Positions 1-53,208 of a stretch of DNA of 53,208 nt are shown here, piece by piece. The stretch comes from Curvivirga aplysinae. GTDB lineage: Bacteria; Pseudomonadota; Alphaproteobacteria; UBA8366; Aestuariispiraceae. The notes below the pieces were generated by a model. It was not told the DNA's origin. It made no database searches and was given only the letters and a program-made list of their open reading frames with translations. The stretch is taken from the NCBI RefSeq assembly GCF_009711445.1, contig NZ_SMMC01000208.1:1-53208 (forward strand), written 5' to 3'. Position 1 is the stretch's first letter. Each line of letters starts with the position of its first letter. A program made the translations under genes and the position numbers.

Positions 1-102
1 AGATATGCCTATATGAAGAGCTATTCTTGAGAGGTGCTAGAGTTGAAATCTTCCCTCAGCAACGAGCCAAAAAGCTACATTTAATTTCTATCTTAGTTTT
101 TT

Positions 103-119
103 ACTAATCAAAAATTAGT
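103..119. promoter_or_regulatory. Inverted repeat upstream of the first Rieske oxygenase
   Basis: ACTAAT (103-108) and ATTAGT (114-119) form an inverted repeat around CAAAA, followed by TTAATTATA. The TTAGTTTA core recurs in the promoters at 2461-2497 and 3410-3420, so this may be an operator for the LysR regulator encoded at 2504. The site lies about 115 bases before the start codon at 232. Binding is inferred, not shown. Confidence 0.35.
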
Positions 120-231
120 TTAATTATACTATTCAACACCAAGCGCCGCTCTAAAGTGATTTTCATAATAAAAAGCACCATGCATATGCCGATTCACAAC
201 GGTATATAAAAAAACAAGTTGGAAGATCAGA

Positions 232-1365
232 ATGGTAGACACAGTTCGCATTGAAGACGCACATGCACGCTACAAAGGTTTCTTTTTAAACCTCAAGAAA
301 ACTTCACGGGATGCACAACAAACATTGCATCCACAAATCTATACCGACCCAGATTTCTTAGAAGTTGAGTTGCTGGAAATCTTTCAAAAAGAATGGCTGT
401 GCGTTGGTCGTGCAGATGAAGTTCCAACTAAAGGAAATTACACCACAACCAAGCTATTAGGGGAACCTTTAATTGTGGTGCGAAGTAACGAAAACACGAT
501 CAAGGTTCTTTCCAATATTTGCCGTCACCGTTGTATGCAGGTTGCTTCCGGCAGTGGCAAAACCCGTGGCTTTTCTTGCCCCTATCATGCTTGGCGTTAC
601 GATCTTGAAGGTCAACTGATCAATGCCCCCCTTATGACAGCTGAAAACTTTTCTCTGGATGAGCATCGTTTGAAGGAAATCAAGTCAGAAATCTGGCAGG
701 GTTTTATCTATGTTAATCTTGATGGAAATGCAGAACCATTGGCACCGCGCCTAACCGAACTAGATAAAATTCTTGCGAACTACCATACCGATGAAATGAT
801 CCATCACTTCGTAGAAGAAGATATCTGGGAGGCAAATTGGAAAGCCTTAGTAGAGAATTTTATGGAAGGGTATCATTTAAGTTTTGTGCATCCGGGGACA
901 TTACGCCCAATCACCCCAACTAAACAGGCAAAAAAACTACCTGACGGACCCGGCTTTACGGCTTATGCAGCAGATTATGAAGACGGATATACCGCTCGGC
1001 GTTATGATCATAAAGATTTAACCGAAGAGGAACGTAACCGTTCAACTCTGTTTTGTGTCTTCCCCTCGCAAGTGGTATCTCAATCCCCACATCTCTTGGT
1101 TTACATGGCAATTCAACCCTTAACCGTAAATCAGTTAAAAATCAGATGGAGCATTTCTGTACGAGATTCCGAAATGATTGAGACAGAATTTGATAAATTA
1201 TTAACTTTGTGGAAGCAGGTGAACCAAGAAGACAAAGTGAAACTTGAAATCCTTCAACAAAACCTGACATCGATGCATGCGGATACGGGGCCATTAGCTC
1301 AAGAAGATTTAGAAGGCACAATCAAAGATTTCCATCGTTATTTGGCCAAACGATTAAATGCATGA
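232..1365 (+). CDS. Rieske non-heme iron oxygenase, quaternary-amine type (CntA/GbcA-like)
   Basis: This is the oxygenase (alpha) subunit of a two-component Rieske monooxygenase, 377 residues. The Rieske [2Fe-2S] ligands are visible as C97-x-H99 and C116-x2-H119. The catalytic domain has H215 and H220 as iron ligands with D334 as the probable third. The residue that bridges electrons between subunits, usually Asp, is E212, three residues before the first His; carnitine monooxygenase CntA has Glu at this place (E205). Length also fits CntA (about 371). Oxidative N-demethylation or C-N cleavage of a betaine-type substrate is therefore likely; carnitine, glycine betaine and stachydrine cannot be told apart. 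A convergent reductase gene follows, and a second oxygenase lies at 3531. The start ATG at 232 follows a GGAAGATCAGA ribosome site. Confidence 0.82.
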   Translation: MVDTVRIEDAHARYKGFFLNLKKTSRDAQQTLHPQIYTDPDFLEVELLEIFQKEWLCVGRADEVPTKGNYTTTKLLGEPLIVVRSNENTIKVLSNICRHRCMQVASGSGKTRGFSCPYHAWRYDLEGQLINAPLMTAENFSLDEHRLKEIKSEIWQGFIYVNLDGNAEPLAPRLTELDKILANYHTDEMIHHFVEEDIWEANWKALVENFMEGYHLSFVHPGTLRPITPTKQAKKLPDGPGFTAYAADYEDGYTARRYDHKDLTEEERNRSTLFCVFPSQVVSQSPHLLVYMAIQPLTVNQLKIRWSISVRDSEMIETEFDKLLTLWKQVNQEDKVKLEILQQNLTSMHADTGPLAQEDLEGTIKDFHRYLAKRLNA

Positions 1366-1374
1366 AATAAATAA

Positions 1375-1393
1375 GGCGATCAAATCGATCGCC
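1375..1393. terminator. Hairpin between convergent oxygenase and reductase genes
   Basis: GGCGATC (1375-1381) pairs with GATCGCC (1387-1393) over a five-base loop. It sits between two convergent genes. The minus-strand read has the T-richer tail (TTATTTATTT), so it may serve both directions weakly. Confidence 0.5.
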
Positions 1394-1419
1394 ATTATGA
1401 GTATCAAACAAGGTCTTTA

Positions 1420-2364
1420 TTACAAATCCAACACTAGTTTCTCAGATTTTGCACGAGAAATACAAACACACATAAATTCATTCGTGTCCTGCTCTTCCGG
1501 ACTCAGCACTTCATCGCGATGATCTATATCGCCTTCAAGTACATCTACGATACAAGACCCACATAGACCTTCAGAACAGCCAAACTCAACTTCAATGCCA
1601 TGCTCTTTTAGGACTCCCAGAATCGTTTGATCTGGCAAGACATCATATATTTCACCCGTTGATTTTACTTCAATTTGAAAACTCTCTTTTTCACCTTCTT
1701 TTGCATCAGAAGACGCAAAAAAACGCTCGAAATGAACTGTTCCGCCATTAAGGTCTTTGCCAGCATCAATTATTGCATTCAAAAGTGGCTCTGGACCACA
1801 GGTATATATATCCCCACCATTCGGTATATTCTTGATCAGTCCTGCAATATCAAACATACCATCTTTATCATCGCAATGGAGGTTATAATTTTCCTCAAGC
1901 GATAAATTCAAAAACGCATTATGAAAAGCTGCCATTGTTTCATCCCTTACAAGATAATGCAGCTTGAAAACGATATCCTTGCTTTTCAAGAATTTTGCCA
2001 TAGCAAAAATTGGTGTAGCGCCAATACCACCTGCAACCAAAGTAAGTGGTTTAGAAATATTCTGTAGTTGGAAATGATTCCGAGGACCTCCGATGTCTAG
2101 CTCGTTCCCTACTTCCAGTTTATGCATCGCAAGGGAACCACCGCGGCCATTATCTTCACGTTTAACCGCAACAGACAGCCATTTTCCATCTGTATCCCAT
2201 TCCCAGATCGAATATTGGCGAATTAAGTCGTCTGCAAGATGAACATCTATATGGGCGCCAGCCTCCATCCCTTCGAAACGCCCATGTAACGCCTCAAAAC
2301 GAAAATCGGAGATATCATCACTTAACTTAACAATATGATTCAAACGCGCCTTAAGAGTTCCCAT
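1420..2364 (-). CDS. Ferredoxin reductase for Rieske oxygenase (FMN/FAD-NAD-[2Fe-2S], VanB/CntB-like)
   Basis: This 314-residue protein passes electrons from NAD(P)H to a Rieske oxygenase. Domain order is a flavin-binding barrel with R49-x-Y51-S52, an NAD-binding domain with a glycine motif at 111-116, and a C-terminal plant-type [2Fe-2S] domain with C263, C268, C271 and a last ligand at C299 or C301. This is the phthalate dioxygenase reductase layout shared by VanB, CntB and GbcB relatives. It is the only reductase in the window, while there are two Rieske oxygenases (232-1365 and 3531-4685), so it may serve both. Its promoter is shared with the divergent LysR gene at 2504 and holds a strong inverted repeat. 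The start ATG follows AGAGGATGTTTT. Confidence 0.85.
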   Translation of the reverse strand: MGTLKARLNHIVKLSDDISDFRFEALHGRFEGMEAGAHIDVHLADDLIRQYSIWEWDTDGKWLSVAVKREDNGRGGSLAMHKLEVGNELDIGGPRNHFQLQNISKPLTLVAGGIGATPIFAMAKFLKSKDIVFKLHYLVRDETMAAFHNAFLNLSLEENYNLHCDDKDGMFDIAGLIKNIPNGGDIYTCGPEPLLNAIIDAGKDLNGGTVHFERFFASSDAKEGEKESFQIEVKSTGEIYDVLPDQTILGVLKEHGIEVEFGCSEGLCGSCIVDVLEGDIDHRDEVLSPEEQDTNEFMCVCISRAKSEKLVLDL

Positions 2365-2460
2365 AAAACATCCTCTATCTTGATCGGTATTTTCTTTTTA
2401 TTTGCCAATATCAGCATTAGCTGCAAACGAGGCGTCTAGACAATACTTAAAATTATCATT

Positions 2461-2497
2461 TATAGTTTAGTTCATCTAATTTAAAACTAAACTTATA
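2461..2497. promoter_or_regulatory. Long inverted repeat in the reductase-LysR divergent promoter
   Basis: AGTTTAGTT (2464-2472) is repeated in inverted form as AACTAAACT (2485-2493), with TATA flanks on both sides. It lies in the 139-base gap between the divergent reductase and LysR genes, a typical place for a LysR operator with autoregulation. Related half-sites occur before both Rieske oxygenase genes. The repeat is seen directly; its role is inferred. Confidence 0.55.
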
Positions 2498-2503
2498 ATC
2501 AAG

Positions 2504-3415
2504 ATGGATTTCCGAATCATGGCTCGTCGATATTACCAGTTACCCTCTCTCACAACATTAGCTGTTTTTGAAGCCGCAGCCCGTCGCATGAGTTTTAAAG
2601 ATGCAGCAGGTGAGCTAAATGTGACATCTGGTGCTGTCAGCCATCAAATAAAAGCCTTAGAAGAAGATTTGGATGTTCAGCTTTTTGATCGAAAGTATCG
2701 TGGGGTGGAGTTAACCGAAAATGGTCAAATTCTTTTCGAAACCCTTGAGAAAAGCTTTGGTGAGATTTCACGCACTTTAACTTCCCTTAGAAAATCACCA
2801 AAAGATCAATCAGTGACCATTGCTTGTACTTCTGCGGTATCCGCATTATGGCTTACACCAAAAGTCAGCACCTTCTGGCGAGAGCATTCCAATATCCCAG
2901 TGAATCAAATTATCTCTGACGGGCCCATGCGTTTCACTGAAAATCCAGATTTACGTATTCAATATGGTCGACAAGATGAGAGCGAATTAGAAGAGACGAT
3001 ATTGTTTCAAGATTACTTGGTGCCTCTTTGTGCGCCTGCTTTGGCAGAAAAACTCAAAGGTGCCAAAGTTGAAGATCTCGCTCAACAACATCTTTTTCAT
3101 CTCATCGCGGAGCATGAAAGCTGGACCACTTGGGAGAATTGGTTCAAGCAAATGGGATATAGAGGGAAAATTTCAATCGGCTCAAAGGTTAATAACTATA
3201 CGATTGCTTTGCAGGCAGCCCAAGACGGCACAGGTTTGGTTCTTGGGTGGCAGAAACTTGTCTCCCCGTTACTGAAGACCCGCCAACTTGTCGCCCTCGA
3301 AGAGTTTCGGATGAAAGCGCCAAAGAGGTTTTATATCGCCTATCAGCCCGAAACACATCTTTCCGAATATGCACGTATTTTAAAAGACTGGCTCATGTCT
3401 CATAGCGAAACTTAG
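2504..3415 (+). CDS. LysR family transcriptional regulator (GcvA-type)
   Basis: A 303-residue LysR regulator. The N-terminal winged helix-turn-helix spans about residues 14-75 and has the GcvA-clade look (P-S-L-T-T-L-A-V-F-E-A-A-A-R-R), followed by a linker helix and a periplasmic-binding-like effector domain. It lies divergent from the oxygenase reductase and immediately upstream of the second Rieske oxygenase. The inverted repeat at 2461-2497 ends only about six bases before its start, which suggests autorepression. By position it is the likely regulator of the two oxygenases and the reductase, with a betaine-type inducer. An alternative ATG at 2519 would fit the family's usual N terminus equally well; neither start has a strong ribosome site. 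Confidence 0.85.
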   Translation: MDFRIMARRYYQLPSLTTLAVFEAAARRMSFKDAAGELNVTSGAVSHQIKALEEDLDVQLFDRKYRGVELTENGQILFETLEKSFGEISRTLTSLRKSPKDQSVTIACTSAVSALWLTPKVSTFWREHSNIPVNQIISDGPMRFTENPDLRIQYGRQDESELEETILFQDYLVPLCAPALAEKLKGAKVEDLAQQHLFHLIAEHESWTTWENWFKQMGYRGKISIGSKVNNYTIALQAAQDGTGLVLGWQKLVSPLLKTRQLVALEEFRMKAPKRFYIAYQPETHLSEYARILKDWLMSHSET

Positions 3416-3444
3416 TTTAGGATCAATTGAATTTATCTCACTTC

Positions 3445-3456
3445 AAACTTAAGTTT
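3445..3456. promoter_or_regulatory. 12-bp perfect palindrome upstream of second Rieske oxygenase
   Basis: AAACTTAAGTTT is a perfect palindrome 75 bases before the start codon at 3531. With the TTAGTTTAG element at 3412-3420, it resembles the half-sites in the other two promoters of this cluster. A LysR-binding role is inferred. Confidence 0.35.
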
Positions 3457-3530
3457 TCTGATATTGAAGCATTCTAAGTTTTCTTCCAATAGAGAGGCAG
3501 ATAAAAACAACATGATTGGGAGAGACAAAA

Positions 3531-4685
3531 ATGTCCGTGCAAACAAATTTGAAAGATGTGCTGCAACCTGTCGAAAAAGCAAAAGGTTTGCCAAACGCAC
3601 ATTACATCGATCTAGATGTTTTTGACGAAGAAAAACAAGCTGTCCTGTTCAATAATTGGTCCGGTATTGGTTATGGTAAAGATATTCCATCCGCAGGCGA
3701 TGCAAAGCCAATTAACTTCCTTGGCATGCCACTCCTCATGGTGCGCGACAGGGACGGTGAAATCGGTGTTTTTCAAAATACATGTCGCCATCGCGGGATG
3801 ATTCTGATTGAAGAACCTACCAAAGTACGTGGTCCAATCCGCTGCCCCTATCACGGTTGGTGCTATGGTTTAAAAGGCGAGTTACGTACGACGCCACATG
3901 TTGGCGGCCCAGGCAATAATGAACATGAAGAAATCAAACTGGACAAACTAGGTTTATTCAAAATTCGTTCTTACGTGTGGCATGACATTGTGTTTGTGAA
4001 TATCAGCGGAGAAGCGCCAGAATTTACAAATGCCAATGCAGCTCTCATGGAAAGATGGAAAGAATTTGATCAACCAATGACCCATGGGGGCCCGGAATCC
4101 TCAATGAAGCTTCAACTAAAAGCAAACTGGAAACTAGCTGTAGAAAATTACCTTGAAAGTTATCATCTACCATTCGTTCACCCTGGATTGAACAGTTATT
4201 CCCGCTTAGAAGATCATTATAACATCGATGAGTCAGGTCAATATGCAGGCCAGGGCACCTTAGTTTATCAACAATTGGAAGGTGAAGGCGGTCATAAATT
4301 CCCAGACTTTGACGACCTCAGCGATAAATGGAATGAAGCAGGTGAATATATCGCTGTTTATCCAAATGTGCTGCTTGGGACGCATCGCGATCATTTCTTT
4401 ACAATTCTACTTGAACCAACAGGTTTGAATGAAACAACAGAACATATTGAGCTTTATTATAAAGATGAAGCGGTCAAAAATCCTGAAATGGGTACAATGT
4501 TGGCTACAAATGCTATTCGTTGGAAAAGCGTTTTAGAAGAAGACATTTTTGTTGTCGAAGGTATGCAGCGTGGCCGCAAAGGAGATCTGTTTGACGGTGG
4601 CAAATTCTCACCTGCAATGGATGGTCCAACACATAATTTCCATCACTGGGTAGCAAGCAACTTAGAAGCGTCTCGCAATACCTAA
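3531..4685 (+). CDS. Rieske non-heme iron oxygenase, quaternary-amine type (second paralog)
   Basis: A second Rieske oxygenase subunit, 384 residues from the ATG at 3531. A TTG 15 bases upstream is open but the GGGAGAG ribosome site at 3518-3524 points to the ATG. Rieske ligands are C85-x-H87 and C105-x2-H108. Iron ligands are H212 and H217, with D338 probable, and the bridging residue is E209, again Glu as in CntA. It is clearly distinct from the oxygenase at 232 outside these motifs, so the two probably act on different substrates or on successive methylated intermediates. It follows the LysR gene at 2504 on the same strand with a 115-base gap that has its own regulatory palindrome, and it lacks a reductase of its own nearby. 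Confidence 0.82.
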   Translation: MSVQTNLKDVLQPVEKAKGLPNAHYIDLDVFDEEKQAVLFNNWSGIGYGKDIPSAGDAKPINFLGMPLLMVRDRDGEIGVFQNTCRHRGMILIEEPTKVRGPIRCPYHGWCYGLKGELRTTPHVGGPGNNEHEEIKLDKLGLFKIRSYVWHDIVFVNISGEAPEFTNANAALMERWKEFDQPMTHGGPESSMKLQLKANWKLAVENYLESYHLPFVHPGLNSYSRLEDHYNIDESGQYAGQGTLVYQQLEGEGGHKFPDFDDLSDKWNEAGEYIAVYPNVLLGTHRDHFFTILLEPTGLNETTEHIELYYKDEAVKNPEMGTMLATNAIRWKSVLEEDIFVVEGMQRGRKGDLFDGGKFSPAMDGPTHNFHHWVASNLEASRNT

Positions 4686-4718
4686 ATATACTGATCTCAA
4701 CATTCGTTGGAAAAAACT

Positions 4719-4747
4719 AAGGCGCATGGCAAAACATCATGCGCCTT
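4719..4747. terminator. Intrinsic terminator after second Rieske oxygenase
   Basis: AAGGCGCATG (4719-4728) pairs perfectly with CATGCGCCTT (4738-4747), followed by TTTCCTC. It lies between the convergent oxygenase and binding-protein genes and can serve both, since the minus strand reads into TTTTTT just past the stem. Confidence 0.8.
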
Positions 4748-4751
4748 TTCC

Positions 4752-5651
4752 TCAGTGTTCATCATTCAGATTATCAAAAGCCTGATCGACCATCTGACTA
4801 TATTGCTGATGTATATTTTCAGGCAACCAACGCATATGCGCTTGTTTCAAAGTTTCTGATGTTCTCATGTCCCTAAAGATTTTATTTGCCGCAACAATAA
4901 ATTTGTCATTCCAATCACCTTTAGAACAAGCAAGATGTGCCATAGAGTAATCTTCAGATTCATCCATCACCCGAAAATATGACAGTCCTTTCTCAATACC
5001 ACTCACGGCAGAATGATAGCTAACTTCCTCGGCATATGCAAAATGCGCATTCTTTGCTGATCTTGTCAGATTCTTCAAAACGCCAGCTAATGCTTCTCGT
5101 GAAGAATAGGTTTGCACAACCCCACTATCAATCAGCGTTTTATCTTTCACAATTTCTTCAATCGCAGCCTCATAACTGCGCGCTGTTTCGCTCCAATATG
5201 TAAGATTGATGGATTTATGAATTTCCCTTAAATTCACTTCGCCATTCTCGTTCTGAAAACCGTTAATCAATTCCCTAATATGTGGACCAACAACCAATCC
5301 GTTCCCCAGTGACAATGCAAACGGAATAGAAAAATCCATAAACTCGGCTCTGGCTTTAGTTTTCCGAATAGCAAAACTACAGACGGCTCTTCCATTTCGC
5401 GCATCTTTAAAGAAACGTGCAAAATTCGCTTCACGAAAATTAAAGTTGAAATCACTTTTTAGATCAGAAGAAACTTGCTGTGCGATGTAATCTAGAACAC
5501 CAGTATTTTTATAATCGCCTTCGAGAATATGAAATGGTGGAAAATTTTGGACATAAACGTCTATTTGTTCTTTAGCATGCACCAAATTCGGAGCCAATAT
5601 CCCAAACAGAACAACAAACCGAAACAAAATCATACAAAACTGTTTTCTCAT
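4752..5651 (-). CDS. Orphan periplasmic amino-acid-binding-like protein (SBP_bac_3)
   Basis: A 299-residue protein with an N-terminal signal peptide (hydrophobic stretch about 6-22, ending V-H-A-K) and a family 3 solute-binding fold. The start is set at the ATG at 5651, eight bases after GGAAG; an upstream in-frame TTG is less likely. The mature domain begins with the V-x-N-F-P-P-F-H type first strand seen in polar amino acid receptors. No permease or ATPase gene is adjacent, so it is an orphan receptor; such proteins may pair with a distant transporter or with a sensor. Two more orphans of this kind occur in the window (29201-30007 and 40756-41544). The ligand cannot be predicted. Confidence 0.75.
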   Translation of the reverse strand: MRKQFCMILFRFVVLFGILAPNLVHAKEQIDVYVQNFPPFHILEGDYKNTGVLDYIAQQVSSDLKSDFNFNFREANFARFFKDARNGRAVCSFAIRKTKARAEFMDFSIPFALSLGNGLVVGPHIRELINGFQNENGEVNLREIHKSINLTYWSETARSYEAAIEEIVKDKTLIDSGVVQTYSSREALAGVLKNLTRSAKNAHFAYAEEVSYHSAVSGIEKGLSYFRVMDESEDYSMAHLACSKGDWNDKFIVAANKIFRDMRTSETLKQAHMRWLPENIHQQYSQMVDQAFDNLNDEH

Positions 5652-5726
5652 CGAAATACTTCCGGTCAAAAACTGATATGACCATGTTAAACAATTTCAA
5701 TAGCAGGAACAAGTAAGACCTGCATT

Positions 5727-6635
5727 CTATGAGGTTTTAACTCTTTTAATCAATAAGATAGCAACGCCACTCAAGACTGTTAGGATTCCAATCAAATGAA
5801 ATAACTCTAATCCCTCACCTAGGATTATCGCCGCACCTACAACGGCAAAAACCGGGAACATATATAACAAAGTCCCTACCTTACTAGGCCCCAGAACTTT
5901 CACTGCATTATTCCACATTAAGTAAGCCAAAATTGAGGCAAATAAGCCTACATAAAGAATTGCCAAAATATTGGTCTGTGTGAATACCATCGGTTTGATA
6001 TGATAATGTTCGTAAATAGCAAATGGTAACAGAGACAGCATACCAATTGTAAAAGTGAAAAGAACAAAGCTTCGCTGACCGATACCTTCCGGACGCTTTT
6101 TCAACAACACAGAATAAATTGCCCAAGATACAGCCGCAGCCAATGCCCAGATTTCACCTTGCCCTATGAAGACTTTCTCTAACTGAAGCAAGTCACCTTT
6201 CGTAAGTAAAACGCATACACCAAGAATTGATAAAGCAATACCAAGCCAATCTCGTTTCCGAATGGGATCTTTAAACAATAAATTTGAAAAGAGTAAAATT
6301 AAAGCAGGCGTCCCACATATCACCATAGTGGTATTCGCAACGGGACTTGTCTGTAACGAGATATAAACGAAGGTGTTATAAAAACTTACACCTGGTATGG
6401 CGAGTGCCAGCAAGATCGGCAAATTTGCAAGTATGACCTTTCTATCTCGCAAAAGGGGGCGAAGGGCAAAAGGTAGGAAAACCACACAAGCTAACAACCA
6501 ACGCCAAAACGCTAACCCAACCGGTGGTAAATCTGCCCCAAGCCCACGCGCCATGATTGCGTTACCAGCCCAAATCATGGTTGTAAGCACAGCACACAGA
6601 ACCGCAAACAAAGCTGCATTACGAGAAGTTTCCAT
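5727..6635 (-). CDS. EamA/DMT family transporter
   Basis: A 302-residue inner-membrane protein with ten hydrophobic segments arranged as two EamA repeats, the drug/metabolite transporter superfamily layout. It starts with a short cytoplasmic tail, then segment one (about 8-28). A conserved pattern A-I-M-A-R-G-L-G follows segment one, as in many alphaproteobacterial EamA proteins. Its AAGGA ribosome site overlaps the end of the LysR gene at 6645, only nine bases away, so the two form an operon, and the regulator probably controls it. Members of this superfamily often export amino acids or metabolites; the substrate here is unknown. Confidence 0.85.
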   Translation of the reverse strand: METSRNAALFAVLCAVLTTMIWAGNAIMARGLGADLPPVGLAFWRWLLACVVFLPFALRPLLRDRKVILANLPILLALAIPGVSFYNTFVYISLQTSPVANTTMVICGTPALILLFSNLLFKDPIRKRDWLGIALSILGVCVLLTKGDLLQLEKVFIGQGEIWALAAAVSWAIYSVLLKKRPEGIGQRSFVLFTFTIGMLSLLPFAIYEHYHIKPMVFTQTNILAILYVGLFASILAYLMWNNAVKVLGPSKVGTLLYMFPVFAVVGAAIILGEGLELFHLIGILTVLSGVAILLIKRVKTS

Positions 6636-6644
6636 CTTTTGTCC

Positions 6645-7511
6645 TTAATTCATTTGCTGCGATAGCCAGTGGGCCAAATGTGTAAGCGCCTTGCTATTTG
6701 ATTTTTTTTGACTTGGATATACCAAATAGAACCCAATCGGGTCCTGTTTAGGAAATTCCCATAATATCTTTAACTTGCCATCTTCGATTGTGGATTGGAG
6801 CAATATCCTTGGAACCAAAGCAACTCCATCACCATTAGCAACAGCATCCATCGCCAAAGCCGTTTGGTTTAGCTGCAATGAGTTGGACTTCACTTCAATG
6901 CCTTCTTTTTCAAACATCTTGCGCCAATGTGAATGAGCATCTTCGATCAGTTGGGCTTTGGTGAAATCAGCAATAGTCTCAATCGGGCCTAACGTCTCCG
7001 CATAAGATAGATTACTTATCGCGACCAGTTCAATTTGGGACAGATAAAGATATTGTAAATCTTTTCCAAAAGGAGGTTTCCCCTGTCGTATCGCAAGGTC
7101 AATTCCATCTGTTTTAAAGTTGGCAAGTGTTTCACTGGCGACCGTGTTTACTTCGATCGCTGGAAATTCCTTTGCGAATTTCATTAAGCGTGGCACCAAC
7201 CACTTGGATGCGAGAGACGGTGTAACACTTAAAGTAACTTTACTAGATGAAGGCGATAATTCATCTGTTGCTCGTTCAATTATCTCTAAAGCTTCATGTA
7301 TAGATTTATGATAACTGGTGCCATCTTTTGTAAGGGCCAGTCCACGCGCCAAACGTTCAAACAGAATAATTCCAAGATCGGCTTCTAACTGGCGAACCTG
7401 CTGCGCAACAGCACCTTGCGTCACATTCAACTCATTAGCCGCAAGTCGAAAATTTAAATGACGTGCAGCTGCATCAAATGCATATAAAGATTTTAAATTG
7501 GGGCGTTTCAT
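6645..7511 (-). CDS. LysR family transcriptional regulator (GcvA-type)
   Basis: A 288-residue LysR regulator with an N-terminal helix-turn-helix (about 5-64) of the GcvA clade (K-S-L-Y-A-F-D-A-A-A-R-H) and a C-terminal effector domain. It is first gene of an operon with the EamA transporter at 5727 and is divergent from the short-chain dehydrogenase at 7623, with 111 bases between. By the usual LysR layout, it could control both the exporter and the SDR-DUF6552 pair. The inducer cannot be deduced. Confidence 0.85.
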   Translation of the reverse strand: MKRPNLKSLYAFDAAARHLNFRLAANELNVTQGAVAQQVRQLEADLGIILFERLARGLALTKDGTSYHKSIHEALEIIERATDELSPSSSKVTLSVTPSLASKWLVPRLMKFAKEFPAIEVNTVASETLANFKTDGIDLAIRQGKPPFGKDLQYLYLSQIELVAISNLSYAETLGPIETIADFTKAQLIEDAHSHWRKMFEKEGIEVKSNSLQLNQTALAMDAVANGDGVALVPRILLQSTIEDGKLKILWEFPKQDPIGFYLVYPSQKKSNSKALTHLAHWLSQQMN

Positions 7512-7622
7512 TATTAAGCCAATAGTTTTTCTACATCCTATGTCATTTTATATGATTTGTTGCATGATCAGATCAACCTTATCTTTACCCCAGATAAATG
7601 AAATGAATTTGAGGACATAATC

Positions 7623-8327
7623 ATGATTGATCAAAAAGTTGCCGTCATTACAGCTGGCGGAAGTGGCATGGGTGCAGGCGCTGCAAAGAAACTTGCCGAA
7701 GACGGTTTCAAAGTTGCAATCTTATCCGCATCCGGTAAAGGAGAAGCTTTGGCAAGTGAATTGGGAGGTTTAGGTTTTACGGGCTCAAACCTTGTTCATG
7801 CAGACTTAGAGGCCTTCGTAAATAAAGTCCTCAAAGAATATGGACGTATTGATGTGGTTGTAAATTCATCTGGCCACGGCCCAAAGGGGGATATCATGGA
7901 AATCAGTGACGATGATTGGCATCTAGGCATGGATTACTATCTGATGAATGCCATTCGCATGACCCGTTTGGTTGCCCCTGTCATGGTAAAAAATCGTGGT
8001 GGTACAATTTTGAATATCTCAACATTCGCTGCTTTCGAGGCTGATCCAACCTTTCCTACATCCGGTGTCTTTCGAGCAGGCCTTGCGAGTTACACAAAGT
8101 TATTTGCTGATAAATTCGCTGCAGATAATCTTCGTATGAATAATATTTTACCCGGTTTTATTGATAGTCTTCCAGAGACAGAAGAACGCCGTAATCGTAT
8201 CCCAATGGGACGTTATGGACATGAAGAAGAAGTATCAAGTTTAATCTCTTATTTAGCATCTGACGCTGCGGCCTATATTACAGCACAGAATATCCGGATT
8301 GATGGAGGCCTCACACGTGGCTTCTAA
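7623..8327 (+). CDS. Atypical SDR family protein lacking the YxxxK motif
   Basis: A 234-residue Rossmann protein of the short-chain dehydrogenase/reductase superfamily. The cofactor motif T10-A-G-G-x-G-x-G17 and N81-S-S-G are present, and the catalytic-type Ser is S133. Where the family has Tyr-x3-Lys, 14 residues after that Ser, this protein has S147 and R151 (P-T-S-G-V-F-R-A). Both core catalytic residues are therefore changed, so classic hydride-transfer chemistry is doubtful; Y157 might substitute. The C-terminal part (L-P-G-F-I-D-S, I-D-G-G-L) is well preserved, so the gene is not decaying. It is divergent from a LysR gene and its 3' end overlaps the DUF6552 gene by 26 bases. GAGGACATAATC precedes the ATG. 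Confidence 0.8.
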   Translation: MIDQKVAVITAGGSGMGAGAAKKLAEDGFKVAILSASGKGEALASELGGLGFTGSNLVHADLEAFVNKVLKEYGRIDVVVNSSGHGPKGDIMEISDDDWHLGMDYYLMNAIRMTRLVAPVMVKNRGGTILNISTFAAFEADPTFPTSGVFRAGLASYTKLFADKFAADNLRMNNILPGFIDSLPETEERRNRIPMGRYGHEEEVSSLISYLASDAAAYITAQNIRIDGGLTRGF

Positions 8328-8580
8328 TTCTATCTCTGTCAGTTTAAATCCGCTGAATATCCGTCGCGATCAGTTCGTCTTAATACTCAAATGGATGGCA
8401 TCCATTATTCAAATTGCTGGTTATGCTACAACAGCATTCGGCATGACACCTTTAAATATATACTTATTTCTCGCCGGGCTAATTGGTTGGTTTATTGTTG
8501 GAATATTCTGGAATGACCGAGCGATCATGTTAATCCATCTAATTGCTCTTAGCAGTATGATCATAGGTATGAATAGTTAA
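8302..8580 (+). CDS. DUF6552-like small membrane protein
   Basis: A 92-residue protein of unknown function that I match from memory to the DUF6552 family of alphaproteobacteria. After a polar N terminus of about 28 residues it has three hydrophobic segments (about 29-46, 49-68 and 72-90), with the typical W-N-D-R-A-I-M-L-I-H turn between the last two. The start ATG at 8302 lies inside the end of the SDR gene (26-base overlap), implying translational coupling; an earlier TTG at 8299 is also open. Linkage to a degenerate SDR suggests the two act together at the membrane, but no function is known. Confidence 0.65.
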   Translation: MEASHVASNSISVSLNPLNIRRDQFVLILKWMASIIQIAGYATTAFGMTPLNIYLFLAGLIGWFIVGIFWNDRAIMLIHLIALSSMIIGMNS

Positions 8581-8587
8581 GGCTAAA

Positions 8588-8616
8588 GAAGCAGGTTTCA
8601 ACGTTAAACCTGCTTC
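8588..8616. terminator. Bidirectional intrinsic terminator
   Basis: GAAGCAGGTTT (8588-8598) pairs with AAACCTGCTTC (8606-8616), an 11-bp perfect stem. It separates the convergent DUF6552 and MFS genes and overlaps the last codons of the MFS gene. Poly-T tails are weak. Confidence 0.6.
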
Positions 8617-9788
8617 TGCTTAAAACTACCTGATTGCAAATATCCAATCACACATAATACGCAAGCGCCTACACCCAGATAGATTGCTGTCATGTGAAAT
8701 TGATCAAAGCCACTATGAACGATTATCTCGCCCCCAATATAAGGAAATCCAAACAGACCTGTAAGATGAGCCAGTACCATAACCTGCATGGTCTGTGCTA
8801 AATTCTCTTGATCGGATTGATTTGCTGTAATGCCTTGAATGATTGGTGTCATCCCACCTAATCCGACACCACCAAGAAAGGCTGAAATCATATAAATTTC
8901 CCAACTTCCTTGCATATAAATCATGCCGAATGCACCACCCATTGCAACAATGAATAATGCACCGATATGGAAATAGGAGAAAGCTGAGATTTTGTAACGC
9001 ATCATGACAAATCTACTAGCAAGCACTGCAATGGTATAAACGATAAAAAAGTCTGCATAACTTAGCTCATTCGCCTGCGCCCATTTCGCCTGAAAATTAT
9101 TCAACCCGACATACATACTTGCCATAAGTAACGTTATTAGGATTGGTATCATGGAAGGTGATCGTAATACTTGAACAAAAGACGTAAGATTCAAAACCAT
9201 TGCAGTATTTAAATTGCCCGTCTTTTTTAACTTATTTAAAGGTTTCTTCAGAAACAGAAACAATGCAGAACTAAATAGACAAACAATCCCCATCACCCAA
9301 TACACATCTGCATAAGACAACCCTGCTTTGTAAAGAAAACGGCCGATAACAGGGGATATTCCAAATCCAATCATGAATACAACAAGATCAATTGAAAATA
9401 GCTTTACGCGTTCCTCCGGCCAGCAGATTTGAGAAAGAACCATCACTTTTGTCGAAAAGAAAAGCCCCCAACCAGCGCCAAAAAGAAGCGAGGCGATTAT
9501 ACTTAAAACCGAAATACTTTCTAACAGTCCATAAAAGCCCAATCCGCCAAACAGCAGTAAGCCTGAAAAAGCAAAGCTTCCCATGCGACCAACTTTATCA
9601 ACGATTTTTCCAGATACTATGACAATAGCAATCGTTGAAATACCCGCAACGAGCTGTAAACGACCTGCATCAGCCTCCGTTGCGTTTATACTTTCTAACA
9701 AAACTGGCATCAACAAAATCATACCATAGGCGCCGGAATGGAACAGGATCGCAAGAAAATACAAACTGAAAAAAAATCGACGGGACAT
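8604..9788 (-). CDS. MFS transporter
   Basis: A 394-residue major facilitator superfamily permease with about twelve transmembrane segments. The loop between segments two and three carries G-K-I-V-D-K-V-G-R-M, the MFS signature A motif. The start is placed at the ATG at 9788, five bases after GAAGG; a GTG 12 bases earlier is possible. It is transcribed alone: the EF-hand gene upstream ends in its own terminator, and a hairpin lies at the 3' end. Close relatives are annotated only as MFS transporters, so the substrate, possibly a small organic solute, is unknown. Confidence 0.85.
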   Translation of the reverse strand: MSRRFFFSLYFLAILFHSGAYGMILLMPVLLESINATEADAGRLQLVAGISTIAIVIVSGKIVDKVGRMGSFAFSGLLLFGGLGFYGLLESISVLSIIASLLFGAGWGLFFSTKVMVLSQICWPEERVKLFSIDLVVFMIGFGISPVIGRFLYKAGLSYADVYWVMGIVCLFSSALFLFLKKPLNKLKKTGNLNTAMVLNLTSFVQVLRSPSMIPILITLLMASMYVGLNNFQAKWAQANELSYADFFIVYTIAVLASRFVMMRYKISAFSYFHIGALFIVAMGGAFGMIYMQGSWEIYMISAFLGGVGLGGMTPIIQGITANQSDQENLAQTMQVMVLAHLTGLFGFPYIGGEIIVHSGFDQFHMTAIYLGVGACVLCVIGYLQSGSFKQKQV

Positions 9789-9880
9789 AAGGGCCTTCAC
9801 AAAACTAATTTATCCTTCCTGCCATCTTTAAACCTTTTAGGAAACATCCAATTTAATTTTTGTCATCAGGCCAAATAAAA

Positions 9881-9903
9881 AACGCCCGCAATATGCAGGC
9901 GTT
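9881..9903 (-). terminator. Intrinsic terminator of the EF-hand gene
   Basis: AACGCC (9881-9886) and GGCGTT (9898-9903) form a hairpin with an inner GCA/TGC extension. On the minus strand it runs into TTTTTTATTT, a good terminator for the gene at 9942-10439. Confidence 0.8.
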
Positions 9904-9941
9904 TTCGAGAGGTATTTTCTTGCGCAAAATTTTGAGGTCAA

Positions 9942-10439
9942 TTAACCACGGTGATAATCGTCATCATCATCATCGTCATCATGGCGTGCATGTTTTTTAC
10001 GCTTTTTGATCTCGTCCTTGGTCACCTGACCATCGTCATTTCGATCCATGCGGTTAAACATACGATCCAACGGCATCGCAATTTCCTCTAGGGTGATTTG
10101 TGCGTTACCGTCATCATCTAGGAACTGGAAACCATCAACCATGCGATTGCGCATTTGCTCGACCCACATTTTTTCGAACTCTTCCAGGTCGATCATTTTG
10201 TCGCCATTCACATCAAACTGTGTAACTTTCACAACTTGCCATTCTTGCAACTCAACCTTATCAATAGCCCCATCAGAATTGGCATCGATCTCGTCCATAT
10301 TTTTTACAATTGGATGCATGCCATGCATTTTTTTACCATGTCCCCATTTACCACCAGCATAACTGATCCCGGAAATAATCGGTGTAGCAACAACAGCAAC
10401 AGCGGCAGCAGCAACGATAAATTTGGTTGATTTCTTCAT
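9942..10439 (-). CDS. Secreted four-EF-hand protein with poly-Asp tail
   Basis: A 165-residue exported protein. A signal peptide (about 1-28, ending S-Y-A-G-G) is followed by a short His/Lys/Gly segment and four canonical 12-residue EF-hand loops at 52-63, 76-87, 108-119 and 132-143, each with Asp at position 1 and Glu at position 12. The C terminus is a run of eight Asp (153-161 region) flanked by His and Arg. It should bind calcium, and possibly other divalent ions through the His and Asp segments, in the periplasm. The gene is divergent from a response regulator-kinase pair, with tandem repeats in the shared promoter, so it is probably a target of that system. AAGGAAC precedes the ATG. Confidence 0.88.
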   Translation of the reverse strand: MKKSTKFIVAAAAVAVVATPIISGISYAGGKWGHGKKMHGMHPIVKNMDEIDANSDGAIDKVELQEWQVVKVTQFDVNGDKMIDLEEFEKMWVEQMRNRMVDGFQFLDDDGNAQITLEEIAMPLDRMFNRMDRNDDGQVTKDEIKKRKKHARHDDDDDDDDYHRG

Positions 10440-10513
10440 TTCAGGTTCCTTTCGTAAATCCCAGTTTAGTTTTTTTGAACTGGCCTGTTAATTTCTGTCT
10501 CCAGCAATTAAGC

Positions 10514-10600
10514 ATGCAAAACCTGAAATACGATCCCGATTTTGTTAAAAAGGGTCACGAATTGTATCATGCAAAGCCTGTGATACATTTTGATACATTT
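10514..10600. promoter_or_regulatory. Repeat-rich divergent promoter: candidate response-regulator operator
   Basis: TGATACATTT occurs twice in perfect tandem (10581-10590, 10591-10600), and ATTGTATCAT at 10561-10570 is an inverted copy. In addition ATGCAAAACCTG (10514-10525) is repeated as ATGCAAAGCCTG (10569-10580), each followed by a related ATAC element. Ten-base tandem sites on one helix face are how OmpR-family regulators commonly bind. The block lies between the EF-hand gene and the OmpR-type regulator gene, so autoregulation and control of the EF-hand gene are inferred. Confidence 0.55.
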
Positions 10601-10675
10601 TTTTGTTCCAAAAGGGGAAAAGCTTGGTGCATAAAGGGGTTACGAAATACGAAAAACATAAAAAGGTATAACAAT

Positions 10676-11401
10676 ATGACAGATAGCAAACATGTCTTAG
10701 TCGTCGATGACCATCGCGATATTCGCGAACCGTTGGTGCGTTATCTGTCCCAAAACGGTTTTCGTACCAGTGATGCAGAAGATGCAACTACCGCTCGTCA
10801 AATATTAAACGGCAACTCCATAGATTTGGTTGTTTTAGATATCATGATGCCTGGTGAAGATGGCTTATCATTATGTAGACATATCCAAGCTACCAGTGAA
10901 ATACCCGTGATTTTACTAACGGCTATGGTCGATGATACCGACCGTATTATAGGCTTGGAAATGGGCGCGGATGACTATGTCACCAAACCATTTAACCCAC
11001 GTGAATTAATTGCGCGAATCAAAGCAGTTTTACGTCGAACCGAAGCTCTTCCTCCAAAAACGGTACAAGCTGCAGAAGGACCTGAAATATTCCAGTTCGC
11101 GGATTGGAAACTGGACAGTACAAAGCGCGCCTTAATAGATACGAATGATGTCACACATCCCCTAAGCACAGCGGAATATGATTTGCTTTATGTTTTTGTT
11201 ACTCATCCCAACATGGTATTGAGCCGTGATCAATTATTAGACTTGGCACGAGGTAGAGATGCCATTCCATTTGATCGAAGTGTAGACAATCAGATCAGTC
11301 GATTGCGAAAAAAATTAGAGAAAGATCCTAAAAACCCTGAATTACTTACAACAGTTTGGGGCGGTGGATATATGCTCACCTCCAAGGTTGATACATTATG
11401 A
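10676..11401 (+). CDS. OmpR/PhoB family response regulator
   Basis: A 241-residue response regulator. The receiver domain (about 5-118) has the acidic pair D11-D12, phosphoacceptor D55 in L-V-V-L-D-I-M-M-P-G, T82 and K104. A winged-helix DNA-binding domain of the OmpR type fills about 140-238 (S-V-D-N-Q-I-S-R-L-R-K-K-L-E). The frame is open far upstream, but the ATG at 10676 with AAAAGG nine bases before it gives the standard family N terminus. The stop codon overlaps the kinase start (ATGA), so the two are translationally coupled. The partner is the kinase at 11398; targets probably include its own promoter and the EF-hand gene. Confidence 0.93.
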   Translation: MTDSKHVLVVDDHRDIREPLVRYLSQNGFRTSDAEDATTARQILNGNSIDLVVLDIMMPGEDGLSLCRHIQATSEIPVILLTAMVDDTDRIIGLEMGADDYVTKPFNPRELIARIKAVLRRTEALPPKTVQAAEGPEIFQFADWKLDSTKRALIDTNDVTHPLSTAEYDLLYVFVTHPNMVLSRDQLLDLARGRDAIPFDRSVDNQISRLRKKLEKDPKNPELLTTVWGGGYMLTSKVDTL

Positions 11402-12867
11402 GGAAATTCATCCCTAAAAGTCTCTCGGGACAGATGATCATCCTAACCTTGATTGCAATTGTTTCTGCGCAGTTAATCGGTATTAGTATTTTTGCGGATG
11501 AAAGACGCGATGCCTTACGTGCGGCATCCAATCAACAAGTTTTGGTCCATACGGCATCAGTTGTAAAACTTTTATCTTTTGCCCCTAAATCACAAAGAGA
11601 TAATATCATCAAGGCCTCCACAACTGACGAATTCCAGCTCAGCTTATCGAAACGCCCAAAAATAAAACGCCGTTTCAAAAAAGACTGGGAAGCTGACATG
11701 CGTTTCATTCTTGCAATGATGGTTGATGATTATGCAGATGAAATCCATTTACGTACTAAACGCGATCGGCGCGAATGGTTGCAATGGCGGCATGACAATC
11801 ATGACATGCACGAAAATCGCCGCGAATGGTTTAAAAAGTGGGGCGATGATCATCATATGCGATATGAAGACGAAGATGAGCTAGAAGAAGAAATGGAAGA
11901 ACATCTTCCCGCTCCCCCTACACTTGATCGATTACGTGAAAATTTAAACATTTCAGTTAAACTCAAAGATGGCACATGGTTAAATGTGAAGAGTTATTCT
12001 GTGCCGGGTTCTCCGCTATGGGCACTTCCTTCCTTTATTGCCACATTCATAAGTGCGGCAGCTATTATTCTTATAGTTATTCTGATGATGCGACGTGTTA
12101 CCAAACCTGTAAAAGCCTTAACCAATGCAGCTGAAAAATTTGGACGTGGGGAACATGTCGACCCTTTAGCATCAATTGGCCCTTCAGATATACGCGCTGC
12201 AAGCCAAGCCTTCAATCAAATGCAAGAAAGATTGGATCGTTTTGTTAGAGATAGAACACGCATGTTGGCAGCCATATCACATGATTTACGAACCCCAATC
12301 ACCGCCTTACGTATTCAAGCTGAATTCATTGGGGATGAAGAATTACGTGAGAAAATCTTATCTATCCTTATCGAAATGCAGCGTATGACCGAAGCGACTT
12401 TGTCCTTTGCAAAACAAGATGCATTAAAGGAAGAGAGTGAAGAGACAAATCTTCATGCCCTATTGGAAAGTATCAGTCATGATTATCAAGACATGGGCAA
12501 AGAAGTGACTTTTGAAGGTGAAGAAAACATCATTCAAAACTGTCGTCCGACATCACTAAAACGCGCATTACGTAATTTAGTCGATAACGCATTAAAATAT
12601 GGAGAGGCCGCCAATATAACTTTGGAAACGAGTAAATCAGAAACATTCATCAAAATTTCTGATCAAGGCCCTGGTATTCCAGAAAATCTTTTAGAGCAAA
12701 TTTTCGAACCATTTGTTAGACTAGATGAAGCACGTAATACAGAAAGTGGCAGTGTCGGTCTAGGACTTGCGATCGCCCGATCCATAGTAAATGCACATGG
12801 CGGTAAAATTTTAGCAGAAAATATCGATCCTAATGGGTTAAGAATCACCATCCGCCTCCCACGTTAA
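11398..12867 (+). CDS. Sensor histidine kinase with charged, His-rich periplasmic domain
   Basis: A 489-residue membrane kinase. Transmembrane segments lie at about 14-32 and 211-232, enclosing a periplasmic domain of about 175 residues. Next come HAMP (about 232-285), a HisKA domain with H295 in I-S-H-D-L-R-T-P, and a HATPase domain with N box (L-V-D-N-A-L-K-Y-G), G1 (D-Q-G-P-G-I-P) and G2 (V-G-L-G-L-A-I-A). The periplasmic stretch 120-170 is unusually rich in Arg, Asp, Glu, His and Trp, including clusters such as H-D-N-H-D-M-H and D-D-H-H, which look able to bind a metal or other cation. With the divergent EF-hand gene, this suggests a calcium or metal sensing system; that is inference. Confidence 0.92.
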   Translation: MRKFIPKSLSGQMIILTLIAIVSAQLIGISIFADERRDALRAASNQQVLVHTASVVKLLSFAPKSQRDNIIKASTTDEFQLSLSKRPKIKRRFKKDWEADMRFILAMMVDDYADEIHLRTKRDRREWLQWRHDNHDMHENRREWFKKWGDDHHMRYEDEDELEEEMEEHLPAPPTLDRLRENLNISVKLKDGTWLNVKSYSVPGSPLWALPSFIATFISAAAIILIVILMMRRVTKPVKALTNAAEKFGRGEHVDPLASIGPSDIRAASQAFNQMQERLDRFVRDRTRMLAAISHDLRTPITALRIQAEFIGDEELREKILSILIEMQRMTEATLSFAKQDALKEESEETNLHALLESISHDYQDMGKEVTFEGEENIIQNCRPTSLKRALRNLVDNALKYGEAANITLETSKSETFIKISDQGPGIPENLLEQIFEPFVRLDEARNTESGSVGLGLAIARSIVNAHGGKILAENIDPNGLRITIRLPR

Positions 12868-12931
12868 TGCGAAGAATCATCCAACTTCCACCCTGTATCG
12901 TAAAATCACTAACGAAAGGGAGGAGGTTCAT

Positions 12932-13408
12932 ATGACCCAATCGTTAAGATACACGCTGGTTATTTTTGTTTTGGCAGCCATCTTCACAAGCCTAAATGCC
13001 AAAGCGCAAGAGCTCATTTTTCCCAATCCTGACTTGAGCCCGCGACAAGTTGTTTCCATACAGCTCAAAGCACTTGCCGATGTAGGAAATGAAGGAAGTA
13101 GCGGATTTCTTCAAACATGGATATTTGCCCATCCGAGGAACAAAGCTGTTACAGGTCCAATAGAAAGATTTGCTTTGATGTTACAAAGCCCAGATTACGT
13201 CGTGCTGTTAGCGGCTAATAAACACAAGATAGTGGATGTATATCAAAAAGATAATTCTGCCTTCCTTTTTGTAGACATCTTAAATCAAAGAGACGAATTG
13301 GTCGCTGTTTTCAGATGGGAGTTAGCTCAGGCGCGCTTGGAAGATAATTCACTTGTCTGGATGACAACAAATGTAAGGCGACTTCTAAAACCTGATGATC
13401 TAACCTAA
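12932..13408 (+). CDS. DUF4864 domain-containing exported protein
   Basis: A 158-residue protein with a signal peptide (about 1-25, ending N-A-K-A-Q-E) and a DUF4864 domain (about 33-150). Family hallmarks recalled from alphaproteobacterial members are visible: Q-V-V-S-I-Q-L-K-A-L near the start, F-A-H-P-R-N-K-A-V-T-G-P and R-F-A-L-M. Function is unknown. It follows the kinase gene by 64 bases on the same strand and has a very strong ribosome site (GGGAGGAGG), so it may belong to the two-component operon. A terminator follows at 13413. Confidence 0.75.
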   Translation: MTQSLRYTLVIFVLAAIFTSLNAKAQELIFPNPDLSPRQVVSIQLKALADVGNEGSSGFLQTWIFAHPRNKAVTGPIERFALMLQSPDYVVLLAANKHKIVDVYQKDNSAFLFVDILNQRDELVAVFRWELAQARLEDNSLVWMTTNVRRLLKPDDLT

Positions 13409-13412
13409 AAAT

Positions 13413-13434
13413 AGCCCGTGTCTATTCCCGGGCT
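13413..13434 (+). terminator. Intrinsic terminator after DUF4864 gene
   Basis: AGCCCG (13413-13418) pairs with CGGGCT (13429-13434), followed by TTTTGATT. It closes the response regulator-kinase-DUF4864 unit. Confidence 0.7.
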
Positions 13435-13587
13435 TTTGATTAACTATTATTTATGAGTCTAAACCTAATTAGATCGTTCAGCCATTGCGGGTAACCGGAT
13501 CACCAAGATAGATATGGCCTACAACTTTCTGCCAAGCCTGACTCAATAAATATTTATAATCATTTATAGTTGTGCTAATTTGCACAT

Positions 13588-14505
13588 ATGCTAAATGACA
13601 AATTGAATTGGAATGATCTTCGCTACTTTGTGGAGGTTGCTCATAAGGGGCGCTTATTATCAGCAGCAAAACGGCTAGGCGTCAATCATACTACTGTTGC
13701 GCGCCGCATTTCAGCGCTTGAAGAAGCTTTGGAAGTTAAGCTTTTTGACCAGGATGAACATGGTTTCCATCTGACTGAGGTTGGGGAAAACCTGCTTCCT
13801 CTTGCACAACAGATGGAAGACATTACAGCTCTCGCCAAAGAGCAAGCGCAACAAATGGGACAAACTGTCTCAGGAAATATTCGCATTGGTGCACCTGATG
13901 GTTTTGGGAATACTTTTTTGGCAGAAAAGCTCATTTCCTTCATTAGGGAGAACCCCGGGATTACAATTGAATCTGCGGCTCTTCCACTCTTTCCCAATCT
14001 ACTCAAACGCGAAGTGGACATCGCAATCAGTCTAGAAGAAACGGCTAGCAAGCATATCTATTGTCGGAAAATTACCGATTACAAACTATATCTCTATACG
14101 TCTAAGAAATTTATCGAAGACCAACAGGTCGACCTCAATCAAAAGTATGAAATCCTGAAGCATCCATTTGTCGGCTACATCCCTGAACTTCAATATACCG
14201 AAGAGTTAGAGTTCCTTCACCTGATAGATAAAGAATTACAAAGCCAATATCAAAGCTCTACAGTCTGGGCTCAGTTGCAATTCATTGCCCATGGTGGCGG
14301 GTTCGGTGTTCTACCTTATTATATGGCTTATAACGATCCACGATTGATCCCTATTCTTACAGAAGAAGTAAGTTTCATCCGTTCATATTGGTTGCATATC
14401 CCACTTGAACTACGCCGAATGGCGAGCATCCGTAAGCTGGAACAAACTATCATGTTGGAAGCACGAGGACATCAAAAGATATTTATGCCTGACAGTGCAT
14501 TTTAA
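13588..14505 (+). CDS. LysR family transcriptional regulator
   Basis: A 305-residue LysR protein with N-terminal helix-turn-helix (about 8-67; A-K-R-L-G-V-N-H-T-T-V-A-R-R-I) and effector domain (about 95-295). The helix-turn-helix differs from the GcvA clade of several other regulators here; His-Thr-Thr in the recognition helix is typical of another LysR branch. It stands alone, between terminators at 13413 and 14515, so its target is not evident. TGTGC/GCACA arms flank TAATTT just before its start and could be a site for autoregulation. Confidence 0.85.
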   Translation: MLNDKLNWNDLRYFVEVAHKGRLLSAAKRLGVNHTTVARRISALEEALEVKLFDQDEHGFHLTEVGENLLPLAQQMEDITALAKEQAQQMGQTVSGNIRIGAPDGFGNTFLAEKLISFIRENPGITIESAALPLFPNLLKREVDIAISLEETASKHIYCRKITDYKLYLYTSKKFIEDQQVDLNQKYEILKHPFVGYIPELQYTEELEFLHLIDKELQSQYQSSTVWAQLQFIAHGGGFGVLPYYMAYNDPRLIPILTEEVSFIRSYWLHIPLELRRMASIRKLEQTIMLEARGHQKIFMPDSAF

Positions 14506-14880
14506 GAATAAAAAAACGCCGACCGGCCTCCCAATCGGCGTTCTTTAATATGTTACTTAGTCACAAATACTTAGTCAGGCAGGTAGGTAGGCATTCATGT
14601 ATCAATCGCAATTGGATGTATATGGGTCCGCAATTAATGAACGCGCTGGACCAATATCTATTGGCTCAAACAAAATATCGTAGCGGGGATCTCTACTCAT
14701 TCTTCAATCCTCAAATGATCTCTGCTGGTAATCGTTAAGGCCTTTAATTTTTAAAAAGTAGAGATACTTAATGGCATCAGAAAAATCTGGCCGCAGCTTC
14801 GAAAAAAGTTAATCTCTTAAAACCCAAGATTTAGATAATATGGTAGTTGTGTCCTAATCCAGCTTCGGGAATGTAAAACA
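14506..14880. other. 375-base intergenic stretch with terminator and doubtful small ORFs
   Basis: This gap starts with the terminator of the LysR gene. It then contains a 62-codon open frame (14550-14738, plus strand) without a clear ribosome site or any family I recognise, and a 13-codon frame starting at 14772. The C-terminal part of the longer frame (from about 14622) looks protein-like in composition, so this may be the remnant of a lost gene, but there is no firm support for a functional product. Confidence 0.3.
14515..14542 (+). terminator. Intrinsic terminator after LysR gene
   Basis: AACGCCGA (14515-14522) pairs with TCGGCGTT (14535-14542), followed by CTTTAAT and preceded by an A-run. 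Confidence 0.8.
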
Positions 14881-16074
14881 TTGAAAACCAAAGAAATCCT
14901 TGAAAAGCTACTTTCCTTTCAAACAGTAAGCCTTTCTCCAAATATGGAACTCATCCATTTCATCAAAAATTTGCTAGCTGATCATAATGTTGAGGTACAA
15001 ATTATTGGGGAAGAAACAGGCACACGTGCAAATTTATATGCAACGATTTATGGTACAGAACTAACAGCTGAAACGGCCTCAACTGGCGGTGTTGTTTTAT
15101 CTGGACATAGCGATGTTGTACCTGTCGCGGGACAAAACTGGACGGTCGAACCTTTTGCCCTAACAGAAAAAGATGACAAATATTATGGTCGCGGCACCGC
15201 CGATATGAAAGGCTTTCTGGCCTCAGCTATACGAACATGTTTGATTGCCAGCAAACAACCATTGAAAACCCCCTTACATTTAGCTGTATCATTTGATGAA
15301 GAAATCGGTTGTGTAGGCGTACGTCATTTAATTGAACGCCTAAAAGATGCGCCAATGAAACCTCATTTTTGTCTCATTGGGGAACCAACAAGCTTAGGCG
15401 TTGCAACAGGCCACAAAGGCAAAACGGCCTTACGTGCGACATGTACTGGCCTTGAAGGTCACTCTGCTATGGCACCTAATTTCCTGAATGCTTTACATCT
15501 TGGTGCAGATCTCATCAAAGCCCTTCAAGATCTTCAAAGCGATTTTGCGGAAAATGGGGCACAAGACCATGATTACGACATTCCTTATAGCACCATTCAT
15601 GTGGGCAAAATGTCCGGCGGTGTGGCACTTAATATTGTCCCAAATAAATGTATTTTGGATTTTGAAATCCGAAACCTAGCCGCCGATAAGCCTGAAGATA
15701 TCATTCAGCGCATTAAGAATGCGGCTGAAATAATTACCTTCAACGCAAAAGAGAAGGCAGATTGCGCAGATATTAAAATCGAAGTGGTCAACAGCTATCC
15801 TGGTCTTGATACCAATCCGGGCGCCGATATTGTTTCTTTTGTAAAATCCTTACGTGGAGAGAATAAAAACTTTAAAATCGCCTTTGGTACCGAAGGTGGT
15901 CTTTTCGATCAGGTTTTAAATATTCCAACCGTTGTCTGTGGACCGGGGTCCATGGATCAAGGCCATAAGCCAGATGAATTCGTTTCCATTCAACAAATAC
16001 AGCTATGTGATGAGATGCTCGATCGACTGGTTGAAAGATTGATCGAGGGGCTATCCCCCTCTCAACGCTGCTAA
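14881..16074 (+). CDS. argE: Acetylornithine deacetylase-like M20 amidohydrolase
   Basis: A 397-residue M20 family zinc hydrolase of the ArgE/DapE group. Visible active-site blocks are S-G-H-S-D-V-V-P-V (first metal His and catalytic Asp), G-R-G-T-A-D-M-K-G (bridging Asp), F-D-E-E-I-G (catalytic Glu and metal Glu) and G-E-P-T. A dimerisation domain sits at about 175-295. The start is TTG at 14881: an in-frame ATG only appears 21 codons later, inside the conserved L-S-F-Q-T-V-S segment. Many ArgE homologs in catabolic loci cleave N-acyl groups other than acetylornithine, and the nearby aldehyde dehydrogenase, RidA and DUF1028 genes suggest such a role here. It converges with the LysR gene at 16076, one base apart. 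Confidence 0.82.
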   Translation: MKTKEILEKLLSFQTVSLSPNMELIHFIKNLLADHNVEVQIIGEETGTRANLYATIYGTELTAETASTGGVVLSGHSDVVPVAGQNWTVEPFALTEKDDKYYGRGTADMKGFLASAIRTCLIASKQPLKTPLHLAVSFDEEIGCVGVRHLIERLKDAPMKPHFCLIGEPTSLGVATGHKGKTALRATCTGLEGHSAMAPNFLNALHLGADLIKALQDLQSDFAENGAQDHDYDIPYSTIHVGKMSGGVALNIVPNKCILDFEIRNLAADKPEDIIQRIKNAAEIITFNAKEKADCADIKIEVVNSYPGLDTNPGADIVSFVKSLRGENKNFKIAFGTEGGLFDQVLNIPTVVCGPGSMDQGHKPDEFVSIQQIQLCDEMLDRLVERLIEGLSPSQRC

Positions 16075-16075
16075 C

Positions 16076-17011
16076 TTAATCCGTTGCTATTTGCGATCCA
16101 AAGAAATTATTATTCTTAAAAGATGTATGGCAATGATCCATAAAGGCATTCATGACCGCAGAGGTATAGTCGGTTCGCATAGATGCAACTCCAATAACTA
16201 CGGGACGATAATCTCCCTCTAATGGCACATGTTTTAAAGCCAAACCTTCTGGGGACATTTCATTTTGTGGACGAAGATTTGCCAAACCATAACCAAATCC
16301 GTTTGCCACCATAGAACGCATAACCCCCATATCCGTCGCCGTTTCCCCAATCAATGGACGTAACCCTGTTTGATGGAAGAGAGATAAGAAATAATCTCGG
16401 CTTAACGGAAGGTCCAACATCACCATTGGATGATCAACAAGTTCCTCAATATTAATAGTTTTATGATCCGCTAAAGGATGGTCATGCGATAGCATCACAT
16501 AAGGCGGCAATTTCGCTAAGGGATCAAAACGGATATCTTGTGGAATATCCAAATCATAAGTTAAAGCCGCATCAACCTCAGCTCTTGAAATTTTACTCAA
16601 TAAGTTAGCTTGGTTATCAATATGCTGTGTCACCCAAACTTCCGGATAATCGCCTTCAAAACTCTTACGTAAACGCCCCATAACATAGGGTGCCATGGTA
16701 ACAAGACATCCAATACTTAAGGGCCCCTTCACAGATTCGGTAATATCAGACGCCACATCATGAAGGTGTTCGGCTTTTTCTAGAAGAATTTTAGCTTCTT
16801 GCAAAAACCGTCTTCCACCCGGCGTCAGAGTAAGGCCCTGTGCATGTTGGCGTACAAAGAGTTGAATGCCAAATTGCTGTTCCAGTTGTGAAATAGCTGC
16901 TGAAATCGAAGGTGAGGAGATATGAATACGTTCAGAGGCAAGCGCAATTGAACCTGCCTCGCCTACGGCAACAAAATACTCAATCTGACGAAGTGAAAAT
17001 CTTAAATGCAT
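16076..17011 (-). CDS. LysR family transcriptional regulator
   Basis: A 311-residue LysR regulator with helix-turn-helix at about 5-63 (R-F-S-L-R-Q-I-E-Y-F-V-A-V) and effector-binding domain beyond residue 90. The N terminus is of the CynR/CbbR-like kind rather than GcvA. It is downstream of and on the same strand as the aldehyde dehydrogenase gene (70-base gap) and convergent with the argE-like gene, so it is the likely regulator of the ALDH-DUF1028-RidA-ArgE group. Confidence 0.85.
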   Translation of the reverse strand: MHLRFSLRQIEYFVAVGEAGSIALASERIHISSPSISAAISQLEQQFGIQLFVRQHAQGLTLTPGGRRFLQEAKILLEKAEHLHDVASDITESVKGPLSIGCLVTMAPYVMGRLRKSFEGDYPEVWVTQHIDNQANLLSKISRAEVDAALTYDLDIPQDIRFDPLAKLPPYVMLSHDHPLADHKTINIEELVDHPMVMLDLPLSRDYFLSLFHQTGLRPLIGETATDMGVMRSMVANGFGYGLANLRPQNEMSPEGLALKHVPLEGDYRPVVIGVASMRTDYTSAVMNAFMDHCHTSFKNNNFFGSQIATD

Positions 17012-17081
17012 ATTTAGAAGATGCCATAAATTCCGAAGCAGAACAAGAATCTACTTCGGAATTCCTTAATCATTAAAAGGC

Positions 17082-18572
17082 TTAATACTTGATCCAAGTT
17101 GTCTTGAGTGCAGTAAACTTATCTAACGCATGCAATGACAAATCACGCCCAAAACCTGATTGTTTCATCCCCCCAAATGGTGTCATTGGACTTAATGCAT
17201 CCACTGTATTCACAGAAACAGTCCCCGCAAATAAAGCATCAGCAACACGATGAGCCCGACTAAGATCATTTGTCCAAACGGAAGCCGCTAAACCATATTC
17301 CGTATCATTCGCCATAGTCACTGCTTCTTCTTCAGTATCAAACGGGATCACACATAATACCGGGCCAAAAATTTCTTCTTTGGCAATCTGATGATCATGC
17401 GTCACATCATCAAAGATAGTCGGCGAAATGAATGAACCCTTACCATCAATTGTTGGTGCGTCCCCCCCGCAAACCAATGTGGCTGTTTCTTTACCTATCT
17501 GAATATAACGTTGCACATTTGAGGCTTGTTTCGCATCAACAATCGCGCCCATTCCTGCATCAGGATCCAGCGGGTTTCCCGGCTGCATAGTCGCAGCACG
17601 CTCTTTAAGCTTTGCAACGAATTCATCTTTAATACTGCGTTCAACCAACAGACGGCTGTTTGCAGAACAAACTTCACCCTGATTAAAGAAGATACCAAAG
17701 GCTGCCATATCCGCTGCCGCGTCAAGGTCTTTACAATCTGCGAAAACCAAATTGGGACTTTTACCACCCGTTTCAAGCCAAACCTGTTTCATATTGGACT
17801 GCCCAGCATATTGTTGGAATAACTTTCCAATCGCCGTAGAGCCAGTAAAAGTTAAACAATCCACATCATCATGTAATCCCAAAGCCTGACCAGCCGTTGG
17901 GCCAAATCCCGGCACCACATTTAAAACACCGTCCGGCACACCAGCTTCCTGCGCCAGCTCCGCTAAGAACAAAGCTGATAAAGGTGATTGTTCCGCAGGT
18001 TTTAAGACAACGGAATTTCCCATTGCCAAAGCAGGTGCACATTTCCATGTGGCCATATCCAAAGGAAAGTTCCAAGGGGTCACCGCACCAATAACCCCCA
18101 ATGCTTCACGCTTGACAATTGCTAAATCACCAGCTGCTGTCGGGGCAACTTCATCATAGATTTTATCAATACTTTCGGCATACCACTGCCAAAACATGGC
18201 AGATCCCGGTATATCAACAGCCGCAGCATCTTCGACCTTCTTTCCCATATCAAGGGATTCAAGTAAGGCAAGTTCTTCCAGATTATCACGGATGAGATCA
18301 GCAAGCTTTAACAACACATCTTTTCGTTCCATCGGTGCTTTTTTTGACCAGACACCAGACTTAAAAGAAGCACGTGCAGCTTTAACAGCAATGTCGATAT
18401 CTGCTGCATCACATTCAGCAACTTTAGTAATAGTTTCACCTGTTGCCGGGTTAATATTATCAAAGGTATTCCCGGATATCGCATCTACAAATTGGCCATT
18501 AATGAAGGCTTGATTTCTATATGTCAGTGACGCTGCTTTTGCTTTCCATTCTTCCAGAGTATGGAGTCCCAT
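17082..18572 (-). CDS. NAD(P)-dependent aldehyde dehydrogenase, PuuC-like
   Basis: A 496-residue aldehyde dehydrogenase. Catalytic residues are N168 (P-W-N-F-P), general base E267 (L-E-T-G-G) and nucleophile C302 in N-Q-G-E-V-C-S-A. The nucleotide fold F-T-G-S-T-A-I-G-K is at about 242-250. The N-Q-G-E-V-C-S-A-N-S-R block resembles PuuC, which oxidises gamma-glutamyl-gamma-aminobutyraldehyde, more than BetB. It follows DUF1028 and RidA on the same strand with a 91-base gap. An amino aldehyde made by deamination of a polyamine or diamino acid is a reasonable substrate; that is inferred. Confidence 0.87.
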   Translation of the reverse strand: MGLHTLEEWKAKAASLTYRNQAFINGQFVDAISGNTFDNINPATGETITKVAECDAADIDIAVKAARASFKSGVWSKKAPMERKDVLLKLADLIRDNLEELALLESLDMGKKVEDAAAVDIPGSAMFWQWYAESIDKIYDEVAPTAAGDLAIVKREALGVIGAVTPWNFPLDMATWKCAPALAMGNSVVLKPAEQSPLSALFLAELAQEAGVPDGVLNVVPGFGPTAGQALGLHDDVDCLTFTGSTAIGKLFQQYAGQSNMKQVWLETGGKSPNLVFADCKDLDAAADMAAFGIFFNQGEVCSANSRLLVERSIKDEFVAKLKERAATMQPGNPLDPDAGMGAIVDAKQASNVQRYIQIGKETATLVCGGDAPTIDGKGSFISPTIFDDVTHDHQIAKEEIFGPVLCVIPFDTEEEAVTMANDTEYGLAASVWTNDLSRAHRVADALFAGTVSVNTVDALSPMTPFGGMKQSGFGRDLSLHALDKFTALKTTWIKY

Positions 18573-18663
18573 GATCCGCTTCCTCTATTTATAATATTTC
18601 TCAAATAAAAACGGGCGACAAGTTCCCTTTCGGTTCCCCATCACCCAGTTTACAAGTATGTTT

Positions 18664-19347
18664 CTATTCGTCACCGGGCACGCCATAACTTGGCGCATCA
18701 GATGGATTGATCCCACGGGTTACATAATCGGCCAATTGTGGCTTATAGATATTCCAAAGCTTGGTAAGCTCTTCGACCGGACAATTTTCTGTCCAATCCA
18801 CACGTAAATCAGCCACAGGCCAACTCACCTTATCTACCAAACGCATACCAATAGAATGAATAGGGCCTGCTTCACCGCCTGCTGCCAACGCCGCGCGCAT
18901 CACATCAATCAAACGGTCCCCAAGATAAAGACCTTTACCTTCGGTCTGTTTAAAACAATTGATCATTGCCCTTGGGACACCGTCATTATCTAGTAGATTT
19001 CCTGCACATGCGATGTTGTGGTCTTCTGCTTCAGCAAAAATACCCAGTGAATTTTCACCAGAATGAATAGCGGTATTACCATCTTTATCTACAATCAACA
19101 CCTGTCGGTAATTCATATGGTTGTTAGATTGGCGCAAAATGTCACGAGCTTGTACCGCAGAGGCACCTTTTTCCAATAAATCCAGTGCTTTTGGACCCAA
19201 AGTTGGATCTGTAATATTTTGACTAGACACAGCCCCAACCCCCGCGCGGGCATTGGCACAACGTGCTGCTACAGCAGGTGAGGATGAGGAAACAGCCATA
19301 CCAAACATGCCTGTTTCCTGACAACGTGCGACAACCGAAAAAGTCAT
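18664..19347 (-). CDS. DUF1028 domain-containing protein (Ntn-hydrolase-like)
   Basis: A 227-residue DUF1028 protein. The family N terminus is clear: T-F-S-V-V-A-R directly after Met, then M-A-V-S-S-S-S-P-A-V and G-V-G-A-V-S-S-Q-N. These proteins resemble Ntn-hydrolases, where the residue after Met (here Thr2) can act as nucleophile after Met removal. They are thought to hydrolyse amide bonds, but no reaction is firmly known for this branch. It starts three bases after the RidA stop, so the two are one operon, together with ALDH. Confidence 0.82.
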   Translation of the reverse strand: MTFSVVARCQETGMFGMAVSSSSPAVAARCANARAGVGAVSSQNITDPTLGPKALDLLEKGASAVQARDILRQSNNHMNYRQVLIVDKDGNTAIHSGENSLGIFAEAEDHNIACAGNLLDNDGVPRAMINCFKQTEGKGLYLGDRLIDVMRAALAAGGEAGPIHSIGMRLVDKVSWPVADLRVDWTENCPVEELTKLWNIYKPQLADYVTRGINPSDAPSYGVPGDE

Positions 19348-19350
19348 CTT

Positions 19351-19770
19351 TTACTCACCTTCTGGAATAACGCCAGTTGCGTCGATCTCTACCAACCAGC
19401 CAGGGCGTGCTAATGCAACAACTACAAGTCCTGTACAAACAGGATGAACGCCTTTGATATATTCACCCATTGTACGATAAACGTCCTCACGGTGACGAAC
19501 ATCTGTCAAATACACAACCAACTTGGTTACATGCTCCATCTTGCCGCCCGCTTCTTCCATCAATTGTTTAATGTTTTGCATCACTTTATGGGTTTGATCC
19601 ACTGGATCCGAACTACCAATATCTTCCGCGGTATCTAAATCTTGCGGGCATTGACCACGTAAAAACACGATGCGGCCTTGCGCGACACAACCTTGGGCCA
19701 AATCATTGTCCAGATTCTGTTCCGGGTAAGTTTTCTTTGTATTAAACGGACGAATTCGTGTGTGGGCCAT
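19351..19770 (-). CDS. RidA family protein
   Basis: A 139-residue member of the RidA/YjgF/UK114 family, which hydrolyses reactive enamines and imines made by amino acid and amine oxidases. The open frame extends 42 codons upstream, but the ATG at 19770 has AAGGATGG before it and gives the right family length. The substrate-binding Arg is visible in the F-L-R-G-Q-C-P segment, and the V-V-Y-L-T-D-V and V-V-A-L-A-R-P-G-W-L-V-E-I-D-A blocks match the family. It is first in the RidA-DUF1028-ALDH operon. A role in clearing an imine formed from an amino compound agrees with the aldehyde dehydrogenase downstream. Confidence 0.87.
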   Translation of the reverse strand: MAHTRIRPFNTKKTYPEQNLDNDLAQGCVAQGRIVFLRGQCPQDLDTAEDIGSSDPVDQTHKVMQNIKQLMEEAGGKMEHVTKLVVYLTDVRHREDVYRTMGEYIKGVHPVCTGLVVVALARPGWLVEIDATGVIPEGE

Positions 19771-20266
19771 TTGGGTCCATCCTTTATCTTTAAACGCTAT
19801 CTTATTAGTTTCTAAAAAAAACAGACTGAGACCAGTCCCTGTTTCGAAATGATAGATTGAAAGCTTCTTTTGCTTTCGTAAAGTAAATCTTTTCACATCT
19901 TAGATTAGCCATAACCTAATCAAATCTTCGGATAGTTTTGATATACCAAGCAACCCTTTCCGTTTAGAAATGAAATACAACAAGTGTTAGATTCTTGTGA
20001 TATTACTACCCCGATCCTTGCCACAACATGGATACATATCGTCACAACAATCTCCTATAGTTCTTTATAAGTTTGAACGAACCCCTTGTTGACCTGCCCT
20101 TGAAGTAGTGATCTTCAAGGGCTTTTTTTCGACTCTTTAATCCAAAATTAACTTCTACATTTCAATCACCCCAAACATCATATTTATTTCATTTGTATCC
20201 CGTTAATTCTTCTGCTTCAGTCTATAAAAGGATATACTGATACAAAGAAATAAGGGATGTATCGAT
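19771..20266. other. 496-base gene-free interval with an orphan terminator
   Basis: No plausible coding region is seen here. It holds the promoter of the minus-strand RidA operon, the promoter of the malonyl-CoA decarboxylase gene, and, between them, a strong plus-strand terminator at 20096-20129 not preceded by any plus-strand gene. A small RNA ending at that terminator is possible. Confidence 0.6.
20096..20129 (+). terminator. Strong orphan intrinsic terminator
   Basis: GCCCTTGAAG (20096-20105) pairs perfectly with CTTCAAGGGC (20113-20122) over a seven-base loop and is followed by TTTTTTT. The nearest upstream plus-strand gene ends 4 kb earlier at 16074. It therefore most likely ends a short non-coding transcript starting within 19,900-20,050. 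Confidence 0.75.
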
Positions 20267-21574
20267 ATGAGTTTATTAAGCGATTTGCTTTCCAAAGTGA
20301 GCGACATTGGACGCTCGCTTCGAACACCATCTTCCATGTTAAACCTAAGTTTGGCAGAAGAATGCGAAGCTATGTTCTCCAAAAAAGGGGAAGCCACCAC
20401 GCTTGCCCATGCGGCACAGATTCTCAATAGTTACGCCCAACTAGATGATAATGAAAGAAAACTTCAATTCTTCAAAGATATTCAAGCTAGATTTGGCATA
20501 GATACAACAGCCTTAGAAAAGGCCATTGAGGCGTGGCAGAAAGATCAAACAGAAACAGCCGCAAGGATGCTACATTTCGCATCGGAACCGCGTAGTCAGG
20601 ACCTCATCAGACGCCTCAATCAAGCACCTAATGGTACATCATCATTGGTAAAGATGCGCACTGACCTACTAAAATTCATGAAAATCGAAGCCGACTTACG
20701 TGCCTTAGATAAAGATTTCTCACATTTATTTAATTCTTGGTTTAATAGAGGTTTTCTTGAATTACAACGCATTGACTGGAACACACCAGCGGCCATTTTG
20801 GAAAAAATAATCGCCTATGAGGCCGTCCATGAGATAAATGGATGGGATGATTTGCGCCAACGTGTAGGTGCGCCAGATCGTCGATTATATGGCTATTTTC
20901 ACCCTGCCCTTGGAAATGAACCTTTGATCTTTGTTGAGGTTGCCCTCTTAAAAGAAGTACCCGGCGCCATTGGCCCTATCCTTTCTGATGATCGAGACCC
21001 TATTCAGGCGGAAGAAGCAACAACCGCTGTGTTTTATTCGATTTCGAACTGTCAAACGGGGTTGCGAGGGATTAGTTTTGGTAACTTCCTGATCAAACAA
21101 GTGGTTGAAGATCTACGTCATGAGTTTGAGAAATTAGATACATTTATAACGTTGTCACCTGTACCGGGATTCCGTAAATGGGCGGAAAAAGCCCATTTGG
21201 AAATGAGTGACAATCTTTCAGGTAAGGATAACGAGACACTAGGCATTTTAACGGCTTGTCAGAATGATACCGAAGTCATGGATGTACTGCCTAATTTAGA
21301 TCATATGCCAGAGTTACTAGCCCGTTACCTTATCTCCAGCAAAGGTAAGGATGGCGGTGCTGTCGACCCAGTCGCTCGTTTCCATCTAGGGAATGGCGCC
21401 CGCCTAGAAAACCTCCATATGATGGGAGATATCAGCAAACGAGGCCTTAAAAATTCTTGGGGTTGTATGGTAAATTACCAATATCGCATTAAAGATATTG
21501 AGAAAAACCACGAAACATATGTAAATAATGGTGAAGTTATTGCCGCACCACATGTGGCAGGCTTACTCAAATAA
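20267..21574 (+). CDS. Malonyl-CoA decarboxylase
   Basis: A 435-residue malonyl-CoA decarboxylase, converting malonyl-CoA to acetyl-CoA and CO2. An N-terminal helical domain (about 1-165) is followed by a GNAT-fold catalytic domain. Recognisable family blocks are H-P-A-L-G-N-E-P-L, the catalytic Ser in L-S-P-V-P-G-F (S297) and the catalytic His in R-F-H-L-G-N-G-A (H373), then L-K-N-S-W-G-C-M-V-N-Y. It is followed after 20 bases by malonyl-CoA synthetase, forming the MatA-MatB pair for malonate use. The ATG follows AAGGGATG. No malonate transporter is seen in the window. The gene could be called matA by analogy, but many genomes use mlycd or no symbol. Confidence 0.92.
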   Translation: MSLLSDLLSKVSDIGRSLRTPSSMLNLSLAEECEAMFSKKGEATTLAHAAQILNSYAQLDDNERKLQFFKDIQARFGIDTTALEKAIEAWQKDQTETAARMLHFASEPRSQDLIRRLNQAPNGTSSLVKMRTDLLKFMKIEADLRALDKDFSHLFNSWFNRGFLELQRIDWNTPAAILEKIIAYEAVHEINGWDDLRQRVGAPDRRLYGYFHPALGNEPLIFVEVALLKEVPGAIGPILSDDRDPIQAEEATTAVFYSISNCQTGLRGISFGNFLIKQVVEDLRHEFEKLDTFITLSPVPGFRKWAEKAHLEMSDNLSGKDNETLGILTACQNDTEVMDVLPNLDHMPELLARYLISSKGKDGGAVDPVARFHLGNGARLENLHMMGDISKRGLKNSWGCMVNYQYRIKDIEKNHETYVNNGEVIAAPHVAGLLK

Positions 21575-21594
21575 TCTCGACAGAGCCAATTCAT

Positions 21595-23121
21595 ATGTAT
21601 GACCAGAACTATCTTATTCATCATTTGCGTCAATCATCTGTGGGATGCGAAAACGTAACTTTTGCATCTACACTAGATGGTAAAAAAATAAGTTATGGTG
21701 AATTATTCGTACAAGCCGAGAAGGTTGCGCAAGTTCTGGTCAATCATGGCGTAAATCCAGGAGATCGTGTTGCAGTTCAAGCTGATAAATCCCTTGAACA
21801 AATACAATTATATCTTGGTACAATGATGGCAGGCGCTGTTTTCCTTCCTCTAAACACAGCCTATACCTCACAAGAGATCGAATATTTCATTAATGATGCA
21901 AAACCTCAGATTTTCATCTGCGACCCGCGTCAAGAAAAAAACTATCAAAGAATAGTAGCTCAATGTGGAACGGAACATCTGCTTACCCTTGATGCGGATG
22001 GACAAGGAAGTCTTACAGGGCAAGTTCAATTAACGTCACCCGGTTTCAAACCTGTTTCACGCAACTCTGGAGACCTAGCCGCAATTCTCTACACATCTGG
22101 CACGACTGGACGATCCAAAGGGGCTATGCTGTCCCATCAAAATTTATGGAGTAACTGTGACACGCTCCGTAAAGCATGGCGTTTTACTTCAGACGATGTT
22201 CTCATTCATGCGCTACCAATTTTTCACAGTCATGGATTATTTGTCGCAACAAATACAACACTTGCCGCAGGTTCATCCTTAATCTTCATGGCGAAATTTG
22301 ATGCCGATGACATTATAGATGCCATTCCAAATGCCACAGCTTTGATGGGCGTGCCCACATTTTATACACGCCTCTTAAAACAAGAAAAACTCAACAAAGA
22401 CTATGTTGCCAATATGCGCATCTTTATTTCTGGTTCTGCCCCCCTACTCGCAGAAACGCACGACCAATGGCAAGCGAAAACAGGTCATGCGATTCTAGAA
22501 CGATATGGCATGACCGAAACCAATATGAACACATCAAATCCTTATGATGGTGAACGTCGCGCGGGTACAGTTGGCTTTCCTTTGGAAGATGTAGAAATAC
22601 GGATTATGGATCCTGAAACAGATCAATTATTACCAAACGATGAAATTGGCTCCATAGAAGTAAAAGGCCCCAATGTGTTTGGTGGATATTGGCAAATGCC
22701 CGACAAAACCAAAGAAGAATTGCGTGAAGATGGTTTCTTTATCACTGGCGACCTCGGTAAAATCGACGATGACGGCTATATCACTATTATCGGTCGCTCA
22801 AAAGATTTAGTGATTTCAGGTGGCTTTAACGTATACCCAAAAGAACTAGAATTACTGATCGATGATATGGAAGGCGTCAATGAAAGTGCGATTATCGGTG
22901 TCCCTCACCCAGATTTTGGTGAAGCTGTTATCGCAATCATCGTTCCAATGCAAAATGAGACTCTAAGAGAAGAAAACTTAAAATCTCATTTCCAAGATAG
23001 TTTAGCAAAATATAAACAACCGAAGAAATATCTTTTCCTTGAAGAACTTCCCCGTAACACAATGGGCAAAGTTCAGAAAAACCTACTTCGTGAGACTTAC
23101 AAAGGTTTATTCACCGATTAA
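21595..23121 (+). CDS. matB: Malonyl-CoA synthetase (malonate-CoA ligase)
   Basis: A 508-residue ANL-superfamily acyl-CoA synthetase. The ATP-binding loop Y-T-S-G-T-T-G-R-S-K-G-A is at about 166-177, R-Y-G-M-T-E-T at about 301-307, and the adenylation Lys is K492 in T-M-G-K-V-Q-K. MatB identity rests on overall resemblance and on the malonyl-CoA decarboxylase gene 20 bases upstream: malonate is activated, then decarboxylated to acetyl-CoA. Its stop codon shares TTAA with the stop of the convergent LysR gene at 23118. Confidence 0.9.
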   Translation: MYDQNYLIHHLRQSSVGCENVTFASTLDGKKISYGELFVQAEKVAQVLVNHGVNPGDRVAVQADKSLEQIQLYLGTMMAGAVFLPLNTAYTSQEIEYFINDAKPQIFICDPRQEKNYQRIVAQCGTEHLLTLDADGQGSLTGQVQLTSPGFKPVSRNSGDLAAILYTSGTTGRSKGAMLSHQNLWSNCDTLRKAWRFTSDDVLIHALPIFHSHGLFVATNTTLAAGSSLIFMAKFDADDIIDAIPNATALMGVPTFYTRLLKQEKLNKDYVANMRIFISGSAPLLAETHDQWQAKTGHAILERYGMTETNMNTSNPYDGERRAGTVGFPLEDVEIRIMDPETDQLLPNDEIGSIEVKGPNVFGGYWQMPDKTKEELREDGFFITGDLGKIDDDGYITIIGRSKDLVISGGFNVYPKELELLIDDMEGVNESAIIGVPHPDFGEAVIAIIVPMQNETLREENLKSHFQDSLAKYKQPKKYLFLEELPRNTMGKVQKNLLRETYKGLFTD

Positions 23122-24023
23122 GCTGCCAACAAATCCTTACGCGCTTTATCACGTAACCAATCACGGAATAAAAGAACCTCCGGTCTTGGCTTTGTGCGTG
23201 CGTCCGGCAAAATCAAATAATGAGAAAACTCTGATTTCTCTTCAAAGATAAGTGGCTCTATCAGTTTTTTATCATCAAGTGCTTCTTGAGCAAAACTGCG
23301 ATAAAGCAATGCAATTCCCTGATCCGCCATCGCCATCTTCATAGCAACCAGAGAACTGTCTACTTTGATAGAACTAATATCATCTTCAAATTCAATTTCA
23401 TGTTTGCGGAATAATTGTTCCCAGCTGTCTTTAACACCCATCACATGGATTAGACTGTGTTTCTGTAAATCCTGAAGAGAGTTAATTTCACCAAACTTTT
23501 TAATATAGGATTCACTTGCGACGATAATCGTATTTTCTTCATAGACCAATTCAGCAACTTCACCGTCCCAATTACCGTCACCATAGCGAATATCAATATC
23601 CACCTTTTCGCCCATCAACTTATCTACCCAGTTTGAAGTATAGATACGAATGCCTACTTCCGGATATGCATCTCGGAATTCCGACATATTAGTCGCTAAC
23701 CATTGGGTGGTAAAAGAGATCGGCGCACGAACGGTGATAGATGTCTCGCCCTGAACACCAAAAAGACCTACTGTGGATGATGATAATTCACCAAAGGCTT
23801 TACGCACCGATGGCAAATAAGCGCGTCCCATTTCGGTCAGGCGCAGACTACGAGGCAAACGTTCAAATAACGGAAAGCCTAAATGCTCTTCTAAAGAGCG
23901 TACTTGATAGCTCACTGCAGCAGCTGTCAGGTTCAATTCATCCGCAGCAGCCGTAAAACTAACTTTACGTGCTGCAGCCTCAAATGAACGTAACCAGTTC
24001 AGTGGCGGTAAATTATAAGCCAT
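23118..24023 (-). CDS. LysR family transcriptional regulator (GcvA-type)
   Basis: A 301-residue LysR regulator of the GcvA clade: N terminus P-P-L-N-W-L-R-S-F-E-A-A-A-R-K, helix-turn-helix to about residue 65, effector domain from about 95. It converges on matB with a four-base stop overlap and is divergent from the enolase-superfamily gene at 24226 (202-base gap). Position favours control of the enolase-superfamily gene rather than the malonate pair, but either is possible. Confidence 0.85.
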   Translation of the reverse strand: MAYNLPPLNWLRSFEAAARKVSFTAAADELNLTAAAVSYQVRSLEEHLGFPLFERLPRSLRLTEMGRAYLPSVRKAFGELSSSTVGLFGVQGETSITVRAPISFTTQWLATNMSEFRDAYPEVGIRIYTSNWVDKLMGEKVDIDIRYGDGNWDGEVAELVYEENTIIVASESYIKKFGEINSLQDLQKHSLIHVMGVKDSWEQLFRKHEIEFEDDISSIKVDSSLVAMKMAMADQGIALLYRSFAQEALDDKKLIEPLIFEEKSEFSHYLILPDARTKPRPEVLLFRDWLRDKARKDLLAA

Positions 24024-24225
24024 GGCCCCACATCCTTAACTTATTAAACCAACAAAAATTATAACATATATCTTCAAATAGTTTTAGGCCTCAGCCTCAT
24101 AACCATTCACTTGTTTTTTGCATAAAGAAAAAACACTATGCTAAAAAACTAGGGACAAGCTCTATAAATTTAGGGCTAACCTCTATTCCATAAACGACAC
24201 CTATGAGCGATCACGAGAAAAAATC

Positions 24226-25416
24226 ATGAAACTCAGCGATATTAAAGTTTATACCGTTGCCACCCCTGCGCCACATTTTGGCGGACGCTATTGGATCTTT
24301 GTCAAGCTCACTACGGCCTGCGGCATAGATGGAATCGGCGAAGTATATTCCCCACCTTTCCATCCAGATGTAGTTGAAAAGATGATCGAAGACGTCTTTG
24401 AGCGAAATGTGAAAGGGAATGCACCTTCTGAAATTGAAAAAATGTATCGCAATGTATATTCGACAGGATATTCCCAGCGCCCTGATCCAACTTTGATGAG
24501 TATCTTCAGTGGCATCGAAACAGCTTGTTGGGATATTCAAGGCAAAGCACTAAATCGCCCTGTTTATGACTTACTAGGTGGGAAAGTACGTGATCGTTTA
24601 CGTAGTTATACATATTTATATCCAAAGCCAGAAGATAAAACAAATGTCTATGCAGATCCCGATTTAGCCGCTGAACGCGCCGCCGACTATGTCGCGCAAG
24701 GCTTTACAGGAATTAAATTTGATCCTACTGGCCCCTATACTGCCTTTGATGGACGCTTCATTAATCTAGAAGATATGGATCGTGCAGAAACCTTCTGTCG
24801 TAAAATACGTGAGGCAGTTGGTAGCAAAGCCGATTTACTATTTGGCACACATGGCCAGATGACACCGGCAAGTGCAATCCGCTTGGCGCAACGTCTTGAG
24901 CAATATGAACCACTTTGGTTTGAAGAACCAACCCCACCAGACATGCCAGAAGAAATGGCCTTGGTTGCACGTGGTACAAAAATACCAGTGTCTACGGGTG
25001 AGCGTCTTGTCTCTAAATACGAATTCTCTCGGGTACTTCAAAATCGTTCCGCATCCATCTTGCAATTTGCAGTTGGGCGTGTAGGTGGTATTTGGGAAGC
25101 AAAGAAAATCGCTGGCATGGCAGAAACATTTTATGCTCAAATTGCTCCACATCTATATTGTGGCCCTGTTGAGGAAGCAGCCAACATACATCTATGCCTG
25201 TCTACACCAAACTTCCTAATTCAGGAAAGCATCCAAGATATGAGAAGCTTCCACGGGGATGTATTGAAAACACCAATTAAATGGGAAGAAGGTTATCTAT
25301 ACGCACATGATGCGCCGGGGCTTGGCATTGAATTAAATGAGGATGTTATTGCCGCGAACCCATATACGGATAGCGATCTACATTTAGAATTCCACCCATA
25401 TAATTTTGACTTTTAA
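24226..25416 (+). CDS. Mandelate racemase/muconate lactonizing family protein with altered active site
   Basis: A 396-residue enolase-superfamily protein, closest in style to the galactonate dehydratase group. Present are K164 (G-I-K-F-D-P), Glu ligands in F-E-E-P (233-234) and S-T-G-E-R-L (E259), and H309 (A-P-H-L-Y-C-G-P). Two normally key acidic residues are changed: the first metal ligand Asp is Gly207 in F-G-T-H-G-Q, and the Asp of the His-Asp dyad is Ala282 in L-Q-F-A-V-G-R-V-G-G. I recall the same substitutions in other alphaproteobacterial homologs, so this is likely a real subfamily with different chemistry and not decay. The convergent neighbour is the DddP-like gene; a LysR gene lies upstream. 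Confidence 0.82.
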   Translation: MKLSDIKVYTVATPAPHFGGRYWIFVKLTTACGIDGIGEVYSPPFHPDVVEKMIEDVFERNVKGNAPSEIEKMYRNVYSTGYSQRPDPTLMSIFSGIETACWDIQGKALNRPVYDLLGGKVRDRLRSYTYLYPKPEDKTNVYADPDLAAERAADYVAQGFTGIKFDPTGPYTAFDGRFINLEDMDRAETFCRKIREAVGSKADLLFGTHGQMTPASAIRLAQRLEQYEPLWFEEPTPPDMPEEMALVARGTKIPVSTGERLVSKYEFSRVLQNRSASILQFAVGRVGGIWEAKKIAGMAETFYAQIAPHLYCGPVEEAANIHLCLSTPNFLIQESIQDMRSFHGDVLKTPIKWEEGYLYAHDAPGLGIELNEDVIAANPYTDSDLHLEFHPYNFDF

Positions 25417-25457
25417 AAGTATACTTCACTGAATTATATTAACAAACTCAAAAAAAA

Positions 25458-25484
25458 CGGCCGAAAGAACACTTCTTTCGGCCG
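25458..25484 (-). terminator. Intrinsic terminator of the DddP-like gene
   Basis: CGGCCGAAAGAA (25458-25469) pairs perfectly with TTCTTTCGGCCG (25473-25484), a 12-bp stem with a three-base loop. On the minus strand it is followed by TTTTTTTGAG. It also separates the convergent enolase-superfamily gene. Confidence 0.85.
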
Positions 25485-25512
25485 ATGTCTTCAATCAGAT
25501 GGTTAACCTAAA

Positions 25513-26922
25513 TTACGCCATCAAACGTTCATCTAATGGATAACTAGACATTACTTCATATCCATCATCCGTGATCAATACCTGCTCTTCTAATTTTACG
25601 CCTTCATGACCACCATGACGGCCCACATAACTCTCAACGCACACAATCATTCCAGGTTCCAAAACACCATCATAGCCATGATGTTCCCAATCCACAGGAT
25701 AACGAACAGATGGATATTCATCACATAACCCGACACCATGATAAAGAACCCCATATCGGTTCGGCAGGTAATCATCAGGCAAATTTTTGGCTTCATGGGT
25801 CATGTCATAAAAAGACATACCCGGTTTCAATATTTTTGTATTTGCCTCTATCTGTTCCACTGCCATTTGATAAAGATGGCGCTGCTCATTGGTGGGCAGA
25901 CCATCCCCACATAACCAACTGCGTGAAATATCGACGCAATAACCGTAGGAACCAATCAAATCTGTATCGAAAGAAACAAGATCTCCATCTTCAATGACGC
26001 GTGCGGATGATTCTTGGAACCATGGATTGGTTCGTGGGCCTGACGCCAATAAACGTGTTTCAATCCATTCGCCACCTCGGCGGATATTTTCTGCGTGCAA
26101 AATAGCCCATAAATCATTTTCGGTCATACCTACTTTCAGATTATCTTCCATGACTTTCATTGAAGCTTCACAGGCCACAATCGCACGGCGCATACATGTT
26201 AATTCATCAACGGATTTGATCTTGCGGGCTTCTTCCATCAAATCTTCGCCATAGATTACTTCAACACCATGCTCATTTAAAAATGGAATACCGTGAGAAT
26301 CTATCTGGTCAAAAGCTAAGCGCTTATTGCCGCCACCATATTGATGAACCAAATCAGCAGTGATCTTTGCCCATTTCTTTGCAAATTCTTCTGTACGCCC
26401 ACCTGCTTCAAAATAGAACCACGCCACGCCCGGATGTACTTCATCAACAACTTCAGAATGATCTGAAAGATGTTCACAATTATGGAAATCATATAAGATC
26501 ACCGGCCCATCCGTTGCAATAAAACAGGACCGCACAGGATTATGCGTTGTCCATAGTTGCATATTTGTAGTGTCTGTTGCATAGCGTATATTCAATGGGT
26601 CATAAAGGTAAACACCAGCCAGATCTCTGGCACGCAATTGTTCGCGAATACGTTCAATTCGATAATGGCGCATAGCAGATAGATCTGGCTCTAGAAGGCC
26701 TGCGGCAGCCCATTCATCTTCCGCTAATTTTCCATAACCAATAACATGTTGATTGTGATTTGCCGCTTTTTGTCGCGACCATGCTTCCAAAGCTTCATAG
26801 CCAGCATCTGGCCCAGGATGATCTGGTATTTCGAAAGGTGCAATTTTTCTTTTATGGCGTGAAAATCCAAAAATTGATTGGATACGGACATTGGTCGTCC
26901 CTCCCTCTAATTCCTGTATCAT
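25513..26922 (-). CDS. M24 metallopeptidase-fold protein, DddP-like candidate DMSP lyase
   Basis: About 469 residues from the ATG at 26922. The pita-bread domain has the DddP pattern: F-D-T-D with Asp and Asp two apart, a third Asp ten later (Y-C-V-D-I-S-R), Y-G-V-L-Y-H-G-V-G-L-C-D, then C-V-E-S and K-L-E-E. Spacing matches Roseovarius/Ruegeria DddP: Asp295, Asp297, Asp307, Tyr366, His371, Asp377, Glu406 and Glu421 all have counterparts. L-N-I-R-Y-A-T-D-T-T-N-M-Q-L-W and H-A-E-N-I-R-R-G-G-E-W-I-E are also DddP-like. DddP cleaves dimethylsulfoniopropionate to acrylate and dimethyl sulfide. An M24 enzyme acting on another compound remains possible. The exact start is unsure: the strongest ribosome site is before an out-of-frame ATG at 26891 (see findings). 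Confidence 0.65.
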   Translation of the reverse strand: MIQELEGGTTNVRIQSIFGFSRHKRKIAPFEIPDHPGPDAGYEALEAWSRQKAANHNQHVIGYGKLAEDEWAAAGLLEPDLSAMRHYRIERIREQLRARDLAGVYLYDPLNIRYATDTTNMQLWTTHNPVRSCFIATDGPVILYDFHNCEHLSDHSEVVDEVHPGVAWFYFEAGGRTEEFAKKWAKITADLVHQYGGGNKRLAFDQIDSHGIPFLNEHGVEVIYGEDLMEEARKIKSVDELTCMRRAIVACEASMKVMEDNLKVGMTENDLWAILHAENIRRGGEWIETRLLASGPRTNPWFQESSARVIEDGDLVSFDTDLIGSYGYCVDISRSWLCGDGLPTNEQRHLYQMAVEQIEANTKILKPGMSFYDMTHEAKNLPDDYLPNRYGVLYHGVGLCDEYPSVRYPVDWEHHGYDGVLEPGMIVCVESYVGRHGGHEGVKLEEQVLITDDGYEVMSSYPLDERLMA

Positions 26923-27185
26923 TATGCCTTTTTCGTGACATTTCACATTATGAAGGCGACTTTCTTATTATCCATGGATTAGTTGTTATTTTTCTTTTTC
27001 TGTAAATCTGAAAAAAACTAATGTCGGATATCGAATTTTTTCACGAAATTGGTGAAAGGAGCTTCTCCATAACTGATCAGTGAAAAGGGCGACAAGATTT
27101 TATTCCCGTTTTTTATTAGCCTTGTTGATCAAATCCCCCTATCGTCACTGCCATAAAAACAACAAATTGAATAAGGGAGAAGAGC

Positions 27186-28046
27186 ATGCCACAAACACCA
27201 CATTATCAAGAACCATCCGATGCAAAAGAACGTCGCGCACAAAAGCCAATCATTTGTTATGATGTCGATTGCGTACCTGCTTATGAAAAGGATTTTTATG
27301 AAAATGCCCGTGCCAATATGGTGAAGGTAGATGAAGTGACGGTACCGCCACGTGACGGAAAAACATTTCATGTCCCTAAAGGACATTTCTTCCGCATTAA
27401 CAGTGTAGAGGGGCCCCAGGTTGGTGACTTAAATTTGTTCAACGCCCATAACATGCAAGAACGTTTCTTTAGTGGTAAAACCCGCCAATTACACGCCACA
27501 CATGTGTCAACTGGGGATCGGTTATGGAGTAACCTTCCTTATCTACGTCCACTTGCAACCATTACACATGATACGTTGGATTGGTATGGCTGGGATGAAG
27601 ACGGTGGTGGTGTCCATGACGTAATCGGAACACGCTGTGATCCCTATACGAACCATATGCTCAAGGGCGTGGATTATAACCATTGCTGTCACTCAAACTT
27701 AACCCGTGCGGTTGTTGAGGGCACTGATATGACCGTTGATCAAGCAGAACCAATTGTTCACGACGTTTTAAATGTTTTCATGTGCACAGGCTTCACCAAA
27801 GACACCCATCAATATTTCATGAAAGCCAGCCCAGTTCGTCCAGGTGATTTTCTAGAAATGTTTGCGGAAATTGACTTAGTAGGGGCATTATCAACATGTC
27901 CGGGCGGGGATTGTGGCAGCAGTCATTCAGATGACAGTACAGCTTGTTATCCCTTACATGTGGAAATCTTCAAACCGGCTGATGGCGCGCTTGAAGGATG
28001 GCAAGAATCCCAAGCAAGTGGCTATGGCGGCAAGCACGGATTATAA
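27186..28046 (+). CDS. DUF1989 (urea carboxylase-associated) family protein
   Basis: A 286-residue DUF1989 protein. The family core is visible as V-P-P-R-D-G-K-T-F-H-V-P-K-G-H-F-F-R-I, E-G-P-Q-V-G-D-L-N, and a Cys-rich part: R-C-D-P-Y, H-C-C-H-S-N-L, and C-P-G-G-D-C-G. Relatives next to urea carboxylase are required with it but their reaction is poorly defined; no urea carboxylase is in this window. The gene is divergent from the DddP-like gene with a 239-base gap. AGGGAGAAGAGC precedes the ATG. Cys and His content suggests a bound metal. Confidence 0.8.
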   Translation: MPQTPHYQEPSDAKERRAQKPIICYDVDCVPAYEKDFYENARANMVKVDEVTVPPRDGKTFHVPKGHFFRINSVEGPQVGDLNLFNAHNMQERFFSGKTRQLHATHVSTGDRLWSNLPYLRPLATITHDTLDWYGWDEDGGGVHDVIGTRCDPYTNHMLKGVDYNHCCHSNLTRAVVEGTDMTVDQAEPIVHDVLNVFMCTGFTKDTHQYFMKASPVRPGDFLEMFAEIDLVGALSTCPGGDCGSSHSDDSTACYPLHVEIFKPADGALEGWQESQASGYGGKHGL

Positions 28047-28206
28047 TCCCGATTAACAAACTGGTTTCAATGCGACATGGATCATTAATAAGGTCGCATT
28101 GAAGCCAGAAAAACTTATAATTCATACTTGAAAAAAAACAATAATTACCCGACATTTATGCACCGGAATTGGAGCTTACAATCACTTGATTGATTGGGTA
28201 TGAAAC

Positions 28207-29121
28207 ATGATGAATCGTCGCCTTTTACCTTTGAACTCTCTTCGTGCTTTTGAAGTAACTGGCACGCGTCATAGCTTTACCAAAGCTGCTGAAACTTTAT
28301 CAGTGACCCAAAGTGCGATTAGTCGCCATGTTATTAACTTAGAAGATCTTCTTGGGGTGAAACTCTTTGAACGTCGCCCACATACATTAGAATTAACAGA
28401 ACAAGGTAAAGCGTTGCTTCCTGCGTTAACGCACGCATTTGATACTTTAGAAGAAGCTTTAAACCGCTTACAAAATGAAGAAACGTTAATCCCTCTTAAA
28501 GTCTCTTTTCCGCCAACCTTTGCTCATTATGGTGCAGCCCCCTTACTAACGGAATTTCAGAACGAAAATCCTGAAATTACATTGCATCTAAGTACACCGC
28601 GACGGCCAACGGAGTTGCGTAAAGATAATCTGGATTTAGCCGTTATTTACTCAACGCCTCAGGTGTCTGATTATGTAATGGATTTACTATGGCAAGAAAA
28701 AATAACACCGCTTTGCCATCCCTCATTACTTTCAGAGGATGACATAGATAAACTGGATGTTGCTCAGATCATATCCAAAAACCAAACGGTTCACGTCAAA
28801 ACCGTGGACGGCCCCTTTATGACTTGGGATAATTGGTTACGAAAAAACGGATTAAGCAAAGACACCCAGACAAGTCCGGTCTTCGATACTGCGCATCTGG
28901 CCGCCCAATATGTGATTTCAGGCAATGGTATTTTCATTTCTGACCCTAAGTTATTCGCCAAAGAGATAGCAGCAGGCCAACTCATTGCTCCATTCCCGGA
29001 ACTGATCCATGAAAGTGGGTATGGATATTACTCTGTTTGTTTGCCTGAAGATATGAACCATTTTGCAGTTCAACAATTACGGAATTGGCTTATTGAACGT
29101 TTCTCAGATAAGGTCAACTAA
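28207..29121 (+). CDS. LysR family transcriptional regulator (GcvA-type)
   Basis: A 304-residue LysR regulator of the GcvA clade (P-L-N-S-L-R-A-F-E-V-T-G; helix-turn-helix about 8-65; R-R-P-H-T-L-E-L-T wing). It lies 160 bases after the DUF1989 gene on the same strand and is a candidate regulator of the DddP-like/DUF1989 divergent pair. Two adjacent ATG codons (28207 and 28210) can serve as the start. Confidence 0.85.
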   Translation: MMNRRLLPLNSLRAFEVTGTRHSFTKAAETLSVTQSAISRHVINLEDLLGVKLFERRPHTLELTEQGKALLPALTHAFDTLEEALNRLQNEETLIPLKVSFPPTFAHYGAAPLLTEFQNENPEITLHLSTPRRPTELRKDNLDLAVIYSTPQVSDYVMDLLWQEKITPLCHPSLLSEDDIDKLDVAQIISKNQTVHVKTVDGPFMTWDNWLRKNGLSKDTQTSPVFDTAHLAAQYVISGNGIFISDPKLFAKEIAAGQLIAPFPELIHESGYGYYSVCLPEDMNHFAVQQLRNWLIERFSDKVN

Positions 29122-29200
29122 TCTAGAAGTATTCTAAGTATAGTTCACAAAATCATCTATTCGGTATATGCTGTCCTTTAGATACAAAAGGATAAAGCCT

Positions 29201-30007
29201 ATGCGGATTGCTCAACATGGCTTAAAGATCATTTTGACTATTCTATGTTTGTTGTCTGTCGGTTTCGGCCTCAACAAAACTCTCCATGCGCATAATTCTC
29301 CTATTCTCGTATGCTATTCTACGGATCATTTCCCTCCTTTTATCGTTGGACAAGGGGAGAAGATCCCTAAAAACCCTGGCATCCAAATTGAATTACTGCA
29401 AAAAGTAATAGAAGCCGAAAAAACTAAATTCACCCTGATCCGTCGCCCTTGGAAACGCTGTCTAAAAATGCTTGAAACAGGGGAAGTCGACATGATACCC
29501 GGCGCATCTTTTCTAGAATCTCGAAGCAAATACGCTAAATATCCAAGAGATAAAACAGGCGCATTAGATAATGAACGCAAGTTTATCAAATCTGAATACT
29601 TAATCTTTTATAATATTCGAAATAATTCTGACTTAAGATGGGACGGAGAATCACTTTCAGGTGTAGAAAGGCATATAGGGGCAGAGCTAGGTTTTTCTGT
29701 CGTCACACATTTAATGGAAGATGGGTTTAATATATTGGAACTGGAAAATACTGCGAAAGGATTAGAGCTTCTGGAGAGGGGAAGAATCGATGCATTTGTT
29801 TCTTTTTTAAATCTGGTGAATCCAATTTTGGAAAAGAAAGATCATACTATAAAGCACTTCTCAAAACCCTATCTTAGCAAGAATTACTATTTAATTATGA
29901 GTAATAGTTTCTATTCGGCACATCCTGCATTATCTGAGCGAATATGGGATAGAATTCCTGCCGTAAAACGAGAAATGGCAGATTATCTAAATAAGAAATA
30001 TTTTTAA
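29201..30007 (+). CDS. Orphan periplasmic amino-acid-binding-like protein (SBP_bac_3)
   Basis: A 268-residue exported protein: signal peptide to about residue 29 (ending T-L-H-A-H), then a family 3 solute-binding fold starting V-C-Y-S-T-D-H-F-P-P-F. The ATG at 29201 follows AAAAGGA by nine bases and is preferred over an ATG at 29168. G-E-V-D-M-I-P-G in the first lobe is typical of the family. No transporter subunits are nearby. Ligand unknown. Confidence 0.75.
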   Translation: MRIAQHGLKIILTILCLLSVGFGLNKTLHAHNSPILVCYSTDHFPPFIVGQGEKIPKNPGIQIELLQKVIEAEKTKFTLIRRPWKRCLKMLETGEVDMIPGASFLESRSKYAKYPRDKTGALDNERKFIKSEYLIFYNIRNNSDLRWDGESLSGVERHIGAELGFSVVTHLMEDGFNILELENTAKGLELLERGRIDAFVSFLNLVNPILEKKDHTIKHFSKPYLSKNYYLIMSNSFYSAHPALSERIWDRIPAVKREMADYLNKKYF

Positions 30008-30017
30008 AATAAAAAGA

Positions 30018-30043
30018 ACCCACAGGAAGAGTAACCTGCGGGT
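30018..30043 (-). terminator. Intrinsic terminator for the MttB-DMGDH operon
   Basis: ACCC-A-CAGG (30018-30026) pairs with CCTG-C-GGGT (30035-30043) with one central mismatch. On the minus strand it runs into TTCTTTTTATTTT, ending the operon 30069-34129. Confidence 0.7.
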
Positions 30044-30068
30044 CTAGGTGTAGTGGAAGTTTGGTGAA

Positions 30069-32504
30069 TTAGCCGCGCATGCGTTCAGCTTTTGGATCAA
30101 ATGGTGGTTCGGTCAACAATGTTGCCGGACGACGTTCTCCCATAATCTCAACTTCAAATGCATTTGCAGCTACATCAGTGGCTACTTCACTTGGGACATA
30201 TCCCAAAGCCAATGATTTCTGTGTATGATGCGCATACCCACCAGATGTTACCCAGCCAACGGTTTTGCCATCATGCCAAATTGGTTCATCATTAATCACA
30301 TCTGCATCATTTACCTCAATATCCAGAAGAACCAGTTTCATCTTGCTGCCTTCTTCTTTCTCTTTCAGGGCCGCCTCTCGACCAATAAAATCTTCTTTTT
30401 GCACAGATACAAAACGCCCCATGGCAGCTTCATATGGACCATAAATCGGACGATATTCTGTAGACCAAGACCCAAAAGCCTTTTCCATGGAGAGGGATTT
30501 CAAGGCGCGACCTCCAAATAGTTTCAGGCCGAACTCTTCACCCGTTTCCATCAAAAGGTCGAACAAAGCGATTTGATATTCTGGTTTCACCCAAATTTCA
30601 TATCCCAAATCACCTGTGAAGCTAACACGCCCGACCAAGGCCGGGATCATGCCGATATCCATCTTGCGGATATCCATGAATTTCAAAGCTTCGTTGGATA
30701 GATCATCACGCACAAGTTTCTGTAACAAGGCACGAGATTTCGGACCTGCGATAGACAGGCCAAGCAAACCAAGCCCCAATGCATCAATGCGAACAGAACC
30801 ATCTTCTGGTAAATGCTGCTCAAACCAGCGCATATGATATTCTTCAGCAATACCAGTACCGATCACATAAAATTCGTCTTCGCCTAAACAGCCGACTGTG
30901 AAGTCACCGATTAAACCGCCTTCATAATTCAACATGGGCGCCAAAACCATACGGCCAATCTTAGGGGCCTGATTAGCAAAGATATAGTTGATCCAGTCGC
31001 GCGCACCAGAACCTGTGACTTTGTATTTCGCAAAGTTGGATGTTTCGATCATACCCACATCTTCACGAACCGCACGACATTCTTCGGCTACATGTTCAAA
31101 CGCATTAGAACGTTTGAAGGTAATTTCTTCAACAGGTTCAACACCTTCTGGTGCAAACCAAAGCGCATGTTCCAGACCATAAGACTGACCAAAGACAGCA
31201 CCACGTTCTTTCAAACGGTCATAGATGGGCGTCATCAAATGATTGCGGGCTGCGGGTAATTCTTCATTTGGATAAGAAATACGGAAACGTCGGGAGTAGT
31301 TTTCACGCACCTTGGCATTTGTATATGCCAAGGTCGCCCAATCCCCATAACGTGCCACATCCATGCCCCAGACATCAAATCCCGGATTTCCGTTGATGAT
31401 CCAATTCGCAAGCGCAAAACCAACACCCCCACCTTGGGAGAAGCCAGCCATGACACCACAGGCTGTCCAATAGTTAGTCAGGCCACGGATCGGACCAATC
31501 AATGGGTTACCATCCGGCGCGAAAGTGAATGGACCGTTGATAATTTGCTTAATACCTGCTTCGGCGAAAGGAGGGCAATGTTCAAAGCCAACAGCCAAGG
31601 AATCACTGATACGATCCAAATCAGGTGGCAGTAATTCATGACCGAAATCCCAAGGTGTATCAACAGGGGACCAAGGAATACCACCTTGTTCATATGTCCC
31701 CATCAACATGCCGCCACGTTCCTGACGCATATAAATCTCGCCTTCAAAATCGATGGCATGGCAAATTTCTTTACCTGTGCTTTCGTTGAATTCTTTTACT
31801 TCCGGCATATCGTCAGTCAAAAGATACATATGTTCCATGGCAAGAACAGGAAGTTCGATGCCAACCATGCGCCCGACTTCACGAGCCCATAGGCCTCCAG
31901 CATTAACCACATGCTCTGTGCGGATGGTCCCTTGTTCTGTAATAACATCCCAGCTGCCATCAGTATTTCAGCGAAGTTCTTTGACAGGGTTACGTAAGTA
32001 AATCTCAGCACCATTTTTCTTCGCGGCACCCGCATAGGCATAGGTTGTGCCGGATGGGTCCAAATGGCCTTCTTGTGGATCATACATTGCCCCTTCAAAT
32101 TGATCGGGGTCGATTAATGGAAACACTTCTTTGGCTTCTTCCGGAGTAATCAATTCTGTATCCATGCCAAGGTAACGACCTTTCGCATGCGCCAATTTCA
32201 AGAAATCCATACGTTCCTTGGTGCCGGCTAACATGATACCACCGGTTAGATGCACGCCACAGGATTGACCAGAAAGTTCTTCAATCTCTTTATAAAGTTC
32301 AATAGTATAGGATTGCAGTTTTGCCACATTCGGATCGCCATTCAACGTATGAAAACCACCAGCCGCATGCCATGAAGAACCTGATGTTAATTCAGAGCGT
32401 TCCACTAAAACAACGTCTTTCCATCCCAGTTTTGTTAGATGATAGAGGACACTACAACCAACAACGCCACCACCAATCACGACCACTTGTGTATGTGTTT
32501 TCAT
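30069..32504 (-). pseudogene. Dimethylglycine/sarcosine dehydrogenase-like FAD-GcvT gene with one in-frame TGA
   Basis: The whole frame encodes 811 codons, the normal length for DMGDH-type proteins that oxidise dimethylglycine or sarcosine and pass the methyl group to tetrahydrofolate. The N-terminal FAD domain has G-G-G-V-V-G (11-16) and the S-W-H-A-A-G site (H46) that carries covalent FAD in relatives. The C-terminal part is a GcvT (aminomethyltransferase) fold with D-L-G-Y-E-I-W-V. Codon 179 (31968-31970) is TGA between V-K-E-L-R and N-T-D-G-S-W, while the frame reads on cleanly on both sides. A single transition (for example CGA to TGA) explains it. It follows the MttB-family gene by 41 bases. 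Either a recent nonsense mutation, a sequencing error, or readthrough/split translation. Confidence 0.82.
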
Positions 32505-32545
32505 TTTTTAATTCTTTCGATCTTTAATTTTGTTCTTATGTTTGC

Positions 32546-34129
32546 TTAGAAATCAGAAGGCGCGCCGCCTTCGGCCTTGCGACGATCCACAAAGGCATTC
32601 AATTCTTCTTCGATTGCCGGATCAATGACTGGCTTTTCATACTCACTCAAAGCTTGTTTATAGATTTCACTTGCACGGGTTGTGGTATCTACGCGCCCTG
32701 CATCACGCCATGTTTCAAAATTGCGCCAGTCAGACATAAACGGACTATAGAAAGCACTCTTATATCGTGCCTGTGTATGGGCGGTGCCAAAGAAATGTCC
32801 ACCCGGCCCTACATCTTCCATCGCTTCAAAGGCAAGTGTCTCTTCGGAAACCTCAATTGGTTGCAGATATTCCGCCATCTGTTGAAGCATATCCACATCC
32901 ACCACAAATTTTTCGAAAGATGCACATAGGCCACCTTCTAACCACCCGGCACCATGCATTAGATAGTTTGCCCCCCCCATAATTGCGCCCCAAAGTGCCA
33001 TTTGGGATTCATAGGTTGCCTGAACATCAACACAATTAGACGCATTTACATTGGATGAACGGAATGGCACGCCATAATGACGGGCAAGCTGTCCACTAAT
33101 TTGGGCCGCGCGGGTATATTCAGGTGTCCCAAATGCAGGTGAGCCAGTTTTCATATCCACGTTAGATGTGAACCCGCCATAAACCACAGGGGCACCTTCC
33201 CGCACCATTTGTGCAAAGGCAATACCTGCTAAGGCTTCCGCATTTTGCTGGGCAATGGCGCCCGCCACTGTCACAGGAGACATGGCACCTGCTAATGTAA
33301 ACGGCGTTAGTACAACCACTTGATTACGTCTGGACATCTCAATGATACCCGTCAACATATGTTCATCATAAATAAGAGGCGAGTTCGCATTAATAACTGT
33401 TGTCAGGCTTGGTTCTTGATCAAATTGTTGATGCGACACGCCCCGGCCGATACGTGCGATTTCCAAAGCATCACGGTTACGTTCAACCCCAAGAGAATAG
33501 CAGCTGTATACTTTGTCGCTTAGGAGAGTGAGATCGCGCAAGCAATCCAGATGCCGAATGGAGGGAGCAATATCTGTTGGTTCAACAGGATATCCACCAA
33601 AGAAATGGATTGTGTTAAAATACTGTCCCAGTTTTACAAATTTCATAAAATCTTCGTAATTGCCGGAACGACGCCCCCCCTCTATGTCGCCAGCATTTGG
33701 TGCAGAAGCGACGGTAGAAAAGTTAACATTTTTCCCGCCAACACAAAGATTATGATTTGGATTACGTGCGTGCAGGATAAATTCTGAGGGTGCCTTATTT
33801 ACATATTTCATCACCAGCTCGCGACTCATCCTAACGCGAGTTGTCGTTTCATCCACCTTTGCGCCCGCCTCTTTCAAGATACTGCGCGCTTCGGGTAATA
33901 AGAAATTCATACCAATTTCTTCAAGGATTTTCATAGAAGCATCATGGATACGTTCAATAGCCTCATCTGAAACAACCTTAATGGGATCATAGACATTGAC
34001 CAGATTACGCCAAGGAGATTGGATAATCTTATGATTGCCACTATTATTACCTTCCCCACGCCCGGCGCGACGCCCACCTCTGCGCCCTGCACGTCCATTT
34101 GAGGTTTCTGCTTTGGTTGTATCCAACAT
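32546..34129 (-). CDS. Trimethylamine methyltransferase (MttB) family protein, non-pyrrolysine
   Basis: A 527-residue MttB-superfamily corrinoid-dependent methyltransferase. The barrel shows typical blocks such as D-E-A-I-E-R-I-H-D-A-S, L-L-P-E-A-R, G-G-Y-P-V-E-P and G-A-G-W-L-E-G-G-L. There is no internal TAG, so it lacks pyrrolysine and belongs with members such as MtgB that demethylate glycine betaine or similar quaternary amines, not trimethylamine. The N terminus (about 10-28) is rich in Arg and Gly. No corrinoid protein or methyl-tetrahydrofolate transferase gene is in the window. The FAD-GcvT gene follows 41 bases downstream, forming a demethylation operon. GGAATGAG precedes the ATG. 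Confidence 0.87.
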   Translation of the reverse strand: MLDTTKAETSNGRAGRRGGRRAGRGEGNNSGNHKIIQSPWRNLVNVYDPIKVVSDEAIERIHDASMKILEEIGMNFLLPEARSILKEAGAKVDETTTRVRMSRELVMKYVNKAPSEFILHARNPNHNLCVGGKNVNFSTVASAPNAGDIEGGRRSGNYEDFMKFVKLGQYFNTIHFFGGYPVEPTDIAPSIRHLDCLRDLTLLSDKVYSCYSLGVERNRDALEIARIGRGVSHQQFDQEPSLTTVINANSPLIYDEHMLTGIIEMSRRNQVVVLTPFTLAGAMSPVTVAGAIAQQNAEALAGIAFAQMVREGAPVVYGGFTSNVDMKTGSPAFGTPEYTRAAQISGQLARHYGVPFRSSNVNASNCVDVQATYESQMALWGAIMGGANYLMHGAGWLEGGLCASFEKFVVDVDMLQQMAEYLQPIEVSEETLAFEAMEDVGPGGHFFGTAHTQARYKSAFYSPFMSDWRNFETWRDAGRVDTTTRASEIYKQALSEYEKPVIDPAIEEELNAFVDRRKAEGGAPSDF

Positions 34130-34345
34130 ATGCTCATTCCACTTATCTTTATCATTGTTGGTCTTAGTGCTTAAGACAGACTAAAACCCTTTTAAGCCAA
34201 TACAGCTTGAACTTGGACACAAAGCAAATTCCTAAAATTTGAATGCGGTATTACTTTTTTGAGGCTCCCCAAATTTCTTTTCATGCCTAGGATGCATTCG
34301 CATCAATAAACTCGTTTTTCCGATAATTTATAAAGGCGATGCATT

Positions 34346-35773
34346 ATGCTTTTTGAAAGTACCCGCGGGGGTGTTTCCGATGTGAATTTTGATGAAGTTC
34401 TTTTATCTGCCATGGCAAAAGATGGCGGTTTATATGTACCGCAAAACCTCCCCACGCTATCATGTGAAGAGCTTCAAGCTTTAAAAGGGAAAAACTATAA
34501 AGAGTTGGCATCTGAGTTATTGCCGCATCTATTGGGTGATCATATCCCCAAACATGTCATTCAAGAGATTGTGGAAAATGCTTATGGCTCATTCCACCAC
34601 AATGCAATCGCACCTCTGAAACAGTTAGATAACAATCTTTGGTTAATGGAGCTTTTTCACGGCCCCACAATCGCATTTAAGGACTTCGCCCTTCAATTTT
34701 TAGGTCACCTTTTGGATTACACCCTTCATAGAGAAGACAAAAAGGCAATAATTATCGGGGCAACATCTGGTGATACTGGATCAGCAGCAATAGAAGCCTT
34801 GAAAGACAGTGAGAACATCAGGTTATATATGTTACATCCAAAAGGACGTGTGTCGGATGTTCAACGCAAACAAATGACAACGGTTCAGGCAGACAACATC
34901 ACCAATCTAGCAATTAATGGCAGTTTTGATGACTGTCAGGCAATGGTGAAAGCTTTAATCAACGACAAAGAGCTTAATGAAAGTGGTTATGTAACCGCCG
35001 TAAATTCCATCAACTGGGCGCGTATTGCGGCGCAAGTCGTCTACTATTTTTATGCAGGCCTCAATCTGGGTACGCCTGAAACTAAAATCAATTTTGTTGT
35101 ACCAACAGGTAACTTTGGAAATGTATATGCGGGTCATATCGCCCGGTCTATGGGCTTGCCGATCAATAAATTAATCATCGGGTCAAATCGAAATGACATT
35201 CTCACGCGCTTCTTCGAAACTGGTAAAATGGAAGCTCGGAATGTGAAACTGTCACTTACACCAAGCATGGACATACAAATTTCAAGTAATTTTGAAAGGC
35301 TCTTATTTGAACTTTTCGATCGTGATGGAGAGCAAGTTAAGCGACTTATGAACGACTTCAAAAGGAATGGATTATATGAAGTTTCTGAAGAGATATTAAC
35401 CAAAGCAAAATCTCTGTTTGACGCATATCGTGTAAGTGATGAACGTACGGTTGAAGTTATCCAAGAAATCTTCGATCAAACTGGTGAAATTCTTGATCCG
35501 CATACCGCCATCGGTGTCGAAGCAGTAATTACAAACAAAAAAACATCATCCACTCCCACAATCGTATTGGGAACGGCTCATCCGTCGAAATTCCCTGAGA
35601 CGGTCAAAAAAGCTATTGGATGCCCGCCCGTCTTACCCATATATCTGGATCATATTGTGGCAGGTGAAGAAAAAGCTATCGAAATGGAGAATGATATTGA
35701 AATACTTCATAAATTCATAACTGAAGATCAAGGATACCGTCAATTAAGAACAAATAAAACCACCCCAATTTAG
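34346..35773 (+). CDS. thrC: Threonine synthase
   Basis: A 475-residue pyridoxal-phosphate enzyme that turns O-phosphohomoserine into threonine. The N terminus S-T-R-G-G-V is the family start. The PLP Lys is in A-F-K-D-F-A-L-Q-F (about residue 112), then A-T-S-G-D-T-G-S-A-A and the phosphate loop V-P-T-G-N-F-G-N-V. Length fits the longer bacterial/yeast-type threonine synthase. It is divergent from the MttB gene and stands alone, without hom or thrB. It may be the main copy or a second copy; the window cannot tell. AAGGCGATGCATT precedes the ATG. Confidence 0.92.
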   Translation: MLFESTRGGVSDVNFDEVLLSAMAKDGGLYVPQNLPTLSCEELQALKGKNYKELASELLPHLLGDHIPKHVIQEIVENAYGSFHHNAIAPLKQLDNNLWLMELFHGPTIAFKDFALQFLGHLLDYTLHREDKKAIIIGATSGDTGSAAIEALKDSENIRLYMLHPKGRVSDVQRKQMTTVQADNITNLAINGSFDDCQAMVKALINDKELNESGYVTAVNSINWARIAAQVVYYFYAGLNLGTPETKINFVVPTGNFGNVYAGHIARSMGLPINKLIIGSNRNDILTRFFETGKMEARNVKLSLTPSMDIQISSNFERLLFELFDRDGEQVKRLMNDFKRNGLYEVSEEILTKAKSLFDAYRVSDERTVEVIQEIFDQTGEILDPHTAIGVEAVITNKKTSSTPTIVLGTAHPSKFPETVKKAIGCPPVLPIYLDHIVAGEEKAIEMENDIEILHKFITEDQGYRQLRTNKTTPI

Positions 35774-35889
35774 GATTTCGACAAAATATTTTAGGTATAT
35801 CTCAAAGATTTTTTTGCTTTTAAATTTCCCTGTCGGCATGCATTCAAGAAGGTAAGATTTCGTGAATGTTTTGGTATAGGTAAATTTCC

Positions 35890-37500
35890 ATGACTGAATT
35901 TGATTATATCATTGTTGGTGCTGGTTCTGCCGGATGCATTCTTGCTAATAAGTTAAGTGAGAATGGCAAATATACTATTGCTCTCCTGGAAGCAGGCGGC
36001 AAAGACGCTTCCCCTTGGGTTAAAATGCCTGTGGGATATGGCAAAGCTTTTTACAATGACAAACTGAACTGGAGGTATACTGCACAACCCGAAAAAGGTT
36101 TAAATGGGCGTGCAGATTATTGGCCACGTGGAAAGACATTGGGCGGATCAAGTTCCATTAATGCGCTCGTTTATTGTCGTGGTTTACCTAATGACTTTAA
36201 TGATTGGGAAGAAGCCGGTGCTAAAGGTTGGGGCTGGAAAAATGTAAAACCACATTTTGAAGCGATCGAAACAAATGTAGGTCCAGATGGCAATAAAACT
36301 GGCAATGGTCCGATTCATGTATCCGATGTTTCTGATCAAGTTCACAAAGTGTGTCGTCATTTCTTTAACGCTTCGGAAGAGCTAAGCATCCCCCGGACAA
36401 AAAACCATAATAGCGATGAGTATGAAGGTGCCAGCGAATACCGGATCACGACCAAAAATGGTTTTCGAAGCTCTTCTTCCACAGCTTTCTTGCATCCAGT
36501 TAAGAACCGCTCAAATCTCAAAATCATTCTCCATGCGGAAGTTGATCATATAAAATTTGAAAACAAACGTGCAGCCGGTGTGGTTTATCGTCAACATGGC
36601 CGACCCCAAATTATAAATGCACGAAGAGAGGTTATCCTTTCAGCAGGAACAGTAGCTTCTCCTGTCATTTTGCAACGATCAGGATTGGGACCTGCACGAA
36701 TATTAAAACAGCATAATATTCCAGTTCTTGTGGACAATGAAAATATTGGTGGGAATTTACAAGATCACCTTGGTATCAACTACTATTTCAAAGCTACAGA
36801 ACCTACATTGAACAATGTTCTTTCTCCGTGGTGGGGTAAGTTATTAGCTGGTATGCAATATGTATTTACCAGAAAAGGCCCTTTATCATTAAGTGTGAAT
36901 CAATGTGGTGGTTTTTTCAAAAGCGATACCTCTCTCGCCTATCCAGATCAACAACTTTATTTCAACCCAGTCACCTATACGACACAAGTTGCGGGAAAGC
37001 GAACTGCCATTAATCCTGATCCTTTCGCCGGATTTATTATTGGCATGCAACCATCGCGCCCAACAAGTCGAGGCCGCATTGATATTGCCAGCACTAATCC
37101 TAGTGATATGCCGTTAATTCAACCTAACTATCTTTCTACAAATAAAGATATGCAGGATGTCATTGCAGGGGCAAAACTTTGCCAACGTATTATGAACACG
37201 GATGCTATGGCAGAGCTGATCAAGGAACCAATGAATGATGATTTCCGTAAAATGGATGATGCATCACTATTAAAAGATTTCCGTAACCGTTCCGGCACGG
37301 TCTTCCATCCCGTTTCCACCTGCAAAATGGGGTCTGATATTTCAACATCCGTCACAGATTCAAATTTAAAAGTTTTTGGTGTAGATGGCTTACGTGTGGT
37401 GGATGCTTCCGTCTTTCCAAATGTGACTTCAGGGAACACAAATGCCCCTGTTTTAATGCTCGCCCATCGTGCAGCAGATTTAATTTTAAAGGCCGATTAA
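35890..37500 (+). CDS. GMC family flavin oxidoreductase (choline dehydrogenase-like)
   Basis: A 536-residue glucose-methanol-choline oxidoreductase. The FAD motif G-A-G-S-A-G is at about 11-16, the second GMC signature near G-G-S-S-S-I-N, and the catalytic His in F-H-P-V-S-T-C-K-M-G with the Asn in G-N-T-N-A-P near the C terminus. BetA is the best known relative, but many alphaproteobacterial GMC enzymes oxidise other alcohols. It is followed one base later by an enolase-superfamily gene, so the substrate is likely an alcohol or hydroxyacid whose oxidised product is handled by that enzyme. This makes choline less certain. Confidence 0.85.
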   Translation: MTEFDYIIVGAGSAGCILANKLSENGKYTIALLEAGGKDASPWVKMPVGYGKAFYNDKLNWRYTAQPEKGLNGRADYWPRGKTLGGSSSINALVYCRGLPNDFNDWEEAGAKGWGWKNVKPHFEAIETNVGPDGNKTGNGPIHVSDVSDQVHKVCRHFFNASEELSIPRTKNHNSDEYEGASEYRITTKNGFRSSSSTAFLHPVKNRSNLKIILHAEVDHIKFENKRAAGVVYRQHGRPQIINARREVILSAGTVASPVILQRSGLGPARILKQHNIPVLVDNENIGGNLQDHLGINYYFKATEPTLNNVLSPWWGKLLAGMQYVFTRKGPLSLSVNQCGGFFKSDTSLAYPDQQLYFNPVTYTTQVAGKRTAINPDPFAGFIIGMQPSRPTSRGRIDIASTNPSDMPLIQPNYLSTNKDMQDVIAGAKLCQRIMNTDAMAELIKEPMNDDFRKMDDASLLKDFRNRSGTVFHPVSTCKMGSDISTSVTDSNLKVFGVDGLRVVDASVFPNVTSGNTNAPVLMLAHRAADLILKAD

Positions 37501-37501
37501 A

Positions 37502-38602
37502 ATGAAAATTACCAAACTAGAAACATTCACAAATGAATTTGTTGGCTTTGTTCGCCTCACCACAGAAGACGGTAAACAAGGTTGGGGACAAGTATCCACA
37601 TATAATTCCGATATTACATGCCAGATTTTTCATCGCCAAATTGCACCATGGGCATTAGGTGTAGAAATCGAAGATATTGAGACTGTCATCGATAAAATTC
37701 CAGAACATGAACATAAATATCCGGGTTCATATGTGTTACGTGCCATGTCCGGTTTGGATACGGCTGCTTGGGATTGGCGCGGTAAAGTCGCAGAAAAACC
37801 AGTAGCGGAACTCTTAGGTGGCTCTGCCGGAACTATAAGAAGTTATGCATCCTCCATGCGTCGCGATATCACACCACAAGATGAAGCTGATCGGCTCAAC
37901 GCCCTAAAAGATAAATATGGTTTTGATGCTTTCAAATTCAGAGTTGGAGCTGAATGCGGAAGAGATGTGGATGAATGGCCTGGTCGAACCGAGGAGATTG
38001 TTCCAACAGTCCGTAAAACGTTAGGCGATGATGTTTCCCTGCTTGTAGACGGTAATTCCGGTTTTTCCGCAAAGCGCGCTATCGAAGTTGGTCATATGTT
38101 GGAAGCAAACGGTGTGGAGCATTTTGAAGAACCATGCCCTTATTGGCTTATGGAAGAAACGAAACAAGTCACCGAAGCCCTATCCCTAGACGTCACTGGC
38201 GGTGAACAGGATTGTGATTTCCAACATTGGAAACGTATGATGGATATGGGGGCAGTAAACGTGATCCAACCAGATATTCTATATATGGGCGGCATGATTA
38301 GAACCATGGAAGTGGCCAAGATGGGGGCAGAACGAGGATATAAATGTACGCCACATTGTGCAAATCTATCCATGGTTACATTATTCACCATGCATCTATT
38401 ACGTGCTATACCAAATGCAGGAAAATATCTGGAATTCTCTATCGAAGGGCCGGAATATTATCCATGGCAACAAGAGCTTTTTGTAAAAGATCCATATCAA
38501 ATTATAGATGGTAAAGCGACTGTTACTGATGAGCCCGGTTGGGGAGTTGAAATTAATCCTGAATGGCTAGCGACTTCCACCTATCAAATCAGTGAGATAT
38601 AG
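37502..38602 (+). CDS. Mandelate racemase family enolase-superfamily enzyme
   Basis: A 366-residue enzyme with a complete mandelate racemase-type active site: K145-x-R147, metal ligands D183, E209 and E235, and the Asp258-His285 dyad (Q-P-D-I-L and T-P-H-C). It should abstract an alpha proton from a carboxylate, as a dehydratase or racemase for a sugar acid, hydroxyproline or similar acid. It starts one base after the GMC gene stop, so the two are an operon. This member has intact residues, unlike the paralog at 24226. Confidence 0.87.
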   Translation: MKITKLETFTNEFVGFVRLTTEDGKQGWGQVSTYNSDITCQIFHRQIAPWALGVEIEDIETVIDKIPEHEHKYPGSYVLRAMSGLDTAAWDWRGKVAEKPVAELLGGSAGTIRSYASSMRRDITPQDEADRLNALKDKYGFDAFKFRVGAECGRDVDEWPGRTEEIVPTVRKTLGDDVSLLVDGNSGFSAKRAIEVGHMLEANGVEHFEEPCPYWLMEETKQVTEALSLDVTGGEQDCDFQHWKRMMDMGAVNVIQPDILYMGGMIRTMEVAKMGAERGYKCTPHCANLSMVTLFTMHLLRAIPNAGKYLEFSIEGPEYYPWQQELFVKDPYQIIDGKATVTDEPGWGVEINPEWLATSTYQISEI

Positions 38603-38618
38603 TTCCACTGACTTTATT

Positions 38619-38649
38619 AAGAGAGGATTAGTTCTACTAATTCTCTCTT
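38619..38649. terminator. Bidirectional intrinsic terminator
   Basis: AAGAGAG-G-ATTAGT (38619-38632) pairs with ACTAAT-T-CTCTCTT (38636-38649), with one G-T pair. It closes the GMC-enolase operon and lies just past the convergent caspase gene. Confidence 0.75.
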
Positions 38650-38660
38650 ATACCTAAAGC

Positions 38661-40616
38661 TTAATTTAAGCTAAGTGCGATCCTAAAGCCTGTATCAAAG
38701 TCACGACGATCCGGCTTGATACTGCCGCGATTGATATTCGATAAAGCATCCCCGCTGTTCAAAAACCCACCACCGCGCAAAGCACGTTGGTCGCAACCAT
38801 GACTTTCATCCGCGTTACCATTTATCGGGGCATTTTGATAATTATCTGTATTACAGTCCTGCACCCACTCCCATACATTACCATTCATTGCATAAAGCCC
38901 GAAAGGATTTGGAGGCATATGATACACCGATGATGTATATTTAAAGTCATCCGAACATTCTTGCAGACGATTTTCCTCATCAGTCTCACCCGCCGCACCA
39001 TTTACATAAATGCATTGCAACATCGGTATGTTATCGAACCAGAATTTCCCTTCCATGCCACCTTTTGCTGCATATTCCCATTCTGCTTCGGACAGAAGGC
39101 GATATTTTTGTCCTGTTTTTTCGCTTAACCATTTAACATAAGCTTGTGCATCATTCCAATTCACACATACAACTGGATGATTCTGTTCTTGAAAGTAATT
39201 TGGGGTTCCCCAAAAAACACCTTTTTTCTCCGCCCATTCACCACCTTCGGAGGCATAACATTTTTGCCCCATCGTATGGCCCGTTTTCTCTAGAAAATAG
39301 GTAAACTGACCCAGCGTAATTTCAGAACGACTGACAGCAAAATCATAGTCAATCGTCACTTTATGAGCAGGCCCCTCATCCTCTGCGCCGTCGTCAGTTC
39401 CCATTATAAAACTCCCTTTTGGAAGCGTCACCATTTCCGGACATTCGTCACATTCTTGAAAACTTTCAAAATCCGAGACTTGAAAGTGTTTTTCCCTAAG
39501 TAAATTGCCATAAACATATCCAACATCGCTGCTATTCGCGATCGCCACCCGATACCATTTACCCGTTTTTCCGGTTACAATAACCAGTTCACCTTTTTTA
39601 ACCCGGCCAATCTTATTACCTTGTGTAGATGGATGACTACGGATATTGGCATTTGTAATTGCAAATAGATGCTTGGAAACTTCTTCCACCTCTATTTCTG
39701 CGGATGGCAAAGTATTATCGACATGTCCTTGCGTCAACTTGGCATCGAAATAGGGACGTGAAGCAAACACTCCATCAATCTGAAATCCCAATATCGCTGA
39801 GACTTCGCCACTTAAACTCGCATCTTGCTCACGTCGATAATTACGACGGGCAGCCCGTGTCATTTTCTTATCCAGATATGATTTCACCTCAAGCGCGGTA
39901 ATCTGACCATCCGTATTATCATCAGCATTACCATAAAGTGCATCCAGTAGATGATGCGTGAATAAACCATGTTGTGCGTTTTCATCCCAAGATGCTAATT
40001 GCGTTCCGCTTGCCGCTGTGATGACAGTCATATTTTCACCACTTGTTTCCGGCAGTTCGCTTTCCATAAAGACTGGCGAAGCATGACGAATTAACATTCC
40101 TCCACCACTATCCCCTGAAAAACAGGCATCCAGTAATATTGTAACACGACGTGTATTTAATTTGCCTAGATTTTCATAAAGTAAATCAATTGGGTAACCA
40201 TTAATTTCCGCAGTATCAGGATTTGCATCTGAGGGTAAAAGATAACCGCGCTTATCACTTCCCGGCACACCATGTCCGGAATAATAAATGGTCACATCTG
40301 ATGTTCCCGCTGGGTCAATATACTGCCAAATCTGTCCTTTATGACTATTTGAGTTTCCAAATGCAGATTCTAATTGGGATTTCGTTGCATCTCTCAAGTC
40401 AATAACGTTTTCTTCAGCATAGCCTAAGACGTTAAGAATATAATATCGTATCGCGTCAGCATCACGATGGGCATAAGTCACTTCAGGAATTCGGTCTGAG
40501 TAAGATTTGTTACCAATAATAACTGCCACACCTTCTTCATTTTTCTTCGCCCATGACAAAGATGCAGCACCTAGTATGGTATAGGCCAATATCAAAAAAC
40601 GGAATACCGATAACAT
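38661..40616 (-). CDS. Exported caspase-EF-hand-SH3-FGE fold multidomain protein
   Basis: A 651-residue protein. After a signal peptide (about 1-23) comes a caspase (peptidase C14) domain with catalytic H115 (Y-Y-S-G-H-G) and C165 (L-L-D-A-C-F-S-G). Residues 232-243 (D-D-N-T-D-G-Q-I-T-A-L-E) form a canonical EF-hand loop inside or right after this domain. A bacterial SH3 domain follows (about 318-372), then a formylglycine-generating-enzyme fold (about 393-650). That last domain ends R-A-L-R-G-G-G-F but lacks the paired Cys of true FGE, so it probably binds a ligand instead of acting as an oxidase. Calcium-controlled proteolysis in the periplasm, with target recognition by SH3 and FGE-like domains, is a reasonable inference. 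Confidence 0.88.
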   Translation of the reverse strand: MLSVFRFLILAYTILGAASLSWAKKNEEGVAVIIGNKSYSDRIPEVTYAHRDADAIRYYILNVLGYAEENVIDLRDATKSQLESAFGNSNSHKGQIWQYIDPAGTSDVTIYYSGHGVPGSDKRGYLLPSDANPDTAEINGYPIDLLYENLGKLNTRRVTILLDACFSGDSGGGMLIRHASPVFMESELPETSGENMTVITAASGTQLASWDENAQHGLFTHHLLDALYGNADDNTDGQITALEVKSYLDKKMTRAARRNYRREQDASLSGEVSAILGFQIDGVFASRPYFDAKLTQGHVDNTLPSAEIEVEEVSKHLFAITNANIRSHPSTQGNKIGRVKKGELVIVTGKTGKWYRVAIANSSDVGYVYGNLLREKHFQVSDFESFQECDECPEMVTLPKGSFIMGTDDGAEDEGPAHKVTIDYDFAVSRSEITLGQFTYFLEKTGHTMGQKCYASEGGEWAEKKGVFWGTPNYFQEQNHPVVCVNWNDAQAYVKWLSEKTGQKYRLLSEAEWEYAAKGGMEGKFWFDNIPMLQCIYVNGAAGETDEENRLQECSDDFKYTSSVYHMPPNPFGLYAMNGNVWEWVQDCNTDNYQNAPINGNADESHGCDQRALRGGGFLNSGDALSNINRGSIKPDRRDFDTGFRIALSLN

Positions 40617-40755
40617 TTCTTTACCTTACATCACTCAATTCAAGCGATTTTAATGCGAGCCTAACCCGATGCGCAAGATCGGTTTCATAAATACTTTCTC
40701 ACTTAACGATATGAAAAGAAAAGGTACGATTTTTAGGAGTTGGTCTATTTTAAAA

Positions 40756-41544
40756 TCAAGGCGCAACGATTGGTAATAGACCATGTTTTATCGCAGAAGC
40801 CTTTAATCGACCATCTGCTTTAATACTTGCAACAAAATTATTCACATATTTTAACCAGTCAGGCTCGCCTTTAGGCAAGGCAAAGGCATATGGGGTGACC
40901 GCAAGCTTTTCTTCAGGTGCCATCAACAACGCCCAATTTGTCAACGAACTCATTCTATGCCCATAAGGATAGTCAGTCATAAAAACATCGGCTCGCCCAG
41001 CTTCTACGTCCTGTTCTCTGGCCTTAAAGCTTTCTACAACGCTTAATTCTGCTTTCTTCAGATAATCTCGCATGACAGGTTCCATATAGGTTGCCCTCTG
41101 TACAACCACTACATTCCCTATTTGGTCAATATCTTCCCAGGATTGAATAAGCTTATTACGCTTCATACCCACCGCATAAATACCACTAGAGAGATGCGGA
41201 GTAGAAAAATCCATAAATTGTTTACGACTTTCCCTTACACCAACACCATGCATAGAAATATCGCATGCATTCTTCGTCATATTCTCGGCAAGTTTGGCAA
41301 ATGAACTATCAACAAAATTCAACTCAACATTTAATTCACCAGCCAATTCCCGGGCCATATCTACATCAACACCTTCCAATTCGTAAGTCCTTGGGTTTCT
41401 ATATGAAATGGCAAAATATTCAGGCCATATGCAGACCCTTAGAATATTTGTTTTTTTAATTATATCTATCCGCGTTTCTGCCTGTGCACTAGTAACAATC
41501 CCGAAAGTCAAAACGACACCTAATAAAGCTACGAAAGATTGCAT
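40756..41544 (-). CDS. Periplasmic amino-acid-binding-like protein (SBP_bac_3)
   Basis: A 262-residue exported solute-binding protein. The signal peptide (about 1-22) ends S-A-Q-A-E, followed by a family 3 binding domain with E-L-E-G-V-D-V-D-M-A-R-E-L-A, the classical first-lobe signature of polar amino acid receptors. No permease or ATPase gene is adjacent. Its neighbour at 41718 is a divergently transcribed membrane GGDEF-EAL protein, so it might deliver a ligand signal to that sensor. CAGGAG precedes the ATG. Confidence 0.82.
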   Translation of the reverse strand: MQSFVALLGVVLTFGIVTSAQAETRIDIIKKTNILRVCIWPEYFAISYRNPRTYELEGVDVDMARELAGELNVELNFVDSSFAKLAENMTKNACDISMHGVGVRESRKQFMDFSTPHLSSGIYAVGMKRNKLIQSWEDIDQIGNVVVVQRATYMEPVMRDYLKKAELSVVESFKAREQDVEAGRADVFMTDYPYGHRMSSLTNWALLMAPEEKLAVTPYAFALPKGEPDWLKYVNNFVASIKADGRLKASAIKHGLLPIVAP

Positions 41545-41717
41545 TATTTTCTCCTGATAGGATTTTTGAACCTCACAGCCAATCCAGAAAATGAGTTAAC
41601 ATATAGATCCTCAATCAGCTTTGTTCTAGATCAATGTCCTAATCTGCCTCTACTGCTATCACCCATTTCATATTTTTCATAAGAAAAGCAGACTATTACC
41701 ATAACTCTATTATTGAT

Positions 41718-44700
41718 ATGATCGTAACCAATTCAAATAATTACAAAAAAAGAAAAACTCTTATTTTTTGGAGCTGGATCATTGCTATCAGCTTCATATT
41801 CTTATTGATATTCACATTATGGTCGAGCTTTGCGCAAACCGTTCAAGAAAGAAAATCAAATGCAGGCCTTTATGCAGGCATTATCGAAAATAGTTATGCC
41901 CGCGCTATTGAATCAGTAGAAGCCAGTCTTCTGGCAGTCTCTGAAGAAATGCATCTCTACGAAATAGGCTTGATCGGTGAACAAGAATTAATGGCAAGTA
42001 CCAATCGTATTCTTGGATTTGCCCCTCATATAAGACAAATTGTTATATTCAAAGAGGATCGACTGGTTTTTGACTCCGCAAAAAACCGCTCAAGAGAAAT
42101 AGATCGTTCTCAAATAAAATTAGGACCGCCGATAGATACCTACGACGCATTAAAAATCGGAGAACAAATTTTTAGCCGCTTTTTACCTGTTATCGGTGAT
42201 CCACCAGTTAATAATAAAAGACGGTCCCTTATCCCTCTTTCGTTAAAACTTCCTATCTTTAATGATGATACAGGTGCCAAATACGAATTAATTGCCGCCT
42301 TAAATACAAGTTACTTCATAGACATCATTGATAATTTAAAATTCTTACCTGAAGATAAGGTTGGTGTTTATGGGTTTGCGCCTAATCAGAAAACAAAATT
42401 TATATTGGGAACATCAGATCAGAACAATGATGTACTTAATGAATCCTTAATCAATCAGTTGTTAAAAGACGGTGCGGAACAATCATCTACAAGTTTGCAT
42501 TTAGGTATTTTTGAACAAGAAACGATCGTCATACAACTCTTGGAAAAATTCCCTCTCGCAGTGGTCGTTACCCTATGTCATTATGGAACATTCTGGTCAT
42601 GGTTAGAGCTCAATCTAGCGCTTATTTTAGGTTTGAGTGCAATATCAACCCTGATTGCCTTTTCGGTCTATCGAGTAAGAAAAGACTACGAAAAATCGAC
42701 AAGACTAAAGGAACAAGTAAAACTTCTATCCACAGCCTTACACCAATCTCCAGTTTCTGTACTCATCACAAATGCAGAGCGTTCCATCCGCTATATAAAC
42801 CCTGCATTTACACGCGTTTTTGGATATGAATTTGATGAAGTAGTAAATCAAAATCCGCGTTTACTTAGAAGTAACGAAACAGAGGCATCCGTTTATCAAG
42901 AAATGTGGGGCAATTTAAGTAAAGGGGATTCCTGGTTAGGAGAATTTATTAATAAAACCAAAAACGGCAAACGGGTTTACGTCACAGCCAGTATTTCACC
43001 AGTCCTTAATGAAACAGGTGAGTTAACTCATTATATCGGGGTCTTGTTTGATACAACCAGCAGCAAAGAAAATGAAAAGCAGTTACGTTTAGCTGCGACC
43101 GTTTTTAACTCCGCGACTGAGGCCGTCATGGTTACAGACGCAGAAAATAAAATTTTAACCGTAAATAACGCTTTTACAGATATCACAGGACATAAACAAA
43201 ATGATGTGATTGGATTAAATCCATCCATTCTTAATTCTGGTCATCAAGATCAAGCCTTTTACGTCGACATGTATAAAAGCTTAAATGAGAAAGGTTTTTG
43301 GGGTGGTGAGATCTGGAACCGCCGCAAGAGCGGAGAAGTCTATCCAGAATGGTTAACGATTACGAGTTTATATGACAGTGACGGAAATTTAGAAGGATAT
43401 GTCTCATTGTTCAGCGACATCACCAAACGCAAACAAGATGAAGAACATATCATTCGACAAGCGAATTTCGATTCTCTGACAGGGTTGGCAAATCGTAACT
43501 TATTTGCCGACCGTTTCTCTCGCGCAATTGACAGGGCCGAACGCGAGGATCATCAAGTTGCCTTACTCTTCATCGATCTTGATCGTTTTAAAAATGTAAA
43601 TGACACCCTTGGTCATGCCGTCGGTGATTTACTATTGCAACGTGTCACCAAGCGCTTATTGGGCGAATTACGGAAAACCGACACAGCTGCGCGTTTGGGT
43701 GGGGATGAATTTGCCGCAATCCTTCCAAACATCGTCAACATGTATAATCTGGAAAGAATCGTGAAACGAATTCTAAAAAGCTTATCTACACCATATAACA
43801 TAGATGGACATGAAATCTTTATCTCCGCAAGTATCGGTATAACACTCTATCCGGATGATGCTGCAGCTACTACTGAGCTATTGCGTAATGCAGATAGCGC
43901 GATGTATATGGCAAAAGAAAAAGGACGTAATGCTTTCCACTATTATACCCGTGAGTTATCCGAACAGGCAGAGAAAAGACATCAGCTAGAAGCCGCACTT
44001 CATCATGGTTTGGAAAATGATGAATTTCGTGTTTACTATTGACCTATTACGGATATTAGTAACAACCATACAGCAAGTGCGGAAGCATTAGTAAGATGGG
44101 AGCATCCAGAACTTGGCTTCATCCCCCCGGACGAGTTTATCCCATTAGCCGAAGAAATCGGTCTCATTGTCCCAATGGGAGAGCTAATTTTACGTAAAGC
44201 CTGCATTCAAGCTGTGAGATGGATAGAAGAGCTTGGAGCAAATGCGCCTAGTGTGGCCGTCAATATGTCCAGCTTCCAATTCCAGCGTCAACATATCCCA
44301 ACACTTGTTAAGGAAATTTTGATTAATACTGGATTACCTGCACATAAGTTAATCTTGGAAATCACTGAACGTCTACTCATCGTAGACACAGATGAAATTT
44401 TGCGGCAGCTTCAAGAAATTCGTGAATTAGGTGTTGGCTTGTCCATCGACGATTTTGGGACTGGATATTCATCTTTAAGTTACTTAAAGAAATTCCCAAT
44501 TACCAAGCTAAAAATTGATAAAGCCTTCATTCAAGATATGGAAACTGATGAAGAAAACATGGCTTTGGTCGATTCGATTCTAAATATGGCAAAGAGCTTA
44601 AAGCTCGAAGTTGTTGCCGAAGGTGTGGAAACACAGGAACAAGAAGATATTCTTAGAGAAAGGGGATGTGATTTTGCGCAAGGATACCTGCATAGCCGTC

Positions 44701-44747
44701 CTCTTTATCGCAAAGATTTTATAGATTACTTAATCAATCAGAACTAA
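41718..44747 (+). pseudogene. Membrane sensor PAS-PAS-GGDEF-EAL gene with one in-frame TGA
   Basis: The full frame spans 1010 codons. Domains: transmembrane segment (about 14-36), extracytoplasmic sensor domain, second membrane segment (about 285-312), two PAS domains (about 335-450 and 455-575), a diguanylate cyclase domain with intact G-G-D-E-F (about 660) and a phosphodiesterase domain with E-A-L and D-D-F-G-T-G-Y-S. At codon 775 (44040-44042) a TGA falls between F-R-V-Y-Y and P-I-T-D-I, exactly where EAL domains normally have Gln in Y-Y-Q-P-I. Translation therefore stops after GGDEF, giving a possible cyclase-only product; the EAL part is otherwise intact. No other lesion is seen. A ribosome site for a separate EAL product is not evident. 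Confidence 0.82.
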
Positions 44748-44748
44748 C

Positions 44749-44781
44749 AAGAAGCCCACATAAACATTATGAGGGCTTCTT
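44749..44781. terminator. Bidirectional intrinsic terminator
   Basis: AAGAAGCCC (44749-44757) pairs with GGGCTTCTT (44773-44781). It lies between the convergent GGDEF-EAL and soxG genes. Confidence 0.75.
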
Positions 44782-44791
44782 ATAACTGCAG

Positions 44792-45352
44792 TTAAATTGA
44801 TAAAGCATGCTCCAACGATTTCGCAAATGATCTTGCTGCCATCACTCGATAAGTCATATCACCATTAGATTGATTAGCTTCGCGACTAAATATAACGCCG
44901 ACATGTTCCATAACTGTACGCGCCACCGATCCAACTTCGAAATGATCAGGATGAATATCTAGCATTGATAAACGTTCAAATTTCCCAATCACATTAGGAC
45001 CGGACGCTTCCACATTTACCCAGCTATCCGTTTGATCCGTCATAGCTGCCAAAGAGGCGTTATATTTCAGAAAATCTGTGAGCTCCTGGGTTTTCTCCTC
45101 TGCTACTTCAAGAAAGAACTGATCTTTCGCAACACAATAAATGGATGCAGAATTTGAAGATGCTTTTTTATTTACTTTGGGTAGACCGAGACCAAAACTA
45201 TCTTTTAAAGCATTATTTAGTGCTTCTTCTTGTCCCGTTAACGGTGCGATGGAAATCATCCCTGCAAGAGAAACTTCTTTAAATGAAACCCCATCCTTTT
45301 CCAAAGAAAAGCCATTTAGAGGTGTTTGTGCATTAAGTATATACTCAGTCAC
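44792..45352 (-). CDS. soxG: Sarcosine oxidase subunit gamma family protein
   Basis: A 186-residue gamma subunit of heterotetrameric sarcosine oxidase. The start is set at the GTG at 45352, which overlaps the soxA stop by eight bases; a longer open frame upstream would lie wholly inside soxA. Family features are weak but present: an early S-L-A-G-M-I-S-I segment and a late A-R-S-F-A-K-S-L. It is the last gene of soxBDAG, so the complex should oxidise sarcosine to glycine with production of hydrogen peroxide and 5,10-methylene-tetrahydrofolate. Confidence 0.8.
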   Translation of the reverse strand: MTEYILNAQTPLNGFSLEKDGVSFKEVSLAGMISIAPLTGQEEALNNALKDSFGLGLPKVNKKASSNSASIYCVAKDQFFLEVAEEKTQELTDFLKYNASLAAMTDQTDSWVNVEASGPNVIGKFERLSMLDIHPDHFEVGSVARTVMEHVGVIFSREANQSNGDMTYRVMAARSFAKSLEHALSI

Positions 45353-48293
45353 GAAGACGGCTCCCTTCTGGATCAACAAAATGAGGACTAACAATCTCAA
45401 CAAGAGTTTCAGTCTTGCTCAACAGATCAACAGCCCGTACGCGTTCACCCATACGGCTATCTCCTGATTTGATATATCCTAGGCCAATAAAACTCTCTAA
45501 GTTAGGTGAATAACATACAGAGGTCATCCAACCTTGATCGTTTTCCTGAACATTATTTTTATCAACGCCGATAAAATGGCTTCCTGCTAATAACTCCTGA
45601 TTTGGCGAAACAGATTTAAAGCCAACAAGTTTTAAAGCATCTTCTCGCACTAGATTTTCTCGTTGATAGAGAACATTTCCTATAAAATCTTTTTTGCGAG
45701 ATACCATACGATCCATACCAAGATTTAAAGCGGTGGATTGACCATTAAGTTCATTGCCTGTGGCATGACCTTTTTCAATCCGTAAAACGTTCAAAGCCTC
45801 GGTACCATAAGGCGTAATATTAAACTCCTTACCAGCATCCATAAGCACACGTACAAGGCTATCCCCATATCTGGCTGGCACCGCGATTTCATATGCTAAT
45901 TCGCCAGAGAAAGAGATACGGAACAAACGTGCCTTAATGCCGCCACATACAGTGATATCGCCGCATGCCATGAATGGAAAGGCGTCATTGGAAATATCAC
46001 ATTCCTTATCAACGATCTTTTCCAAGACTTTTCTAGAATTAGGGCCAGCCACTGCAAATTGCGCATATTGTTCTGTCGCTGAAATCAGTTGAACATCCAA
46101 ATCAGGCCATAAGCATTGTTTACAGAATTCCATATGACGAAATACGCCCACGGCATTGGCTGTAGTTGTGGTCATTAAGAAATGATTTTCAGCCAATCTG
46201 GCAGTTGTCCCATCATCCATCACCATGCCATCTTCGCGAAGCATGATACCGTAACGCGTCTTACCAACAGGCAATTTTACAAAGCCATTGGCATAAATAC
46301 GATTCAAGAATTCAGCTGTATCACTTCCTTGGACATCAATCTTACCTAGCGTAGATACATCACAAAGCCCGACAGATTCACGAACCGCTTTTGCTTCACG
46401 ATTAACCGATTCCCGCCAATGGGTTTCACCGTCTTTAGGATACCATTGCGCGCGCAACCATGCGCCAGCCTCAACAAAAACCGCTCCTTGTTCTTCGGCC
46501 CATTGATGAGAAGGTGTCAAACGCGTCGGTCGGAACTCCTTACCGCGACTACGGCCCGCCAGAGCTGATAAGGATACAGGACTATATGGTGGACGGAACA
46601 TTGTTGTTCCGACCTCAGGAATAGTTTTTCCCGAAGCTTCTGCCATGATGGCCAATCCAAGCATATTGGAAGTTTTGCCTTGGTCCGTAGCCATGCCTAA
46701 TGTTGTGTAACGCTTTAGATGCTCCACCGCACGAAACCCTTCTTGATGAGAAAGTTTCACATCTTTGGCAGTCACATCATTTTGTAGATCGACCCAAGCC
46801 CGTTTTTTACTTTCCTTCACATGCCAGAAAGCCGAGGTAGCGAAAGTTTCGTCTTCTGCTTTTGGTACAGATAAATCGGATGGCTTCGCGCCTAATTCTT
46901 CAATAACCTTATTTGCAATATTTAAACCTTCATTCAAACATGCGCTTAAAGTCATCGTGCCGTTGGCAGAACCAACCACAGACATGCCCACTGGTAGATC
47001 GCCGCCGGGTAAAAATGCCGCTAGATCTTCATTCCACGCGGGGCGGCCACGTTGATGGCAGGTCAGATGAACGGCTGGCGACCAACCGCCGGATACAGCC
47101 AGACCATCTGTTTTTATGGTTCGACCATTAGTCAACGTGATTGAGTTTAAGCCATGACGACCTTTCGTATCCATTACCGCCGTATTCATAATAGTTTCCA
47201 CACCCGAAGGCGCAGTTTGACTTGTCGAAGATCGACTATCAATAATGGCTGCGACATTTACCCCTTTGGCATGAAGATCACGTGTTGTTTGCCATCCATC
47301 ATCATTGTTGGTGAAGACGGAAATATTTTGCCCCAACGCAACCCCGTAACGATTAGCATATGCACGCGCTGCGCCCGCCATCATAATACCCGGACGATCG
47401 TTATTCCCAAAGGCGATAGAACGTTCAATAGCACCAGCAGCTAAGATGCTACGCTTAGAATAAATACGCCACAAGATTTGCCTTACGTCACCAGAACCTT
47501 CCTTTTTGTGATCGCTAACACGTTCAAGCGCCCCAAAGATACCATGGTCAAATGCGCCATAAACAGTTGTGCGCGAAAGAAGGCGTACATTTTTCATGCC
47601 TTCTAGTTCTGATAAAACCTCTTCAGCCCAAACATGCCCTGCCTTGCCATCGACTTCCTGAGTTTCCGCATTTAAACGACCACCCATTCTAAAATCTTCA
47701 TCCGTCAAGATCACATGTAAGCCTGCACGACCAGCTGCTAATGCTGCCATTAAACCACTTGGTCCAGAACCGATCATTAAAAGATCACAATGTAAAAAAC
47801 CTTTGTCATAAGCATCCGGATCTTCCAGCATGGACAACTCACCAAGTCCTGCTGCTTTACGAATAATTGGCTCATACAGCTTTTCCCAAAAAACAGCAGG
47901 CCACATAAAGGTTTTGTAATAAAAGCCTGCCGATAGGAAAGGTGACATCAGGTCATTAATTGCCATTAAATCATGTTTTAAACAGCCACGGTAATTCTGT
48001 CCTTTTGCAACCAACCCTTCATACAACTCAGTCACTGTGGCTCTGACATTAGGTTCCTGATAAGCCCCTTCACGTAAAGTCACCAGTGCATTTGGTTCTT
48101 CTGATCCTGCAGAGAAAACACCACGTGGGCGATGATATTTAAAACTACGTGCAAGAACCCGCTCCCCATTGGCGAGTAATGCAGACGCCAGCGTGTCGCC
48201 CTCATAGCCTTCATAGGCTTTACCTTCAAAACGAAAGTTCAGCTTCTTATCGCGATTTACAACACCGCCTTTAATGCGAAAATCTTTGGTCAT
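45345..48293 (-). CDS. soxA: Sarcosine oxidase subunit alpha
   Basis: A 982-residue alpha subunit. The N-terminal domain (about 10-90) has the ferredoxin-like fold with R-S-F-K-Y-H-R-P-R-G, then an NAD/FAD domain with I-G-S-G-P-S-G-L-M (about 172) and S-I-A-F-G-N-N-D-R-P-G-I-M. The C-terminal third is a GcvT/aminomethyltransferase-like domain for tetrahydrofolate, including G-E-L-A-Y-E-I-A-V. Length matches the roughly 960-1000 residues of the family. Its ATG overlaps the soxD stop by four bases. Heterotetrameric enzymes bind NAD+ and tetrahydrofolate here while SoxB oxidises sarcosine. Confidence 0.93.
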   Translation of the reverse strand: MTKDFRIKGGVVNRDKKLNFRFEGKAYEGYEGDTLASALLANGERVLARSFKYHRPRGVFSAGSEEPNALVTLREGAYQEPNVRATVTELYEGLVAKGQNYRGCLKHDLMAINDLMSPFLSAGFYYKTFMWPAVFWEKLYEPIIRKAAGLGELSMLEDPDAYDKGFLHCDLLMIGSGPSGLMAALAAGRAGLHVILTDEDFRMGGRLNAETQEVDGKAGHVWAEEVLSELEGMKNVRLLSRTTVYGAFDHGIFGALERVSDHKKEGSGDVRQILWRIYSKRSILAAGAIERSIAFGNNDRPGIMMAGAARAYANRYGVALGQNISVFTNNDDGWQTTRDLHAKGVNVAAIIDSRSSTSQTAPSGVETIMNTAVMDTKGRHGLNSITLTNGRTIKTDGLAVSGGWSPAVHLTCHQRGRPAWNEDLAAFLPGGDLPVGMSVVGSANGTMTLSACLNEGLNIANKVIEELGAKPSDLSVPKAEDETFATSAFWHVKESKKRAWVDLQNDVTAKDVKLSHQEGFRAVEHLKRYTTLGMATDQGKTSNMLGLAIMAEASGKTIPEVGTTMFRPPYSPVSLSALAGRSRGKEFRPTRLTPSHQWAEEQGAVFVEAGAWLRAQWYPKDGETHWRESVNREAKAVRESVGLCDVSTLGKIDVQGSDTAEFLNRIYANGFVKLPVGKTRYGIMLREDGMVMDDGTTARLAENHFLMTTTTANAVGVFRHMEFCKQCLWPDLDVQLISATEQYAQFAVAGPNSRKVLEKIVDKECDISNDAFPFMACGDITVCGGIKARLFRISFSGELAYEIAVPARYGDSLVRVLMDAGKEFNITPYGTEALNVLRIEKGHATGNELNGQSTALNLGMDRMVSRKKDFIGNVLYQRENLVREDALKLVGFKSVSPNQELLAGSHFIGVDKNNVQENDQGWMTSVCYSPNLESFIGLGYIKSGDSRMGERVRAVDLLSKTETLVEIVSPHFVDPEGSRLRD

Positions 48294-48577
48294 CGGCTTC
48301 GTCCTTCGGCTTTCGCAACATCACTTGCCAATTCAACTTTTTCAATCTCATGTGTCAGTGTATTTCGTGTCACAACTAACCAACTACGGTCACCTTGTTC
48401 ATGGAACCATAATTCCCGATGTGAACCGGCTGGATTGTCCCTTAGATAGGTATAGTCATGAAACTGATCTATGGCGTCTTCTGCCTGCCAGTGAGGGCGA
48501 TGGATCATGCTAGCATCACCTAGATAGGTAAATTCCTGTGCATCACGTGGCCCTAAAAGAGGATGGTTAATAATCAT
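48290..48577 (-). CDS. soxD: Sarcosine oxidase subunit delta, lacking zinc-ligand cysteines
   Basis: A 95-residue delta subunit located between soxB and soxA, overlapping soxA by four bases. Canonical SoxD begins with a Cys-x2-Cys zinc site; here the corresponding segment reads H-P-L-L-G-P-R-D and the whole protein has no Cys. The rest (E-F-T-Y-L-G-D-A, Y-L-R-D-N-P-A-G-x-H-R-E-L-W, G-D-R-S-W-L-V-V-T-R) is a clear match to the family, so this is a zinc-less subtype and not decay. A strong AAAGGAGGAATAG ribosome site precedes it. Confidence 0.87.
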   Translation of the reverse strand: MIINHPLLGPRDAQEFTYLGDASMIHRPHWQAEDAIDQFHDYTYLRDNPAGSHRELWFHEQGDRSWLVVTRNTLTHEIEKVELASDVAKAEGRSR

Positions 48578-48591
48578 GTCCTATTCCTCCT

Positions 48592-49842
48592 TTAATGCAA
48601 ATTCGGCTGGGCGCCGACGCCCTTTTCATCAATGATATGACCCGTTTTAAAACGGTCTAATCGATAAGCTGTCGCGACCTTATGCGGTTCATCCTTTGAC
48701 AACAAATGTGCAAAACAATAGCCGGATGCAGGTGTGGCCTTAAAGCCGCCATAACACCAACCTGCATTCAAATAGAGCCCTTCAATATGAGTCTTATCAA
48801 TGAATGGTGATCCATCCATAGACATGTCCATTATTCCGCCCCAGCTTCGTAATAACTTTGCGCGACCAATCATTGGCATTAAGGCAATCCCGCCCTCACA
48901 AACATCTTCGATTACTGGCAAGTTTCCGCGTTGGGCATAGGTGTTATAGCCATCAATATCCCCCCCAAAAACCAAACCACCTTTATCTGATTGGCTGACG
49001 TAAAAATGTCCGGCACCAAAAGTAATCACGCCCGGGATTGTTGGCTTGAGGCCTTCAGATACAAAAGCCTGTAATACGTGGCTTTCAATCGGTAACCTCA
49101 TACCTGCCTTTTCCATCACACGACCAGATGACCCGGCCACAGCAACGCCGACCTTTTTTGCATTGATAGTACCACGAGACGTTTCTACGCCTTTGCAAAC
49201 GCCGTTTTCAATCACAAAACCTGTTACGTCACAGTTTTGAACCAAATCCACACCGCGCATGTCTGCACCACGTGCATAGCCCCAAGCCACGCCATCATGA
49301 CGTGCTGTACCGGCACGACGTTGAAGCAAGCCCCCTTTGATAGGGAAACGTGCATCATCAAAATTCAGGAAAGGACACATCTCACGAATTTGCTCATTCG
49401 TCAGCAATTCCGCATCTGCGCCCATAAGTAACATGGCATTACCACGTCGACGGAAAGCATCTCGTTGACCATCCGTATGACAAAGGTTCAAGATCCCACG
49501 TTGAGACATCATGGCATTATAGTTGAAATCCTGTTCCAGGTTTTCCCATAATTTCATGGAAAACTCATAGAAAGGTTCATTGCCTTCCAACATATAGTTG
49601 GAACGTACAATCGTAGTATTTCGACCAATATTACCGGAACCAAGCCAGCCTTTTTCAAGAACAGCTATTTTCTTCTCACCAAATTCCTTTGCCAGATAAT
49701 AAGCGGTCGCCAAACCATGACCGCCGCCACCGACAATAATGATGTCATATTCGGATTGAGGCTCTGGATCACGCCAAACTGGCTTCCATCCTTTATTTCC
49801 GCGTAATGCTTCTCGTATGACCGAAAAACCTGAATATCGCAT
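48592..49842 (-). CDS. soxB: Sarcosine oxidase subunit beta
   Basis: A 416-residue beta subunit, the flavoprotein that oxidises sarcosine. The FAD motif G-G-G-G-H-G-L-A is at about 38-45. H182 in A-R-H-D-G-V-A-W-G lines up with the His that carries covalent FMN in relatives. Length matches the family (about 405-420). It is the first gene of soxBDAG; the AGGAATG ribosome site sits directly before ATG. The 242-base gap upstream, before the DAO-family gene, should contain the operon promoter. Confidence 0.94.
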   Translation of the reverse strand: MRYSGFSVIREALRGNKGWKPVWRDPEPQSEYDIIIVGGGGHGLATAYYLAKEFGEKKIAVLEKGWLGSGNIGRNTTIVRSNYMLEGNEPFYEFSMKLWENLEQDFNYNAMMSQRGILNLCHTDGQRDAFRRRGNAMLLMGADAELLTNEQIREMCPFLNFDDARFPIKGGLLQRRAGTARHDGVAWGYARGADMRGVDLVQNCDVTGFVIENGVCKGVETSRGTINAKKVGVAVAGSSGRVMEKAGMRLPIESHVLQAFVSEGLKPTIPGVITFGAGHFYVSQSDKGGLVFGGDIDGYNTYAQRGNLPVIEDVCEGGIALMPMIGRAKLLRSWGGIMDMSMDGSPFIDKTHIEGLYLNAGWCYGGFKATPASGYCFAHLLSKDEPHKVATAYRLDRFKTGHIIDEKGVGAQPNLH

Positions 49843-49928
49843 TTTTACATTCCTAAATTAACGATCTGCCTCACAATAATCTGCAAAACAGAAATACTTG
49901 TGGAATTAAATTCTAGTCGAACCAACAA

Positions 49929-49938
49929 TTCAATTGAA
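49929..49938. promoter_or_regulatory. Palindrome upstream of soxB
   Basis: TTCAATTGAA is a perfect 10-bp palindrome about 90 bases before the soxB start, in the 242-base A+T-rich gap between soxB and the DAO-family gene. It is short and could be chance in such sequence; a regulator site is only a possibility. Confidence 0.2.
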
Positions 49939-50045
49939 ATAAACTGTACCTAATTTCTGTTTAACTGAAGTAAAACTCAATTCTTACCTTCTAGTAAAAA
50001 CTTCCTTCTCGGAAAATTAATTAATTAGCATCAAATCTAAGAAAA

Positions 50046-50066
50046 GGCCCCGAACTATTCAGGGCC
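50046..50066 (-). terminator. Intrinsic terminator after DAO-family gene
   Basis: GGCCC (50046-50050) pairs with GGGCC (50062-50066), followed on the minus strand by TTTTCTTAG. It separates the DAO-family gene from soxB, so soxBDAG needs its own promoter. Confidence 0.65.
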
Positions 50067-50084
50067 AAAACTTAAACCCAAAGA

Positions 50085-51428
50085 CTAGCTCCAAGGGAAT
50101 GGCGAATTACTTACTGGATGAAGCTTTCCTGCCTCATAACGACTTAAGCGGAATGGCTCCAACAAGGATGTCTTTTCACCCAATACTTCGCGGGCGATCA
50201 ATTCACCAACACCAATCATTTTATATCCATGATTGGAATCTGCGATGAATGTCACATTTTCACGGAATTTATCGAACACAGGGAAGCTATCCGGCGTGAA
50301 ACATCCTAAACCACCTGAGGGTTCATTACGATATTTAACAACCTGCCCCTCAAAACGTTTCTGACAGAATGCCAAAGCAGATGTCCAGAAATGCGCAAAA
50401 TTGTCATCTACAATGAATTCTGGCGAGTCCGGGCCATAAGGGTCAATTTCAATTTTATCGGCTGGTGTTTTCACCTCATATGGCATCGCACCACCTTGCA
50501 CACCATTGAAATGGAAATCAGGTTTGTAATAGATACCCCACATTTTATCCGTAATGACAGAGCCATCAACGTCAGAGATCAACGGTTCATCTGTATCCAC
50601 GTGAATAACTGGTGGCATCTTGCCATCATTATCCATTAAGAAATCAGGCTCAACACCCAATACGCCCTCTTCAAGCGCCCAGTAACGCCACATATCAATA
50701 TCTTTATGAATTGTACCGTCCTGAGCCTTGATATTTACGGATTTTGGTAATTCCAGCATATCCCAGAATGTTTTTGCCCATGGCCCTGCACCAATAATAA
50801 CTTCGTCACATTCGATTGTGCCTTTATCTGTCACAACGCCTTTAATTGCGGAAGAGCCATTATCAGAATCGAAACCAGTTACCGTCACGCCAGTGATGAT
50901 GCGAACGCCATTGCCTTCAGCTTTTTCAGCTAAGCCATAAATCGCTTTCGTATTATTTGCATACCCACCTTTTTTCTCATGCAAGATGTTAGTGATGCCT
51001 TTAGCCTGCCAATCGCTGAAGATATTCTTCATATAAGACATGCATTCATCTTTACCTTCGATGAAGTCAGATTCATAACCGATATCTTGCTGCTGACGAT
51101 GGATTTCTGCACAATCTTCATGCATGGATTCAGGGCTAATTTGCATATAGCCAACAGCGTTATAAGAAAATGCCTCTGCATTTTCTTCCCAGACATTTAC
51201 AGAATGCGCCATCAATTCGCGCATTGCTGGTTGGAAATAGTTGTTACGCACCACACCACAAGCAATACCAGAAGCACCTGCCGCAATACCACTTTTATCA
51301 AGAACAACGATATCTTCGCCGCTGCCTTTGCCAGATGCTTTTAGTTTTTCAGCCAAATGCCAGGCTGTAGAAAGACCGTGAATACCCGCACCGATAATCA
51401 CATATTTGGAACTTGTCGGCATTGCCAT
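50085..51428 (-). CDS. DAO-family FAD-dependent oxidoreductase
   Basis: A 447-residue flavoprotein of the D-amino acid oxidase/SoxB-like group. The FAD motif G-A-G-I-H-G is at about 13-18 and the C-terminal flavin motif ends in D-S-N-H-G-Y-K-M-I-G-V-G. The ATG at 51428 with AAGGAAA before it is preferred over a start ten codons upstream. It differs from SoxB by a long insert (about 240-340) of unknown function. Location between the GlxA-type regulator and soxBDAG suggests a secondary or tertiary amine substrate, such as dimethylglycine or another N-methyl amino acid. Which one is not determinable. Confidence 0.85.
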   Translation of the reverse strand: MAMPTSSKYVIIGAGIHGLSTAWHLAEKLKASGKGSGEDIVVLDKSGIAAGASGIACGVVRNNYFQPAMRELMAHSVNVWEENAEAFSYNAVGYMQISPESMHEDCAEIHRQQQDIGYESDFIEGKDECMSYMKNIFSDWQAKGITNILHEKKGGYANNTKAIYGLAEKAEGNGVRIITGVTVTGFDSDNGSSAIKGVVTDKGTIECDEVIIGAGPWAKTFWDMLELPKSVNIKAQDGTIHKDIDMWRYWALEEGVLGVEPDFLMDNDGKMPPVIHVDTDEPLISDVDGSVITDKMWGIYYKPDFHFNGVQGGAMPYEVKTPADKIEIDPYGPDSPEFIVDDNFAHFWTSALAFCQKRFEGQVVKYRNEPSGGLGCFTPDSFPVFDKFRENVTFIADSNHGYKMIGVGELIAREVLGEKTSLLEPFRLSRYEAGKLHPVSNSPFPWS

Positions 51429-51534
51429 AATTGTTATTTCCTTAAGTTTTACATTCATTAATCTATGTAAAACTTAAGGATATGCGCACAGCTTCACCAC
51501 AACATTTCAGACATATAAAGAAAACTATCGGACA

Positions 51535-52482
51535 TCATTCTATACGATATTCGCGTGGGGAAACTTTCCAGATTTTTTTGAAATTCTTGGCTAAGTGAGA
51601 ACTTGAGGCAAAACCGCAAGCAATAGAAACTTCATCAATAGACATCGTTGTTTGTCGCAACAGTTTCGCTGCGCGGCGGATACGAAGCTCCATATAAAAC
51701 TGTATGGGGCTATCCCCAACATATTGATGGAAAATCCGCCCGAGTTGTCTTACGGAAATGCCTTCCTCATCTGCCAAAACTTGAATAGATAGTGGATTTT
51801 CCAGATGACGCTCCATCTTATCAATCACATTTCCTATATGTGGATTGGCTGCCGCAAATTTATATGATGGATTCATACGCTGGCGACTGCCTTCTGACCG
51901 AATATCGGCTACCACTGAGTTTTCAGCGATTTCAAGACTTAAATGGCGCCCATGATCCATCTCCACCAATTTGAGAAACAAGTCAAATGCAGCAGAACCA
52001 CCTGCACAAGAAAAACGTTCCCGGTCTATTTCATAAATTTGTCGGGTTACTTCTAAATCCGGGTTTTGTTCCACATATCCATCATGGCATTCCCAGTGAA
52101 TCGTGGATCTATAACCATCAAAAACCCCCGCCTTCGCGGCTAGATATGATCCATCAGAAATTGCCCCAGCCATAAAGGACTGCCTTGTCTGATGCCTGAC
52201 AAAATTCAATGTGATTTCATCGGATAAATGTTCCGATCCATCTCCGCCACAGATGATAAAACGATCCAGTTTCTGATCTTTATCGATTTTACTTATCGCA
52301 ATAGTGAAAAGTTCCACACCACCGGAAGAGGCGAATAAACCACCATGATTTGAGACCAGTTCCCAAGAATATAAATCAGAATTTGCTTTTTTATTAGCCA
52401 CCCTTAAAGCTTCCACCGCCGACGTTAAAGCCAATAATGAATAATTAGGCAAAAGATAAAATCGGCAATGTGTCTGCTTCAT
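51535..52482 (-). CDS. GlxA family transcriptional regulator (DJ-1/PfpI + AraC), GbdR-like
   Basis: A 315-residue regulator with an N-terminal DJ-1/PfpI (class I glutamine amidotransferase-like) domain (about 5-170) and a C-terminal AraC-type double helix-turn-helix (about 220-315; L-A-D-E-E-G-I-S-V-R-Q-L-G-R and I-A-C-G-F-A-S-S-S-H-L-A-K-N-F). GbdR, CdhR and SouR, which sense glycine betaine/dimethylglycine, carnitine and sarcosine, have this layout. Being next to the DAO and sox genes, it is the prime candidate activator for them. It follows the AlkB-like gene by four bases, forming one operon. Confidence 0.87.
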   Translation of the reverse strand: MKQTHCRFYLLPNYSLLALTSAVEALRVANKKANSDLYSWELVSNHGGLFASSGGVELFTIAISKIDKDQKLDRFIICGGDGSEHLSDEITLNFVRHQTRQSFMAGAISDGSYLAAKAGVFDGYRSTIHWECHDGYVEQNPDLEVTRQIYEIDRERFSCAGGSAAFDLFLKLVEMDHGRHLSLEIAENSVVADIRSEGSRQRMNPSYKFAAANPHIGNVIDKMERHLENPLSIQVLADEEGISVRQLGRIFHQYVGDSPIQFYMELRIRRAAKLLRQTTMSIDEVSIACGFASSSHLAKNFKKIWKVSPREYRIE

Positions 52483-52486
52483 AATA

Positions 52487-53182
52487 CTATCTTTGTAATA
52501 ATAAAGACTTAGGTGCGTCTACTTCTTTTGCGTTAAACCGTAACCCAAACCCATATCTTTCTTTAGTGATATTTTCTACATAATGAAAAGGGCGATCCAT
52601 GCCCAAATAATTTGCTCCACGCATCATAATCATCACACCCGATCGCGCTGGCAGTAAAATACTATTCTGCTTATCACGATCATCACAAATGTAAAAATCT
52701 GCACTTCCTGTAAGGGTCAAAATTGCGACTACACCTTCAAAGCATTTATGATCCTTATGAGGTGAAATCCCGGTGGACCCTTCCTCATAAATTAACATAG
52801 CCCGGTCATTAAAATGATAAGGGAGTCGAACCGGACATTCAGTTAATTCAGCGAATGCCTCATTTAACTGGCGTTCAAAAGCAGCAGAAAATTCGTCAAG
52901 ACGTGTTTCATCAGGAAAATTCAATGATATTTTAAAATCCTGAGTAACCGCTTTCTCACCAGCACCAATGGTATTCAAACAACTACGAAAAGATAGTTTA
53001 CGTGCTTCTTCTAATAATAACGCACACCCTTCTTCATCCAGAACAGATAAGGCACCGGCCCCTTTTTCCGCCACATCACGAAGCGCATTGAGCATCTCTT
53101 CATGTGTTGATTTTAATAATCCTTGATCAAAGATATTATCCGGAAAACGAAGGGAGTAATATTGTTCTTGCCCGATTTCCAT
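52487..53182 (-). CDS. AlkB-like 2-oxoglutarate/Fe(II) oxygenase
   Basis: A 231-residue protein with the complete signature of a 2OG/Fe(II) oxygenase of the AlkB type: H142-x-D144 (P-H-K-D-H), distal H200 (R-P-F-H-Y-V) and R209-x5-R215 (R-Y-G-F-G-L-R-F). The preceding I-Y-E-E-G-S-T-G-I-S also resembles the AlkB region before the metal site. It should couple 2-oxoglutarate decarboxylation to hydroxylation or N-demethylation. It is first in an operon with the GlxA-type regulator, next to sarcosine oxidase genes, so a methylated amine, its derived metabolite, or alkylation damage could be its target. The family normally repairs alkylated DNA; the context allows a small-molecule role. AAGGAA precedes the ATG at the window edge, and the gene is complete. 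Confidence 0.75.
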   Translation of the reverse strand: MEIGQEQYYSLRFPDNIFDQGLLKSTHEEMLNALRDVAEKGAGALSVLDEEGCALLLEEARKLSFRSCLNTIGAGEKAVTQDFKISLNFPDETRLDEFSAAFERQLNEAFAELTECPVRLPYHFNDRAMLIYEEGSTGISPHKDHKCFEGVVAILTLTGSADFYICDDRDKQNSILLPARSGVMIMMRGANYLGMDRPFHYVENITKERYGFGLRFNAKEVDAPKSLLLQR

Positions 53183-53208
53183 TGCTAAATTCCTTAATAT
53201 TTTTTTTA

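Follow-up and report, generated by a model that had tools for sequence, protein, structure and literature searches.

Extracellular calcium sensing by bacteria is poorly settled. For the BqsS/CarS kinase it has been suggested that the effects of Ca2+ may stem from another protein, encoded in its operon or elsewhere (PMC12666569). Direct contact between an accessory protein and a kinase is described for DbfQ, which binds the sensor domain of DbfS with a Kd of 30 nM (PMC12714742), and CpxP, the product of a divergent gene, is believed to inhibit CpxA by direct contact (PMC6737893). The locus described here places a conserved EF-hand accessory beside a kinase in named genera, and the idea of a separate Ca2+ protein thereby becomes directly testable.

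The window is a stretch of 53,208 nucleotides from Curvivirga aplysinae, and its relevant features are collected in Table 1. The preliminary description had recognized a secreted four-EF-hand protein with a poly-Asp tail, whose gene points away from those of an OmpR-type regulator and a kinase, and both the open reading frames and Pfam agree with this. The EF-hand protein has a signal peptide, as judged by eye, and scores above the Pfam cut-offs for EF-hand_1, EF-hand_5, EF-hand_6 and EF-hand_7; only EF-hands were matched, and Pfam found no LTXXQ in it. The loops retain the canonical oxygen-ligand pattern (D1, E/D12) and are separated by 12 residues within the first and third gaps and by 20 residues in the second. 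The segment joining EF2 and EF3 (W..xMRxRMVDxFQxLDxDG) is kept in most rows of the alignment of EF proteins, and acidic tails are also present in several relatives.

The regulator matches Response_reg and Trans_reg_C above the Pfam cut-offs, and a longer reading frame from 10427 is an upstream extension of it. The kinase gene overlaps the regulator gene by four bases, and its product matches HAMP, HisKA and HATPase_c above cut-off, with His295 lying within SHDLRTP. With a receiver and winged helix in one protein and HAMP, HisKA and HATPase domains in the other, the pair is an OmpR/EnvZ-type two-component system. The scores are below the NCBIfam equivalog cut-offs for EnvZ (203.8 bits for the kinase versus 415), for OmpR (262.2 bits for the regulator versus 331) and for CpxA (176.7 bits for the kinase versus 486).

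Table 1. Features of the divergent EF-hand/two-component locus in the window.
Feature	Position	Strand	Basis
Secreted four-EF-hand protein, 165 aa, divergent slot gene	9942-10439	-	ORF, Pfam, loop positions
C-terminal run of eight Asp (residues 154-161), then YHRG	9957-9980	-	translation
EF loop 4, DRNDDGQVTKDE	10011-10046	-	residues 132-143
EF loop 3, DDDGNAQITLEE	10083-10118	-	residues 108-119
EF loop 2, DVNGDKMIDLEE	10179-10214	-	residues 76-87
EF loop 1, DANSDGAIDKVE	10251-10286	-	residues 52-63
10-bp tandem direct repeat in the shared intergenic region, probable response-regulator box	10581-10601	+	repeat, matrix
OmpR-family response regulator, 241 aa, start ATG 10676	10676-11401	+	Pfam, NCBIfam
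EnvZ-like sensor histidine kinase, 489 aa	11398-12867	+	Pfam, NCBIfam
Charged D/E/H/R stretch of the kinase periplasmic domain, residues 117-169	11746-11904	+	composition, structure model

The EF-hand gene, the regulator and the kinase form a conserved module across many alphaproteobacteria, in genera such as Pelagibius, Roseibium, Stappia, Hoeflea and Rhodovulum. When 385 genomes were scanned with the EF-hand protein only, the EF gene lay beside this type of kinase in 18 of the 21 best (E <= 2.6e-30). Among these 21, one gene separates the EF gene from the kinase in G404, and G201, G071 and G144 have the EF gene without the kinase. None of 10 weaker-scoring EF loci, taken from 51 other genomes, had the kinase (L281 had no room for one). 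In the EF scan of named genomes the kinase was found in 57 of 80 loci; among the 23 without it, 7 have less than 2.3 kb upstream, and 16 of the 80 lack it despite the presence of upstream sequence. A class search from the kinase side gave 50 matches, 13 of which were without a recognized slot gene (the slot being the position of the divergent gene), and the stretches examined from the rhizobial plasmid relatives L056, L057, L058, L060 and L061 yielded no EF-hand protein. The co-occurrence of related kinases with EF-hand genes holds in most of the best EF-scan genomes and in most EF loci of named genomes. That the genes are unrelated and neighbors by chance is hardly credible. Nothing was found in favor of it, the divergent adjacency is kept whether the search starts from the EF gene or from the kinase, and the genes have a conserved box between them; the preliminary description was right to treat them as belonging together. 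Among the matches listed, literature titles and abstract openings describe no EF-hand gene divergent from such a kinase.

The box in the shared intergenic region is a probable binding site of the regulator. With up to three mismatches allowed, TGATACATTTTGATACATTTT occurred once in the window, as an exact match, where shuffled sequences gave an expectation of 0.01. A matrix was trained on 63 of 71 loci, the other 8 having yielded no regulator by the search pattern. In loci outside the training set, which include close relatives of loci inside it, the box reached at least 15 bits in 26 of 28, and 27 of the 28 beat all 20 of their shuffles (shuffle mean −0.6). The regulator pattern missed 22 of the 57 loci of the EF scan, 19 of which were scored by a second method, with L197, L265 and L267 left unscored. 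A 10-bp repeat with GCGACA as the second half-site was present in 17 of 19 further loci, only 4 of the 19 reaching 15 bits. LTXXQ loci have a weaker box (at least 15 bits in 8 of 12, all used in training), and at several kinases that lack a slot gene it is poor. The host genome holds 14 near-matches with up to three mismatches, two of them overlapping, as compared with 6 for the reversed control; the near-match at 24439-24458 of the window is inside a coding region. An EF-side element, TGTCGCAAAAGTTTGTC, was counted in 15 of the 27 EF loci on which it had itself been defined by eye, and it is absent from the window. From the box and its position, the regulator likely controls the EF-hand gene.

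The preliminary description had also stressed that the periplasmic part of the kinase is rich in D, E, H and R, and this is so: 16 of the densest 20 residues in the stretch are D, E, H, R or K. The further claim that the sensor does not resemble a standard sensing domain stood by Pfam, no model of which matches residues 33-210; by fold, the modeled domain may be weakly PDC/CACHE-like. The model aligned with RisS (3te8; Z 7.0, rmsd 6.5, 102 aligned), ParS (8ju7; Z 6.2, rmsd 4.7, 99 aligned) and CpxA (8uk7; Z 4.1, rmsd 3.8, 89 aligned), and Foldseek returned nothing significant for it (best E 0.32). The stretch itself is modeled as a helix to about residue 149 and then without regular structure, at low confidence toward the C-terminal side. 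One could envision that this stretch is itself a cation-binding sensor site of the PhoQ or BqsS kind, with the EF-hand protein buffering the same ion. Two features speak for such a site: the window kinase is strongly charged in this part, and ExxE spacing, a motif type discussed for BqsS (PMC12666569), is seen by eye within residues 159-168. We consider this quite unlikely, because the length and content of the stretch vary widely among related kinases and its C-terminal part is modeled without regular structure. Our definition of strong charge, at least 8 D or H within 20 residues, fits no more than 28 of the 76 kinases linked to an EF gene, 2 of 6 PepSY-like-linked, 2 of 7 LTXXQ-linked, 1 of 3 without room for a slot gene and none of 15 without a recognized slot gene; the window kinase, with a maximum of 7, is under this threshold. 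The charged stretch is variable and, therefore, is not the defining feature of the module, contrary to its earlier portrayal as the characteristic sensor. D/H-type runs are visible by eye in the LTXXQ-linked L139 and L141, which are outside the counted set.

In periplasmic-loop statistics that ignore relatedness, and from which 14 loci were dropped by a narrow H-box pattern, EF-linked kinases were richer in charged residues (p = 4e-7); for D and H alone the difference, again with relatedness ignored, gave p = 0.027. A wider H-box pattern still missed 8 loci (L080, L081, L137, L139, L141, L156, L157 and L211). A tree-based pair test of charge against EF-hand linkage had only 2 usable pairs and was powerless.

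The gene in the divergent slot is exchanged within the kinase family, the EF-hand gene being replaced by other periplasmic proteins. The kinase tree holds 115 of 154 loci; the others were without a kinase above 300 bits, without an H-box match or near-copies. Its slots contain EF-hand (76), LTXXQ (7), PepSY-like (6), MipA (3), cytochrome c (2), RND (1), other (1) and an EF relic (1), with 15 having none and 3 having no room. The best tree requires 8 changes between EF and non-EF; for the EF label, the starred branches force no fewer than 3. LTXXQ was above the Pfam cut-off in all 9 candidates run, and the MipA occupant was also recognized by Pfam; the RND efflux operon was assigned by eye. The Pfam cut-off for PepSY was not reached in L062, L065, L079, L123, L137 or L153, and a PDB sequence search did not give a PepSY assignment either. 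For the L065 protein, fold comparison is only suggestive of PepSY. A model of the L065 protein, built from 4 sequences (mean pLDDT 62.6, about 90 over the domain), had YpeB-C as its nearest match (Z 6.3, rmsd 3.9, 74 aligned), in a tie with unrelated rows, and also aligned with UipA (Z 4.6, rmsd 2.6, 52 aligned); Foldseek gave no significant match for this model. For a single kinase lineage, the exchange provides a ready-made set of swapped putative accessories.

One alternative, tentative but to be taken seriously, is that the EF-hand protein is an output only, a periplasmic cation buffer or envelope stabilizer made under the active kinase without feedback on it. The box and the adjacency argue for co-regulation alone, the same slot also holds MipA and the RND operon, and in three loci the gene after the EF gene encodes cytochrome b561. 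Because slot proteins like MipA serve other roles, replacement is no proof of contact with the kinase. What argues against this alternative is that the EF-hand protein has repeatedly given way to small LTXXQ and PepSY-like proteins, two classes in which some members modulate a kinase (PMC12714742, PMC6737893). Another scenario, which we regard as rather doubtful, is that the module deals with a transition metal or with redox stress and not with calcium. By eye, many EF-hand, PepSY-like and LTXXQ slot proteins carry His/Met/Gly-rich segments past the signal peptide. In four loci, of which two belong to a single genus, the slot gene is followed by a b561 gene, and the host b561 gene has the only other site in the host genome that fits the degenerate box consensus with at most one mismatch. 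Among eight b561 places within the taxonomic order, a region upstream was scored in three and the box was found at the host copy only, being absent in L183 and L186; the membership of b561, therefore, rests on the host site and the four neighboring loci. The oxygen-ligand pattern kept by the EF loops stands against a transition-metal or redox role, such a pattern favoring Ca2+-like ions.

Our preferred reading, held with somewhat more belief than doubt, is that of one signaling module with a regulator-controlled EF gene whose product is both output and probable feedback accessory. The kinase would sense a periplasmic envelope or cation signal and phosphorylate the OmpR-type regulator, which would bind the direct repeat, control its own operon and switch the divergent EF-hand gene. 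The secreted protein would bind Ca2+, or a cation like it, within the periplasm; it is likely a periplasmic cation-binding output and probably also a feedback accessory, in a role like that of CpxP or DbfQ, with a contact and a feedback sign that we infer. Against this reading count the EF loci that have upstream sequence but no kinase, the kinases with no recognized slot gene, the lower box scores of LTXXQ loci and the absence of the EF-side element from the window. A bolder proposal, to which we give little credence, casts the EF-hand protein as a plug-in sensor subunit whose cation-loaded form binds the periplasmic domain of the kinase, signals being retuned by swapping the divergent gene (EF-hand, PepSY-like or LTXXQ) while the kinase and the box stay constant.

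Among known EF-hand proteins, lanmodulin shares with the window protein four EF-hands and gaps of 12 residues inside each pair (PMC11845868), but it is described with 12-13 residues between adjacent EF-hands, as against the middle gap of 20 here. The position-2 Pro of lanmodulin is absent from all four window loops and present in 1 of 363 family loops (89 EF proteins, some genomes counted twice). The window protein scores 16.8 bits against a cut-off of 135 for the LanM NCBIfam model, and the host genome has no TIGR03075 PQQ alcohol dehydrogenase above cut-off, with one match below it. The near absence of the Pro and the lack of a TIGR03075 match above cut-off do not favor a lanthanide reading.

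EfhP of Pseudomonas aeruginosa is, as described, a predicted periplasmic EF-hand protein whose Ca2+ and Fe regulation required CarSR, but it is credited with two EF-hands, compared with four here, and by locus numbers its gene (PA4107) is not near bqsPQRS (PA2656-PA2659). CarSR/BqsSR is itself a cation-linked two-component system (PMC12666569, PMC11559002, PMC9132961). In bqsPQRS two PepSY genes lie upstream of the kinase genes (PMC12714742, PMC12666569), whereas the window has a divergent EF-hand gene.

In CpxPRA, as in the window, the accessory gene is divergent from the regulator-kinase operon. The CpxP/Spy family consists of LTXXQ proteins, which occupy the same slot in relatives of the window, whereas the window protein has no LTXXQ and its kinase is under the CpxA cut-off. 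The accessory gene of ZraSR is zraP. ZraR is reported to be sigma-54 dependent, unlike the OmpR-type regulator here. Both CpxP-CpxRA and ZraP-ZraSR pair a two-component system with a periplasmic accessory (PMC6737893, PMC7657598), as may be the case here.

By analogy, the slot arrangement resembles those systems in which an accessory such as CpxP or DbfQ restrains the kinase. In DbfQRS of Vibrio cholerae and in DbfQRS-like PepSY modules, the gene for a small periplasmic protein lies beside the regulator and kinase, as here (PMC12714742). The accessory of those modules has a PepSY domain, whereas that of the window has EF-hands only, and the term "EF-hand" is absent from the main text on them (PMC12714742). 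A common transcript is predicted for dbfQ and dbfRS, whereas the EF gene of the window is divergent. Some DbfQRS-like modules are arranged on opposite strands, like that of the window (PMC12714742), and PepSY-like proteins are also found in the kinase family of the window.

The open reading frames and Pfam domains of the three genes agree with the preliminary description of an EF-hand protein back to back with an OmpR-type regulator and a kinase: the products matched EF-hands, a receiver and winged helix, and HAMP, HisKA and HATPase domains, respectively. The regulator and kinase reached none of the NCBIfam equivalog cut-offs for EnvZ, OmpR and CpxA, and kinase residues 33 to 210, earlier judged to lie outside the standard sensing domains, indeed gave no Pfam match. 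The window is contig C7 of the host assembly, which spans 3.56 Mb on 216 contigs at 98.8% completeness. The host, judged by its relatives to be an alphaproteobacterium, encodes a single protein of this EF-hand family (EF profile, E <= 0.001). The small secreted protein encoded immediately 3′ of the kinase has no Pfam or NCBIfam match; presumably it resembles DUF4864.

Coordinates of the genes and sites discussed (window positions unless a locus or contig is named)
Feature	Location	Strand or orientation	Basis
Secreted protein, 165 aa, four EF-hand loops, eight-Asp run near end	9942-10439	-	ORF + Pfam
Box	10581-10601		
OmpR-family regulator, start ATG 10676	10676-11401	divergent from EF-hand gene	ORF + Pfam
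Sensor kinase, four-base overlap with regulator	11398-12867	divergent from EF-hand gene	ORF + Pfam
Small secreted protein	12932-13408	+	
Short ORF in locus L075	L075:6200-6436	-	
b561-linked box in the host, three tandem 10-bp half-sites	G000:C210:14706-14735 (L172)		box-consensus search
Cytochrome b561 gene 3′ of that site	L172:3586-4110	-	

The EF-hand, regulator and kinase genes travel together, and the EF-hand gene is replaceable by others in the slot divergent from the regulator/kinase operon. Within the order, the kinase was matched at E <= 1e-60 in 23 of 43 genomes (27 places in total), and, leaving the window aside, 20 of the remaining 26 were extended for reading of the slot. An EF-hand protein occupied 11 of these 20, in addition to the window, counting one gene cut by a contig end after two loops (L074). 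The slot otherwise held a PepSY-like protein in three places (L062, L065 and L079), an LTXXQ protein in two (L080 and L081, Pfam being run for the latter), an RND efflux operon, identified by eye, in L067 and MipA in L068. The short ORF in the EF slot of L075, which retains a single EF-like loop plus an acidic tail, is probably a truncated relic of an EF-hand gene, and the L077 sequence stops short of the slot. The six unextended places (L037, L048 and L052-L055) had no EF-hand ORF within flanks of at most 1.5 kb. In the class, where four candidates per genome were scored, the kinase profile matched at E <= 1e-110 in at least 43 of 385 genomes and at least 50 places. The slots of 50 places held an EF-hand gene in 16 (second among the divergent genes in L150), LTXXQ in 10 (all eight that were run against Pfam passed), PepSY-like proteins, called by eye, in 6, MipA in 2 and cytochrome c in 1; nothing was recognised in 13, and 2 had no room. 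At the 14 places scoring at least 540 bits, the corresponding numbers were 10 for EF-hand genes, 2 for PepSY-like, 1 for cytochrome c and 1 for none. The counts from order and class bear out the pairing of kinase and EF-hand gene that had been noticed in the window.

One genome of the host's family (G004) has two kinases of this type, one with an EF-hand gene (L063) and the other with the divergent RND operon (L067), and the sensor of the latter differs from that of the former and contains Cys. Rhizobial-type relatives (L056, L057, L058, L060 and L124) have cytochrome c, soxA, xanthine dehydrogenase or RND genes nearby, not EF-hand genes. A relative labelled Aeromonas caviae (L059, 4.9 Mb), outside the alphaproteobacteria going by that label, has a weak box (13.8 bits) and a divergent gene for a small secreted protein that contains His/Met and reaches no Pfam family.

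An EF-only scan of named genomes, from which 80 of 160 relatives were taken, showed a kinase of this family (>300 bits) in 57 of 80 loci. Our script flagged 55 of the 57 as divergent; we read the other flags (L206 and L265) as due to over-long ORFs. Among the 23 loci without the kinase, seven had less than 2.3 kb upstream and 16 lacked it despite room. A second EF scan, of the 385 class genomes, gave 72 at E <= 1e-18. The kinase adjoins the EF-hand gene in 18 of the 21 best (E <= 2.6e-30), as judged for 16 from coordinates common to the class kinase scan and for two (G120 and G338) from fetched sequence; G201, G071 and G144 have no adjoining kinase. None of 10 loci fetched from the remaining 51 genomes had one, L281 being without upstream room; L281 and L283 gave weak, distant kinase matches only. 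A W..xMRxRMVDxFQ-like link joining the EF pairs is characteristic of the family, and by motif search the 12-20-12 loop spacing is rigid (87, 84 and 69 of 89 proteins, some genomes being counted twice). The same kind of search found six EF-type loops, not four, in L245, L247, L249, L253, L257 and L268 (Stappia, Roseibium including one named Labrenzia, and Hoeflea).

In a kinase tree of 115 rows, built from the catalytic part by a quick method, EF versus non-EF required 8 changes on the best tree; the EF label alone required 10 by the tool's count, at least three being forced by starred branches. Because one of the two samples supplying EF loci was picked by EF, the EF share is inflated, and the changes are what counts. 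The PepSY-like pair L062/L065 was placed among EF rows with mixed branch support.

The sensor had been described as packed with His, Asp, Glu and Arg. Such a stretch is present in the window kinase (residues 117-169), but it is not a constant feature, as charged content differs among relatives. The prediction by AlphaFold2 (30 sequences, mean pLDDT 83) places an alpha/beta periplasmic domain between TM1 and TM2. It shows the charged stretch as helix to residue 149 (pLDDT about 70), with no regular structure from there to about 176 (pLDDT about 51-53). VIA-align put the domain close to RisS (Z 7.0, rmsd 6.5, 102 aligned) and ParS (Z 6.2, rmsd 4.7, 99 aligned), with a weak match to CpxA (Z 4.1, rmsd 3.8, 89 aligned), all at a level that common arrangements also give; Foldseek with the periplasmic domain model found no significant match.

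A conserved box lies between the divergent genes, its usual place being 50-125 bp upstream of the regulator. Intergenic regions from 63 training loci yielded a 21-bp matrix whose consensus, GnnACAnTTTGwTACAnTTT, is a tandem direct repeat of 10-bp period; the window copy matches it exactly (0.01 matches expected by shuffling). In 28 non-training loci, some of them close kin of training loci, the box reached at least 15 bits in 26 (L206 and L230 scored low) and exceeded all 20 of the locus's own dinucleotide shuffles in 27. Another 19 loci came mostly from Rhodobacterales: 17 kept the repeat with a GCGACA second half-site, and only four reached 15 bits. Because training loci also had boxes of at least 15 bits before LTXXQ (8/12) and PepSY-like (5/7) systems and low scores at several kinases without a slot gene, the box seems tied to the regulator and not to any single slot gene. 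Good boxes also occur in the rhizobial-type loci L060 and L061. A second element, TGTCGCAAAAGTTTGTC, lies near the EF-hand gene in, for example, L114, L115, L078 and L118; at 13 or more of 17 letters it was found in 15/27 EF, 2/6 PepSY-like and 0/7 LTXXQ loci, and not in the window.

Apart from the window copy, only one host site comes within a single mismatch of the degenerate consensus; it lies upstream of a cytochrome b561 gene on contig C210. A reversed control pattern gave one match in the host genome. A b561 gene is immediately downstream of the EF-hand gene in three loci, L113, L114 and L116, the first two from one genus; in L125 one directly follows the LTXXQ gene. Two other b561 genes in the order have no box.

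In the most likely scheme, the box would be bound by the phosphorylated regulator, which would drive transcription in both directions, and the exported EF-hand protein, binding Ca2+ or a similar cation, would then damp or tune the kinase, by analogy with DbfQ on DbfS and CpxP on CpxA. Candidate signals are calcium, some other divalent cation and damage to the envelope in general. Transition metals and redox stress stay on the list of candidates, given the link to b561 and the N-termini of many slot proteins, which by eye are rich in His/Met.

An accessory protein joined to a two-component system is an already known kind of arrangement. DbfQ binds DbfS directly with a Kd of 30 nM, and PepSY modules of the DbfQRS-like type are reported to be widespread; the main text of that paper never mentions EF-hands (PMC12714742). 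CpxP is thought to damp or tune CpxA (PMC6737893). None of the papers listed by our literature search gave an account of the EF-hand version described here, though one may exist. CarSR was needed for Ca2+ and Fe to control efhP in Pseudomonas (PMC11559002); there, too, an EF-hand protein is tied to a cation-responsive system, by another route.
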